This document shows positions 1 to 42,044 of a stretch of 42,044 bases of DNA, one piece after another. Position numbers and translations under genes: made by a program. The notes beneath the pieces are model-generated. The model saw only the letters and a list, made by a program, of their open reading frames with translations, was not told the DNA's origin and did no database searches. Source of the stretch: Candidatus Saccharimonadota bacterium. GTDB taxonomy: Bacteria; Patescibacteriota; Saccharimonadia; Saccharimonadales; Saccharimonadaceae. Numbering within the stretch: the stretch's first letter is position 1; each line of letters begins with the position of its first letter. The stretch covers positions 1-42,044 of the forward strand of contig JAEETK010000008.1 of NCBI GenBank assembly GCA_016290315.1. Reading direction: 5' to 3'.

Positions 1-1147
1 TCATCCAAGGGCGCGTATCAAAGGGTTCTAGGTAGGATGGAACTTCTTCCTCGACTTCTCCTTCTGGAACCTCGTAGCTGTTGCCATTGAAGTAATAGGT
101 AATATGTCCAAATTTGACAGTTTCTGAGACGGCATACTGCTTCTTCCCTCGGCTAGCAAGATGCTTCGTGAGTGTATGTTTAAAGACCGGCGAGCCCACC
201 AAGACATGCTCTGGCACATGCAAGTCTTCGTTATACTCGGTCATGCCAGCAAAATATACGTCTGGACGCTTAACGCGATCAAAATGCGGAAAATCATTAT
301 AGGTGAAGGCCTGGGCCATTTCGATAGCGCGGTCAGCACGAAAATCGATATAAACTACCGCATCGCCGTCTTGAATTTTACCAATCGGCTCACCATCCTT
401 AGCAATCACAAAAGCGGGCATATATTGATCTTGCAGATCTTTTGTCTCCTTGCGGAAAGTTTCAATGGCCTCAGTGGCGCTTGCGAACTGGCGCCCTTCG
501 CCAAGCACGTGCGTATGCCACCCTTTCTCGACCATGCCCCAGTCATTTTCATAACGATCACAGGTAATTACCATACGGCCACCGCCAGAGGCAATCTTGT
601 AATCTGGGTCGCCCAGCTCGTGAACGAACTTCTCTAGACGCTGAATATATTTTGGCTCACTGTGCGGCGGCACGTCGCGGCCGTCAATCAAAGTGTGCAC
701 GCGAATGTGCTCAATGCCATCCTTTTGCGCTTGCGCCATCATTTTTTCAAGATGGGAGATATTTGAATGGACGTTGCCGTCGCTAAAAATTCCCATAAAA
801 TGCAAAGTTGAGTTGTTTTGATGAATCCGCTCGACTATATCGAGCCAAGTTTTTGTATTAAATATTTCACCCGTATTGACATCATTTTCAACAGCAGCCG
901 AACGTTGCAGGACGATTTCGCCGGCACCCATTGCATTGTGCCCAACTTCAGAGTTGCCCATGTCGCCCTTTGGTATGCCAACATATTCGCCCGCGGCGCC
1001 TAGCTTGGCGGTTGGGTATTTCTCCATTAACGAATGTAATGTTTCAAGATGTGCCTGCTTTACGGCGTTATACTTTTCATTGTCAGATAGGCCCACGCCA
1101 TCCATAACGACCAGTACTACTGGGCCTCTATAATTCAACTTGCTCAT
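1..1147 (-). CDS. gpmI: 2,3-bisphosphoglycerate-independent phosphoglycerate mutase, 3' part cut off by window edge
   Basis: The minus-strand frame runs open from the ATG at 1147 to base 1, giving 382 residues of an enzyme usually near 510. It interconverts 3- and 2-phosphoglycerate in lower glycolysis in the cytoplasm, using two metal ions and a phosphoserine intermediate. The N-terminus shows the alkaline-phosphatase-superfamily metal site (VVMDGVG, Asp16) and the catalytic-serine motif GNSEVGH with Ser66. Later segments (TLIDGRDVPP, GGGRM, DFRADRA) are typical of the inserted transferase domain. The C-terminal metal ligands lie outside the window. The start is supported by a TATACT box ending six bases upstream, so the mRNA is probably leaderless. 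It is divergent to nothing and lies downstream of the 1195-3937 pair on the same strand. Confidence 0.96.
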   Translation of the reverse strand, partial: MSKLNYRGPVVLVVMDGVGLSDNEKYNAVKQAHLETLHSLMEKYPTAKLGAAGEYVGIPKGDMGNSEVGHNAMGAGEIVLQRSAAVENDVNTGEIFNTKTWLDIVERIHQNNSTLHFMGIFSDGNVHSNISHLEKMMAQAQKDGIEHIRVHTLIDGRDVPPHSEPKYIQRLEKFVHELGDPDYKIASGGGRMVITCDRYENDWGMVEKGWHTHVLGEGRQFASATEAIETFRKETKDLQDQYMPAFVIAKDGEPIGKIQDGDAVVYIDFRADRAIEMAQAFTYNDFPHFDRVKRPDVYFAGMTEYNEDLHVPEHVLVGSPVFKHTLTKHLASRGKKQYAVSETVKFGHITYYFNGNSYEVPEGEVEEEVPSYLEPFDTRPWM

Positions 1148-1153
1148 GCTTAT

Positions 1154-1159
1154 AGTATA
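1154..1159 (-). promoter_or_regulatory. -10 box of gpmI (leaderless type)
   Basis: TATACT on the minus strand ends six bases before the gpmI ATG. A start site seven bases downstream would fall on the A of the start codon, so no Shine-Dalgarno leader is possible. Confidence 0.65.
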
Positions 1160-1194
1160 TCATCATCTACATTCAAGCAGCCCAAAGGCGCCGA

Positions 1195-2865
1195 TTATTG
1201 AATAATAATATTTGGGTTAAAGTATCCAACTGAACGCCTGTCAATATAACATGACCATAATAATTCTGGGTCCGCACCCTTCCCTTTATCTATATACAGA
1301 TAAATGTAGCCATCACTGATTTTGTATATAATTTTATGCGACTTTTTCTGCTCTTCCGTATAGCATATAGGATCATAAGATCTGGTACACGCTTCATTAT
1401 ACGCTTTGTCTAATAGTATTTTTTTAACATCGCGGGTCTTTGTTGGGGGAGCAAGAATATCATCAACGCTGTCGAGTATTTTCCCAGACTTAGTCATAGC
1501 AACCGTAAAGCCCTGACGGTTAATCGCCACTTTGTTTTCATCATATTCGCCGATATGCGGAGGTTGATTTCCTCCTGGCATGACAAACTGCGTCTTTCCA
1601 TTAATGGCCGCTCTCCTGAAAATGTCGCTAAAGTATTTTTTGTCCATACTATAAATGTCCATAGAAATACCGACAAAGCGCAAATTATTCCCATTACTCG
1701 CATAGATATCCGTAATAATATAGTGGAATTGTTTTGAGTCGTTACTCATTGCCACTCCCTTTTTCGCAACGTAGTCCTGTATGGACTTTTTAACCTGCTG
1801 AGCGGGTAAGCCCATTTCAGACAGATTCCCATTCAACTGTGTATCAATAAAATAATTATTTGCCTCAACGTTGTAAAAATTCGAGTACATAGTTGGGATT
1901 TCAGTGAAAAACGGATTGGAATCGTTGACGGAATCATTTTTATATAGAGATTCTTTTGAGCGATATTTTTTAAGATAGACTGCGTAACGTATGTTATCCT
2001 TCAATTCGATATTAACAACCTTATCATCCGCTATTTTTAACGCGGGCCCATAACTATTGAGGTAAAAGGCTTTGTCGCCAGCGAGATAGGCTTGAATCGT
2101 GTTATATATTACGTTCTCTATGTTCGCCAATTGCTCATCGTAACTAGTAAGGCGAGCTTGGATTTCTTCGGCCGATTGCGTGATGCGACTACCCATTACC
2201 CAACATCCCGACGGATCTTTACATGACTGAACAACTTTTAATAGGTCCCTGTCGTGCTTTGCGCTAAATTTAATCGATGAAACCAAACTCGTATAAAAAC
2301 TATTGTAGAATATCGGTACATAATTAATACCTTCAGGGAAAAGGTCATCAAAACTAAGCTCGTCACCAGTATTAAGATCGAACGTGAGATATCTTTCGAC
2401 TAGCTCATCTATGCCATTAACGTTATGATACTGACGCGCAACGATAGATAAAACATTAAAATAGTTTGCTTTTACACTAAAGTCCGCAAATCTTTCGGAA
2501 TTCAACTTCCGAAGTTCGGAGGCTACAGCTTTTATGCGGTCATTTATCTTTTCCTCGACCGCCGCATCCTTTAGGCCGGAAATCTGAAGAATCCCCTTAA
2601 CGAGACCGAACGTATTCTCGGAAAAGGTAATCTGGTTTGGCTTATAGGTACCATAGTAGTCTAAGTCATCGACCGTATCATTAGCTTTGGCGATTTTGTC
2701 GTCAGAATACTTATAAGCATCAGCAACCTCGTCCACGCGGACAACTATCGGCTCAGGCTTATTGCGTAAAGCCAAGACAATTGCACCGCCGATAAGCAGA
2801 GCCCAGACCACAAAACCAATACCAATGACGGCAGCTGTTTTCTTTTTGCTATTTTGCTGGGACAT
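1195..2865 (-). CDS. Membrane-anchored RsiV/PdaC-like (DUF4163/DUF3298) protein
   Basis: 556 residues with a short basic cytoplasmic tail, one membrane segment (about residues 12-33) and a large outside domain. The region around residues 75-160 matches the pattern of the DUF4163/DUF3298 pair known from the anti-sigma factor RsiV and deacetylase PdaC: an ISGLKD...INDRI segment, then YLTFDLNTG followed by LSFDDLF. I see no catalytic deacetylase motifs after it. The remaining 350 residues resemble nothing I recognise. The start overlaps the end of the PstS-like gene by 17 bases, so the two are translationally coupled. A role in sensing or binding an envelope ligand is inference; no sigma factor gene is adjacent. 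Confidence 0.6.
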   Translation of the reverse strand: MSQQNSKKKTAAVIGIGFVVWALLIGGAIVLALRNKPEPIVVRVDEVADAYKYSDDKIAKANDTVDDLDYYGTYKPNQITFSENTFGLVKGILQISGLKDAAVEEKINDRIKAVASELRKLNSERFADFSVKANYFNVLSIVARQYHNVNGIDELVERYLTFDLNTGDELSFDDLFPEGINYVPIFYNSFYTSLVSSIKFSAKHDRDLLKVVQSCKDPSGCWVMGSRITQSAEEIQARLTSYDEQLANIENVIYNTIQAYLAGDKAFYLNSYGPALKIADDKVVNIELKDNIRYAVYLKKYRSKESLYKNDSVNDSNPFFTEIPTMYSNFYNVEANNYFIDTQLNGNLSEMGLPAQQVKKSIQDYVAKKGVAMSNDSKQFHYIITDIYASNGNNLRFVGISMDIYSMDKKYFSDIFRRAAINGKTQFVMPGGNQPPHIGEYDENKVAINRQGFTVAMTKSGKILDSVDDILAPPTKTRDVKKILLDKAYNEACTRSYDPICYTEEQKKSHKIIYKISDGYIYLYIDKGKGADPELLWSCYIDRRSVGYFNPNIIIQ

Positions 2866-3937
2866 AACCTGCCTCGCTAGCCACTTTTTGGCCGCGCTGA
2901 GATAGCATCGCTTTTTTAAGTTCAGTTACATGTTCATTAGTTTCGCCTTTGCGGGTGACGACATAATAAGCAGAAAGGATAGGATATTTTTCATTTTGGA
3001 TAGTCTCGTAGGTTGGTTTAATTCCATTAACGGCGATATACTTTAGGTTTTCATTGTAATACATTGTATTTATATAGTAATAAAAGCCAAAGCCGATGGA
3101 ATTAATGCCATTATCGTAAGATGCGACATAGTCAACAATACCGGACATAGTGAGCTCAACAGATTCTTTAACGGTCGGAATTTTTACGGTTTTTCCCTTC
3201 ATAACAAGATTGTAGAGTCCAGTCTGAGAGCCAGAATTCTCTGGACGCTGGTAAGCAATAATGTCAGCATCGTTGCCGCCGAGATCTTTCCAGTTAGTGA
3301 TTTCACCCGTATAGATTTTGACGAGGTCATCAAATTTAATGCTATTGACTGGATTATCTTTATTGACAAAGAAAACGAAGCCCTCATTTACAACCTTAGT
3401 AACCTCAAGCTCGACATTCTTCTCTTTTGCAAGAGCAAGCTCATCTTTGCTTGGTTCCGTGACAACGATTAAGTCAGTCTCTTTATTAATTAGCTTGACA
3501 TAGCCGGGATGCGTATTGGAATATTCAATACCGAGATCTTTAGTAGTCTTGCCGGTGAAGTTCTTTACGAATGCGTCCGTGAGCGGTTGCGTGGCAAGAG
3601 AAGCATCAATGCGTGGGAGCGTGTCTTTGGTAAAGAGAATTTCGTCAGAATCAGCCTTAGGGCTCTCATCCTCTTTCGGTTGATTTTCTTTAACTATAAC
3701 AGTTTCTGGTTTTTGCGATAGTTTTATTGCAAAATACACACCAACGACAGAACCAATTGCTAGAATAATCAATAGTATGGGGATGAAGGGAAACTTTTTC
3801 TTTGGTTGGGGCGTGTCGGACGAGGATTCTTTCTTAGCTTCGTCGGATGGGGGCGTCCCTTTTTTTGGCTCCTCTGGAGTCTGTTCTGCATTGTCATCAA
3901 TTTTAATATCCTTGTCGGGATTATCTTCTTTGTTCAT
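2849..3937 (-). CDS. Membrane-anchored PstS-like substrate-binding protein
   Basis: 362 residues: a hydrophilic Pro/Lys/Glu-rich N-terminal tail (1-48), one membrane segment (about 50-71), then a periplasmic-binding-protein fold. The domain has features of PstS-like proteins: an early IDASLATQPLTDAFVKNF segment, a hinge segment with ITNWKDLGG, and an ENSGSQTG motif where PstS proteins have their phosphate-binding Arg/Ser/Gly/Thr. The usual lipobox is absent and a signal anchor replaces it. No ABC permease or ATPase genes are next to it, so a transport role is unproven; a receptor or scavenging role is as likely. The start has an AAGGA ribosome site and a short leader. Confidence 0.75.
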   Translation of the reverse strand: MNKEDNPDKDIKIDDNAEQTPEEPKKGTPPSDEAKKESSSDTPQPKKKFPFIPILLIILAIGSVVGVYFAIKLSQKPETVIVKENQPKEDESPKADSDEILFTKDTLPRIDASLATQPLTDAFVKNFTGKTTKDLGIEYSNTHPGYVKLINKETDLIVVTEPSKDELALAKEKNVELEVTKVVNEGFVFFVNKDNPVNSIKFDDLVKIYTGEITNWKDLGGNDADIIAYQRPENSGSQTGLYNLVMKGKTVKIPTVKESVELTMSGIVDYVASYDNGINSIGFGFYYYINTMYYNENLKYIAVNGIKPTYETIQNEKYPILSAYYVVTRKGETNEHVTELKKAMLSQRGQKVASEAGYVPAK

Positions 3938-3965
3938 ATTTCCTTTTTAGCATTAGCTTTTCTTA

Positions 3966-3971
3966 ATTTTA
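3966..3971 (-). promoter_or_regulatory. Extended -10 box for the PstS-like gene
   Basis: TGC-TAAAAT on the minus strand. The predicted start near 3959 leaves a leader of about 20 bases containing AAGGA before the ATG at 3937. No good -35 is visible. Confidence 0.5.
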
Positions 3972-3996
3972 GCATAGCTTCAGCATTGGCCATGTA

Positions 3997-4025
3997 TTGA
4001 CTTTTTTGCGATTTTGTGCTATAAT
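3997..4025 (+). promoter_or_regulatory. Near-consensus promoter of the YrdC-family gene
   Basis: TTGACT, a 17-base spacer, and TATAAT preceded by TGC (extended -10). Transcription should begin near 4032, which decides for the ATG at 4035 as start codon and excludes any start inside the -10 box. Confidence 0.8.
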
Positions 4026-4034
4026 GGGATGGTT

Positions 4035-4625
4035 ATGAGGTATGTTTCGCAAAAGAGAATAGAGGATGCTAAAAAGGCCCTAAACAGGGGTGACGTTTTG
4101 GCCGTTCCAACCGAAAACTTCTACGGTTTAACTGTAAAATTAGACAATACGGCAGCCATCCGTAAACTATTAGACATTAAAAATCGCCAAATTGATAGTG
4201 CAAAAATCCTAACATTATTAGTTGCCGATGTGGATGACATCAAGAAATATGCATCCATCGACCGCAAGACGCTCAATATGGCACGACATTATTTTCCTGG
4301 CGAACTTACCTTAATCCTGCCGAAACATCGCACGCTAAAGCATCCTTATTTTGACCATTTCGAAACAGTCGGAGTTAGAATCCCCGAACATAAATACTTA
4401 TTAGAGCTCGTACGTACGACTGGACCACTGCTAGTCATAGGCGCAGCTCCTCACGGCGAGGCGCCTTGCCGTAGCGGCAAGCATGTCGCAGAAGTATTTC
4501 CAAAGGTTGATTGTATTGTCGAAGGCGAGTCGGACGGTAATATTCCGCCCACAGTAATAGACTGGACAGAGAGCGAACCGATGCCGATTCGCCAAGGCGG
4601 CCTATTAATTGTGCGGTATGCCTAG
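4035..4625 (+). CDS. tsaC: YrdC/Sua5-family threonylcarbamoyl-AMP synthase
   Basis: 196 residues from the chosen ATG, the usual size of the single YrdC domain. The family makes threonylcarbamoyl-AMP from threonine, bicarbonate and ATP for the t6A modification of ANN-decoding tRNAs. The motif AVPTENFYGLTVKL near residue 24 corresponds to the family's PTET.YGL nucleotide-binding motif, followed by the conserved pattern FPGELTLILP and GVRIPEH. The usual SAN.SG motif is replaced by a less canonical GAAPHGEAP segment, so YciO-type relatives of unclear function remain possible. The longer frame starts from a TTG that lies within the promoter and can be excluded. It converges with the next gene, with one base between the stops. 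Confidence 0.85.
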   Translation: MRYVSQKRIEDAKKALNRGDVLAVPTENFYGLTVKLDNTAAIRKLLDIKNRQIDSAKILTLLVADVDDIKKYASIDRKTLNMARHYFPGELTLILPKHRTLKHPYFDHFETVGVRIPEHKYLLELVRTTGPLLVIGAAPHGEAPCRSGKHVAEVFPKVDCIVEGESDGNIPPTVIDWTESEPMPIRQGGLLIVRYA

Positions 4626-4626
4626 A

Positions 4627-5244
4627 CTATAACTTTACAACTACAGAATCGTCTTTTAGTTTTTTATCTTTTAGCCGCGGACTCTGTTCGTATATTAGCC
4701 GACAAACATGCGTGGCAGCCTCTTTGTCGCTGCTTAGACTAAAATGGCTCGTGCGATTGAAGCAATCCTCGACGACGAGCATTTTGCCGTCTGTGTTATG
4801 AGCATCGCCCGTTACATACGAATTCGTAATATCCTCCAGACGCATGATAGTACTAGGATTATCTAGGTCAACAACATACTTGTAGTTAAAGCGAAATCCA
4901 TCATGTTCGTACACGGCCTTGCCTTTGGCGACCTCATTGATAACTTCCGTTAATTGTTTTACGTCCTTAAAAACACGGAAAACTGGATCATTCATTACGA
5001 CACTATCGTTGATGGCTGGAGCAATAAAGCGTTTCCAAATAATAAAATAATCAACGATGAAGCTTGCTATTACGCCGATTGCTAGTAACACAATAGCAAC
5101 AGCCAGTTGCTTCATTGCACCTGGTACGGCGCAAAACGTGAGTAAAAATATCGACGGCATAATTAGCATCGTTAAGGCATACGAAAAGATTTCTTTCCGA
5201 TGGTTTGATCTGATTTTTTTAATAATATCTTGCTCGGTATACAT
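4627..5244 (-). CDS. Uncharacterised two-TM membrane protein
   Basis: 205 residues. Two adjacent hydrophobic helices (about 19-40 and 46-70) are followed by a cytoplasmic-type soluble region of about 130 residues with alternating strands and a final amphipathic helix, an arrangement reminiscent of bacterial PH-like domain proteins. That resemblance is only by pattern and I do not assign a function. The protein ends in a Lys-rich tail. The gene is a single unit with a leaderless-type promoter, directly downstream of the predicted non-coding RNA and convergent with the YrdC-family gene. Confidence 0.7.
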   Translation of the reverse strand: MYTEQDIIKKIRSNHRKEIFSYALTMLIMPSIFLLTFCAVPGAMKQLAVAIVLLAIGVIASFIVDYFIIWKRFIAPAINDSVVMNDPVFRVFKDVKQLTEVINEVAKGKAVYEHDGFRFNYKYVVDLDNPSTIMRLEDITNSYVTGDAHNTDGKMLVVEDCFNRTSHFSLSSDKEAATHVCRLIYEQSPRLKDKKLKDDSVVVKL

Positions 5245-5250
5245 AAGCTA

Positions 5251-5256
5251 ATTATA
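5251..5256 (-). promoter_or_regulatory. -10 box for the 5244 membrane-protein gene (leaderless type)
   Basis: TATAAT ends exactly six bases before the ATG at 5244. The 15-base string from -10 to ATG is identical to that in front of the gene starting at 11334. Confidence 0.7.
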
Positions 5257-5292
5257 TAACAAGTGCCCGTTAGCTACGATTGTCTTCGCCGT

Positions 5293-5322
5293 AAAAAGAA
5301 CCGAATTGCTTCGGTTCTTTTT
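5293..5322. terminator. Strong bidirectional intrinsic terminator
   Basis: A perfect 13-base inverted repeat (5293-5305 and 5310-5322) with a four-base loop has A5 on one flank and T5 on the other. It ends the predicted small RNA and any obg read-through on the minus strand. Confidence 0.85.
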
Positions 5323-5438
5323 CGCTGTTACGCGCCCACCCAGGGGCACATTGGTTTGTTTTAATCCGCTGTTTATTTTTGTTTCTAGTCTCCACACTTT
5401 CCACATTTTCAGTGGAACCCCGTGAAGCGTACCAGCTT
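5293..5438 (-). ncRNA. Candidate structured small RNA downstream of obg
   Basis: A promoter (5445-5473) predicts a start near 5438 and a perfect hairpin with a U tract ends the unit at 5293, giving about 145 nt. Reading the minus strand, bases 5436-5427 pair with 5333-5324 in nine of ten positions, closing the molecule. Inside, 5426-5422 pairs with 5395-5391 and, after a small internal loop of four G opposite AGT, 5417-5412 pairs perfectly with 5404-5399 around a seven-base loop. An A-rich stretch of about 40 bases follows, then a short G-C hairpin (5347-5344 with 5337-5334) abutting the closing helix. It lacks the SRP RNA tetraloop domain and any tmRNA or tRNA ends. A 67-codon frame crosses it, but that frame runs through the terminator hairpin and has no ribosome site. 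Confidence 0.6.
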
Positions 5439-5444
5439 GAATCT

Positions 5445-5473
5445 ATTAAAGCAATTTTAAGCATAAACGTCAA
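5445..5473 (-). promoter_or_regulatory. Promoter of the candidate small RNA
   Basis: TTGACG (5473-5468), a 17-base spacer, and TTTAAT (5450-5445) on the minus strand, entirely within the gap after obg. The predicted start coincides with the first base of the closing helix. Confidence 0.6.
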
Positions 5474-5509
5474 TGGGTTTGCGGCAAAAAGATGTTGTAT
5501 TTTTTACCG

Positions 5510-6673
5510 CTAATCGTCAAATTCGCTGAATTCATCTTCCGCGTCTGCCATCGAGTCAAGCGTAATAATCGTGTTGTGATCACCTTTTTGATAACGCTCG
5601 TGGCGTGGGCGATGCTTGCGCTCGGTTTGTTCTAGCGTGATTACTGGAATATCTTCAACTTCTTCTTCGACATCTTGCGCGGCTTCCACTTTGGATGCCT
5701 CGATTATTTGCCACAACTCACGCAATACTTCCGTAAGACCTTGATGGGCGGAAGCGGAGATTTTCATGATCTTCGCATTAGGATTTCGATCCAAAATGGA
5801 TTTCATCTGCATTCCGACAATTTCGTTATCAACGCCTTCAGTCTTGGTAAGAACGACTAGTTCTGGACGCTCGGCAAGCTCGGCAGAATAATTAGCAAGC
5901 TCTGCGCGGATATCCGCGTAGGCCTTGCCGGCGTCATCATTGTAGACATCTATCAGATGAAGTAGTACCTTCGTACGCTCAACATGGCGCAAGAAACGAT
6001 CGCCAAGGCCTTTACCTTCAGATGCACCCTCAATTAGCCCTGGAATATCTGCTATCAAAATACCATGGTCGTCGATTTTGGCAACACCGAGATTTGGCGT
6101 AATAGTAGTAAATGGATAATCGGCAATTTCGGGGGTAGCATTGCTGACTACGGAAAGAAAAGTAGACTTGCCGGCATTCGGAAAGCCGATTAGACCAACA
6201 TCGGCCAAGAGTTTTAGTTCTAACTCGGCATCGAAGGCCTCACCGGGATTACCGAGCTCGGCAATCTTTGGAACTTGGCGCGTACTGGAGCGAAAATGCC
6301 AGTTGCCATAACCGCCATCACCACCATGCGCAACAATTGCGCGCTCTTCGTCGCGAGTGAGATCGGCTACTACTTCACCGTCACGTTTAACAACTGTGCC
6401 AATTGGTACTTTTACGATTAAATCTTTGCCGGATTTGCCAGAGGATTTCTGACCAGAGCCAGCTTTGCCGTCTTCGGCGATTAGTTTCGGCTGGAAACGA
6501 AAGTCTATTAGAGTGTCGCAATCTTTACTGGCAACAAAAACCACGTCGCCACCCTTGCCACCATCACCACCGTCTGGGCCTCCCTTTGGAATATAGATTT
6601 CATGGCGAAAAGAAATTGCGCCATTCCCGCCCTTGCCGGCTTTAATATAAACTTTCGCTGTATCAACAAACAT
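5510..6673 (-). CDS. obg: Obg-family ribosome-associated GTPase
   Basis: 387 residues. The Gly-rich Obg fold occupies residues 1-158 (GGNGAISFRHE, GGPDGGDGGKGG). The G domain has G1 GFPNAGKST, a DYPFTT switch, G3 DIPGLIEGA and a G4 of TKTE in place of the usual NKxD. The family binds the 50S subunit and couples GTP to ribosome maturation and growth control. After the G domain there is only an acidic, low-complexity tail of about 60 residues and no recognisable OCT/TGS domain. The -10 box ends nine bases before the ATG, so the leader is at most a few bases. A separate small-RNA unit follows. Confidence 0.95.
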   Translation of the reverse strand: MFVDTAKVYIKAGKGGNGAISFRHEIYIPKGGPDGGDGGKGGDVVFVASKDCDTLIDFRFQPKLIAEDGKAGSGQKSSGKSGKDLIVKVPIGTVVKRDGEVVADLTRDEERAIVAHGGDGGYGNWHFRSSTRQVPKIAELGNPGEAFDAELELKLLADVGLIGFPNAGKSTFLSVVSNATPEIADYPFTTITPNLGVAKIDDHGILIADIPGLIEGASEGKGLGDRFLRHVERTKVLLHLIDVYNDDAGKAYADIRAELANYSAELAERPELVVLTKTEGVDNEIVGMQMKSILDRNPNAKIMKISASAHQGLTEVLRELWQIIEASKVEAAQDVEEEVEDIPVITLEQTERKHRPRHERYQKGDHNTIITLDSMADAEDEFSEFDD

Positions 6674-6682
6674 AATGTTTAT

Positions 6683-6688
6683 ATTTTA
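6683..6688 (-). promoter_or_regulatory. -10 box of obg
   Basis: TAAAAT preceded by TGT, ending nine bases before the ATG. It implies a leader of only two or three bases. Confidence 0.55.
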
Positions 6689-6722
6689 ACATATTTTGCA
6701 CTCTTTATCAAAGTGCGGCGGA

Positions 6723-7892
6723 CTATTTGTGTTCGTAAATATAGTTATATTTGAGAGCGTCAGACCAATTCATCGTTGACTGATAAACGTGATTAAACAT
6801 ACCGTTTGGTCCAGCATAGTTCATCTCTTGAATAGTAATAGATTTTCCTGGATCAACACCTACGACGATGCCAACGTGGCCATAATATCCGCCCATAGAC
6901 TGCATCACGGCGCCGTATTGTGGTGTACGGCCGGTCTTATAAGAACCGCCAAGAGTATAAAGCCAGGAGCTAGCATTGCCAATAGCGCCCTTTGGAAGCC
7001 AGTAATTAGATGGCATATTATTGCGACGCCAATACCACGCAAACCAGGTACAGTTGCCAAAAGCGCCAGGGTTGCCCTGCCCAGAAGTCTTGTAGTATAC
7101 CGAACTCCAATAGGCATAGCTACCAACTTCGACCATATTATGACGATCACCAGAGTCGCCAGAGTATGAATAGTTATAAGTGGGCCTATAGGTCGTTACG
7201 GGTTTTGGCGCGACATATTCCGGACGCTCTTTTTCGGGAAGCGTACCGCCCGGGAGCAATACCAAGGAGCCAACCGTCAATTCTGAATCTTCAAGGTCGT
7301 TGCGAGAAATCATCTCCTCTTTATTGGCCTGATATTTCTTCACGATGCCGTCGATTGTATCGCCTTTTTTGACCTTATAGACGATGCCAGGAACGCTTGG
7401 GAGATATAAAGTAGCACCCTCTTTGAGGGCTTCGGTTTTGAGACCATTGCTCCAGCGAACCTGATTCTTGGTCACATTTACAAGATTATACTTCACAAGG
7501 ATGGCAGTAATCGTCTCATTGGCAATTACGGTGTGCTTAATGACGCCGCGCGAATAGCTGGAGGTGTCGATAATGTTTGGTTTATCAATAATTTGACTAC
7601 TGGTGGTATCGGTAGTACCAGTAGTCTCATAGAGAGTGTTGACCGTAACGTAGCTCTCGTTGATAGTCGTAGTTGACGGAAGCGAAACTGAACTAGCAAT
7701 ATTGGCAACCGTATAAGATTCGGAAACTTGGTCGGACGTAATCTTAAAATCCGAATTGCCAAAATTAGCCGCAATCGGCGTACGAATCGTCTCGTCCGTC
7801 GTGCGCGAACCATAAATCATTACACCTAGAATCACCGCGAAAGCAATTGTGTATGGTAATAATTTCGTAATTAAAAGTTGGAATCTTTTCAT
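6723..7892 (-). CDS. Secreted LysM-LysM-CHAP peptidoglycan hydrolase
   Basis: 389 residues: a membrane/signal segment (about 10-28), a Ser/Thr-rich linker, two LysM modules (about 118-165 and 171-215), a Pro/Tyr-rich linker, then a C-terminal CHAP domain. CHAP domains are papain-like amidases or endopeptidases that cut peptidoglycan stem peptides. The catalytic Cys281 sits in GNCTWFAWYW and His339 in YYGHVGIVVG. LysM binds glycan, so the protein acts at the cell wall. It has its own promoter with a leader of about 70 bases carrying a hairpin, unlike most genes here, and follows mltG on the same strand, suggesting a small wall-remodelling neighbourhood. Confidence 0.9.
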   Translation of the reverse strand: MKRFQLLITKLLPYTIAFAVILGVMIYGSRTTDETIRTPIAANFGNSDFKITSDQVSESYTVANIASSVSLPSTTTINESYVTVNTLYETTGTTDTTSSQIIDKPNIIDTSSYSRGVIKHTVIANETITAILVKYNLVNVTKNQVRWSNGLKTEALKEGATLYLPSVPGIVYKVKKGDTIDGIVKKYQANKEEMISRNDLEDSELTVGSLVLLPGGTLPEKERPEYVAPKPVTTYRPTYNYSYSGDSGDRHNMVEVGSYAYWSSVYYKTSGQGNPGAFGNCTWFAWYWRRNNMPSNYWLPKGAIGNASSWLYTLGGSYKTGRTPQYGAVMQSMGGYYGHVGIVVGVDPGKSITIQEMNYAGPNGMFNHVYQSTMNWSDALKYNYIYEHK

Positions 7893-7928
7893 AACTAAAC
7901 GACACTACCCCCCACCGTAGCGAGCCTA

Positions 7929-7955
7929 AGCTGGCATAATATGCTTATGCTAGCT
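7929..7955 (-). promoter_or_regulatory. 5' leader hairpin upstream of the LysM-CHAP gene
   Basis: Two 11-base arms (7945-7955 and 7929-7939) pair with one mismatch around a five-base loop, starting about seven bases after the predicted transcription start. There is no U tract, so it is not a simple terminator. It could be an mRNA-stability stem, a protein-binding site or an operator. Confidence 0.45.
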
Positions 7956-7968
7956 AAAAGCCTCTTCT

Positions 7969-7974
7969 ATTATA
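7969..7974 (-). promoter_or_regulatory. -10 box of the LysM-CHAP gene
   Basis: TATAAT on the minus strand, with transcription expected near 7962. The leader is about 70 bases, one of the longest in the window. Confidence 0.6.
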
Positions 7975-7989
7975 CCATAGTACTTATTA

Positions 7990-9102
7990 CTAGAATATCT
8001 CGCACAGGTCACCACAATAATTACGAATGTTCGCTTCGTGTTCCGCGACAGTGTGCGCATAGTACATCTTGACCTTGCCGTCAGCGTCATAGCCAGAAAT
8101 GAAATATAGATAGTCCGTATTGCTTGGGTTAGCTGCTGCTAATAATGCCGTTTTGCCTGGACTAGAAATCGGCGTAGGCGGAAGCCCTTGGCATTTGCGC
8201 GAATTCCATGGGCAAGGCGTAGTCTCTAGATATGACATGTCGGACTTATCGCGATTAGGATTAGCCTGGTTGGCGTAATACGCAATAATCGCATCGGAAC
8301 CAAGCACGATATTTTTCGAAAGGCGCGTCAGAAATACTTGCGCCACAGTCTGCTGATCCGCCGCACTCATTACGCCCGCTTCGCCTTGCACGACCGAGGC
8401 GAGCGTAATACCTTGATGGAGCGTGAGATCCTTGGACTTATACTTTGCCTCAAGGCCGTTATCTTTAACTACTTGATACATTTCATCAAAAGTACGCACT
8501 AGGACATCTTCAACGGAGGCGCTGGCATAGAATTCGTAAGTATCGCCATAAACATAACCTTCGAGCGATGCGCTAGCTGGTTTGCTCTTTAATAACGGAT
8601 GATCGTATTGTTTCTTGAAAGCTGCATCGATTTCTTCGGCCTTATAACCAGCTTCTAATAGGCGTCCGCGCACCGCAGTCAAAGTGCCGCCAGGTAGGAA
8701 AGTAATCCGAAAAGTCTTAGCTTTTGCTCCTTCATTGAATCTTTTGACAATTTCCTTCACGTCCATATCTTTGGAGAGTGTATAAGTGCCAGTTTTCAAA
8801 GTTTGATCCGTTGCCTCAAGCTTCATATAGATGCGAAAAGCTAGAGCCGATCTAATAATGCCCTCTTGCTCTAATTTATTGGCAATACTCGTCGTAGATT
8901 CGCCTTCATCAATTACAAAGCTTGAAGTTTGGCAGTTCTCGCCGGCGCATTTTTCAGCCTCGATGGCAGTGATTTGTTTTTTATACCAAAGCACCGAGAA
9001 GATGGCCGCCGCAATTGCTAACGCTAAGAAAAACAGCAAAATGAAACCAAAAATACGAAGACCTTTATGCTTCTTTTTGCCCGGTAGACTATTTTGTTCC
9101 AT
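7990..9102 (-). CDS. mltG: Endolytic murein transglycosylase MltG (YceG family)
   Basis: 370 residues: one N-terminal membrane helix (about 17-38), a LysM-like subdomain (60-130) and the YceG catalytic domain. MltG cuts nascent glycan strands inside the chain and is thought to set their length. Glu241 in VVQGEAG is the expected catalytic residue. Other family landmarks are LEGYVYGDTYEF near 180, GLPPTPISSPG, AANPSNTDYLYF and a C-terminal THTVAEHE-like HTVAEHE motif. An AAGGAG ribosome site lies five bases before the ATG, inside the end of ruvX, and the two genes overlap by 14 bases, so it is the last gene of the 11334-7990 operon. Confidence 0.93.
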   Translation of the reverse strand: MEQNSLPGKKKHKGLRIFGFILLFFLALAIAAAIFSVLWYKKQITAIEAEKCAGENCQTSSFVIDEGESTTSIANKLEQEGIIRSALAFRIYMKLEATDQTLKTGTYTLSKDMDVKEIVKRFNEGAKAKTFRITFLPGGTLTAVRGRLLEAGYKAEEIDAAFKKQYDHPLLKSKPASASLEGYVYGDTYEFYASASVEDVLVRTFDEMYQVVKDNGLEAKYKSKDLTLHQGITLASVVQGEAGVMSAADQQTVAQVFLTRLSKNIVLGSDAIIAYYANQANPNRDKSDMSYLETTPCPWNSRKCQGLPPTPISSPGKTALLAAANPSNTDYLYFISGYDADGKVKMYYAHTVAEHEANIRNYCGDLCEIF

Positions 9103-9547
9103 TTAACTCCTTTTCTAAATCATTAAAATTTGCGCTCTCGATAAAGTCTTGCAGAATAATTGCCGCCGCTTCGGCGTCAACCTTTCCCGCTTCGCGTTCG
9201 GCACGACTAATATTATCTCCGAAATGCGCCTCGGCCATCACAGAGGTAAGCGATTCGTCCTGAAATTTTACAAGAGGTTCTTTCTGCTCATGCTTGACAA
9301 AATAGTCTTTTAGTGCTATAATGAAATTATCTACTTTTTTTGTCTGTTCTGTTTCTTCCCCTTGATTATTACGAGGCAATCCCGATACGATTAAGTCGGC
9401 TTTTTCAAGTCGAAATTGCTTGGCAATTTCGGCCATCTCGTTGCCATCAACCGGAATCATGCCACGCGGAATAGCAATGCGGACCTTCGTGTCCGCAAAT
9501 GCTACGCCAATGCGCTTAGTGCCAATATCTAAAGCTAAAATGCGCAT
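9089..9547 (-). CDS. ruvX: RuvX/YqgF-family RNase H-fold nuclease
   Basis: 152 residues, typical length. The family (Holliday-junction resolvase-like, also implicated in 16S rRNA 5' processing) has an RNase H fold. Visible motifs are the N-terminal strand LALDIGTKRIGVAF with the first acidic residue Asp7, the middle VSGLPRN segment and FQDESLTS before the last helix. The start ATG shares a base with the stop codon of the upstream gene, and its end overlaps mltG, which fits the common ruvX-mltG pairing in bacteria. Confidence 0.92.
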   Translation of the reverse strand: MRILALDIGTKRIGVAFADTKVRIAIPRGMIPVDGNEMAEIAKQFRLEKADLIVSGLPRNNQGEETEQTKKVDNFIIALKDYFVKHEQKEPLVKFQDESLTSVMAEAHFGDNISRAEREAGKVDAEAAAIILQDFIESANFNDLEKELNGTK

Positions 9548-11334
9548 TATTCTACTGTTATCTCGAAGGTAACTTTATTCGGGTCGCTCGGTACGGAAGT
9601 TACCCAGAAGTATGAAGTATCAACATTCACCTCGCTAATGCCATTTATTGATTTTAGGTGTGACCGCACTTCGCCTATCTTTTTGCCGAGCGACTTATCA
9701 GAAACCATTTGTTCGGTGACTTCTGGACCAGTTTTTACGACGGTCTTTAGCCTACCAACATATTTGTTGTCTTCTTTCTTGAAGGAGTCGATATAGACTT
9801 TATTGTCTTCGCCGTCTTCACTCGATACGCCAGTCGAGTAGATGGTTTGCGTATCATCGCCAATTTCTGTTTTCGCTTCAATAAATTTACTAAGATCATC
9901 ACGTTTTACGGCAAAAATAGTATATTTTATTTCCTTAATGACCTTCGGTTTGATTCCGTCTTTTACTTCCTCATTAATAGATGGAGATGCGGTTATTTTG
10001 CCGCCAGTTGCCGTGAAGCTCTTCTCGATTAATAAGTATTCGTTACTGAATTGACTAGCAAGTTCCTCGCGAGCATCGGATTCGCCCTCCCCTTCTAGGC
10101 CAGCTTCGGCCGTCTCGACGTCTTTTTGGGAAACGACTTTGACTTTTTTGCTCGTACCGCCCGTCATAGCAGAGCTGGAAGCAACGACCGTACCAGTAAC
10201 ACTCGAGGTCCATCCCGAAGTAGTTTCTCCAATGTTGTATTTCTCCCCATTAGCCGTGGCGACAACATTAACGGTAGCCGAGGCATCTGACGATAAATTG
10301 CAGCTTAGCTGCTCTTCAACGATTTTACAATGACGAATGCCATTGAAGTTCTTGTTCGATATCTCTATGCTAGTGGCCGTAGATGCAGTATAACTCATCC
10401 CCTCGCGAGTAAACGTGGCGCCGACCGGAATTGAGATAGTCTTCTTCTGATCAAGACCTACCAAGACTGGCGATGCGGCCTTTAATGTAATCGAACCTGT
10501 CGCCTTAGTGCCCTTATCTACTTCTCCAGTGGCAACAAACTCCGTCTCGGCAGTCTTAGTCAAAGTTTTTTGCTCGATGAAGAATATGCCATCTTCTGGC
10601 TTCGCTTTAGTTTCGTCGGTCACAAAAGTAATGCTTTCGTTGAAGTTTTGGGCAATAGTTTTAATCTTTACGGAGATTTTTGCAGCCGGGGCAATGTTGA
10701 AAGCCCAGAAGCCGATGCCAAAAATAAGCAATATCGCAATAACCGCAATTATGATTGGGGTGCGAACCTTCTTAAAGTCAGGGATATTTTTATTGGCTTT
10801 TTTCTTGGCAGGCTTCTTTTCTTCTTCGTCATCGTCAAGATCGTCATCATCTAGCTCTAAGTCTGCCTCTTTACGCTTTGTAGTCGCGGTCGCCTTTGCG
10901 CTGCTTTCTTTCTTGACAGGAATCTTTTTAGGCTCTTCCTCTATTACATCGTCATCATTGCTATCGTTAGGGTCGTCATCTTCTTTAGCCGCCTCTTCAT
11001 TATCGTTCTCATCGGCGTCATCTTTTTTCTCGTCACCAAATTCCTCCGTATCCATATCGGACGGTAGTTTTGGTTTACTCTGCAGAGTGCGAGCCGTTGG
11101 CATCTTTACGTTCTCAGCAAGTTTTAAAAGTGATTCGTCAGAAGTGATCAGAACAACAGCCTTGCCGGCTTGGCGAGAAGTCTTAGCGATTAACTTAAAG
11201 TTGACAGCGCTACGCAAAACGCCAGCTTTCTTGGGCGGCACTAGAGCAACGATTTTATTCTTTGCGCTTTTTATATTAGCCAGGATATCGGTAATATCAT
11301 CCTCGGGCTCGATGTAGATGACGTCTTTATTCAT
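9547..11334 (-). CDS. Uncharacterised anchored protein with acidic linker and beta-rich outer region
   Basis: 595 residues in three parts. Residues 1-90 form an alpha/beta region that resembles no enzyme I know (IVALVPPKKAGVLR, AVVLITSDESLL). Residues 92-180 are a very acidic low-complexity linker rich in Asp, Glu and Lys. A membrane helix (about 193-212) leads to a beta-rich outside domain of about 380 residues with repeats of the type DKGTKATGSITLKAASP, a pattern seen in baseplate-J-like surface proteins of CPR bacteria. Function is unknown. It heads the operon with ruvX and mltG. A TATAAT ending six bases before the ATG implies a leaderless mRNA. Confidence 0.7.
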   Translation of the reverse strand: MNKDVIYIEPEDDITDILANIKSAKNKIVALVPPKKAGVLRSAVNFKLIAKTSRQAGKAVVLITSDESLLKLAENVKMPTARTLQSKPKLPSDMDTEEFGDEKKDDADENDNEEAAKEDDDPNDSNDDDVIEEEPKKIPVKKESSAKATATTKRKEADLELDDDDLDDDEEEKKPAKKKANKNIPDFKKVRTPIIIAVIAILLIFGIGFWAFNIAPAAKISVKIKTIAQNFNESITFVTDETKAKPEDGIFFIEQKTLTKTAETEFVATGEVDKGTKATGSITLKAASPVLVGLDQKKTISIPVGATFTREGMSYTASTATSIEISNKNFNGIRHCKIVEEQLSCNLSSDASATVNVVATANGEKYNIGETTSGWTSSVTGTVVASSSAMTGGTSKKVKVVSQKDVETAEAGLEGEGESDAREELASQFSNEYLLIEKSFTATGGKITASPSINEEVKDGIKPKVIKEIKYTIFAVKRDDLSKFIEAKTEIGDDTQTIYSTGVSSEDGEDNKVYIDSFKKEDNKYVGRLKTVVKTGPEVTEQMVSDKSLGKKIGEVRSHLKSINGISEVNVDTSYFWVTSVPSDPNKVTFEITVE

Positions 11335-11340
11335 AAGCTA

Positions 11341-11346
11341 ATTATA
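11341..11346 (-). promoter_or_regulatory. -10 box of the 11334-ruvX-mltG operon (leaderless type)
   Basis: TATAAT ends six bases before the ATG at 11334. It is divergent from the histidine-kinase promoter about 45 bases away. Confidence 0.65.
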
Positions 11347-11386
11347 TCTCATGAATGAAAAATAGCGCAAATCATGAAGATGTTTA

Positions 11387-11395
11387 TGCTAAAAT
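11387..11395 (+). promoter_or_regulatory. Extended -10 box of the histidine kinase
   Basis: TGC-TAAAAT, ending nine bases before the ATG at 11405. The leader would be two to four bases. Confidence 0.55.
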
Positions 11396-11404
11396 AGCTG
11401 TAGT

Positions 11405-12649
11405 ATGAGTTTCTGGAACAAGACAAAAAAGGTGGATGCGTCTTCAACGGAGCAGCCAGAACGTAGCGAGTCGACAGCGTCTCGTGAAAATCTAAATGAA
11501 TTAGTATTGCAGTCTATCCATGAGGGGGTTATCATCGTAGGTCCAGATGGCAATATCCGTTTGGCTAACCCGTCTTTTTGCGAACTAACCGGGCGTAGCT
11601 TGTCCGAGCTAAACCACGTTTATTATGATTCTGTAATTAATTTGCTTGATAAAACTGGCAACCGCGTTCCAGAAGGGCGCAACCCAATCAATATCGCACT
11701 CAAAAACAAGGAGTATGGCGAAAATCGTGAGCTCGGCATCGTAGCGGCAGATAGCAATAAAAACACCCCAGTTTCAATTATTATTACTCCCACTCGCGAG
11801 GAAAAACCAAGCCTAGTTGTAACATTTCGCGACATCGCTCAGGAGTTAAAGGAAGAGCGTGAGCGTAGCGAGTTTATTTCAACGGCTAGCCACGAAATGC
11901 GCACTCCAGTTGCTAGCATAGAGGGGTACCTAGGATTAGCCATGAATCCTTCGACAGCCACCGTAGATGAGCGCGGTATGGAATATCTCGAAAAAGCCCA
12001 CCAGGCATCACAGCATTTGGGACGGCTATTTCAAGATTTACTCGATACGACGAAGCTAGACGATAGGCAAATCGAGCCACGTATGGAGCCGGTTGATATT
12101 GTAGCGTTAGTAAAAAGCATTTCCGATGGGCAAATCCCAAATATTACCCAAAAAGGTCTGGGCTACCAATTTGGTAGCGGCTCCGTAGATCAACAACTTA
12201 GTGGCGGAAAACACATTGACCAGTTAGTATATGCGTCCGTAGATCAGGATTTTTTGCGCGAAGTTATGAATAATCTGATTGAGAATGCTATAAAATATAC
12301 TCCTGCCGGTTGGGTGACAGTAAACGTACGCGCAGATAATTACAATGTTCAAATTATCGTTGAGGATACGGGTATTGGTGTGCCGCGTGAGGAGCTAACG
12401 CACATTTTTCAGAAGTTCTACCGCGTCGACAACCGCGAGACGCGCGAGATTGGTGGTACTGGCCTTGGTTTATATTTGGTTAAGCAACGCGTTGAGGCAA
12501 TGAATGGACGCATTTGGGCCGAGAGCGAAGCGGGCAAAGGAACACGCTTTATCGTGCTCTTCCCGCGAATTTCTGAAGATACTTATCGACAACAAAGATT
12601 CTACATCGATAATCAGCAAGCGCAAAGCCGTGAAAATGTAGATTTTTAA
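11405..12649 (+). CDS. Soluble PAS-domain sensor histidine kinase
   Basis: 414 residues with no membrane segment, so the sensor is cytoplasmic. A PAS domain covers about 26-140 (SIHEGVIIVGPDGNIRLANPSFCELTGRSL). The dimerisation domain has the H box STASHEMRTP with phosphoacceptor His163. The ATPase domain has the N box NNLIENAIKYT, G1 EDTGIGVP, an F box FQKFYR and G2 GGTGLGLYLVK. The signal is unknown. The response regulator follows after 28 bases but has its own promoter in that gap, so the pair can be expressed separately. Confidence 0.93.
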   Translation: MSFWNKTKKVDASSTEQPERSESTASRENLNELVLQSIHEGVIIVGPDGNIRLANPSFCELTGRSLSELNHVYYDSVINLLDKTGNRVPEGRNPINIALKNKEYGENRELGIVAADSNKNTPVSIIITPTREEKPSLVVTFRDIAQELKEERERSEFISTASHEMRTPVASIEGYLGLAMNPSTATVDERGMEYLEKAHQASQHLGRLFQDLLDTTKLDDRQIEPRMEPVDIVALVKSISDGQIPNITQKGLGYQFGSGSVDQQLSGGKHIDQLVYASVDQDFLREVMNNLIENAIKYTPAGWVTVNVRADNYNVQIIVEDTGIGVPREELTHIFQKFYRVDNRETREIGGTGLGLYLVKQRVEAMNGRIWAESEAGKGTRFIVLFPRISEDTYRQQRFYIDNQQAQSRENVDF

Positions 12650-12661
12650 GCTTAAATGGAA

Positions 12662-12667
12662 TATAAT
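12662..12667 (+). promoter_or_regulatory. -10 box of the response regulator
   Basis: TATAAT in the 28-base gap after the kinase, ending ten bases before the ATG. The leader would be three or four bases. Confidence 0.55.
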
Positions 12668-12677
12668 AAGCGTTAGT

Positions 12678-14588
12678 ATGGCCAAAATTATGTTAGTAGA
12701 GGACGATAAGTCCTTACAAGAAATCTATAGCATCAGGTTGGTCGCCGAAGGTTACGATATCGCTAGGGCGGATGATGGCGAGGAAGCTCTCGCTAAAGCC
12801 GTCCAGGAAAAGCCAGACCTCATCATTGCAGATGTAATGATGCCTAAAATTTCTGGTTTCGATATGTTGGATATTCTTCGTTCTCAGCCTGAAACTCAAA
12901 ATATTAAAGTAATCATGATGACGGCGCTCTCTAGCGACGATCAGCGGCAGCGTGGCGAAACGCTCGGAGCGGAACGCTATCTTGTAAAATCGCAAGTTGG
13001 TATCGAAGACGTCATTAATGCAGTGCACGAAGTGCTCGGAGATGCTCCGAACGCAAACGCAAAAGCAAATATGCAGACTGCTTCAAATATCTCTACGGCT
13101 ACACCCGCGCCTGCAGCACCAGCACAGGCAACTTCAATACCAGACCCAAACGCCGCCGCAGCTTCATTGGCAGCCGTTCCAACGACTCCAACCACAACAA
13201 TTCAGCCAACAAACCCCGCCGCTGGACCAGCACCGATACCACAACAGGTACAGCAGCCAACACCCCAAGATCCGAACGGAGGAATTTCGGCAAATTTTAA
13301 TCAAGCCCCTATTGCTATGCCGGGCGCGATTCCTGCTATGCAGAGCATAGCAAATCAGGCAATAGGGGCGGCTCCAGCGCCCGTAGCTCAAGCGACTGCA
13401 CAAATGGCAAACCCGATAGTCGGAGCAGCGCAAGCGCCCGCGACACAAATGGCCCAGACAACAACGCCAGTGCAAGCCACGGTACCACAAGTACCACAGC
13501 AGACAATGTCGCCTGCAAATTTTACAGTTGCGGCTCCACCAATTCCGCAACTTGCGCCAAACGCGCCAGTTCCGACAGTGCCGTTACCGATGCCACCAAT
13601 TCCGCCACAACTCTTGCAGCAATATATGCAACAAGGTAGCGCCCTACAGACGCCTGACCGCGTGTTGCCGAATGCGCAGCTATCTGCAGCGATTCAGGCG
13701 GCAGAAGCCACTGCGCGAATGCGAAACGAGCAAAAACAAGAGTCGGCCGAGCAAAAAACAGCAGGTGGCGAGCGTATCATTCAACCAATCCACGATCCTA
13801 ATATGGACGCTATGCGCGAACAGATGCAGAAACGGATGGCTGATATTCTGGGCGATGACGCGGACGCGAATCCTGCCATGATTACCACAAAAACCGCAAA
13901 GAAAGTTGCGATCGATCCAATGAAAGTGCCAACTGCCGAACAGGCGGCATCAAAGGTGCCAGAGGCTGGTCTACCGCCAGAAACGCAACAATCACCCGTC
14001 GAGCAGGCGAAGAAAGTAAACCTATCCCCAGACACAAGCAAGCAACAAGATTTAGTAAAGGCACAATTAAAGGCTCAGCCGGTCGAAAACGATTCAGAGA
14101 TCACCGATTCTCCTCAGGTGACCGCCGAAGCTGGCGCTGCCCCACAAGAGCAAAAAGACGAGGCGAAGGTCCAGAATGGTCCCGAGGAGACGAAGCAAGA
14201 AGTCCCCGCCAATAATGATGGCGAATTAAGCACTACAAAAACCGATGGCTCGCCTGAGGAGGTGGTAGTAGCGATTCAGCCAGGATACATTACACAACTC
14301 GAGGACGAACTCGCTGAAGACAGCCAAGATGACGCAAACAAAAGTATGGCCGAGCGTATGGCAAACGAATTAAAAGACGATGAAATTACATTGGCAGCTA
14401 AGCAGAAAGCCGAAACGACCCCAAATACGCCAATCGAAGAAAAAATCATCGTCCCGGGAGAACAGAAGCTGGCCCAATCCATGGCAAATAGCCCGAACTT
14501 CCAGAGCGCCATAAGTTCTGAGGAAATAGAAGACCAAAACGCCGTGGCCTCAACCTCACAGTTAACTCCTCTGCAACCAGGAGTATAG
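12678..14588 (+). CDS. Response regulator with a very long disordered tail
   Basis: 636 residues. Residues 1-122 are a complete receiver domain: acidic pocket VEDD (8-10), phosphoacceptor Asp52 in IIADVMMP, the Thr/Ser switch MMTALS and the conserved Lys in RYLVKS. No DNA-binding or enzyme output domain follows. Residues 125-340 are Pro/Ala/Gln-rich low complexity. Residues 340-480 include short charged helices (MREQMQKRMADILGDDAD), and the last 150 residues are acidic and Gln/Lys-rich. The composition drives an unusually long run of open frames on other strands, but those are shadows. The upstream kinase is the likely phosphodonor. Output through protein-protein contacts of the tail is inference. 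Confidence 0.9.
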   Translation: MAKIMLVEDDKSLQEIYSIRLVAEGYDIARADDGEEALAKAVQEKPDLIIADVMMPKISGFDMLDILRSQPETQNIKVIMMTALSSDDQRQRGETLGAERYLVKSQVGIEDVINAVHEVLGDAPNANAKANMQTASNISTATPAPAAPAQATSIPDPNAAAASLAAVPTTPTTTIQPTNPAAGPAPIPQQVQQPTPQDPNGGISANFNQAPIAMPGAIPAMQSIANQAIGAAPAPVAQATAQMANPIVGAAQAPATQMAQTTTPVQATVPQVPQQTMSPANFTVAAPPIPQLAPNAPVPTVPLPMPPIPPQLLQQYMQQGSALQTPDRVLPNAQLSAAIQAAEATARMRNEQKQESAEQKTAGGERIIQPIHDPNMDAMREQMQKRMADILGDDADANPAMITTKTAKKVAIDPMKVPTAEQAASKVPEAGLPPETQQSPVEQAKKVNLSPDTSKQQDLVKAQLKAQPVENDSEITDSPQVTAEAGAAPQEQKDEAKVQNGPEETKQEVPANNDGELSTTKTDGSPEEVVVAIQPGYITQLEDELAEDSQDDANKSMAERMANELKDDEITLAAKQKAETTPNTPIEEKIIVPGEQKLAQSMANSPNFQSAISSEEIEDQNAVASTSQLTPLQPGV

Positions 14589-14597
14589 TGATTATTA

Positions 14598-15275
14598 ATG
14601 ACTGAACAAAGACTCAATAAATATCTTGCAACAAATTTCGGAGTATCTCGACGCGAAGCGGATTTTTTGATAGAGAAAGGCAGCGTATTAATTAATGATA
14701 AAACAGCAACAATTGGCCAACGCGTTGGCGATAATGACGTAGTGAAAGTTGACGGGAAGGAAGTAAAAAAACAAAAGTTAAGTTATCTAGCCCTTAATAA
14801 GCCTGCTGGCTACGTATGCAGTCGTAGACGTCAAGGTAGCACTCCGACAATATACGAGTTACTTCCTCCAGAATTAAAAAGCTTCAAGAGCGTAGGGAGG
14901 CTTGATAAAGATTCTTCCGGGCTGATTATACTAACTAATGACGGCGATTTCGCTTTTGAAATGACACACCCGAAGTTTTATAAAACAAAGAAATATACCG
15001 TTGCCCTAGATCGCGAATTGGCGCCATTGCATCAACAAATGATTGCCGATTATGGCATTAAGTTGAACGATGGTGTAAGTAAAATGGAGCTCGAGCGTCT
15101 AGACGATAGCCGAACAAAATGGGACATAACGTTGCATGAAGGCCGCAACCGTCAGATACGTCGCACTTTTGACGCTCTGGGTTATAAAGTAGTTAGTTTG
15201 CACCGCTACCAATTTGACAATTATTCTCTATCTGGATTAAAATCCGGCCAATGGATCGAAGTGCCAAAAAAATAA
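14598..15275 (+). CDS. RsuA/RluB-type pseudouridine synthase
   Basis: 225 residues: an N-terminal S4 RNA-binding domain (LNKYLATNFGVSRREADFLIEKG, residues 5-60) and a pseudouridine synthase domain with the catalytic aspartate in GRLDKDSSGLIILTNDGD. The family converts specific uridines of 16S or 23S rRNA to pseudouridine. The C-terminal motif EGRNRQIRRTFDALG is typical of the RsuA/RluB/E/F branch; which site it modifies cannot be told from sequence. It starts nine bases after the response regulator stop, has an AGGAG further upstream, and ends at a strong shared terminator. Confidence 0.92.
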   Translation: MTEQRLNKYLATNFGVSRREADFLIEKGSVLINDKTATIGQRVGDNDVVKVDGKEVKKQKLSYLALNKPAGYVCSRRRQGSTPTIYELLPPELKSFKSVGRLDKDSSGLIILTNDGDFAFEMTHPKFYKTKKYTVALDRELAPLHQQMIADYGIKLNDGVSKMELERLDDSRTKWDITLHEGRNRQIRRTFDALGYKVVSLHRYQFDNYSLSGLKSGQWIEVPKK

Positions 15276-15298
15276 CACCGCATCGGTGTTATTTTTTT
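15271..15298. terminator. Bidirectional terminator between the pseudouridine synthase and FtsA-like genes
   Basis: A perfect ten-base stem (15271-15280 with 15284-15293) and a three-base loop, followed by a T run on the plus strand and an A run before the stem. It includes the stop codon of the synthase. Confidence 0.88.
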
Positions 15299-15300
15299 AA

Positions 15301-16578
15301 TTAATTCCTCAAAAGGCGCGCCAATTTAGCGCGAAAGCTATTGCTGTCAGTCCCGACTAAGGTATCGATGCCGACTCTTAACAGCCCCATGGCGGTTACA
15401 AAAGTATGATCGAGTTCCCGGTCGGTATCGTTAATAATTCCTGCCACATCATTCGGATCAATCAGTGAAACAATTGGGCGACGCGAGAATGGCAAGCCTT
15501 TGTACCAGTCACTGGTAGCTAGCGTTTCTGGAATTTCCGCCAAGCTTGCACCACCACCACAAAGCAGAATCTGTCCAGGCATCGTTTCGACCTGATCGAA
15601 TTCTTCAAGAGCCAACTCGACACCAGATTGCCAAACCTCTAGGTTACGTGCGATTGCTAAGTCGAATTTGTGTCGCACTTCCGGCTTCATATTAGGGCTA
15701 TCAGCAAGTAGCTTGAGTTTTTCAGCATCATCAAAACTGAGACCAAGCCTATTTGCAATCTGATTCGTAAATGAGCGCCCACCGATTGAGAACATTTTTG
15801 TGCCCTCAACGCCGCCATCGTCAACGATTGCAATATCAGTAGTGCCACCACCAACGTCCATTACGATGCCAGAAAAGCTTGAATCAATATCGTCACCCAG
15901 ACACGCACGGCAGACCGCAAACGGCTCTACGGCTACTGTTACTAAATCTAGCTGCAACTCATCACAAACACGTTCAATGGCCGAAATATGCACAAGTGGC
16001 GCGAAAGCGGTATATATCTGCACGACAACATCTTTGCCCTTAAAGCCAATTGGATTAGCTACTTTGTAGCCATCGATTCGTAACGACACAAGGGCTGAGT
16101 TTATGAGGCGAACTTCAACGTCTGGATTATTAGTTTCGACTGCCACCTCACGGCGCGCACGTTCGCCGGCCTTTTGCTGAACCTTTTTGATGATTTGGTT
16201 CATTTCTTCCTCGGTAATTGGCTTTGTGGCATCAGAGCGACGGTATTTAATAGAGGCTGTATTGCCTTTTATTAATTCCCCCGCAATACCAACAACCACT
16301 TCCTTTGCGCGGACTCCCGCCATTTTTTCGGCTTTATAAAGCGCCTCCTCGCACGTCTTTACGACGCCCGGAATGTCCGCAATAGCCCCAGAAAAGATAT
16401 TAGTTGGCGCCTCGTGCGCTTTGCCAACTCCGACAATATGAATGCCATTTCTGCCCTTTTTCGCAATTAACGCCTTGACGAACTCGGTACCTATATCGAG
16501 TGCCAAAAGATAGTCGTCGGGGTCTTTCGGACGTTTAGACTTCTTTTTATCGTTATGGTTGCGAGATAAAAGGCTCAT
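15301..16578 (-). CDS. ftsA: FtsA-like actin-fold ATPase
   Basis: 425 residues. The phosphate-1 motif (LALDIGTEFVKALIAKK, near residue 25), an inserted SHS2-type domain (GIAGELIKGNTASIKYRR onward), phosphate-2 (GIVMDVGGGTTDIAIVDDGG) and an adenosine motif (ILLCGGGASLAEIPE) are in the FtsA/PilM order. FtsA tethers FtsZ to the membrane, usually through a C-terminal amphipathic helix; the end here (FRAKLARLLRN) could form one. PilM-type pilus ATPases share this fold, and no ftsZ or pil genes are in the window to decide. A Lys/Arg-rich stretch precedes the first strand. The promoter is leaderless type. Confidence 0.8.
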   Translation of the reverse strand: MSLLSRNHNDKKKSKRPKDPDDYLLALDIGTEFVKALIAKKGRNGIHIVGVGKAHEAPTNIFSGAIADIPGVVKTCEEALYKAEKMAGVRAKEVVVGIAGELIKGNTASIKYRRSDATKPITEEEMNQIIKKVQQKAGERARREVAVETNNPDVEVRLINSALVSLRIDGYKVANPIGFKGKDVVVQIYTAFAPLVHISAIERVCDELQLDLVTVAVEPFAVCRACLGDDIDSSFSGIVMDVGGGTTDIAIVDDGGVEGTKMFSIGGRSFTNQIANRLGLSFDDAEKLKLLADSPNMKPEVRHKFDLAIARNLEVWQSGVELALEEFDQVETMPGQILLCGGGASLAEIPETLATSDWYKGLPFSRRPIVSLIDPNDVAGIINDTDRELDHTFVTAMGLLRVGIDTLVGTDSNSFRAKLARLLRN

Positions 16579-16584
16579 GGCTAC

Positions 16585-16590
16585 ATTATA
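16585..16590 (-). promoter_or_regulatory. -10 box of the FtsA-like gene (leaderless type)
   Basis: TGT-TATAAT extended box ending six bases before the ATG at 16578. Confidence 0.7.
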
Positions 16591-16633
16591 ACACTATTAG
16601 GCGCACGACTCGAACGACGCGGTTTTTTTGCGC

Positions 16634-16639
16634 TATAAT
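16634..16639 (+). promoter_or_regulatory. -10 box of the nucleoside phosphorylase gene
   Basis: TATAAT. The expected start near 16646 leaves about 19 bases before the GTG at 16665, including GAGGA. Confidence 0.6.
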
Positions 16640-16664
16640 AGTTCCAACTGAGGAATTAAAAAGA

Positions 16665-17456
16665 GTGATAAAACTAGGGCATCTAGAGCCACTACTGAAA
16701 GCGAAAGGGCTAGATTTTGATGAAGGCCAGGATAGCAATATTAGATTACCAGAGGTGGCGATTGGTGTTTTTTCGAAGCATTTATTTAATTCGATAGTTG
16801 ATAAATACCACTGCAAAGAAGTTGGCCGAATTAGGAATGTAAATTTTATCAAAAGAGTCTATATTTTGAGCTACAAAAAATGTAAATTTACGATATTTTT
16901 GGCCGGCGTAGGCGCCTCGGCGATAGCGTCAGACATCGAGATATTGCATGCTCAGGGGGTGGAAAAAGTCGTAATATTCGGAAGCTGCGGCGTTCTAGAT
17001 TCGACCATCGAGGATTGTTCAATCGTGATACCAAATCTAGCCTTTCGCGAGGAAGGTACGAGTTACCACTACGTTGAGGCGAGCGATACGATTGAAGTTA
17101 ATCCAAAATACCAAAAAACCTTTATTAAAATACTCAAGAAATTCGGCTTTGGCTACACGATTGGCTCGGTCTGGACGACGGATGCTTTCTATCGGGAAAC
17201 TATCGACAAGATTGACTATTTCAAGAAAATGGGAGCGAAGGCGGTCGACATGGAAGCATCGGCGATAGCTGCGGTCTGCCAAGTTTTCAATATGGAGCAT
17301 TTTATTTTTTATTATGCTGGCGACAATCTCGATTGTGCCGTTTGGGATGCACGTAGTCTAGAAGAATTAGCAAATATAGAAAAGAAGAAGGCTGTAGTTA
17401 TTTTAGCCTTGGAGCTGGCACAAAAAATGTGCCAACAAGACAAAACATCTCATTAG
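16665..17456 (+). CDS. PNP/UDP-family nucleoside phosphorylase
   Basis: 263 residues from a GTG. The family cleaves nucleosides with phosphate to base and ribose-1-phosphate. Signature elements are the glycine-rich phosphate loop region (FLAGVGASAIASDIEILHAQG), the FGSCGVLD strand, EGTSYHY, TTDAFYRET and the ribose-binding DMEASAIAAV. The DMEAS motif with a preceding TTDAFYRE segment points to the uridine/purine phosphorylase branch, but the base preferred is not readable. For a CPR organism, salvage of nucleosides from a host is a reasonable role. The GTG has a GAGGA about ten bases upstream. Confidence 0.85.
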   Translation: MIKLGHLEPLLKAKGLDFDEGQDSNIRLPEVAIGVFSKHLFNSIVDKYHCKEVGRIRNVNFIKRVYILSYKKCKFTIFLAGVGASAIASDIEILHAQGVEKVVIFGSCGVLDSTIEDCSIVIPNLAFREEGTSYHYVEASDTIEVNPKYQKTFIKILKKFGFGYTIGSVWTTDAFYRETIDKIDYFKKMGAKAVDMEASAIAAVCQVFNMEHFIFYYAGDNLDCAVWDARSLEELANIEKKKAVVILALELAQKMCQQDKTSH

Positions 17457-17469
17457 CTCATTTATGTTT

Positions 17470-19344
17470 TTATTCAACTATAGCTTTAATACGGCGAACG
17501 CCCGCAGAGCTAGACTCTTCCTTTTTGATTTTGAAATGGCCAATAACACCGGTATGTTCGACGTGAGGGCCACCGCAGACCTCACGAGAAACTGGATTGT
17601 CGAAATCGCCAATCGTATAAACCGTTAATTTCTCTGGATATTTATCCCAGAACTGGCCATGCGCCTTCAGAGTGTCGCGCGCATAGGCCTTGTCGTATTC
17701 GCCGTGGACAACTTTAAGGTCTGCCTTAATCCACTCATTGACTTGGTCCTCAACTTTTTGCTTTTCTTCTGGAGTGAGCTTGCGGTCAAGATTAAAGTCG
17801 AAGCGAAGACGTTCAGCGGTAATATTGCTGCCCTGCTGACCGATATTTGGGTCAATTAGTTGTTGTAGAGCCGCGAGTAGTAAATGCGTAGCCGTATGAT
17901 ATTTCGTGGTCTGCTCGCCATGGTCTTCAAGGCCACCCTTAAACATACCCTTACTAGCAGTCTTTGAGCGTTGGCGTTGCTCTTCAAGTGCCGCGTCAAA
18001 TTCTTTGCGCCAATCTTTACTAAGCTCAATATCCTGACGATAGGCCTCCTCTACGGATAGTTCCATTGGAAAACCATAAGTATCCTGCAACATAAAAAGT
18101 TCTTTGCCTGTAAGGCCGTCTTTCTTGAAACGAGCGAGTTCTTTCATACCGCGACGAAGCGTCTTACGGAAGGCTTGCTCTTCATGGCTGAGAACTTCTA
18201 GAACCTGCTCGCGCGTAGTAAGGATACTATCTGGAAGATCTTTGTAGTTCTCGGCTATCATTGGCAAGACTTCGGCCAAGAAATCCTGTTCGATACCGAG
18301 GTTGAGAGCCTTCAGAACGGCCCGACGAATGATACGTCGCAAAGCGTAGCCTTGCTGTTTGTTTGACGGCTTCAAGCCTTGAGCGGTCAGTAAGTAGGCA
18401 CCGCGAAGATGGTCGGCAATCACGCGCATATCGGCGGTGTTAGATTCGTACTTTTTACCAGATAAGTCAACGAGCTTATCGATAATCGGCTTAAGTAGCG
18501 AGATTTGGAAGACGTCGTAGGAGTTCATGGACGCCGCCGTAATACGTTCGAGGCCAGCACCAAAGTCGACATTCTTATCCTTGAGCTCCTCGAAGCTACC
18601 GTCCTCTAGGCGGCGGTACTGCATGAAGACTTGGTTGCCAATTTCCATAAAACGAGCGCCGTCGGAAGCCGGATGAGCTTTTCCGTACTTGGCTTCGTCT
18701 TGATGCTCTTCGCCAAAGTCATAAAACACTTCTGAGTCTGGACCGCACGGGTCGCCAATCGGCGTGGTCTCAATGCCGCCACCGCGAGACCACCAGTTCT
18801 CTTTGTCGTTATAGAAGAAGATACGCTCATTGCCTCTAATACCGCGCTTGTCGCCATTTTCAGCCGTGTCAATTTCGGCTATATCTGCCTTGATGCCAAC
18901 CTCGGCAAAAACCTTTTGCCAAATAGCGGCCGCCTCATCGTCGCGCGGAATGCCGTATTCTTTGTTACCAATAAAACAAGTGACGTAAATTTTTTGCGGA
19001 TCTAGGCCGATTTCCTTAGTTAGGAAGGTAAAGAAGTTGCGAATTTGCTCTTCTTTGAAGTAGTCACCAAGCGACCAGTTGCCAAGCATCTCGAAGACGG
19101 TAGTATGACGCGGGTCGCCAACATCGTCAATATCCTGAAGGCGCAAGCATGGCTGAGAATCGGTCAAGCGCTTGCCCTCTTTGTGCGGTTTGCCGAGAAG
19201 ATATGGCAATAATGGCTGCATACCGGAACCGGTAAATAATGTCGTAGGATCATTTTCTAGTACGAGCGGTGCGGGTTGGATTTGCACGTGCCCTTTAGAT
19301 TTCATAAAATCGAGATATTTTTGGCGTACTTCACTTGCATTCAT
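17470..19344 (-). CDS. alaS: Alanyl-tRNA synthetase lacking the C-terminal C-Ala domain
   Basis: 624 residues from the ATG at 19344; an upstream TTG would give five more but lies in the -10 box. It charges tRNA-Ala and edits misacylated Ser/Gly. The class II core is complete (motif 1 region LYTGSGMQPLLPYL, RLQDIDDVGDPRHTT, GDYFKEEQIR), then the tRNA-recognition helices (RRIIRRAVLK). The editing domain carries HTATH near residues 481-485 and CGGPHV near 588 as zinc ligands. The protein stops right after the SSAGVRRIKAIVE editing motif, so the oligomerising DHHA1/C-Ala part of the roughly 875-residue bacterial enzyme is missing, with no fragment downstream. Confidence 0.96.
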   Translation of the reverse strand: MNASEVRQKYLDFMKSKGHVQIQPAPLVLENDPTTLFTGSGMQPLLPYLLGKPHKEGKRLTDSQPCLRLQDIDDVGDPRHTTVFEMLGNWSLGDYFKEEQIRNFFTFLTKEIGLDPQKIYVTCFIGNKEYGIPRDDEAAAIWQKVFAEVGIKADIAEIDTAENGDKRGIRGNERIFFYNDKENWWSRGGGIETTPIGDPCGPDSEVFYDFGEEHQDEAKYGKAHPASDGARFMEIGNQVFMQYRRLEDGSFEELKDKNVDFGAGLERITAASMNSYDVFQISLLKPIIDKLVDLSGKKYESNTADMRVIADHLRGAYLLTAQGLKPSNKQQGYALRRIIRRAVLKALNLGIEQDFLAEVLPMIAENYKDLPDSILTTREQVLEVLSHEEQAFRKTLRRGMKELARFKKDGLTGKELFMLQDTYGFPMELSVEEAYRQDIELSKDWRKEFDAALEEQRQRSKTASKGMFKGGLEDHGEQTTKYHTATHLLLAALQQLIDPNIGQQGSNITAERLRFDFNLDRKLTPEEKQKVEDQVNEWIKADLKVVHGEYDKAYARDTLKAHGQFWDKYPEKLTVYTIGDFDNPVSREVCGGPHVEHTGVIGHFKIKKEESSSAGVRRIKAIVE

Positions 19345-19350
19345 TTTGTG

Positions 19351-19356
19351 ATTATA
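19351..19356 (-). promoter_or_regulatory. -10 box of alaS (leaderless type)
   Basis: TATAAT ends exactly six bases before the ATG at 19344. It rules out the longer frame beginning at 19359. Confidence 0.7.
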
Positions 19357-19395
19357 CAATAATTTGATTATTTGGTAAATTATAAGCTTCTACTA

Positions 19396-19424
19396 TTGAC
19401 GAATATATATAAGTATGTTATTAT
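19396..19424 (+). promoter_or_regulatory. Promoter of the 19473 small gene
   Basis: TTGACG, a 17-base spacer and TATTAT. The leader of about 40 bases contains a perfect AAAGGAGGT at 19459-19467. Confidence 0.7.
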
Positions 19425-19472
19425 TAACTATACGCACCGTTACATGTTGTTCCTTTCCAAAGGAGGTAGAGT

Positions 19473-19811
19473 ATGTTCATTGTTGCAAATTGGGGGTGGC
19501 CTCAGTGGGTTTATGTTTTCTTCACCGTCTTAGGGCTCGGAGTGAGCTTAGCTAATTCAGGAAAGTACGTTAAAAGGCCGTCAGGAGCCAGCGCGTGTTT
19601 TTCCGCATTCCTTGTTTTCTTCATCTATGCAGCCGGTGGTTTTTTCGACGAGATACACTGGCCCCAGATTGCCTACATCGTGCTGTTTATTATCGGTATA
19701 GCAATAAGACTGTCCGATGATTCGCTTTATCGAGAAGAAAGTTTCACCGGAACGCTCATCGGAGAGGCAATACGCATTTTCTTGCTCGCCAATGGTGGAT
19801 TCTTCAGATGA
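19473..19811 (+). CDS. Small integral membrane protein, unknown
   Basis: 112 residues with three or four hydrophobic helices (about 9-27, 41-55, 64-82 and a weaker one near 95-110), rich in Trp, Phe and Gly, with a short hydrophilic loop SDDSLYREESF. I do not recognise a family. The gene has its own 17-spaced promoter, a textbook AAAGGAGGT ribosome site five bases before the ATG and its own terminator, an expression style different from the leaderless housekeeping genes around it. Together with the next gene it forms a cassette between alaS and mnmA. Confidence 0.75.
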   Translation: MFIVANWGWPQWVYVFFTVLGLGVSLANSGKYVKRPSGASACFSAFLVFFIYAAGGFFDEIHWPQIAYIVLFIIGIAIRLSDDSLYREESFTGTLIGEAIRIFLLANGGFFR

Positions 19812-19843
19812 CCGCATGAACAACAGCTCGATGCCCATTTTCG

Positions 19844-19867
19844 GCCCACTCAAGGAGTGGGCTTTTT
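19844..19867 (+). terminator. Terminator of the 19473 gene
   Basis: Perfect eight-base stem (19844-19851 with 19855-19862), three-base loop and five T. Confidence 0.88.
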
Positions 19868-19900
19868 CATATTGCATTTTCGGGCAAAACATGAGCGTTA

Positions 19901-19929
19901 TTGACTTATTTGACTATTTGTGATATAAT
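19901..19929 (+). promoter_or_regulatory. Near-consensus promoter of the 19981 gene
   Basis: TTGACT, a 17-base spacer and TATAAT, with a start expected near 19936. Confidence 0.8.
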
Positions 19930-19980
19930 TACATTATGCACTAATGTTTGCAAGTTCATTTCGGAAGGGGGATGATACTC

Positions 19981-20457
19981 GTGAAAAGGATAATCTCTAT
20001 ACTAATCGTCATCGCATTCGGCGCTGCCATGTTTCGCCTGGGAGGCGAATATAAAACCTATTCAGAGAAGGAGGCTCTCAGGGAGAGTCTCGAGAAAGAG
20101 GCAGCCGAGGCGGCCAATACGTTCTCTCAATTAGCAACATCAAATCACTGTCTCGTTGAATCCATTGGTGATCCCAAGGTATACATCGAAGAAAAGCGGG
20201 CAGAGATACCGATATCACTGAGGAGAGAATTAATTGACGAGAACTGTTTTTTAACGATTCTCCATTGGTCGGTACTGGTCGAGATTACGCCCGAACGCAC
20301 AGTATATCGTTGCTGGAGCGGCAGCTATGGGCTGGAAGAATGGAAGAGCGCGCTCGAAGCCTACTCTAGCCAGGAGGGCGTCACTCAAGAAATGCCCAAA
20401 CCAGACCCATTCCAAGAGGGGCCAGGAGAGCCCATTCAGCACCTCGCCAACTTCTAG
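19981..20457 (+). CDS. Small signal-anchored protein, unknown
   Basis: 158 residues from the GTG at 19981; an ATG at 19972 would add three. GGAAGGGGG ends about nine bases before the GTG and directly abuts the ATG, which favours the GTG. The same purine-run plus nine-base layout precedes the gene at 36414. Residues 1-20 are a signal anchor (KRIISILIVIAFGAAMF), then a charged coiled segment (about 25-45) and a globular region with two cysteines (NHCLVES, DENCFLTIL) and a third in VYRCWSG, and a Pro-rich acidic end. No family recognised. It has its own promoter and terminator. Confidence 0.72.
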   Translation: MKRIISILIVIAFGAAMFRLGGEYKTYSEKEALRESLEKEAAEAANTFSQLATSNHCLVESIGDPKVYIEEKRAEIPISLRRELIDENCFLTILHWSVLVEITPERTVYRCWSGSYGLEEWKSALEAYSSQEGVTQEMPKPDPFQEGPGEPIQHLANF

Positions 20458-20471
20458 GGCCAACACAACAA

Positions 20472-20500
20472 AAACCACCCCCAATCCGGGAGTGGTTTTC
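20472..20500. terminator. Bidirectional terminator between the 19981 gene and mnmA
   Basis: Twelve-base arms (20472-20483 and 20489-20500) with one mismatch, five-base loop, A4 and T4 at the ends. It abuts the mnmA stop codon. Confidence 0.85.
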
Positions 20501-21523
20501 TCATGCTTCAATAATGCCGCCGCCAAGGCAAATATCACCGCGATAGAAGACAACTGATTGCCCCGGCGTGAGAGATTTTTGTTCTTCTGTAAATGTCAGT
20601 TTGCCATCGATATAATCCGCATCGACGAGTGGCGCACGGTGACGGATGCGCGCCTGAATATGACGACCATCATCGCCGTGACGCAAAATGACCTCTTTTA
20701 GCTTTACTTCTTTAGTCCAAAGCTTAAGCGAGTTAAGGTTTTGCGAAACGTAGATAATGTTTTGCGCCATATCTTTCTTTACTACGTAATATGGCAGCCC
20801 GGCCTGAATATTCAACCCGTGACGCTGCCCTAATGTATAAAAGATAGCGCCGTCATGAACCCCAAGTTCTTTGCCAGTCTCTAGCTCAATGATTTTGCCA
20901 GGCTCTGTTTCGATAAACTCCGCCAGAAAATCTTTCATATTAGCCTCGCCAACAAAACAAACCCCCATTGATTCGGCCTTATGCGCGACGCTTAGCCCAA
21001 TCTTCTCAGCCAACGCCTTAACCTCCGTCTTCAACATGCCGCCAACTGGAAAGATAGTCTTGGAAATAGCATCTTCAGTAATCCGATAAAGAAAATACGT
21101 TTGATCCTTGTTTTCATCAACCGCTTTCAATAGGGCGGGGCCATTCGTGCGCGCATAATGCCCCGTCGCAATCATTTCGGCGCCCTGTTCGAAAGCGGTT
21201 TCAGCAAACAACTTAAACTTAATCTCTTGATTACACATGATATCCGGGTTTGGAGTATTCCCCTTTTTGTATTCTTCCAGCATATAGTCGACAACTTTTT
21301 GCTTGTATTCCGTTTCGAAGTCAAATACGCGGAAATCGAGGCCAAGCTTTACGGCTGTTCGTTTTGCGTCGGCGAGATCTTCAGCCCAAGGGCATTTCAT
21401 CCCAGGCAAATTCTTGCTCCAATTCTTCATATAGACACCAACAACCTCGTGCCCTTGCTCGCGCAAAAGATAGGCCGAGACGGCAGAATCAACCCCACCA
21501 GACATGCCCAAGAATACTTTCAT
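20501..21523 (-). CDS. mnmA: tRNA-specific 2-thiouridylase MnmA
   Basis: 340 residues. MnmA adenylates and thiolates U34 of tRNA-Lys, -Glu and -Gln. The N-terminal PP-loop motif GMSGGVDSAVSA is intact. Two catalytic cysteines are in place: Cys97 in MCNQEIKF and Cys189 in MGVCFVGE. The region ATGHYARTNGP and the C-terminal beta-barrel ending in PGQSVVFYRGDICLGGGII are standard. A sulfur donor is needed, and the cysteine desulfurase at 27467-28621 is a plausible one (inference). A TATAGT box ends eight bases before the ATG. Confidence 0.96.
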   Translation of the reverse strand: MKVFLGMSGGVDSAVSAYLLREQGHEVVGVYMKNWSKNLPGMKCPWAEDLADAKRTAVKLGLDFRVFDFETEYKQKVVDYMLEEYKKGNTPNPDIMCNQEIKFKLFAETAFEQGAEMIATGHYARTNGPALLKAVDENKDQTYFLYRITEDAISKTIFPVGGMLKTEVKALAEKIGLSVAHKAESMGVCFVGEANMKDFLAEFIETEPGKIIELETGKELGVHDGAIFYTLGQRHGLNIQAGLPYYVVKKDMAQNIIYVSQNLNSLKLWTKEVKLKEVILRHGDDGRHIQARIRHRAPLVDADYIDGKLTFTEEQKSLTPGQSVVFYRGDICLGGGIIEA

Positions 21524-21531
21524 TATCTTTA

Positions 21532-21537
21532 ACTATA
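21532..21537 (-). promoter_or_regulatory. -10 box of mnmA
   Basis: TATAGT ends eight bases before the ATG, implying a nearly leaderless mRNA. Confidence 0.5.
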
Positions 21538-21616
21538 TCATCACTCGAATATTTTTCAAGCATAGTAGTTTAGACATCTGAATTGAGTTTTTATTTTCAT
21601 TTTTCAATAACGCATG

Positions 21617-21625
21617 TGCTAAAAT
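21617..21625 (+). promoter_or_regulatory. Extended -10 box of the MoxR/Bat operon
   Basis: TGC-TAAAAT. The box ends only two bases before an ATG at 21628, too close for that ATG to be in the transcript. This favours the GTG at 21658. Confidence 0.5.
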
Positions 21626-21657
21626 ATATGCAGAAGCATTATTTAATTGGAGGTGGC

Positions 21658-22317
21658 GTGTTCTATCCGAACAGACAAGTTTTGGGCGACCAACTTGCGG
21701 AAAAGTTGACTCAGTTTAAGGACACCGATTCGATTATTTTTTGTCTCAAACAAAGTTCCCTGCTTTCTTGCATAGAGCTAGCAGCGCACCTACATGCCTA
21801 TATTTACATTTTGGAGTATCAGGAAATTCAAGATCCGTTCGACATCACGCGCGTACTAGGAGCTATCACTCGAACAGGCGACTTTGTCTTGAACCCAGAA
21901 ATTTCGCGTGGTGAATATGAGTATATTGCGATGGACTTCATGAGCGTTATTGAGGAGCGGAAGAGGGATGCCTTTTCGGCTATGAATGCGCGAGCTGATG
22001 CAAACCCAGCTTTCGACAAAAACGCATTCAATAACCGCAATATCTTGCTCTTTGCCGACATATTACATACACAATTCCAGATTCAAGTTGCCCTTAATAT
22101 CCTCAAGTCCTATAAACCTGCGCTTATCACGGGCGTTTGTGGCAATATAACGACTGAAATTTCAGACAAGTTCAATATAGAAACCGACGGCGTGACTTAT
22201 ATGGATATTTTACCGAATACGTTCTTTGAAGATGATCACTATTTCGATCAACCAGATAGTTTTAGTGACGAAGATAAAATTAGAATGGCAAATAATATTA
22301 GCCTGTACTGGGCATAA
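21658..22317 (+). CDS. Phosphoribosyltransferase-like protein with degenerate PRPP loop
   Basis: 219 residues from a GTG preceded by GGAGGT; an ATG at 21628 would add ten. The N-terminus FYPNRQVLGDQLAEKL follows the pattern seen at the start of stand-alone phosphoribosyltransferase-domain proteins (F.dR..aG..LA..L). The next parts (IELAAHLHAYIYILE, a DFVLNPEISR segment, the charged helix VIEERKRDA) keep that order. At the place of the family's VDDGxATG PRPP loop the sequence reads LLFADILHTQ, so the phosphate-binding glycines are lost. It is therefore probably not an active transferase. It lies 11 bases upstream of moxR in one operon. Confidence 0.6.
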   Translation: MFYPNRQVLGDQLAEKLTQFKDTDSIIFCLKQSSLLSCIELAAHLHAYIYILEYQEIQDPFDITRVLGAITRTGDFVLNPEISRGEYEYIAMDFMSVIEERKRDAFSAMNARADANPAFDKNAFNNRNILLFADILHTQFQIQVALNILKSYKPALITGVCGNITTEISDKFNIETDGVTYMDILPNTFFEDDHYFDQPDSFSDEDKIRMANNISLYWA

Positions 22318-22328
22318 AAGGAGACCAA

Positions 22329-23336
22329 ATGGACCAACAAAACAACCAAGGTTTGCTCGTGGACAGCAACCTAATCGATGCAAAAAGCATTATAGAAAAA
22401 ATAACAACCGCCTACCAAAAGAAGGTTGTTGGTCAGGACGAACTTCGCTTATCCATGCTCGTTGCGCTAATAGCGGGTGGACACGTTTTGCTAGAGTCGG
22501 TACCAGGTTTAGCGAAGACCCTTGCCGCTAAGACTATCGCCGAAGCTGCAAGTGGCACTTTTAGTCGCATTCAGTGTACGCCAGATTTATTGCCAAGTGA
22601 TATTATTGGTACACAAATTTACAACTACAATACTGGCGCATTCGAAACAAAAGTCGGTCCAGTCCATGCCAACTTTATTCTCCTTGACGAAATTAACCGC
22701 TCTAGTGCTAAGACACAGTCCGCCATGCTAGAGGCGATGCAGGAGCATCAGGTATCAGTCGGTGGCATTATGTATAAAATGCCAGATCCATTTATAGTTC
22801 TTGCCACGCAAAACCCGATCGAGCAAGAGGGTACCTATGAGCTCCCAGAGGCGCAGCTCGACCGCTTTTTACTAAAAGAGATTGTAAGCTATCCAAGCCG
22901 CGACGAAGAGTTGCAAATCCTCAACTCTACGCTTTCTGGCGTGATTGACGCACCATTATCTGAAGGTGAAAAGGTAGATATTGCTGGCATTAAAAGACTC
23001 CAAGATTACGCTACGCGAGTAGTGGTTGATGACTCTATTAAGAATTATATTATTAATATCGTATCGGCCACTCGTAACCCGCGCGAGCTAATCGATGCGA
23101 GCTTGGCGCGCTATGTTGAATACGGCGTCAGTCCTCGTGGTGGTATCGCATTGATGAAAATCGCTCAAGCACTTGCGATTATTGAAGGACGTAGCTATGT
23201 AACTCCAGATGATGTGAAACGCCTTCGCTATCCAGCACTACGCCATCGCGTGATTCTGAATTTCGAGGCCGCCGCCGACGAAGTACACCCGGAGGCTATC
23301 ATTGATGCAATTTTTGCGAAAATCCAAACACCATAA
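22329..23336 (+). CDS. MoxR-family AAA+ ATPase
   Basis: 335 residues. MoxR ATPases are chaperone-like and act with VWA proteins in assembling or activating complexes. Walker A is SVPGLAKT (57-64) and Walker B is FILLDEIN with Asp120 and Glu121. The sensor-1 region ATQNPIEQEGTYELPEAQLDRF and the C-terminal lid (SPRGGIALMKIAQALAIIEGRSYVTPDDVK) are diagnostic. AAAGGAG lies five bases before the ATG. It is followed by DUF58 and two VWA genes, the classical MoxR operon order. Confidence 0.95.
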   Translation: MDQQNNQGLLVDSNLIDAKSIIEKITTAYQKKVVGQDELRLSMLVALIAGGHVLLESVPGLAKTLAAKTIAEAASGTFSRIQCTPDLLPSDIIGTQIYNYNTGAFETKVGPVHANFILLDEINRSSAKTQSAMLEAMQEHQVSVGGIMYKMPDPFIVLATQNPIEQEGTYELPEAQLDRFLLKEIVSYPSRDEELQILNSTLSGVIDAPLSEGEKVDIAGIKRLQDYATRVVVDDSIKNYIINIVSATRNPRELIDASLARYVEYGVSPRGGIALMKIAQALAIIEGRSYVTPDDVKRLRYPALRHRVILNFEAAADEVHPEAIIDAIFAKIQTP

Positions 23337-23369
23337 ATTAATCAGAAAAACGAAAAACACGAAATATAA

Positions 23370-24260
23370 ATGGCAAGTTATCTAGTTAAAGTTCAGAAAA
23401 AGATGAATATCCACTCGCTCCGCCGAGTGCGGAATGTCCTGTCTGGCAACTACGGCTCCGTCTTTAAGGGTCGCAGTATGGATTTTGACGATTTGCGCGA
23501 ATATGATTACGGCGATGACGTTAAGGATATAGATTGGAAAGCTACCGCGCGTTCGCGTAAGATAATGGTAAGACGCTATATCGCCATTCGGAAACATAAT
23601 ATCTTAATCGTGGCCGACAACGGCAACTCTATGTCGACACTGGCGCCAAGCGGCGAACCGAAGAGCGAAGTGGCTACCTTCTGTGCCGGAGTTATGACTT
23701 ACGTAGCTCAGCACCATGGCGACTTGGTTGGTATGGTTTACGGGAACCAAGCTGGTAACACCCGCTATGCTATGAAAGAAGACACGGCTTACCTAGAGAA
23801 CTTCTTGGGACGTTATGCTCACTCGATAAAAACCGATGGGCCAGAAAGCAACCTCAATTCCCTACTAACTTACATCATGAAGGGCTACCGTGAACGTTTG
23901 TTTATTGTCGTAATTACTGATCCGGATAGCGCCGAGACAATTGATAGCGAGATTATCCGCAAGCTGAATGCGCGCCACGAACAGATGTACATCATGATAG
24001 AGGATTCTCCGCTTACGAATAGCCTCCTACATGAAAAAGACGTGCGCGATATAGTCGGAAAAATACGGTTGCCGCAATTCTACCGTAGAGATAAACAGCT
24101 CGCCAAAGCCGAAAAAGAATATCGCGAGAACCAGAAGCTGAAGATAAAAAAAGCATTGCATCACTTCCGTATAACTAGCACTTTTGTAGGTGGTAGCGAC
24201 GAAGCGATTCCGGCGATTATTAAAATGCTAGAGGAGCAAAAACATGCGCGACGTAAGTGA
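23370..24260 (+). CDS. DUF58 protein
   Basis: 296 residues. The DUF58 motif is clear: FKGRSMDFDDLREYDYGDDVKDIDWKATAR compressed around residues 33-62, followed by a VWA-like strand ILIVADNGNSM with a partial metal site (D-N-S). DUF58 proteins always accompany MoxR and are thought to be VWA-like partners. No membrane segment is present. Its end overlaps the next gene by 17 bases, so the two are translationally coupled. Confidence 0.92.
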   Translation: MASYLVKVQKKMNIHSLRRVRNVLSGNYGSVFKGRSMDFDDLREYDYGDDVKDIDWKATARSRKIMVRRYIAIRKHNILIVADNGNSMSTLAPSGEPKSEVATFCAGVMTYVAQHHGDLVGMVYGNQAGNTRYAMKEDTAYLENFLGRYAHSIKTDGPESNLNSLLTYIMKGYRERLFIVVITDPDSAETIDSEIIRKLNARHEQMYIMIEDSPLTNSLLHEKDVRDIVGKIRLPQFYRRDKQLAKAEKEYRENQKLKIKKALHHFRITSTFVGGSDEAIPAIIKMLEEQKHARRK

Positions 24261-24729
24261 ATTAATGTATGGCCCGTTTTATTACAGCTTTATTTGGTTA
24301 ATTGTTGGCATTTTGTTTCTAGGTTTGGCGGTTACGATAGTAGCATTGATATTCTATGCAACTCGCAAGAAAGAGATAAAAACTATCGCTAATCTAAAAC
24401 CGCAAGCGCCAAAGGTTATAGATATTGAAGCATTGAAGGCTAAATATCTTGCAATGGTAGACGAAGCAGAAAGACAGTTTAATAACCATAAAACGAAGGC
24501 ATCTACGGCGCACCAACAATTAAGTTTAATTGCGCGTCTCTTCTATTACGAGGCCTTGGGCTTTCATGCAGATATTCTAACGCTTGCAGATTTAAAGAAA
24601 TCGCGCCATGAGCGCCTAACGCAGACGATCGAAAAATATTACCCAGACGAATTTGACGGCCTCGAAAAAGGCTCGGTCTCGAACTCTGCCGAAATGGCGC
24701 GTAATCTAATTAGGGAGCAGAAGGTATGA
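24244..24729 (+). CDS. Single-TM protein of the MoxR/Bat operon
   Basis: 161 residues: a short outside or N-terminal piece, one strong membrane helix (about 10-34), then a helical cytoplasmic region rich in Lys, Ala and Glu. In position and topology it matches the small DUF4381-type protein often found between DUF58 and the first VWA gene, but sequence similarity to that family is not something I can confirm. It overlaps DUF58 at its start and the next gene by four bases (ATGA). Confidence 0.7.
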   Translation: MRDVSELMYGPFYYSFIWLIVGILFLGLAVTIVALIFYATRKKEIKTIANLKPQAPKVIDIEALKAKYLAMVDEAERQFNNHKTKASTAHQQLSLIARLFYYEALGFHADILTLADLKKSRHERLTQTIEKYYPDEFDGLEKGSVSNSAEMARNLIREQKV

Positions 24730-25733
24730 AATATTCTTGGCTATTCATATTTCCCATTTTTGCAATTATCGCTATTGTAGCCTATTCGATATATCATCGC
24801 AAAACTGGCCAACAAAAGATAAAAAAGTCAGTATTAATATCGCACAGTAAAAAGATAAGAGCTCTGCCCGAATACGAAAAAGCTAGCAAAAAATATCGCA
24901 TTCTATTATGTATTGCAGCTGTGGCGCTCGTCTTTTCGATCGCATCTATCACAATTACTGCGTCCCGACCTATTTCCGTGGATATTATAGAGCCAGACTA
25001 TGAAACTCGCGATATTATGCTATGTATTGACGTTAGCGGTTCACAGGCTACCGAGATCGCAAATGTCATTCTTTACTTTTCGAATGTTGTAGGTAGATTA
25101 AAAGGGCAAAGAATTGGCGTTGGTGTTTTTGCAGAAAAAGCGACAATTCTCTCGCCTTTGACAAACGACTATGTCGCGGTCGAGAATTTGTTAAAAGAAT
25201 TAGTTGTCCTGTATAGAGCAAGAGAGCTAGGGGTTGAACATAACGCAAGCCTCGTAAAAAATTTAGGTAGCGCATCTGCAATTGGCCCGGGGATAATTAA
25301 TTGCGCTTCCGGCTTTGATAAATTAACAGAAGACGGCCGTGCTCAATCGATGATAGTCGCTACGGATAATTTGCAAAACGTAGAAGGCGTAACAGCCGAA
25401 CAGGCTGGCAATTACTTGGCGCGTTACGGCATCACATTGTATGCAATCGACACTATAGACGCAGATGAGGTATCTGTAGACGGCGCCCGTGATCCAGCCA
25501 ACCGTGCGGCTAGCTTGCGTAGAGCGGCGGGAGCTACCGGTGGACTGTACTACAACTTGCCAACGCAAGGCATTAATGGAGAACAGGCAGCAGAAAGCAT
25601 CATGAAACAGGAAGCCGCTAAACACGAAAACGTTGCGCAGTTCATACAAACGGATTCGCCAAAAATATCCACAGCGCTTGCTTTGGTTTCTGTTATCGTA
25701 ATGCTGGTTGCAATTTGGAGACTTAAACTATGA
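24726..25733 (+). CDS. BatA-like VWA membrane protein
   Basis: 335 residues: membrane helices at about 6-22 and 58-79, a VWA domain (95-290) and a final helix (about 313-333). The metal-ion-dependent adhesion site starts with DVSGS at 102-106, and the later Thr (SPLTNDY) and Asp (MIVATDN) positions are in place. In known Bat systems these membrane VWA proteins project the domain into the periplasm or outside and work with MoxR. The start overlaps the previous stop (ATGA) and its own stop overlaps the next start. Confidence 0.9.
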   Translation: MKYSWLFIFPIFAIIAIVAYSIYHRKTGQQKIKKSVLISHSKKIRALPEYEKASKKYRILLCIAAVALVFSIASITITASRPISVDIIEPDYETRDIMLCIDVSGSQATEIANVILYFSNVVGRLKGQRIGVGVFAEKATILSPLTNDYVAVENLLKELVVLYRARELGVEHNASLVKNLGSASAIGPGIINCASGFDKLTEDGRAQSMIVATDNLQNVEGVTAEQAGNYLARYGITLYAIDTIDADEVSVDGARDPANRAASLRRAAGATGGLYYNLPTQGINGEQAAESIMKQEAAKHENVAQFIQTDSPKISTALALVSVIVMLVAIWRLKL

Positions 25734-26713
25734 TTCTGAATCCTATATTACCCATCTATATCATTGCATTATTGGCTATCTTTATAGTAGCGCTTAGTGT
25801 TTTTTGTATTATTAAGAAAAAATACCGTAGCGTTGCAACGCTACGCAGAATCTTAGTATTGGTATTTCTATTAATAACCCTGCTCAGGCCCTCTCTCGCC
25901 GGCGGCACAGCCCAACAGGTCAGTATGGATGTAACGTTATTTTTAATTATCGATAACTCCAATAGCATGTATGTGGAAGATGTAAATGGAGACACTCGTA
26001 TGTCGGCCTTGAAAAAAGATGCCCTGAAAATAATAAAGTCATTTCCGGGCGCTCACTATTCTATCTTTGCGTTGGACAAAGCTACCTACACATTGTTACC
26101 TACCACTACGGATCTTAATGCCACCATGGTCGGGGTAGATACCTTAGATGCTAAAAGTAGCCAAGATAGTGCAGGCTCCGATTTAAACGACTTGATAGTA
26201 TTCGCGCAGGAAGGGATAAAACAATACAATAAAAAGCATCCGGAGTCGCAAAACATAGTAGTACTCATGTCGGACGGCGAAACCACAACGGATTCAGTTG
26301 ATGCGATTTCATTTAGCAGTTTTAAGGCAGTAAGTGCTGGGTTAGTTTTGGGGTACGGTTCAAGCGAGGGCGGTATTGTCCCATATTTCGCGAGCGATAT
26401 TAACCGTGGCGTAGTCAAAAGTGAAAATCCATACTGTTCGTCTTGCATCTCAAAGATAAATGAAGATTATTTGCAAAAAGTCGCGAGCAATTACCATTTT
26501 AAGTATACGCATAGCTACGGCGACATAGACACGGCACTAATCAATAATATGAAAGATACCGCGAAGAGTAAACTCGATACGAGTTCCAATAAAAGCGCGG
26601 TTTCCAATACTGAGTTCTACTGGATTTTTGCATTGATAGTCCTAGTGCTATTGCTTTGGGAATTTGCAAGTAGCTTTAACGTAATCCTATCGGAATATGA
26701 GGTAAAACAATAA
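25730..26713 (+). CDS. BatB-like VWA membrane protein
   Basis: 327 residues with membrane helices at about 8-28 and 40-56, a VWA domain (65-280) and a C-terminal helix (about 296-316). The metal site is intact: DNSNS at 75-79, a conserved Thr region and VVLMSDGETTT. A cysteine pair (YCSSC) inside the domain is unusual for cytoplasm and fits an oxidising outside location. ATGA overlap with the preceding gene; the next ATG follows the TAA at once. Confidence 0.9.
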   Translation: MILNPILPIYIIALLAIFIVALSVFCIIKKKYRSVATLRRILVLVFLLITLLRPSLAGGTAQQVSMDVTLFLIIDNSNSMYVEDVNGDTRMSALKKDALKIIKSFPGAHYSIFALDKATYTLLPTTTDLNATMVGVDTLDAKSSQDSAGSDLNDLIVFAQEGIKQYNKKHPESQNIVVLMSDGETTTDSVDAISFSSFKAVSAGLVLGYGSSEGGIVPYFASDINRGVVKSENPYCSSCISKINEDYLQKVASNYHFKYTHSYGDIDTALINNMKDTAKSKLDTSSNKSAVSNTEFYWIFALIVLVLLLWEFASSFNVILSEYEVKQ

Positions 26714-27454
26714 ATGATTAATCTTGACCCGTCCTTATTAGACCAAGACAAAATTCGAAAAGAAAAACGCAAACAACTCATGAAGCGTTATTCCGTGTCA
26801 CTCGCCCTACTTCTATTAGCTGCGCTATTCTTTCTTTCGACTTGGATATATAACCTAGTCTACCTAGTTAGCTATAATGGTAAAAATTATCCGATTTCCG
26901 AAGGTTTTACCGAGACGCGTTTTATTATTAATATACTCGAGCCGTACATAGCGGATTATAACCAAGGCGCTGCCAGATTAAAAATGGGAAAATACGAGGA
27001 GGCTGAGAAGAGTTTTACCGAGAGCCTCAAAAAGTCACCTGCGGAAGATAGATTATGTCAAATATACGTGAATCTTTCCCTCAGTATTGAATTCCAGGCC
27101 GACAAACTATTAAAATCAAACAGCTTTAATAAATCGATGGAGCTTTACGGAAGAGCCCAAACTATCTTGTTGAATAACAATTGCGCAAAGAAAGGCGCAG
27201 AATCAAGCGGCAAAGATAGCAAAGCAGAGATTGCAGAAACTCGCTTAAACAAAAAACTCGAAGACGCAGCAGACATGATGAACCATACCCAAACAGCTGA
27301 TGACGATGCTAATACTAAACCAGAGGAGAAGCAAATAGACGAAAACTCTTTAAAGGATATACAAAACCAAGTGGTGTCGCCGAACAGTATTCGCAGCGAC
27401 TTATACAGCCAGACTAAAAAATATTGCAATTATAGCTCAGGTAAATGTCAGTAA
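26714..27454 (+). CDS. TPR protein (BatC-like), last gene of the Bat operon
   Basis: 246 residues: a basic N-terminus, one membrane helix (about 27-48), then tetratricopeptide-like helices (about 78-160, NQGAARLKMGKYEEAEKSFTESLKKSP matches the TPR consensus) and a low-complexity acidic tail. TPR proteins close many MoxR/Bat operons as scaffolds. It begins immediately at the preceding stop codon and converges with the cysteine desulfurase gene, with 12 bases between the stops and no evident terminator. Confidence 0.85.
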   Translation: MINLDPSLLDQDKIRKEKRKQLMKRYSVSLALLLLAALFFLSTWIYNLVYLVSYNGKNYPISEGFTETRFIINILEPYIADYNQGAARLKMGKYEEAEKSFTESLKKSPAEDRLCQIYVNLSLSIEFQADKLLKSNSFNKSMELYGRAQTILLNNNCAKKGAESSGKDSKAEIAETRLNKKLEDAADMMNHTQTADDDANTKPEEKQIDENSLKDIQNQVVSPNSIRSDLYSQTKKYCNYSSGKCQ

Positions 27455-27466
27455 ATTAGTGCTAAG

Positions 27467-28621
27467 CTATTTTCGAATTCGTTTGAGTTCCGCACGTATT
27501 ATTTCGTGTATTATCTCGCTAGCTTCGGATATAGCGAGCTCGTCGGTTTGTTTTCCAATAGTGATACGCAAGGACCCGGATATTTCTGGGTCTGTTAGAC
27601 CAATTGCTTGGAGTGTGGGAGATTTGATACCTTTACTAGCGGCGCACGCGGCGCCGGTTGAGACGTACACTTCCCTGTCTTCAAGTGCATAAATTAATCG
27701 CTCGGCGTCGAGCCCGGGAATACTAATTGGCAGAAAGTTTACAAGCTGACCCTTGTCTCTGCCAAGGAAGATTATATTCGGTAGATCTTCAAGATTCTTG
27801 CGGAACTTCTGTTTTAACTCCCCTAGGCGCTTGCGCTCTCCGTTCAAATGTTTTTCCGCATCCGTAATTGCCGCCGCAAAAGCGATCGTAGCAGGGACAT
27901 TTTCCGTCCCACTACGTAAGCCCATTTCCTGACCACCCCCAACAGTAAGTGGCTTTATCTTTACGTTTCTCCCTACATATAACGCGCCAATACCCTTTGG
28001 ACCGTATACTTTAGCCGCATTCAGGGTGAGCAAATCTACGCCTAGACGGTTTAGTTTTACCTCCATTAGTCCAAGCCCCTGCGAAGCGTCCGTATGAAGA
28101 TACAGAGGAGTTCGCTCGCCCGCAAAAGCTCGCCGCTGGCGCTCCTCGGCGACTATGCGTCCTAGTTCCGAAATTGGCTGAATTGTTCCTAATTCCGAAG
28201 AAACCAAACAGACTGATACGAATTGTGTTTTTGGCGTCAGTTTAGCGCGAAAGTCGTCAAGGTCAATGCGCCCATACTTATCTACATTTATTAATTGATA
28301 TTTTCCGGCCCGCTTGGCATTCTCTAATACGGATGGATGCTCCGTTGCAGATACGAGAACCTCCGCATCAGCACTAGGCGAAATAACCGAAAAGGCTAGA
28401 TTAGTAGCCTCGGTCGCCCCAGAAGTCATAACTAAATCTGCACCCTTCGCGCCAATTACGTGCGCTATGTCATCTTTGGCTTTCTCATAGGTGCGCCGAA
28501 CCTCGGTCGCAGGCAGATATGCGGCGGACGGGTTAAAAAAGCGCTCACTAAAATATGGCAACATAGCCTTGAGAGCCTTGTCGGAAAGAGGCGTCGCCGC
28601 AGCGTAATCAAGATAAATCAT
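27467..28621 (-). CDS. Cysteine desulfurase (NifS/IscS family)
   Basis: 384 residues. The PLP enzyme removes sulfur from cysteine as an enzyme-bound persulfide. Seen: N-terminal YLDYAAATPLS, the TSGATEATNLA loop, EHPSV, the HTDASQ strand and PLP lysine Lys204 in NAAKVYGPKGIG, where most relatives have His just before the Lys. The catalytic-loop cysteine is Cys326 in STGAACAASKG. The start overlaps the stop of the upstream transporter by four bases. With no Fe-S scaffold genes nearby, supplying sulfur to MnmA is a reasonable guess. Confidence 0.92.
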   Translation of the reverse strand: MIYLDYAAATPLSDKALKAMLPYFSERFFNPSAAYLPATEVRRTYEKAKDDIAHVIGAKGADLVMTSGATEATNLAFSVISPSADAEVLVSATEHPSVLENAKRAGKYQLINVDKYGRIDLDDFRAKLTPKTQFVSVCLVSSELGTIQPISELGRIVAEERQRRAFAGERTPLYLHTDASQGLGLMEVKLNRLGVDLLTLNAAKVYGPKGIGALYVGRNVKIKPLTVGGGQEMGLRSGTENVPATIAFAAAITDAEKHLNGERKRLGELKQKFRKNLEDLPNIIFLGRDKGQLVNFLPISIPGLDAERLIYALEDREVYVSTGAACAASKGIKSPTLQAIGLTDPEISGSLRITIGKQTDELAISEASEIIHEIIRAELKRIRK

Positions 28622-29859
28622 GTTCTTATTTTATCACGAGACCACATTTTTGACGGAAGAGTCAAGTAAACAACCGGGAAGATGGCAAATGACGACAAAA
28701 GTGCAAACGGCATTAGTAGGTAATCCAGTCCAAGATTAATTAGAGTCAGAACAATCGTAATCGTAACTATGCGTCCGACCGAAAGAAAAACCTCTGCGAT
28801 TGATTCGATTTCTACCCGATAAGAGTCATCGCGTAGGTGGCGGCTCAGAATATCTTGCAGGCGCGTAATCGTCAACGTGCTATTATAAAAGCTCTCGATG
28901 ATCGATTGCGTATAGACATAAAACACAATTGCAATAACCGGATTATTCGGAAAAAGGATTGCGCATAATGGCAACAGAACTGCTGGAGGTAGAATTGAAA
29001 AAAGAATAGTCTTCTGAAGACGCGCGCGATGGCTAGCTCGCCGATATAGCCACAGCACGACAATAGCAACAGCCGAAGCGGTAGCCGTGAAAATGCCTAA
29101 ATTCAAATCAGAGCCAGCACTACGATAGACATTGATTTGCGCAACCATTAAATACCCCGCGCTAGAAACGATTATTCCGCGCAAAAGTGATAGGTAGATT
29201 ATTTTATGCATAGAATCATGTTTTAGCATAAAGCGCATTACATCCATAATCGTGTGTTCTTCGGCTTTTTTAACTTTGCCGTCCTTATTAACAGGATGAA
29301 ACATCATTGATAACAACAATTGGGAAATCGATATAATTAAGATAACATTCGCCGTACGCACATAGCTCGAATTGCTAATAATGATACCCAGCACTACTGG
29401 CATTGCAACTTTTGCGAGTTCTATCCAAGATTGCCCCACGCTCTTGAAGCGAAGCCGGCGATCGTCTGCTATCTCGGTAGTATCGAAGTACATTTTTGGC
29501 CGCCAATACAGTACCGATTCTAACGCTGAAAAGACGGCAATTACAAACGGAAAATATGGCGATGCGCTATTGAGGAAAATAACGCCGATAATCTGAAAGA
29601 TTGAGAATATCATACTCGTACGCCACGCCAGTAGAGTGTGACGACGCGTCAAGCGAAGCAAGACAATCGAAAATATCCCCATTAAAGCGTAGCGAACGAT
29701 GCAGTAGATCAAAAAGCTGGCCGGCGAATCTTTTAACGAGGCTCGGATCATGAAAGCCATTAAAAATACGTTCATGAATGCAGATTTACTATGCAACAGG
29801 ATATCAACTGCAATCAGAACGTTTTCATTCGTGCGCATTTTACGCAATTTCTGAAGCAT
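28618..29859 (-). CDS. MFS-type multi-spanning transporter
   Basis: 413 residues with about ten to twelve hydrophobic helices separated by short basic loops (LLRLTRRHTLL, RRASHRARLQK), the pattern of the major facilitator superfamily. I do not see a substrate-specific motif. It is coupled by an ATGA overlap to the cysteine desulfurase, which could hint at a cysteine- or sulfur-related role, but that is speculation. The promoter is leaderless type. Confidence 0.75.
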   Translation of the reverse strand: MLQKLRKMRTNENVLIAVDILLHSKSAFMNVFLMAFMIRASLKDSPASFLIYCIVRYALMGIFSIVLLRLTRRHTLLAWRTSMIFSIFQIIGVIFLNSASPYFPFVIAVFSALESVLYWRPKMYFDTTEIADDRRLRFKSVGQSWIELAKVAMPVVLGIIISNSSYVRTANVILIISISQLLLSMMFHPVNKDGKVKKAEEHTIMDVMRFMLKHDSMHKIIYLSLLRGIIVSSAGYLMVAQINVYRSAGSDLNLGIFTATASAVAIVVLWLYRRASHRARLQKTILFSILPPAVLLPLCAILFPNNPVIAIVFYVYTQSIIESFYNSTLTITRLQDILSRHLRDDSYRVEIESIAEVFLSVGRIVTITIVLTLINLGLDYLLMPFALLSSFAIFPVVYLTLPSKMWSRDKIRT

Positions 29860-29865
29860 GAGTAT

Positions 29866-29871
29866 ATTTTA
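29866..29871 (-). promoter_or_regulatory. -10 box of the transporter-desulfurase operon (leaderless type)
   Basis: TGC-TAAAAT extended box, ending six bases before the ATG at 29859. Confidence 0.65.
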
Positions 29872-29904
29872 GCATAAACGCAATAAAACAGCTAATAACG
29901 AACT

Positions 29905-30273
29905 CTACTTGCTGTAGATGTGCGATTTAACTAAGCGCAAGTATGCCTTTGTGGCGTTACGAAAATTTTCTAATTCTTCGCCAGTAACCTTATGGTAATC
30001 GTTTTCTCTACCGACCTGTTTGTATACGCCGTTCTCGCGCACTTCGTAACGAATCGTAAGACCATCTTCATACCAGAGCCAAACATTCTTCTTTAGGCAA
30101 AAGAACTCGCGCGAATGGCCTTTTTGAACCTCGCCAAAAAGCGTACGCCCGAGCGCTGATTCTGCATTAATTAGGTCGCGCTCGACCGTTTTGCGACGCG
30201 CGTCTCGATTCGGATAGGCGACGTCTTTCTTTTTTATGCCTAGAAAATGTTGTTTAATATTGCGTTGCGGCAT
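29905..30273 (-). CDS. Conserved-looking small protein, unknown
   Basis: 122 residues, basic at the N-terminus (KKKDVAYPNRDARRK), then a mixed alpha/beta region with LWYEDGLTIRYEV and a closing helix. No membrane segment and no recognised family. Its start lies 34 bases inside the previous gene in another frame, so the two are probably co-translated. It ends the TatD-containing run. Confidence 0.65.
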   Translation of the reverse strand: MPQRNIKQHFLGIKKKDVAYPNRDARRKTVERDLINAESALGRTLFGEVQKGHSREFFCLKKNVWLWYEDGLTIRYEVRENGVYKQVGRENDYHKVTGEELENFRNATKAYLRLVKSHIYSK

Positions 30274-30572
30274 GCTAATACCTCATCAGAGACAGCACTT
30301 AGCTCTTTATAGAGTTTCTTATCTTCATAAGTGGCTTTTGCCGAGTAATGAACTGGCACCAAAGACGAAACCTGAACCGTTTGAACGGGAGTGGTTTGCG
30401 CTACGGACACCGTTTGCGGAGATTGTGGGGCTTCCACTGGAGTAGCAACAACAGGGGCGCTAACTTCTGGCGCGATTAGTTGTTTTTTCTGCTCCGCTTC
30501 TTCGACGGCGGCCTTAATAACGCTCGAGACAGGAATGTGGAATGTCGAATCGGCATCGTTGTCGTCATACAT
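30240..30572 (-). CDS. Small Pro/Val/Thr-rich protein, unknown
   Basis: 110 residues: a short folded-looking N-terminus (STFHIPVSSVIKAAVEEAEQ), a central low-complexity Pro/Val/Ala/Thr stretch (about 33-75), and a C-terminal helix with one cysteine. AAGGAGG lies eight bases upstream of the ATG, just behind the TatD stop codon. Function unknown. Confidence 0.65.
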   Translation of the reverse strand: MYDDNDADSTFHIPVSSVIKAAVEEAEQKKQLIAPEVSAPVVATPVEAPQSPQTVSVAQTTPVQTVQVSSLVPVHYSAKATYEDKKLYKELSAVSDEVLACRNAILNNIF

Positions 30573-30584
30573 AATTAAGCCTCC

Positions 30585-31337
30585 TTAAATTTTAAATAGT
30601 TTTTCGGCATTTTTAGTAGTAATATCTGCCACTTTGTCGAAACTAATTTGATAGTATTGCGCTGCCCAATCGGCTATATTCTTTATATAGCCCGGCTTAT
30701 TTATTGTACCACGAAATGGCTTTGGTGTCAAGAACGGAGCGTCGGTTTCAAGAATAATTCGTTCTAGCGGAGGGTGTGGGATTTTTGCAAAAGTCGACAA
30801 CCCATTAACTCCGAAATATAATCCCCTTTTCAGGCCTTGCTGAAGATTATCATCGTTATCAGAAAAAGAGTGCAAAACAGAGGTGGGGAGATGGAAATTA
30901 TCATAAATTGGCCAAAAATCGCTGAAGGCATCTCGCACGTGGAAGCTTACGGGTAGTTTATAATCTTGCGCAATTTGTAGCATATTTTCAAGCAAATATG
31001 CTTGCCATTCGCGATTATAGCCGTCAAAGTGATAATCTAGGCCAATTTCGCCGATTGCAACCAATTTAGAGTCATCTAAAGCATTGGCGATAACATTCTT
31101 AAGGTCCTGCTCTAGCTTAGCACGATCTCCATCATAATCGTTTGGGTGATAGCCGAAGGTCCACCATACTTCGTCATGCGCCACAGCAAAATCACGTGCC
31201 GCTAGTGAATCTTGTGGGTCCGTACCAATTACGATTATTTTATCGACGCCGTTCTGATGCGCATGCTCAATTGCCGCATCTAATGGCGGGTCAAAAAACT
31301 GTTTATCATGAATATGACAATGCGTGTCGACAAGCAT
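30585..31337 (-). CDS. tatD: TatD-family metal-dependent hydrolase
   Basis: 250 residues, full length. TatD proteins are TIM-barrel metallo-nucleases (3'-5' exonuclease/DNase) involved in DNA repair and turnover. Metal ligands visible: DTHCHIH (N-terminal HxH), the central Glu in IGEIGLDYH, His in SFHVRD, His in LHSF and the C-terminal Asp in LETDAPFL. It starts one base after the DUF4868 gene stops, so they share an mRNA. Confidence 0.93.
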   Translation of the reverse strand: MLVDTHCHIHDKQFFDPPLDAAIEHAHQNGVDKIIVIGTDPQDSLAARDFAVAHDEVWWTFGYHPNDYDGDRAKLEQDLKNVIANALDDSKLVAIGEIGLDYHFDGYNREWQAYLLENMLQIAQDYKLPVSFHVRDAFSDFWPIYDNFHLPTSVLHSFSDNDDNLQQGLKRGLYFGVNGLSTFAKIPHPPLERIILETDAPFLTPKPFRGTINKPGYIKNIADWAAQYYQISFDKVADITTKNAEKLFKI

Positions 31338-31338
31338 A

Positions 31339-32340
31339 TTATCCGCGCGGAGGCTCCCCTTCCGGTTCGTCTAGAAGTTTCTTACTCTTAATCTCATATC
31401 GGCGACCGTTGACGGGCGAAACGAAGTAATCCTCGCTTAGCAAATTCACGAACATATTTAGGTCTTTATCGTCCATAATAATAATTTTGCCGTCATCATC
31501 GGTCATAAGCTCCAGCTGCATTTCGTCTGCGTAATCCAGAAGTTGATCCTGCTTCATCTCACCAATTTCAACCGCCTGAAGCTTCTTTACGAGAGGTTTT
31601 TTATCTTCTAGCAAAGCATTCAATGTTAGGCCTTCTGGGAAACTGAGGCTATATGCGTCCTGAAGCTCCTTGGCCTTTTGCTCGGAGATTACCTGCTGTT
31701 TATAATCGTATTGGAAGAGCTTTTCAAACTTGGACTGATTAAAGATGACGATATTGCCATCTACGATCGCCGTCTCGTTGCCTTCTGGTACCTTAATGGC
31801 AACATCGGCAGTAAGCGGCTCAAAGCTTTCGCCGTTTAGCTCCCAGCTAAGTTTTCCTTTTAGTGCGGAGCTAGCCGCTAAACCCTTGGCAATATAGAAA
31901 GTCTTCTGCCCCTCATCGCCAGGGTAGGTGAACTTTGCCACGATACCTTTTATGCGTTTAAATTCGTACTCGTTATCTGTAAAAAACGCTATGTCTTTAT
32001 ATTCGTTCTCGATTAGATGGATTAACGTCTCTGCACGACCGACTTTTTCTAGGTCGATACGATAAATTACCTTGTCTTCCCCATCGGATAACTCATATTC
32101 GCGGCATTCTAGCCCCTTGTCGGCTTCTTTGATAACAAACTCTACCGCCTCGAGCATAAACATTGAGCGAATCGTCTGCATCAAAACATCGCTGTAGCGC
32201 ACCTTATACGGCGTATAGTTCTTGTTGAATAGAAATAATTCTACGGAAATGTTATTTTTAACTTCATCGACGGAGTTTGCCCACTGAAATACGTCAAATT
32301 CTGTCTGGCCAGCCGCCTGGCCTTCTTCTGTTTGCTCCAT
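31339..32340 (-). CDS. DUF4868 (KwaB-like) protein
   Basis: 333 residues, no membrane segment. From about residue 120 the order of elements follows what I know of DUF4868: a KGIVAKFTY strand, FYIAKGLAAS, a strand pair ending in GNIVIFNQSKFEKLFQYDY, the helical middle, and the end DKDLNMFVNLLSEDYFVSPVNG..YEIKSKK. DUF4868 is the domain of KwaB in the Kiwa anti-phage system, but it also occurs alone. The membrane partner KwaA is not adjacent. A TATACT promoter and AAGGAGG (five bases before ATG) precede it. TatD follows directly. A defence function is unproven. Confidence 0.65.
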   Translation of the reverse strand: MEQTEEGQAAGQTEFDVFQWANSVDEVKNNISVELFLFNKNYTPYKVRYSDVLMQTIRSMFMLEAVEFVIKEADKGLECREYELSDGEDKVIYRIDLEKVGRAETLIHLIENEYKDIAFFTDNEYEFKRIKGIVAKFTYPGDEGQKTFYIAKGLAASSALKGKLSWELNGESFEPLTADVAIKVPEGNETAIVDGNIVIFNQSKFEKLFQYDYKQQVISEQKAKELQDAYSLSFPEGLTLNALLEDKKPLVKKLQAVEIGEMKQDQLLDYADEMQLELMTDDDGKIIIMDDKDLNMFVNLLSEDYFVSPVNGRRYEIKSKKLLDEPEGEPPRG

Positions 32341-32361
32341 TTAGCCTCCTTATACTTAATT

Positions 32362-32367
32362 AGTATA
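32362..32367 (-). promoter_or_regulatory. Extended -10 box of the DUF4868-TatD operon
   Basis: TGC-TATACT. The expected start near 32355 gives a short leader holding AAGGAGG. Confidence 0.6.
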
Positions 32368-32372
32368 GCAAA

Positions 32373-33614
32373 TTATTCTTTTAATGCAGCGTCCAACTGA
32401 GGGTCTTCTTCTTTATTGATCTGATCAAAAGTGCGTTCAACTTCTTTGTCTGGCACAATTCCCTCGCCGTTGATGTTTTTGCCTTTGGGCGTATACCATT
32501 TCGCTACCGTCACGCGAAGCAGCTCACCGCCAGTGAGTTTTTGAAGCGCCTGCACGCTCCCCTTGCCGTAAGTTTTCTCACCGATTAGTTTAGCGAGGTC
32601 ATAATCTTGCAGGGCGCCAGCCACAATTTCGGAAGCCGAGGCGGTTGAACCGTTTACGAGCACGATTGTTTTTGTGTTTTTTAGAATGGCGCTCCCACCT
32701 TTTGCATAGACTTTTTCGTTATATAATCCGCTTTGCGATTTTTGCTCAACAATTAGCTTGCCAGACTCAACCCACAATGAGGCAACTTCCTGAGCGGCCG
32801 TGACATACCCACCACCATTTCCACGAAGGTCAATGATGACTTTTTTAACTTTTTTATCAATAGCTTCCTGCGCCTTTTCGCGAGCTAATTTTCCAGTGTC
32901 GCTGTCGAAACGAGTAATCGTGATGATAGCCGCATTGCCTTTATAGTCTGAATATACACTGACGTTATTAATGATTTCTCGAACTAAATCAAAGCTGACT
33001 TCTTTATTGTCGCGCATGACGGTCAATTTGACTTTTGTACCCGCTTCGCCACGAAGTTTTTTCGCTACATCTTCTACACCTAAACCGCTAATATCTTCGT
33101 CGTCTGCTTTGTAGATGATATCTCCCGCGAGAACCCCCGCCTTGCGAGCTGGGTTATCTGGCGTAGTGCGAAGAACTTTTACTAAGCCATCACGCTCACC
33201 GATCTCTACGCCAATGCCAGCACCAACATCACCCTCGAGTTCCTTATCGAATTCTTCGGCCTCTTTGGCGTTCATGTAATATGTATATTTGTCACCGGCG
33301 GCATTGACGAGGCCTCGCTTTGCCTCCTCGATAACTTTTTTCCGATCGAGCGAACCGTCAAAACTAGAAGAAAGCTCGCCGTAGACATCGTTAAGCTCAT
33401 CAAAGCTAATACTAGTGGCAGCCCGATTGCCCAATGCGGTATTTATATTATTGCTAATTTTATCGAAATTAATCCCGACTATGACGCCAATCGCCATCGT
33501 AACGGCGGCGACAATTACGGTCGTAGTAAGATTTACTTTCTTTTCGGGTTTGGACGGCGCATTGTAGATAGAACGCGTCGGATTATTAGATTCTTTCGCA
33601 GTTGTTTTAGCCAT
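32373..33614 (-). CDS. S41 C-terminal processing peptidase (CtpB-like)
   Basis: 413 residues: one membrane segment (about 30-48), an N-terminal helical region, a PDZ domain (about 128-205) and the S41 protease domain. Catalytic residues can be set by the CtpB spacing: Ser326 in STASASEI, Lys351 and Gln355 in YGKGSVQ. The family cuts envelope proteins at their C-terminus; in several bacteria it trims wall hydrolases or their activators. Its place beside the CHAP hydrolase and ftsEX matches the common prfB-ftsE-ftsX-hydrolase-ctp neighbourhood. Promoter leaderless type. Confidence 0.93.
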   Translation of the reverse strand: MAKTTAKESNNPTRSIYNAPSKPEKKVNLTTTVIVAAVTMAIGVIVGINFDKISNNINTALGNRAATSISFDELNDVYGELSSSFDGSLDRKKVIEEAKRGLVNAAGDKYTYYMNAKEAEEFDKELEGDVGAGIGVEIGERDGLVKVLRTTPDNPARKAGVLAGDIIYKADDEDISGLGVEDVAKKLRGEAGTKVKLTVMRDNKEVSFDLVREIINNVSVYSDYKGNAAIITITRFDSDTGKLAREKAQEAIDKKVKKVIIDLRGNGGGYVTAAQEVASLWVESGKLIVEQKSQSGLYNEKVYAKGGSAILKNTKTIVLVNGSTASASEIVAGALQDYDLAKLIGEKTYGKGSVQALQKLTGGELLRVTVAKWYTPKGKNINGEGIVPDKEVERTFDQINKEEDPQLDAALKE

Positions 33615-33620
33615 AAGGAT

Positions 33621-33626
33621 ATTTTA
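33621..33626 (-). promoter_or_regulatory. -10 box of the S41 peptidase (leaderless type)
   Basis: TAAAAT ending six bases before the ATG at 33614. Confidence 0.6.
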
Positions 33627-33661
33627 TCACAGTATGGCACTAATGGTTTGGAGCTGAACGG

Positions 33662-34816
33662 CTATTTGAAGTAGATATATACGTAAGCGCCTTGATCGAC
33701 CCATTGCTCAGAATAATCACCTGGAAGCCAGTTAGTTGCTTCGTTGGCGTAATTGTATTGAGAGATATAAACTCGCCCACCGCTTACGGCTTCCACCCAA
33801 ACAGCATGCCCATAAGGGCCACTTTGAGAAATACCAACCGTGCGCGCCCTTGGCACACTGCTAACCGTATATCCCGCCGCACGAGCATTAGCTGGCCACT
33901 GCGATGCATTCCCGCGACCGCCCCAATATGGCATGTAGCCATAATTCTGGAACACCTTCCAAGCCGCGTAGCTAACACATTCGCAAATATACATACCCCA
34001 TTGATCAGAGTATTGAGTTCCGTTTAGGCTGGCGGCTGGACATTGGCCGCTATACGGATAGCCGCCCTTTCTAGGGTCGCCAGCAGTTACGCCCGACACA
34101 TTGTTTTGACGAGCTAATTCCTGCAAAATTGATTGCTGTTGCTCTTCAAGAGCTTTGCGCTCTTTGGCAGCCTCGCTTTTTAGGCTATTATACTTACTCT
34201 CACTGCTGCGCGTTTGCGCTAATAGTTCCTGCTGTTGCTGTTCGGACGCAGCAAGCTGCTCTTTTTGCGCATCAAGATCGGCAAGGATTTGTTCGGCGCG
34301 CTTTTTCTTCTGAACCAAGCTCTCTTTTAGAGCCTTATTTTCTTCTACAATTTGGCCCAAAGTGTCAGAAACACTGCTGAGATGCGCTTCCTCGTCGACG
34401 AATGACGAGAAACTTTCAGATGAAGCAATGCGCTCTATCGTAGAAACACCATCGTTGTAATAGTATTGCGCTATGACGTAGCCGATTAATTCATAGTTGT
34501 CATTAATACGTTTTTGAACCGCCTCAATCTCTAAGACGATTTGATCATGCTCAGCCTGTTTGAGTTCTATTTGTTTCTTGAGCTTCGCTTGTTCGTTTTG
34601 CAAAACGGCAATCTGCCTAGAGATAGAGTCTGCTTGCTTAGCCAATTCTTTTGCCTGTTTTTCGTAAGAATTAATCTGGTCATTAAGCTCTGTGATTTTT
34701 GAGTTTACGGCGTTTAGGTCTTCTCTCAAGGTAGCGGAAGCCGGAAGTGAGGTAAAACTAGTAACAAGAATCGCCGCAGCGACTGCCATATAGGAAATGT
34801 TGCGCCAGATTTTCAT
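33662..34816 (-). CDS. PcsB-like secreted coiled-coil CHAP hydrolase
   Basis: 384 residues from the ATG at 34816; the open frame goes 45 codons further but the promoter lies in that part. A signal peptide (1-28, ending PASA) precedes a long coiled coil (about 30-235, heptads rich in Gln, Glu, Lys) and a CHAP domain with Cys280 in CECVSYAAW and His337 in YGHAVWVEAV. This is the architecture of PcsB, the amidase switched on by FtsEX in streptococci. ftsX and ftsE lie 1.8 kb upstream on the same strand. FtsEX control here is inference from architecture and neighbourhood. Confidence 0.9.
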   Translation of the reverse strand: MKIWRNISYMAVAAAILVTSFTSLPASATLREDLNAVNSKITELNDQINSYEKQAKELAKQADSISRQIAVLQNEQAKLKKQIELKQAEHDQIVLEIEAVQKRINDNYELIGYVIAQYYYNDGVSTIERIASSESFSSFVDEEAHLSSVSDTLGQIVEENKALKESLVQKKKRAEQILADLDAQKEQLAASEQQQQELLAQTRSSESKYNSLKSEAAKERKALEEQQQSILQELARQNNVSGVTAGDPRKGGYPYSGQCPAASLNGTQYSDQWGMYICECVSYAAWKVFQNYGYMPYWGGRGNASQWPANARAAGYTVSSVPRARTVGISQSGPYGHAVWVEAVSGGRVYISQYNYANEATNWLPGDYSEQWVDQGAYVYIYFK

Positions 34817-34823
34817 GGTGTGA

Positions 34824-34829
34824 ATTATA
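34824..34829 (-). promoter_or_regulatory. -10 box of the CHAP hydrolase
   Basis: TGC-TATAAT extended box ending seven bases before the ATG at 34816, which fixes the start. Confidence 0.7.
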
Positions 34830-34836
34830 GCATAAG

Positions 34837-34863
34837 CGAAAAGGCTTGGCAAGTACCAAGCCT
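34837..34863 (-). terminator. Terminator of the 34869-35968 gene
   Basis: Perfect eight-base stem (34856-34863 with 34842-34849), six-base loop, T4 on the minus strand. Confidence 0.85.
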
Positions 34864-34868
34864 CAGCA

Positions 34869-35513
34869 TCAAGCCGATTTACTTTCCTGCCCGCGATTTG
34901 ACGTATAGGTGAAATTGCTGCGAAGAGTAATCGTCTGACATATCTTATCATTCATAGCGCTCCTCATGGCCGCTTTTTCCTTTTCGTCGGATTTTGCACG
35001 CTCATAGGCGGCATCTAATGCTCTCGTAAAATAGGCCGCCATGGACGCAGCCATCTTTTTGGCTACTTCCAGTTCGTTTTTGTCCATATGTTTAGTTTCT
35101 TCTGGCTTCAAATTATCAAGCATGTAATATAAGTCATTAGCCTGACCAGCGCATTCAAGTAGCGTGCACCATTTTGCCTGCAATGCTGCCCTCATATATT
35201 CACTAGAAGCGCGCTTATAGGTGTCGTCGCCATACTTCTCTCTAAACTTCTTGTCCGGCATGCCGTTAGCAATTGTATTTGCGATATCTGGCGAATATCC
35301 AACAACAAACCTAGGCATTACAGGGATCCTGCCTTTAGGATATTGCGGATCCAAAGGATTATTCTTGTCTTCAAAATATTTAGCAGACGCAAAACCAGGA
35401 ATTTTTAAGCCATATTTATCTTTCAGTGCCAATCTTCTCGTTCTGGTTACTTTATTACCATGATTATCCTCTTCTATAGCCGCTCTACCAAACTCGGAGA
35501 CGCCACTTGACAC
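34869..35513 (-). CDS. 3' part of a frameshifted unknown gene
   Basis: 214 codons from a GTG, but that GTG has no ribosome site and the sequence reads naturally as the continuation of the 35968 frame. A -1 shift at 35522-35528 would fuse them into about 366 residues. This part has a GLKIPGFASAKYF segment, an MPRFVVGYS segment, and a C-terminal helical region rich in Ala, Lys and Met. No family recognised. It ends at a strong terminator just before the CHAP promoter. Confidence 0.65.
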   Translation of the reverse strand: MSSGVSEFGRAAIEEDNHGNKVTRTRRLALKDKYGLKIPGFASAKYFEDKNNPLDPQYPKGRIPVMPRFVVGYSPDIANTIANGMPDKKFREKYGDDTYKRASSEYMRAALQAKWCTLLECAGQANDLYYMLDNLKPEETKHMDKNELEVAKKMAASMAAYFTRALDAAYERAKSDEKEKAAMRSAMNDKICQTITLRSNFTYTSNRGQESKSA

Positions 35514-35968
35514 ATTTGCCTTTTTCCCATACGTGTGTATCCAACTAAATTTTTTTCGATTTTTTCAAAGTCAGTGTTATAAGTTAAATCTATCGCAAAA
35601 GGGACAAGTTCATGATCTGTATCTACATTCTTAATAAAAGCGATTGCGTCAATGTGGCCAAAAACATCGTCTACCTCGGAGGTCGGAAACGTAGTCAGGG
35701 CTAGATAATCCGGATCTTCACCATAAGAATCATCTTCAGAAAACCAGTCATCAGATTCTACTGCATCCGTAAAGGTTTTTTCCAGAATTTTCGAATCAGA
35801 CCGCTCGCCAGTATCCACGTACTCTGGCTTATTCTTTTCTATTTTTAATAATTCCAGATCAGCGCGAACATCATCTCCCCCGTAAGTCTCCCCAAAATTG
35901 CGCGGATCGGGCGTTAGTATCTTTAGAGTTCTTTCTATGCGTTCGAATTTTGTGGGCCACTCGGACAT
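35474..35968 (-). CDS. 5' part of a frameshifted unknown gene
   Basis: 164 codons. Residues 90-140 read as a folded region (DDVFGHIDAIAFIKN, LVPFAIDLTYNTD), faintly like the strands of restriction-endonuclease-fold proteins but without a provable active site. After MGK the frame leaves this pattern (MCQVASPSLVERL, stop), while the other frame continues smoothly. A GGAGGT sits 12 bases before the ATG and a TATAAT about 40 bases upstream. Either a single-base indel in an A5 run has broken the gene (or the assembly), or it uses programmed -1 frameshifting. Confidence 0.65.
   Translation of the reverse strand: MSEWPTKFERIERTLKILTPDPRNFGETYGGDDVRADLELLKIEKNKPEYVDTGERSDSKILEKTFTDAVESDDWFSEDDSYGEDPDYLALTTFPTSEVDDVFGHIDAIAFIKNVDTDHELVPFAIDLTYNTDFEKIEKNLVGYTRMGKRQMCQVASPSLVERL
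35522..35528 (-). other. Canonical -1 slippery heptamer at the frame junction
   Basis: Minus-strand GGGAAAA in the phase G-GGA-AAA of the upstream frame, a classic X-XXY-YYZ site. A -1 slip here continues exactly into the downstream frame. I see no strong stem right after it. Confidence 0.5.
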
Positions 35969-36007
35969 GGATGTTCAGTACCTCCAAATAAATAGTTACT
36001 ACCCGCA

Positions 36008-36013
36008 ATTATA
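36008..36013 (-). promoter_or_regulatory. -10 box of the 35968 gene
   Basis: TATAAT. The expected start near 36001 gives a leader of about 32 bases with GGAGGT. Confidence 0.6.
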
Positions 36014-36017
36014 TCAT

Positions 36018-36042
36018 AAAAAATCGCCTCCAAGCGGAGGCG
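36018..36042 (-). terminator. Terminator of the 36414 gene
   Basis: Seven-base G-C-rich stem (36036-36042 with 36025-36031), four-base loop, and T6 on the minus strand. Confidence 0.88.
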
Positions 36043-36051
36043 AGTAATAAG

Positions 36052-36414
36052 TTACCTAGGCGGGAAGAACTCTTCCCCAATCCACCGCAAAACTCCGATA
36101 ATATTCCTATCGGAATAATTGTGGTTCATGGTTGCTACATCGATGTTGACAATTCCGTTAGCGAAAAGATTTTCATCTGTGCTGACAAACAGCAAATTGC
36201 GGGACCTTTCCTGCACCATGCTGACGAGATTCCTCCACTCCTCTGCCAGACAAAAAGATCTGAACTTTGCAGCAGAGTAACGCACCGAAATAGTTGTCGG
36301 GCGCTCACCTCTGACGACAGCATCAGATTGGAACATGATATTACGCTTTGATCCATCCTTCGGACTATTCCAGTCGTTGATGAAATCAAGCACCGACTGC
36401 GCTGACTGCGCCAT
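36052..36414 (-). CDS. Small soluble protein, unknown
   Basis: 120 residues from the ATG at 36414; a GTG at 36423 would add three but abuts the ribosome site AAGGGGGG, which is nine bases from the ATG. Mixed alpha/beta, with a central VSMVQERSRNLLFVSTDENLF and an aromatic C-terminus (VLRWIGEEFFPPR). No family recognised. It has a perfect consensus promoter and its own terminator, so it is a self-contained unit inside the ftsX-CHAP interval. Confidence 0.7.
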   Translation of the reverse strand: MAQSAQSVLDFINDWNSPKDGSKRNIMFQSDAVVRGERPTTISVRYSAAKFRSFCLAEEWRNLVSMVQERSRNLLFVSTDENLFANGIVNIDVATMNHNYSDRNIIGVLRWIGEEFFPPR

Positions 36415-36460
36415 TTTTCTCACCCCCCTTCTTTATGTACTTCTTTAAAAAGATACTTTA

Positions 36461-36489
36461 ATTATAGCACAAATCTCGTTTACTGTCAA
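36461..36489 (-). promoter_or_regulatory. Perfect consensus promoter of the 36414 gene
   Basis: TTGACA, 17-base spacer, extended TGC-TATAAT. This is the best sigma-70-type promoter in the window; start expected near 36454. Confidence 0.85.
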
Positions 36490-36494
36490 CTGGC

Positions 36495-36521
36495 AAAAGC
36501 CCCCACTGCCGTGCGGAGGGC
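36495..36521 (-). terminator. Probable terminator downstream of ftsX
   Basis: Six-pair G-C-rich stem (36521-36516 with 36504-36499, one G-U) with a larger loop and T4 on the minus strand. It lies some 50 bases after the ftsX stop; a further small hairpin is in between. Confidence 0.5.
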
Positions 36522-36568
36522 ATATAATCGCTCCGTTGTGGAGACTGAGACTACGGATGTAGGCGTCT

Positions 36569-37600
36569 TTATCTCTGTTTTAGGTATTTTCTAGTGGCAA
36601 GTAGCGACGAAATAACGCCAATCAATATGCCCACTATCAATAAGGCCGCCCCTACTAAGTACCAATACTGAGTCATATTAGCATAGGTAGAATCGAGCAT
36701 TCCTTCAAAATACGGGCGCAAGAAATAGACACTGATATAAATAGCAGCACACGATACGATAGCGGCAATTATGCCATAAATACTCGCCTCGACCACAAAC
36801 GGCCCTACGATAAACCAACGGCTTGCACCCACCAGCTTCATCATGTAGATTTCTTCTTTGCGGTTAAAGATAGCCATTCGAATTGTATTAAAGACGACTA
36901 AGATAGCAATGATTGCAAAAACGCCAGCTGCCGCAAGCCCGACAATTTGAATTTCGTTCATTATCTTAGCAATATTATCGATAGTTGCGCGGTGGCTAGA
37001 AGCAAAGCTCGGCTTCTTGGTTTCGTCGAGGAGATTTTGAATTGCGTCATCCCTATTAACGAAATCTTCTAGCTCGCCCGTATTGTCTAGGCTCTCCATC
37101 TTGACGTTTAGTGTCCAAGAGATCTTATTCGGTGCTTCGCGCATCGTACGAATTAAATCTTGGTCGGTAATATTAAACTCGGAAATAATTTTTTCATTAG
37201 TTCGCCTATTGGCTTCCTCCGGAGAGAGAACTTTAACTTCCGCAACGCTATCGAGCGCCTTGATTTTCTTGACGATTTCATCGATTTGGTCTTGAGTAGC
37301 GCCTTGCTTGAAATAAATTGAGATATCAATCTGGTGCTCGACTTGACGAATCGCCGTGCGCATCGCATCGGCGGCAATAAGAGTAGCCGACAACACGACC
37401 AATGTGACGACCATAATCGCTATGGCAGCAACGCTTAGCCAAGTATTGCGAATAAAGCTCTTGGCGCCATATTTAATCACGCGATGATTTGTGCGCAAAT
37501 GATGTTTACGAGTCTTCGTAATGCGGTTAAGGCGTTCCTTGCTTACCGCAGCGGTCTTTTTGAGCTCTTCTTTTTCTTCTTGTGTTTTTTTCTTTGTCAT
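36569..37600 (-). CDS. ftsX: Cell-division ABC transporter permease-like FtsX
   Basis: 343 residues. After a Lys/Arg-rich cytoplasmic N-terminus of about 50 residues come the four FtsX helices (about 53-76, 218-238, 268-290, 315-335). An extracellular loop of roughly 140 residues between the first two (QIDISIYFKQGATQDQIDEI onward) is the hydrolase-contacting domain in the family. FtsX transmits FtsE ATP hydrolysis to wall hydrolases at the septum. Its start shares a base with the ftsE stop. Confidence 0.94.
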   Translation of the reverse strand: MTKKKTQEEKEELKKTAAVSKERLNRITKTRKHHLRTNHRVIKYGAKSFIRNTWLSVAAIAIMVVTLVVLSATLIAADAMRTAIRQVEHQIDISIYFKQGATQDQIDEIVKKIKALDSVAEVKVLSPEEANRRTNEKIISEFNITDQDLIRTMREAPNKISWTLNVKMESLDNTGELEDFVNRDDAIQNLLDETKKPSFASSHRATIDNIAKIMNEIQIVGLAAAGVFAIIAILVVFNTIRMAIFNRKEEIYMMKLVGASRWFIVGPFVVEASIYGIIAAIVSCAAIYISVYFLRPYFEGMLDSTYANMTQYWYLVGAALLIVGILIGVISSLLATRKYLKQR

Positions 37601-38460
37601 TATTGAATAAATTTCCTTCTTGGCATTGCAGCGTTAGTCTGTCTAGTAGTGTGAGTATGCGCTTGTGCGGTAGATACTGGGCGAGAATTAGTGGCACGGC
37701 GTATTTCTTCTGCGGTCGGGGCGACACGTCGAGTAGCAGCCAACGGACGCTTGACGATGCGCGTACGCACGGCATCGAGGTCGTAATGACCATCATTCTT
37801 TTGATCGCCAATCATCTTGCCATTTCGAATCGTAATCACGCGCTTACGTAACTGATTAACGATTTGCTCATCATGCGTAGTAATAAGAATCGTTGTACCG
37901 AAATTATTAATCTCCTCAAGGAGCCGGACAATTCCCCAAGATGTTTCTGGGTCGAGGTTGCCCGTAGGCTCATCGGCAATCAGAATTTTTGGTTGACGCG
38001 CCATTGAACGCGCAATTGCTACGCGCTGACGCTCACCGCCGGATAGTTCGGACGGGAATTTATGTCCTTTATCTGCAAGACCAACTAATTCAAGAACTTT
38101 TGGCACGGTTCGACGAATTTCGGCATTCGAAACACCTACGATTTCAAGAGCGAATGCAACATTTTCATAAACCGTACGGTTCGGCAATAGTTTAAAATCC
38201 TGAAATACTACACCAAGACGACGTCGAAGATGTGGAATATGGCGCTTTTTTAGATAATCGTAATCTATGCCACCAACCATGATTTTGCCAGAAGTTGGCT
38301 TTTCTTCGCGCGTAAGCATTTTGATTATCGTCGATTTCCCCGCACCGGACTTACCTACCAAAAAGACAAATTCCTTTGGTTCTATCGACAAAGAAACGTG
38401 GTCTAGAGCAGGCTCTTTATCGCCTGGATAATACTTGACAACGTCATCGAGTAATATCAT
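37600..38460 (-). CDS. ftsE: Cell-division ATP-binding protein FtsE with a C-terminal extension
   Basis: 286 residues; family members are usually near 225. Walker A GKSGAGKST (36-44), Q loop VVFQDFKLLP, signature LSGGERQR (139-146) and Walker B ILIADEPTGNLD are intact, and the H loop THDEQIV follows. The extra C-terminal tail of about 60 residues is basic and Thr/Ala/Arg-rich (KRPLAATRRVAP, HTHTTRQTNAA), looks disordered and might bind nucleic acid or partners. It is the first gene of ftsEX, downstream of prfB. Confidence 0.95.
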   Translation of the reverse strand: MILLDDVVKYYPGDKEPALDHVSLSIEPKEFVFLVGKSGAGKSTIIKMLTREEKPTSGKIMVGGIDYDYLKKRHIPHLRRRLGVVFQDFKLLPNRTVYENVAFALEIVGVSNAEIRRTVPKVLELVGLADKGHKFPSELSGGERQRVAIARSMARQPKILIADEPTGNLDPETSWGIVRLLEEINNFGTTILITTHDEQIVNQLRKRVITIRNGKMIGDQKNDGHYDLDAVRTRIVKRPLAATRRVAPTAEEIRRATNSRPVSTAQAHTHTTRQTNAAMPRRKFIQ

Positions 38461-38466
38461 GTCTCT

Positions 38467-38472
38467 ATCGTA
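38467..38472 (-). promoter_or_regulatory. Weak extended -10 box of ftsEX (leaderless type)
   Basis: TGC-TACGAT ending six bases before the ATG at 38460. The hexamer is poor but the spacing matches the other genes. Confidence 0.45.
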
Positions 38473-38484
38473 GCATAAGCGCTA

Positions 38485-39555
38485 TTAATTGTCCAAAAAT
38501 GCTTCGATAAAATTGTCGATTTTACCATCAAGTACAGCATCAGCGTCGTTTTCCTCGTACTTTGTGCGCGTATCTTTGACAAGCTTATACGGGTGGAGAA
38601 CATAATTTCGAATTTGCTGTCCCCAACTCGCCGATTCGCCAGCGCGCAGCTTGTCGACGGATTCGGCATTCTGATCCTGCATCATCTGCTGCAACTTACC
38701 GCGAAGAATCTCCATGGCTTTTTCCTTGTTCTGCAACTGACTACGTTCATTCTGAATTGCGACCACAGTATTGGTTGGAATATGCGTAATGCGCACTGCG
38801 GAATTAGTTGTATTAACTGATTGACCACCATGTCCGCCCGAGTGATAAACATCGATGCGCAGGTCTTTGGGGTCGATTTGCACCTCAGAATCGTCTCTTA
38901 TAACTGGCAGCACTTCCACGAGCGCAAAAGATGTCTGGCGAAGATGGTCGGCATTGAACGGACTAAGGCGAACTAGCCGATGTGTGCCATGTTCAGATTT
39001 TAGCCTGCCATACATATTCGGGCCAGATAGCTCCATTACGCAAGTCTTAATCCCAGCTTCCTCCCCGGCAATGCGGTCGAGAATCTGGACTTTAATATTA
39101 TTGCGCTCCGCCCAACGAAGATACATACGCTCAAGCATACTAGACCAGTCCATCGCCTCGGTACCGCCCGCACCAGCCGTAATGCGCAAAATTGCGTCAT
39201 TATGATCATACTTGCCAGTGAAGCGTAGTGCTTGACGTAGCTTGGCGAGGTTTTCTTCCATAGCGTCAAGCTGTCCCGCAAACTCTTCTGCCAGAGAATC
39301 ATCGCCGAGCGACATTAAATCTGAAATATCTTTAATTTGCGTCTTTAACAGTTGCCATGGGTCTAGCTCATCATGGAGATTAGACAGCTGAGTAGTTTTT
39401 TCACGAGCGTTATCTGGGTTGTTCCAAATTTCTGGAACCGCCACCTCTTCCTCTATCTTTTGCATATCGGAGAGCTTCTGGTCGATGTTGAGTTTTTGCC
39501 AAGTTGCTTCAAACTCTGCCGTAAGAGCGTCTAGTCGTTTCTGAAGGTCAAACAT
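38485..39555 (-). CDS. prfB: Peptide chain release factor 2
   Basis: 356 residues. RF2 releases peptides at UAA and UGA. The stop-codon-reading tripeptide is SPF (198-200), the RF2 signature, and the catalytic GGQ is at 243-245 in SGGHGGQSVNTTNSAVR. The frame is uninterrupted: the autoregulatory in-frame TGA found in many prfB genes is absent. Its presence, and TGA stops in this window, argue that UGA is not recoded here, unlike in Gracilibacteria and SR1. It has a leaderless-type promoter and lies upstream of ftsEX, as in Firmicutes. Confidence 0.96.
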   Translation of the reverse strand: MFDLQKRLDALTAEFEATWQKLNIDQKLSDMQKIEEEVAVPEIWNNPDNAREKTTQLSNLHDELDPWQLLKTQIKDISDLMSLGDDSLAEEFAGQLDAMEENLAKLRQALRFTGKYDHNDAILRITAGAGGTEAMDWSSMLERMYLRWAERNNIKVQILDRIAGEEAGIKTCVMELSGPNMYGRLKSEHGTHRLVRLSPFNADHLRQTSFALVEVLPVIRDDSEVQIDPKDLRIDVYHSGGHGGQSVNTTNSAVRITHIPTNTVVAIQNERSQLQNKEKAMEILRGKLQQMMQDQNAESVDKLRAGESASWGQQIRNYVLHPYKLVKDTRTKYEENDADAVLDGKIDNFIEAFLDN

Positions 39556-39562
39556 GTAATTA

Positions 39563-39568
39563 ATTATA
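39563..39568 (-). promoter_or_regulatory. -10 box of prfB
   Basis: TATAAT ending seven bases before the ATG at 39555. Confidence 0.6.
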
Positions 39569-39598
39569 ACTTAATCCATAGTCTTGATTTAGTTTTTC

Positions 39599-40249
39599 TT
39601 ATTCGGGCACCTCGAAAAGGGGCAATTTATTAATATCATAATCGGCAATTTTGGTGCGCCGAAGTTCTGTCGTATATGCATCGCAGCCGAGTGCTTTACC
39701 AATATCTTCAGCAAGAGTACGAATATAGGTCCCACTCCCCACATGGGTGCGTATTTTTAAGAATGGCGGTGCGTAATCTATGATGTCGATAGAATATATT
39801 TGGACTTTTCGGGTCGGAATTTCAACTTCCTTTCCCGCCCGCGCGAGCTTGTAGGCGCGCTGGCCGTTGACCTTGATAGCAGAAAAAATCGGCGGTCTTT
39901 GCTCGATTTCTCCTACAAATTGCACGAGCGTCTTCTCAATTTGTGCACGCGAAATATTAATCCTGTCGTCAGTGATAGTTATCTCACCCTCCGGATCGCC
40001 AGTACTAGACTTTGCGCCAAGACGGATAGTTGCTTCATATTCTTTATCAAGCTTCGTAAGTTCGGGGGCTTTTTTCGTAGCCTTGCCGGCCAATAGTATT
40101 AATAGCCCCGTCGCAAATGGATCAAGCGTGCCGGTATGACCAACTTTCACCTTATGACCCATTCGCTCAGATAGTATTCGGCGCACGCGCGCAACGGCAC
40201 CAAAGCTACTCATGCCGGACGGCTTATCGACAAATATAATCTGTTCCAT
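39599..40249 (-). CDS. truB: tRNA pseudouridine-55 synthase TruB, short form
   Basis: 216 residues; catalytic core only. TruB makes the universal pseudouridine 55 in the T loop of tRNAs. Motifs: DKPSGMSSF, catalytic Asp43 in GHTGTLDPFATGLL, the KxYxA segment (DKEYEATIRLG), RPPIFSAIKVNGQRAYKLAR, and the RTHVGSGTYIRTLAEDIG motif near residue 170. The C-terminal PUA-like domain of the longer (about 300-residue) forms is missing, as in other compact TruB proteins. Leaderless-type promoter shared back to back with the gene at 40289. Confidence 0.94.
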   Translation of the reverse strand: MEQIIFVDKPSGMSSFGAVARVRRILSERMGHKVKVGHTGTLDPFATGLLILLAGKATKKAPELTKLDKEYEATIRLGAKSSTGDPEGEITITDDRINISRAQIEKTLVQFVGEIEQRPPIFSAIKVNGQRAYKLARAGKEVEIPTRKVQIYSIDIIDYAPPFLKIRTHVGSGTYIRTLAEDIGKALGCDAYTTELRRTKIADYDINKLPLFEVPE

Positions 40250-40255
40250 AGCTAT

Positions 40256-40261
40256 ATTATA
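40256..40261 (-). promoter_or_regulatory. -10 box of truB (leaderless type)
   Basis: TATAAT ending six bases before the ATG at 40249. Confidence 0.65.
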
Positions 40262-40273
40262 TCAACAGATGTT

Positions 40274-40282
40274 TGTTATACT
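40274..40282 (+). promoter_or_regulatory. Extended -10 box of the 40289 gene (leaderless type)
   Basis: TGT-TATACT ending six bases before the ATG. Its -35 position coincides with the truB -10 box, and the reverse also holds. Confidence 0.6.
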
Positions 40283-40288
40283 AAGATT

Positions 40289-40540
40289 ATGGAAAGAGAG
40301 CCAAACCACCCCGAAAAACAAAGAGCTAAATGGGAGGAAATTACGAGGGGACCTAGCATAACTGAGACATCTAGCGGACTAGACAAAGTCGGAATCCCCG
40401 TTCAAATGGCAGAACAGATCGACATTGTGGATAGTTCCGAGAAAGAAGAAGAACCGACTCCGCCAGAATGGGTACGCAGTGTTTTGGACAGCTATAAACA
40501 TCAGCAGACAGTCGAAGAGCCGGGTCTGGCTGAAGAATAG
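40289..40540 (+). CDS. Small hydrophilic acidic protein, unknown
   Basis: 83 residues, no membrane segment, rich in Glu and Pro (EKEEEPTPPEWVRSVLDSYK), probably mostly disordered with one short C-terminal helix. I recognise no family. The start is supported by a leaderless-type promoter with the exact six-base spacing, and the gene ends upstream of a strong terminator, so it is probably expressed. Confidence 0.6.
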   Translation: MEREPNHPEKQRAKWEEITRGPSITETSSGLDKVGIPVQMAEQIDIVDSSEKEEEPTPPEWVRSVLDSYKHQQTVEEPGLAEE

Positions 40541-40593
40541 ACTACAAGCATTGGGACAATAAGATTGGAAAAGGGCCTCATAAACAAAAATAT

Positions 40594-40627
40594 GGCCGCC
40601 CCCTAACGGGACGGCCAATTCTTTTTT
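40594..40627. terminator. Bidirectional terminator between convergent genes
   Basis: Nine-base arms (40594-40602 and 40608-40616) with one mismatch, five-base loop, then a T-rich tract on the plus strand. The minus strand also has a T5 run after the stem. Confidence 0.83.
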
Positions 40628-40636
40628 ACAGATTGA

Positions 40637-41182
40637 TTATTTATATTTAGCCAAGAAGGTCGAGAGATCTGAGTCGCTATTAATATCATCTAAGCGATCA
40701 TAGACTACACCTTCGCGCACATAGACAAGGACAGGAGAATCCTCTTTGCCAATAGTTACATTGCGGGCCGTTATCTCCGCATTGCCAGCGCCTTCGGTAA
40801 TATGTTCGTAGTGGTAAATATCGGATATTTCAGCCGACGCCGCGACGTTTGCTAGACGGGCGCCAAAATCCATGCAACTACTACATCCCTCATCTGATGC
40901 AAAAATGAAGCCGGTTTTTCCAGAAGTGAAAAAATCCACCACAGCCTCGCCGCCAACTAGGGTAATGCCGTTGACGTCTTTTTCTTTATTTTCGAGAGCC
41001 TCTTTAAATGTGCCAGAAACATCAAGTGGCGTTTTAGTTTCAAGCTTAAACGAACGCACGAAGGCTACCGAGAACACTAGTGTTACTAGCACTGCAGTCA
41101 AAATACTTACGAGAACGCAAATCGGCAGAATGCTACAAAACTGACCGTACTGTTCCGACTTGTTTTTATCTTTCTTATTCAT
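40637..41182 (-). CDS. Membrane-anchored thioredoxin-like protein
   Basis: 181 residues: a Lys-rich N-terminus, one membrane helix (about 16-41), then a thioredoxin-like domain with the redox pair Cys100-x-x-Cys103 (DEGCSSCMDF), where thioredoxins have CGPC. The following helix and strands (ARLANVAASAEISDIYHYEHI and SPVLVYVREGVVYDRL) fit the fold. It most resembles bacteriocin-transport-accessory-type thioredoxins. It likely acts outside the membrane on disulfides. The ribosome site AGGAG is about 11 bases upstream and the promoter gives a leader of about 26 bases. Confidence 0.75.
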   Translation of the reverse strand: MNKKDKNKSEQYGQFCSILPICVLVSILTAVLVTLVFSVAFVRSFKLETKTPLDVSGTFKEALENKEKDVNGITLVGGEAVVDFFTSGKTGFIFASDEGCSSCMDFGARLANVAASAEISDIYHYEHITEGAGNAEITARNVTIGKEDSPVLVYVREGVVYDRLDDINSDSDLSTFLAKYK

Positions 41183-41214
41183 TGCGCATAATTCTCCTAT
41201 ATTGCTTATGTTAA

Positions 41215-41220
41215 ATTATA
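41215..41220 (-). promoter_or_regulatory. -10 box of the thioredoxin-like gene
   Basis: TATAAT, start expected near 41208. Confidence 0.6.
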
Positions 41221-41228
41221 CCACAACT

Positions 41229-41249
41229 AAAAATACCGCCATATGGCGG
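41229..41249 (-). terminator. Terminator of the RNase J gene
   Basis: Five-base G-C stem (41245-41249 with 41236-41240) around ATAT, extended by weaker pairs, then T5 on the minus strand. It is also T-flanked on the plus strand. Confidence 0.8.
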
Positions 41250-41262
41250 CATTTTTTTAAGA

Positions 41263-42044
41263 TTAGACTTTGTTTATAACTGGTATTACGATTGGCGTAT
41301 GGCCGGTGGCATCAAAGAGGATATGCGTTACGTCTTCTTTGATTTCTTCCTTCATAGTCTTAATATCATCATCGGACGCAATGCTGCGGTCGGTCTTTGC
41401 GCGAAGATAATGTCGAATCTTGCCGATTAACTCTTCTGAATTGTCTAAGTAAATAAACGCGCGCGAAACGATATCTGGGGTCTTAATGAGACGTCCAGTC
41501 TTTTTACTGAGCGTAAGAATAACCACGAAGATGCCCTCGCGAGAAATATGAATACGATCTTTTACGACAGCTTCGTTGACCTGGCGATCGGCGTCATCGT
41601 AAAGCTTATTACCGACATGAATGCGACCATTTTTATGAATCGTCCGATCCGGCATCAATTCAACAATATCGCCATCGTCCGCCACAATAATGTTGTCTTT
41701 CGGAATACCTACAACATTCTCAGCCATCTCGGCATTATGCTGCAACATGTAAAACTCGCCATGATAAGGCATATAATTCTTCGGCTGCATATCGGTGACG
41801 AATTTAACGTGATCCTCATAGTAGGCATGGCCAGATAGATGCAATGGGCCAATATTCGTCAAATGGGTTTTACCATTCTGAATTACTTGCGCCCCTTCAC
41901 GCAAGAGGCCACCAACAGTAGACACAACCTTCGGCTCGTTGCCTGGAATTGGATTAGAACTGAAAACAATTGTATCGGTAGCCTTAATCTTAATATAGCG
42001 ATGCGAACCAGAGACCATGCGGTTTAGAACTGCATTCATTTCGC
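41263..42044 (-). CDS. rnj: Ribonuclease J, C-terminal part (5' end outside the window)
   Basis: The frame stays open to the window edge, so the ATG at 42039 is internal: the codon before it gives GEMNAVLNR, the family's GE..AVL.R motif. RNase J is a metallo-beta-lactamase/beta-CASP exo- and endoribonuclease that degrades and processes mRNA from the 5' end. Seen here are the beta-CASP to lactamase return (FSSNPIPGNE), LHLSGHAYYED with a metal-binding His, PKNYMPYHGEFYML and the C-terminal dimerisation region. For a genome with leaderless mRNAs, a 5'-end-dependent nuclease is of some interest. The N-terminal HxHxDH site is not in view. Confidence 0.93.
   Translation of the reverse strand, partial: EMNAVLNRMVSGSHRYIKIKATDTIVFSSNPIPGNEPKVVSTVGGLLREGAQVIQNGKTHLTNIGPLHLSGHAYYEDHVKFVTDMQPKNYMPYHGEFYMLQHNAEMAENVVGIPKDNIIVADDGDIVELMPDRTIHKNGRIHVGNKLYDDADRQVNEAVVKDRIHISREGIFVVILTLSKKTGRLIKTPDIVSRAFIYLDNSEELIGKIRHYLRAKTDRSIASDDDIKTMKEEIKEDVTHILFDATGHTPIVIPVINKV

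Follow-up and report, generated by a model that had tools for sequence, protein, structure and literature searches.

A one-copy structured RNA gene of the Saccharibacteria that lies outside all Rfam families

RESULTS

An RNA gene lies downstream of obg

The RNA gene occupies positions 5473–5293 on the minus strand of the window (the whole stretch of DNA analysed, 42,044 nt in length), and all the features described here are on that strand. The gene upstream is obg (5510–6673, minus strand); that downstream (4627–5244, minus strand), read in the same direction as the RNA, codes for a protein of 205 aa whose N-terminal part has hydrophobic stretches. A 67-codon reading frame starting at a TTG (5270–5473, minus strand) overlaps the RNA gene. 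From 5′ to 3′, the features are arranged in the order TTGACG, TTTAAT, GCUGGUACGC, a 5′ stem-loop, an A-rich stretch, CCCC-U-GGGUGGGC, GCGUAACAGC and a terminator. Their coordinates, and the evidence behind each, are the following:

5468–5473, minus: −35 box, TTGACG (sequence; TTGACR recurs 5′ of homologues)
5445–5450, minus: −10 box, TTTAAT, separated from the −35 box by a 17-nt spacer (sequence; position kept in homologues)
5293–5438, minus: whole predicted transcript, about 146 nt (promoter, terminator and limits of conservation)
5427–5436, minus: closing helix P1, 5′ strand, GCUGGUACGC (covariation: both sides vary in 8 of the 9 pairs counted)
5390–5426, minus: 5′ stem-loop, UUCCAC/GUGGAA plus CUUCAC/GUGGAG (local fold, z = −3.6)
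5418–5421, minus: helix P2, 5′ strand, GGGG (covariation: both sides vary in 4 of 4 pairs; pairing in 98.9% of cells)
5371–5384, minus: A-rich box 1, AAACAAAAAUAAAC (count of AAA[CU]AAA in P2 loops)
5354–5362, minus: A-rich box 2, AAAACAAAC (counts of AAA[CU]AAA and of AAAACAAA)
5343–5346, minus: helix P2, 3′ strand, CCCC (covariation)
5334–5340, minus: near-invariant internal-loop motif, GGUGGGC (the same in all 90 aligned homologues)
5324–5333, minus: closing helix P1, 3′ strand, GCGUAACAGC (covariation)
5293–5322, minus: rho-independent terminator, 13-bp stem and U-tract (sequence and fold)

Judging from these signals, the gene is predicted to be transcribed from about 5438–5436, at an AAG that leads into the first bases of P1. 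A previous sequence-only reading of this DNA had placed the start at a closing helix with nine of its ten pairs formed, and this agrees with what was found: the helix begins at 5436 and GCUGGUACGC forms 9 of 10 pairs with GCGUAACAGC in the window. The promoter was absent from the output of a generic consensus promoter scan, and its −10 box has no A at position 2. When the predicted 146-nt transcript was folded, an energy of −50.0 kcal/mol was obtained (z = −4.85), a stability equalled by none of 200 shuffled sequences. The terminator is nearly symmetric (palindromic); a terminator is found on the plus strand as well, and it could serve transcripts arriving from both sides.

The locus matched no Rfam 15 family at the gathering threshold. 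The matches seen at relaxed thresholds (ncr1015, AgrB, H19_3 and MEG8_3) were weak, being terminator-driven or due to chance, and were rejected. The whole window (1–42,044) gave zero Rfam matches at the gathering threshold, tRNAs included.

The RNA is present in one copy in most members of the order

BLAST searches found the element in 41 of 45 congeneric genomes (E < 1e-30). Among these homologues the conserved block extended from just 5′ of P1 through the end of P1; the terminator hairpin was kept while its sequence was not, and the outer flanks were not conserved. A first covariance model (R1) revealed the RNA throughout its own family and in further families within the order. A second model (R2), built from 66 sequences and including only P1 and P2, detected it in 295 of the 393 genomes of the class that were sampled, with a single match in every genome listed. 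When 40 genomes from the other families of the order, chosen for their earlier hits, were searched again with laxer filters, exactly one copy was found in each of the 40. A third model (R3) was applied to 40 genomes picked mainly because they had previously been negative or unlisted, and recovered the RNA in 12 of them; 10 of these recoveries had E < 1e-4 (families f4, f6, f18, f24, f25, f27, f29, f31 and f37) and two were weak. With R3, the RNA was found neither in the five genomes searched that represent other orders within the class, nor in two from other classes, nor in some near-complete f1 genomes (G321, G341, G359 and G373) and several other families of the order. The negatives in f1 and in the other families imply that the RNA either is not strictly universal in the order or has diverged too far there.

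When a sample of 380 genomes from the phylum was searched, all credible matches fell within the RNA's own order (Saccharibacteria/TM7). A match in another class (G607; 27.5 bits, E = 0.017 per genome, 380 genomes) had no recognisable promoter and was attributed to chance. Loci sharing the 18-nt motif GGGTGGGCGCGYANCAGC were scored with R3: the 20 from Saccharibacteria all gave 54–85 bits, and the 60 from other phyla reached 22.5 bits at most. No copies were detected in plasmid or phage collections (BLAST), nor in IMG/VR (two motif patterns). The existence of the RNA family is near certain, and it is very highly probable that the gene is a one-copy structured RNA gene present in most members of the order and, credibly, nowhere outside it.

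Two helices are maintained by compensatory changes

Covariation was analysed in an alignment of 90 homologues (A4). Pair-keeping changes on both sides were observed at 12 of the 13 pairs of P1 and P2, and the covariation score was 0.378, compared with 0.123 in shuffled alignments (none of 500 reached the observed value) and at most 0.110 when the strands were slid. Covariation, which had been named as a check on the proposed helices, is strong in the closing helix, and none of the outcomes listed in the sequence-only reading as refuting it was observed. In P1, GCUGGUACGC/GCGUARCAGC was replaced by UCGUGCGC/GCGCACGA, by AAGCGUACGC/GCGUACGCUU (locus L085) or by CUUCGCGCA/UGCGCGAAG (locus L297), while in P2 GGGG/CCCC gave way to AGGG/CCCU, CGGG/CCCG, GCGGC/GCCGC, GGCUC/GAGCC or GGGUU/AACCC.

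The model to which A4 had been fitted included P1 and P2, which biases the alignment towards both helices; for this reason, a model-free check was performed that was anchored solely on GGUGGGC. The 8 nt located 3′ of this motif were fully complemented upstream in 39 of the 90 loci, while 6.3 were expected with the strand of another species and 1.3 with permuted letters. The 6 nt located 5′ of the motif were complemented upstream in 42 of 90, against 14.1 with swapped strands and 10.6 with permuted letters. This control mitigates the bias of A4 towards P1 and P2.

Two further elements of the sequence-only reading fared less well. One was a G-C hairpin abutting the closing helix (GUGCCC/GGGCGC), which can be drawn in the window but, in the 90 homologues, had 82.9% of its cells paired, showed zero compensatory changes and did no better than any shuffle; it was rejected as a conserved fold. 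Since the same CCCC pairs with GGGG in the covarying P2, P2 replaces this hairpin, which may form transiently in the RNA's own family. The other was a two-part internal stem-loop, which held up in the RNA's own family, where the 5′ local hairpin overlaps P2 or P1 and z lies mostly between −2 and −4, but was weak or missing across most of the order's remaining families. The outer part of the 5′ stem-loop, which overlaps P2 territory, may be an alternative or co-transcriptional fold. The idea of a conserved switch based on a mutually exclusive 5′ hairpin was discarded, the weakness of the hairpin in most other families leaving only a lineage-specific fold.

Conserved motifs occupy the internal loop and the P2 loop

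GGUGGGC lies between P2 and P1, as the 3′ strand of an asymmetric internal loop whose opposite strand is short and variable. A homologue found later, outside the 90 aligned (L299), has GGUGGGG instead. The A-rich stretch pointed out earlier in the window proved to be a general trait: AAA[CU]AAA occurs in the P2 loop of 87 of the 90 homologues, when about 10 would be expected after letter shuffling, and the commonest 8-mer of this loop, AAAACAAA, is found in 74 of the 90.

Promoter and terminator recur while the neighbouring genes change

Both the TTGACG-17-TTTAAT promoter and the terminator had been proposed from the window, and both recur. A promoter match of at least 9/12 was present in 66 of the 90 homologues (16 expected), and in 50 of those 66 the −10 box ended 7–8 nt 5′ of P1. 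A terminator was found at a distance of no more than 70 nt in 76 of the 90, compared with 8–12 in shuffles. The neighbours, named by reading their translated sequences, vary in identity and strand, and include obg, ligA (DNA ligase), an RRM protein, membrane proteins and tRNA genes. Location next to obg, part of the earlier description, applies to the RNA's own genus and to some of genus g7, in which obg lies upstream; elsewhere other genes take its place, so it is not a feature of the family. Since promoter spacing and terminator recur across families despite differing flanking genes, the RNA is best regarded as a stand-alone, trans-acting molecule. It shows the generic attributes of a stand-alone non-coding RNA, namely a promoter and a terminator of its own, covarying helices and no coding frame.

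A tRNA gene is commonly found near the RNA gene, often tRNA-Ala(GGC) (for example at L128, L129, L138, L144 and L147); 36 distinct tRNA-Ala(GGC) sequences are present in the retrieved flanks of homologous loci.

DISCUSSION

A new class of RNA

Among the cultured members of the Candidate Phyla Radiation, none are better studied than the Saccharibacteria, which are ultra-small and parasitise other bacteria as epibionts. Few single-copy RNAs are kept across a bacterial order (rRNA, tRNA, RNase P, tmRNA, 6S and SRP RNA), and an RNA gene conserved to this extent in genomes of ∼1 Mb is probably important to these organisms. The RNA is rated here as a new class; no Rfam family covers it. Considering also its wide conservation, the covariation of its closing helix and its recurring promoter and terminator, the initial view of the locus as an undescribed structured small RNA was well founded. 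No description of it was found in the open-access literature; most subscription journals lay outside that search and an earlier description is possible. The model described here (P1, P2, GGUGGGC and the A-rich boxes) suffices to seed an Rfam family and to annotate many genomes.

Resemblance to SRP RNA and to tmRNA had been denied in the sequence-only reading, and no Rfam model of either matched the locus. Like bacterial SRP RNA (RF00169, RF01854), the new RNA is a small hairpin RNA of housekeeping type, but it contains neither a GNRA-capped domain IV nor Ffh-binding loops, and the lineage has no Ffh gene. Neither RF00169 nor RF01854 matched the locus, searches of 11 and of 21 relatives with these models were equally negative, and for ffh (TIGR00959) none of 13 relatives reached the cut-off (there was one partial match of 16 bits), while all 14 control genomes did; identity with SRP RNA was rejected on these grounds. 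Loss of SRP has been published for many CPR bacteria (PMC8080830, PMC4508563). The lineage, with no detectable SRP and, by Rfam, no 6S RNA, nevertheless retains a structured RNA outside all Rfam families. The absence of ffh and SRP RNA (13 relatives searched for ffh) alongside a retained, unassigned RNA is a striking combination. As for tmRNA (RF00023), the new RNA shares with it an A-rich single-stranded stretch within a closed structure, but differs in having no tRNA-like domain and no tag frame, and RF00023 did not match the locus.

A possible mode of action

A constant promoter, a single copy, a fixed shape, two fixed unpaired motifs and shifting neighbours together point to a trans-acting RNA with an invariant partner. 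The transcript would start at the first bases of P1 and end at its own terminator, folding into P1, an asymmetric internal loop with GGUGGGC as its 3′ strand, and P2 capped by a large A-rich loop. In this arrangement the two helices would keep the GGUGGG strand presentable to a near-invariant partner, which could be a core protein, with RNA polymerase and ribosomal factors as examples, or a conserved RNA, for instance the 3′ ends of tRNAs. The A-rich boxes might provide a second contact or be used for minor-groove packing. The RNP nature of the molecule is proposed by analogy. The mechanism, a housekeeping or regulatory RNP-type RNA acting through GGUGGG, is the likeliest of those considered, but is put forward as a tentative suggestion that is on balance less probable than not. 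For the explanation as a whole, in which the gene and its mechanism are those of a housekeeping or global regulatory trans-acting RNP RNA, the chances appear to be even.

Could the RNA be a functional replacement of 6S RNA, which binds the RNA polymerase holoenzyme through a helix–bubble–helix structure? 6S RNA (RF00013) is likewise a structured, stand-alone RNA with a closing helix at the transcription start (predicted in the present case), and the arrangement P1–internal loop–P2 superficially resembles its helix–bubble–helix layout. Moreover, no 6S RNA above the Rfam cut-off was found in 21 relatives, a negative obtained with an insensitive model that rings in only 5 of 14 control genomes. 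However, the conserved core of the new RNA (75–125 nt, in which P2 is short and its loop A-rich) is much shorter than the 187-position 6S model and departs from the 6S layout of long stems and a large central bubble over ∼180 nt. The long terminal arm is absent, the invariant motif is on the 3′ strand alone, and the 5′ side of the bubble, being short and variable, offers no conserved start for a pRNA. RF00013 matched neither the locus nor eight homologous loci, even at relaxed thresholds. The earlier remark that the simple helix layout does not match the 6S rod agrees with these differences, and no member matched the Rfam model, a lack of matches weakened by the insensitivity of that model. 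A true 6S RNA may exist separately, and replacement of 6S is considered unlikely. In genome G046, a sub-threshold 6S-like RNA (L158:1501–1654, minus strand; 32.4 bits, cut-off 46.4) lies close to the gene for RNase P RNA, at a distance of a few hundred bases; it may be the true 6S RNA of the group, distinct from the new RNA.

A promoter and terminator of its own, together with short, exposed and conserved segments, would also suit an antisense sRNA that acts in trans and recognises mRNAs by base pairing through a GGUGGGC seed or through the A-rich loop. This is quite improbable, because the seed is identical across the order while mRNAs diverge widely, and because its complement is of ordinary frequency: in whole-genome counts, GCCCACC was neither enriched nor depleted relative to permutations (rank 26/42 and 24/42 in the two genomes).

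Complementarity to tRNA 3′ ends

Inspection of rRNA operons gave a specific lead. In both of the complete genomes examined (families f1 and f31), tRNA-Ile(GAU), tRNA-Val(GAC) and one tRNA-Leu (3 of 43–44 tRNAs) end in GCCCACC, which is exactly complementary to GGUGGGC. The sequence would allow the internal-loop GGUGGGC to pair with C75-C74-A73-C72-C71-C70-G69 of these tRNAs, so that the RNA might capture their 3′ ends and thereby sense or buffer them, by analogy with the GGU of RNase P L15 or the UGGN of T-boxes. Two RNA classes that bind tRNA ends carry their motif in an internal loop between helices, as the new RNA does. These binders (the T-box antiterminator and RNase P L15) have a GGU or UGG in a helix-flanked internal loop or bulge; unlike them, the new RNA has no stem I, specifier or catalytic core, and is not located 5′ of aminoacylation genes. 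No Rfam T-box matched the locus, and no gene is linked to the RNA. AGGGUGG of the new RNA coincides with the opening 7 nt of the T-box sequence AGGGUGGNACCGCG, which serves as a lead only. The tRNA complementarity is itself treated as a lead only, since the test was conceived after the match had been seen; the share of 7-mers that coincide with the 3′ end of some tRNA in each of the two genomes is 0.6% overall and 2.9% at the same G+C. Further arguments against it are that A76 would stay unpaired, the base 5′ of GGUGGGC being a G in 85 of 90 homologues, that L299 has altered the base facing G69, and that both sides are invariant and so offer no co-variation. Capture of tRNA 3′ ends is thus a doubtful reading, and only a small likelihood is granted to the broader notion of a new order-wide RNA class that docks tRNA 3′ ends (or another core RNA) in trans through a presented GGUGGG. 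Were such docking to occur, the RNA would be a translation-state sensor in reduced parasites, unlike 6S RNA, SRP RNA, tmRNA or T-boxes.

Pairing of GGUGGGC with rRNA was also considered and rejected: one of the operons inspected contains GCCCACC in its 23S region, but at no shared position, and the only shared target was the tRNA 3′ ends. At L305 (G199:C1:326000-333200), the 3′ end of tRNA-Ile occurs a second time in the 16S–23S spacer (AAAGTCCCTCATCGCCCACC; about position 3529 on the operon strand), ∼190 nt 3′ of the tRNA gene and outside any called tRNA. The matches to 23S rRNA in L305, L306 and L307 are interrupted or over-long (in L306, 3,242 bases for 2,925 positions), which suggests insertions or introns in these 23S genes.

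Neither a leader nor a coding sequence

Returning to the trans-acting RNA favoured here, the order of features in the window (promoter, structured RNA, terminator and a gene on the same strand) is also that of a cis-acting leader, a riboswitch or attenuator controlling the gene 3′ of the terminator. Across 87 loci, however, the downstream genes differ in identity and orientation, and many of them encode tRNAs or lie on the other strand; identity as a riboswitch or attenuator was rejected, and regulation in cis is very improbable. Least credible of all is a short protein-coding gene: the 67-codon frame from TTG, whose overlap with the RNA had been noticed earlier, is indeed open, but close relatives differ by frame-breaking lengths, which marks the frame as fortuitous and non-coding, the helix pairs carry compensatory substitutions, and conservation peaks in the helices and loop motifs in a manner that is not codon-like. 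RNA lengths in the RNA's own genus were 113, 114, 116, 119 and 120, with no multiple-of-three pattern, and over the 90 loci the lengths fell into the three remainders modulo 3 in the proportion 25/32/33.
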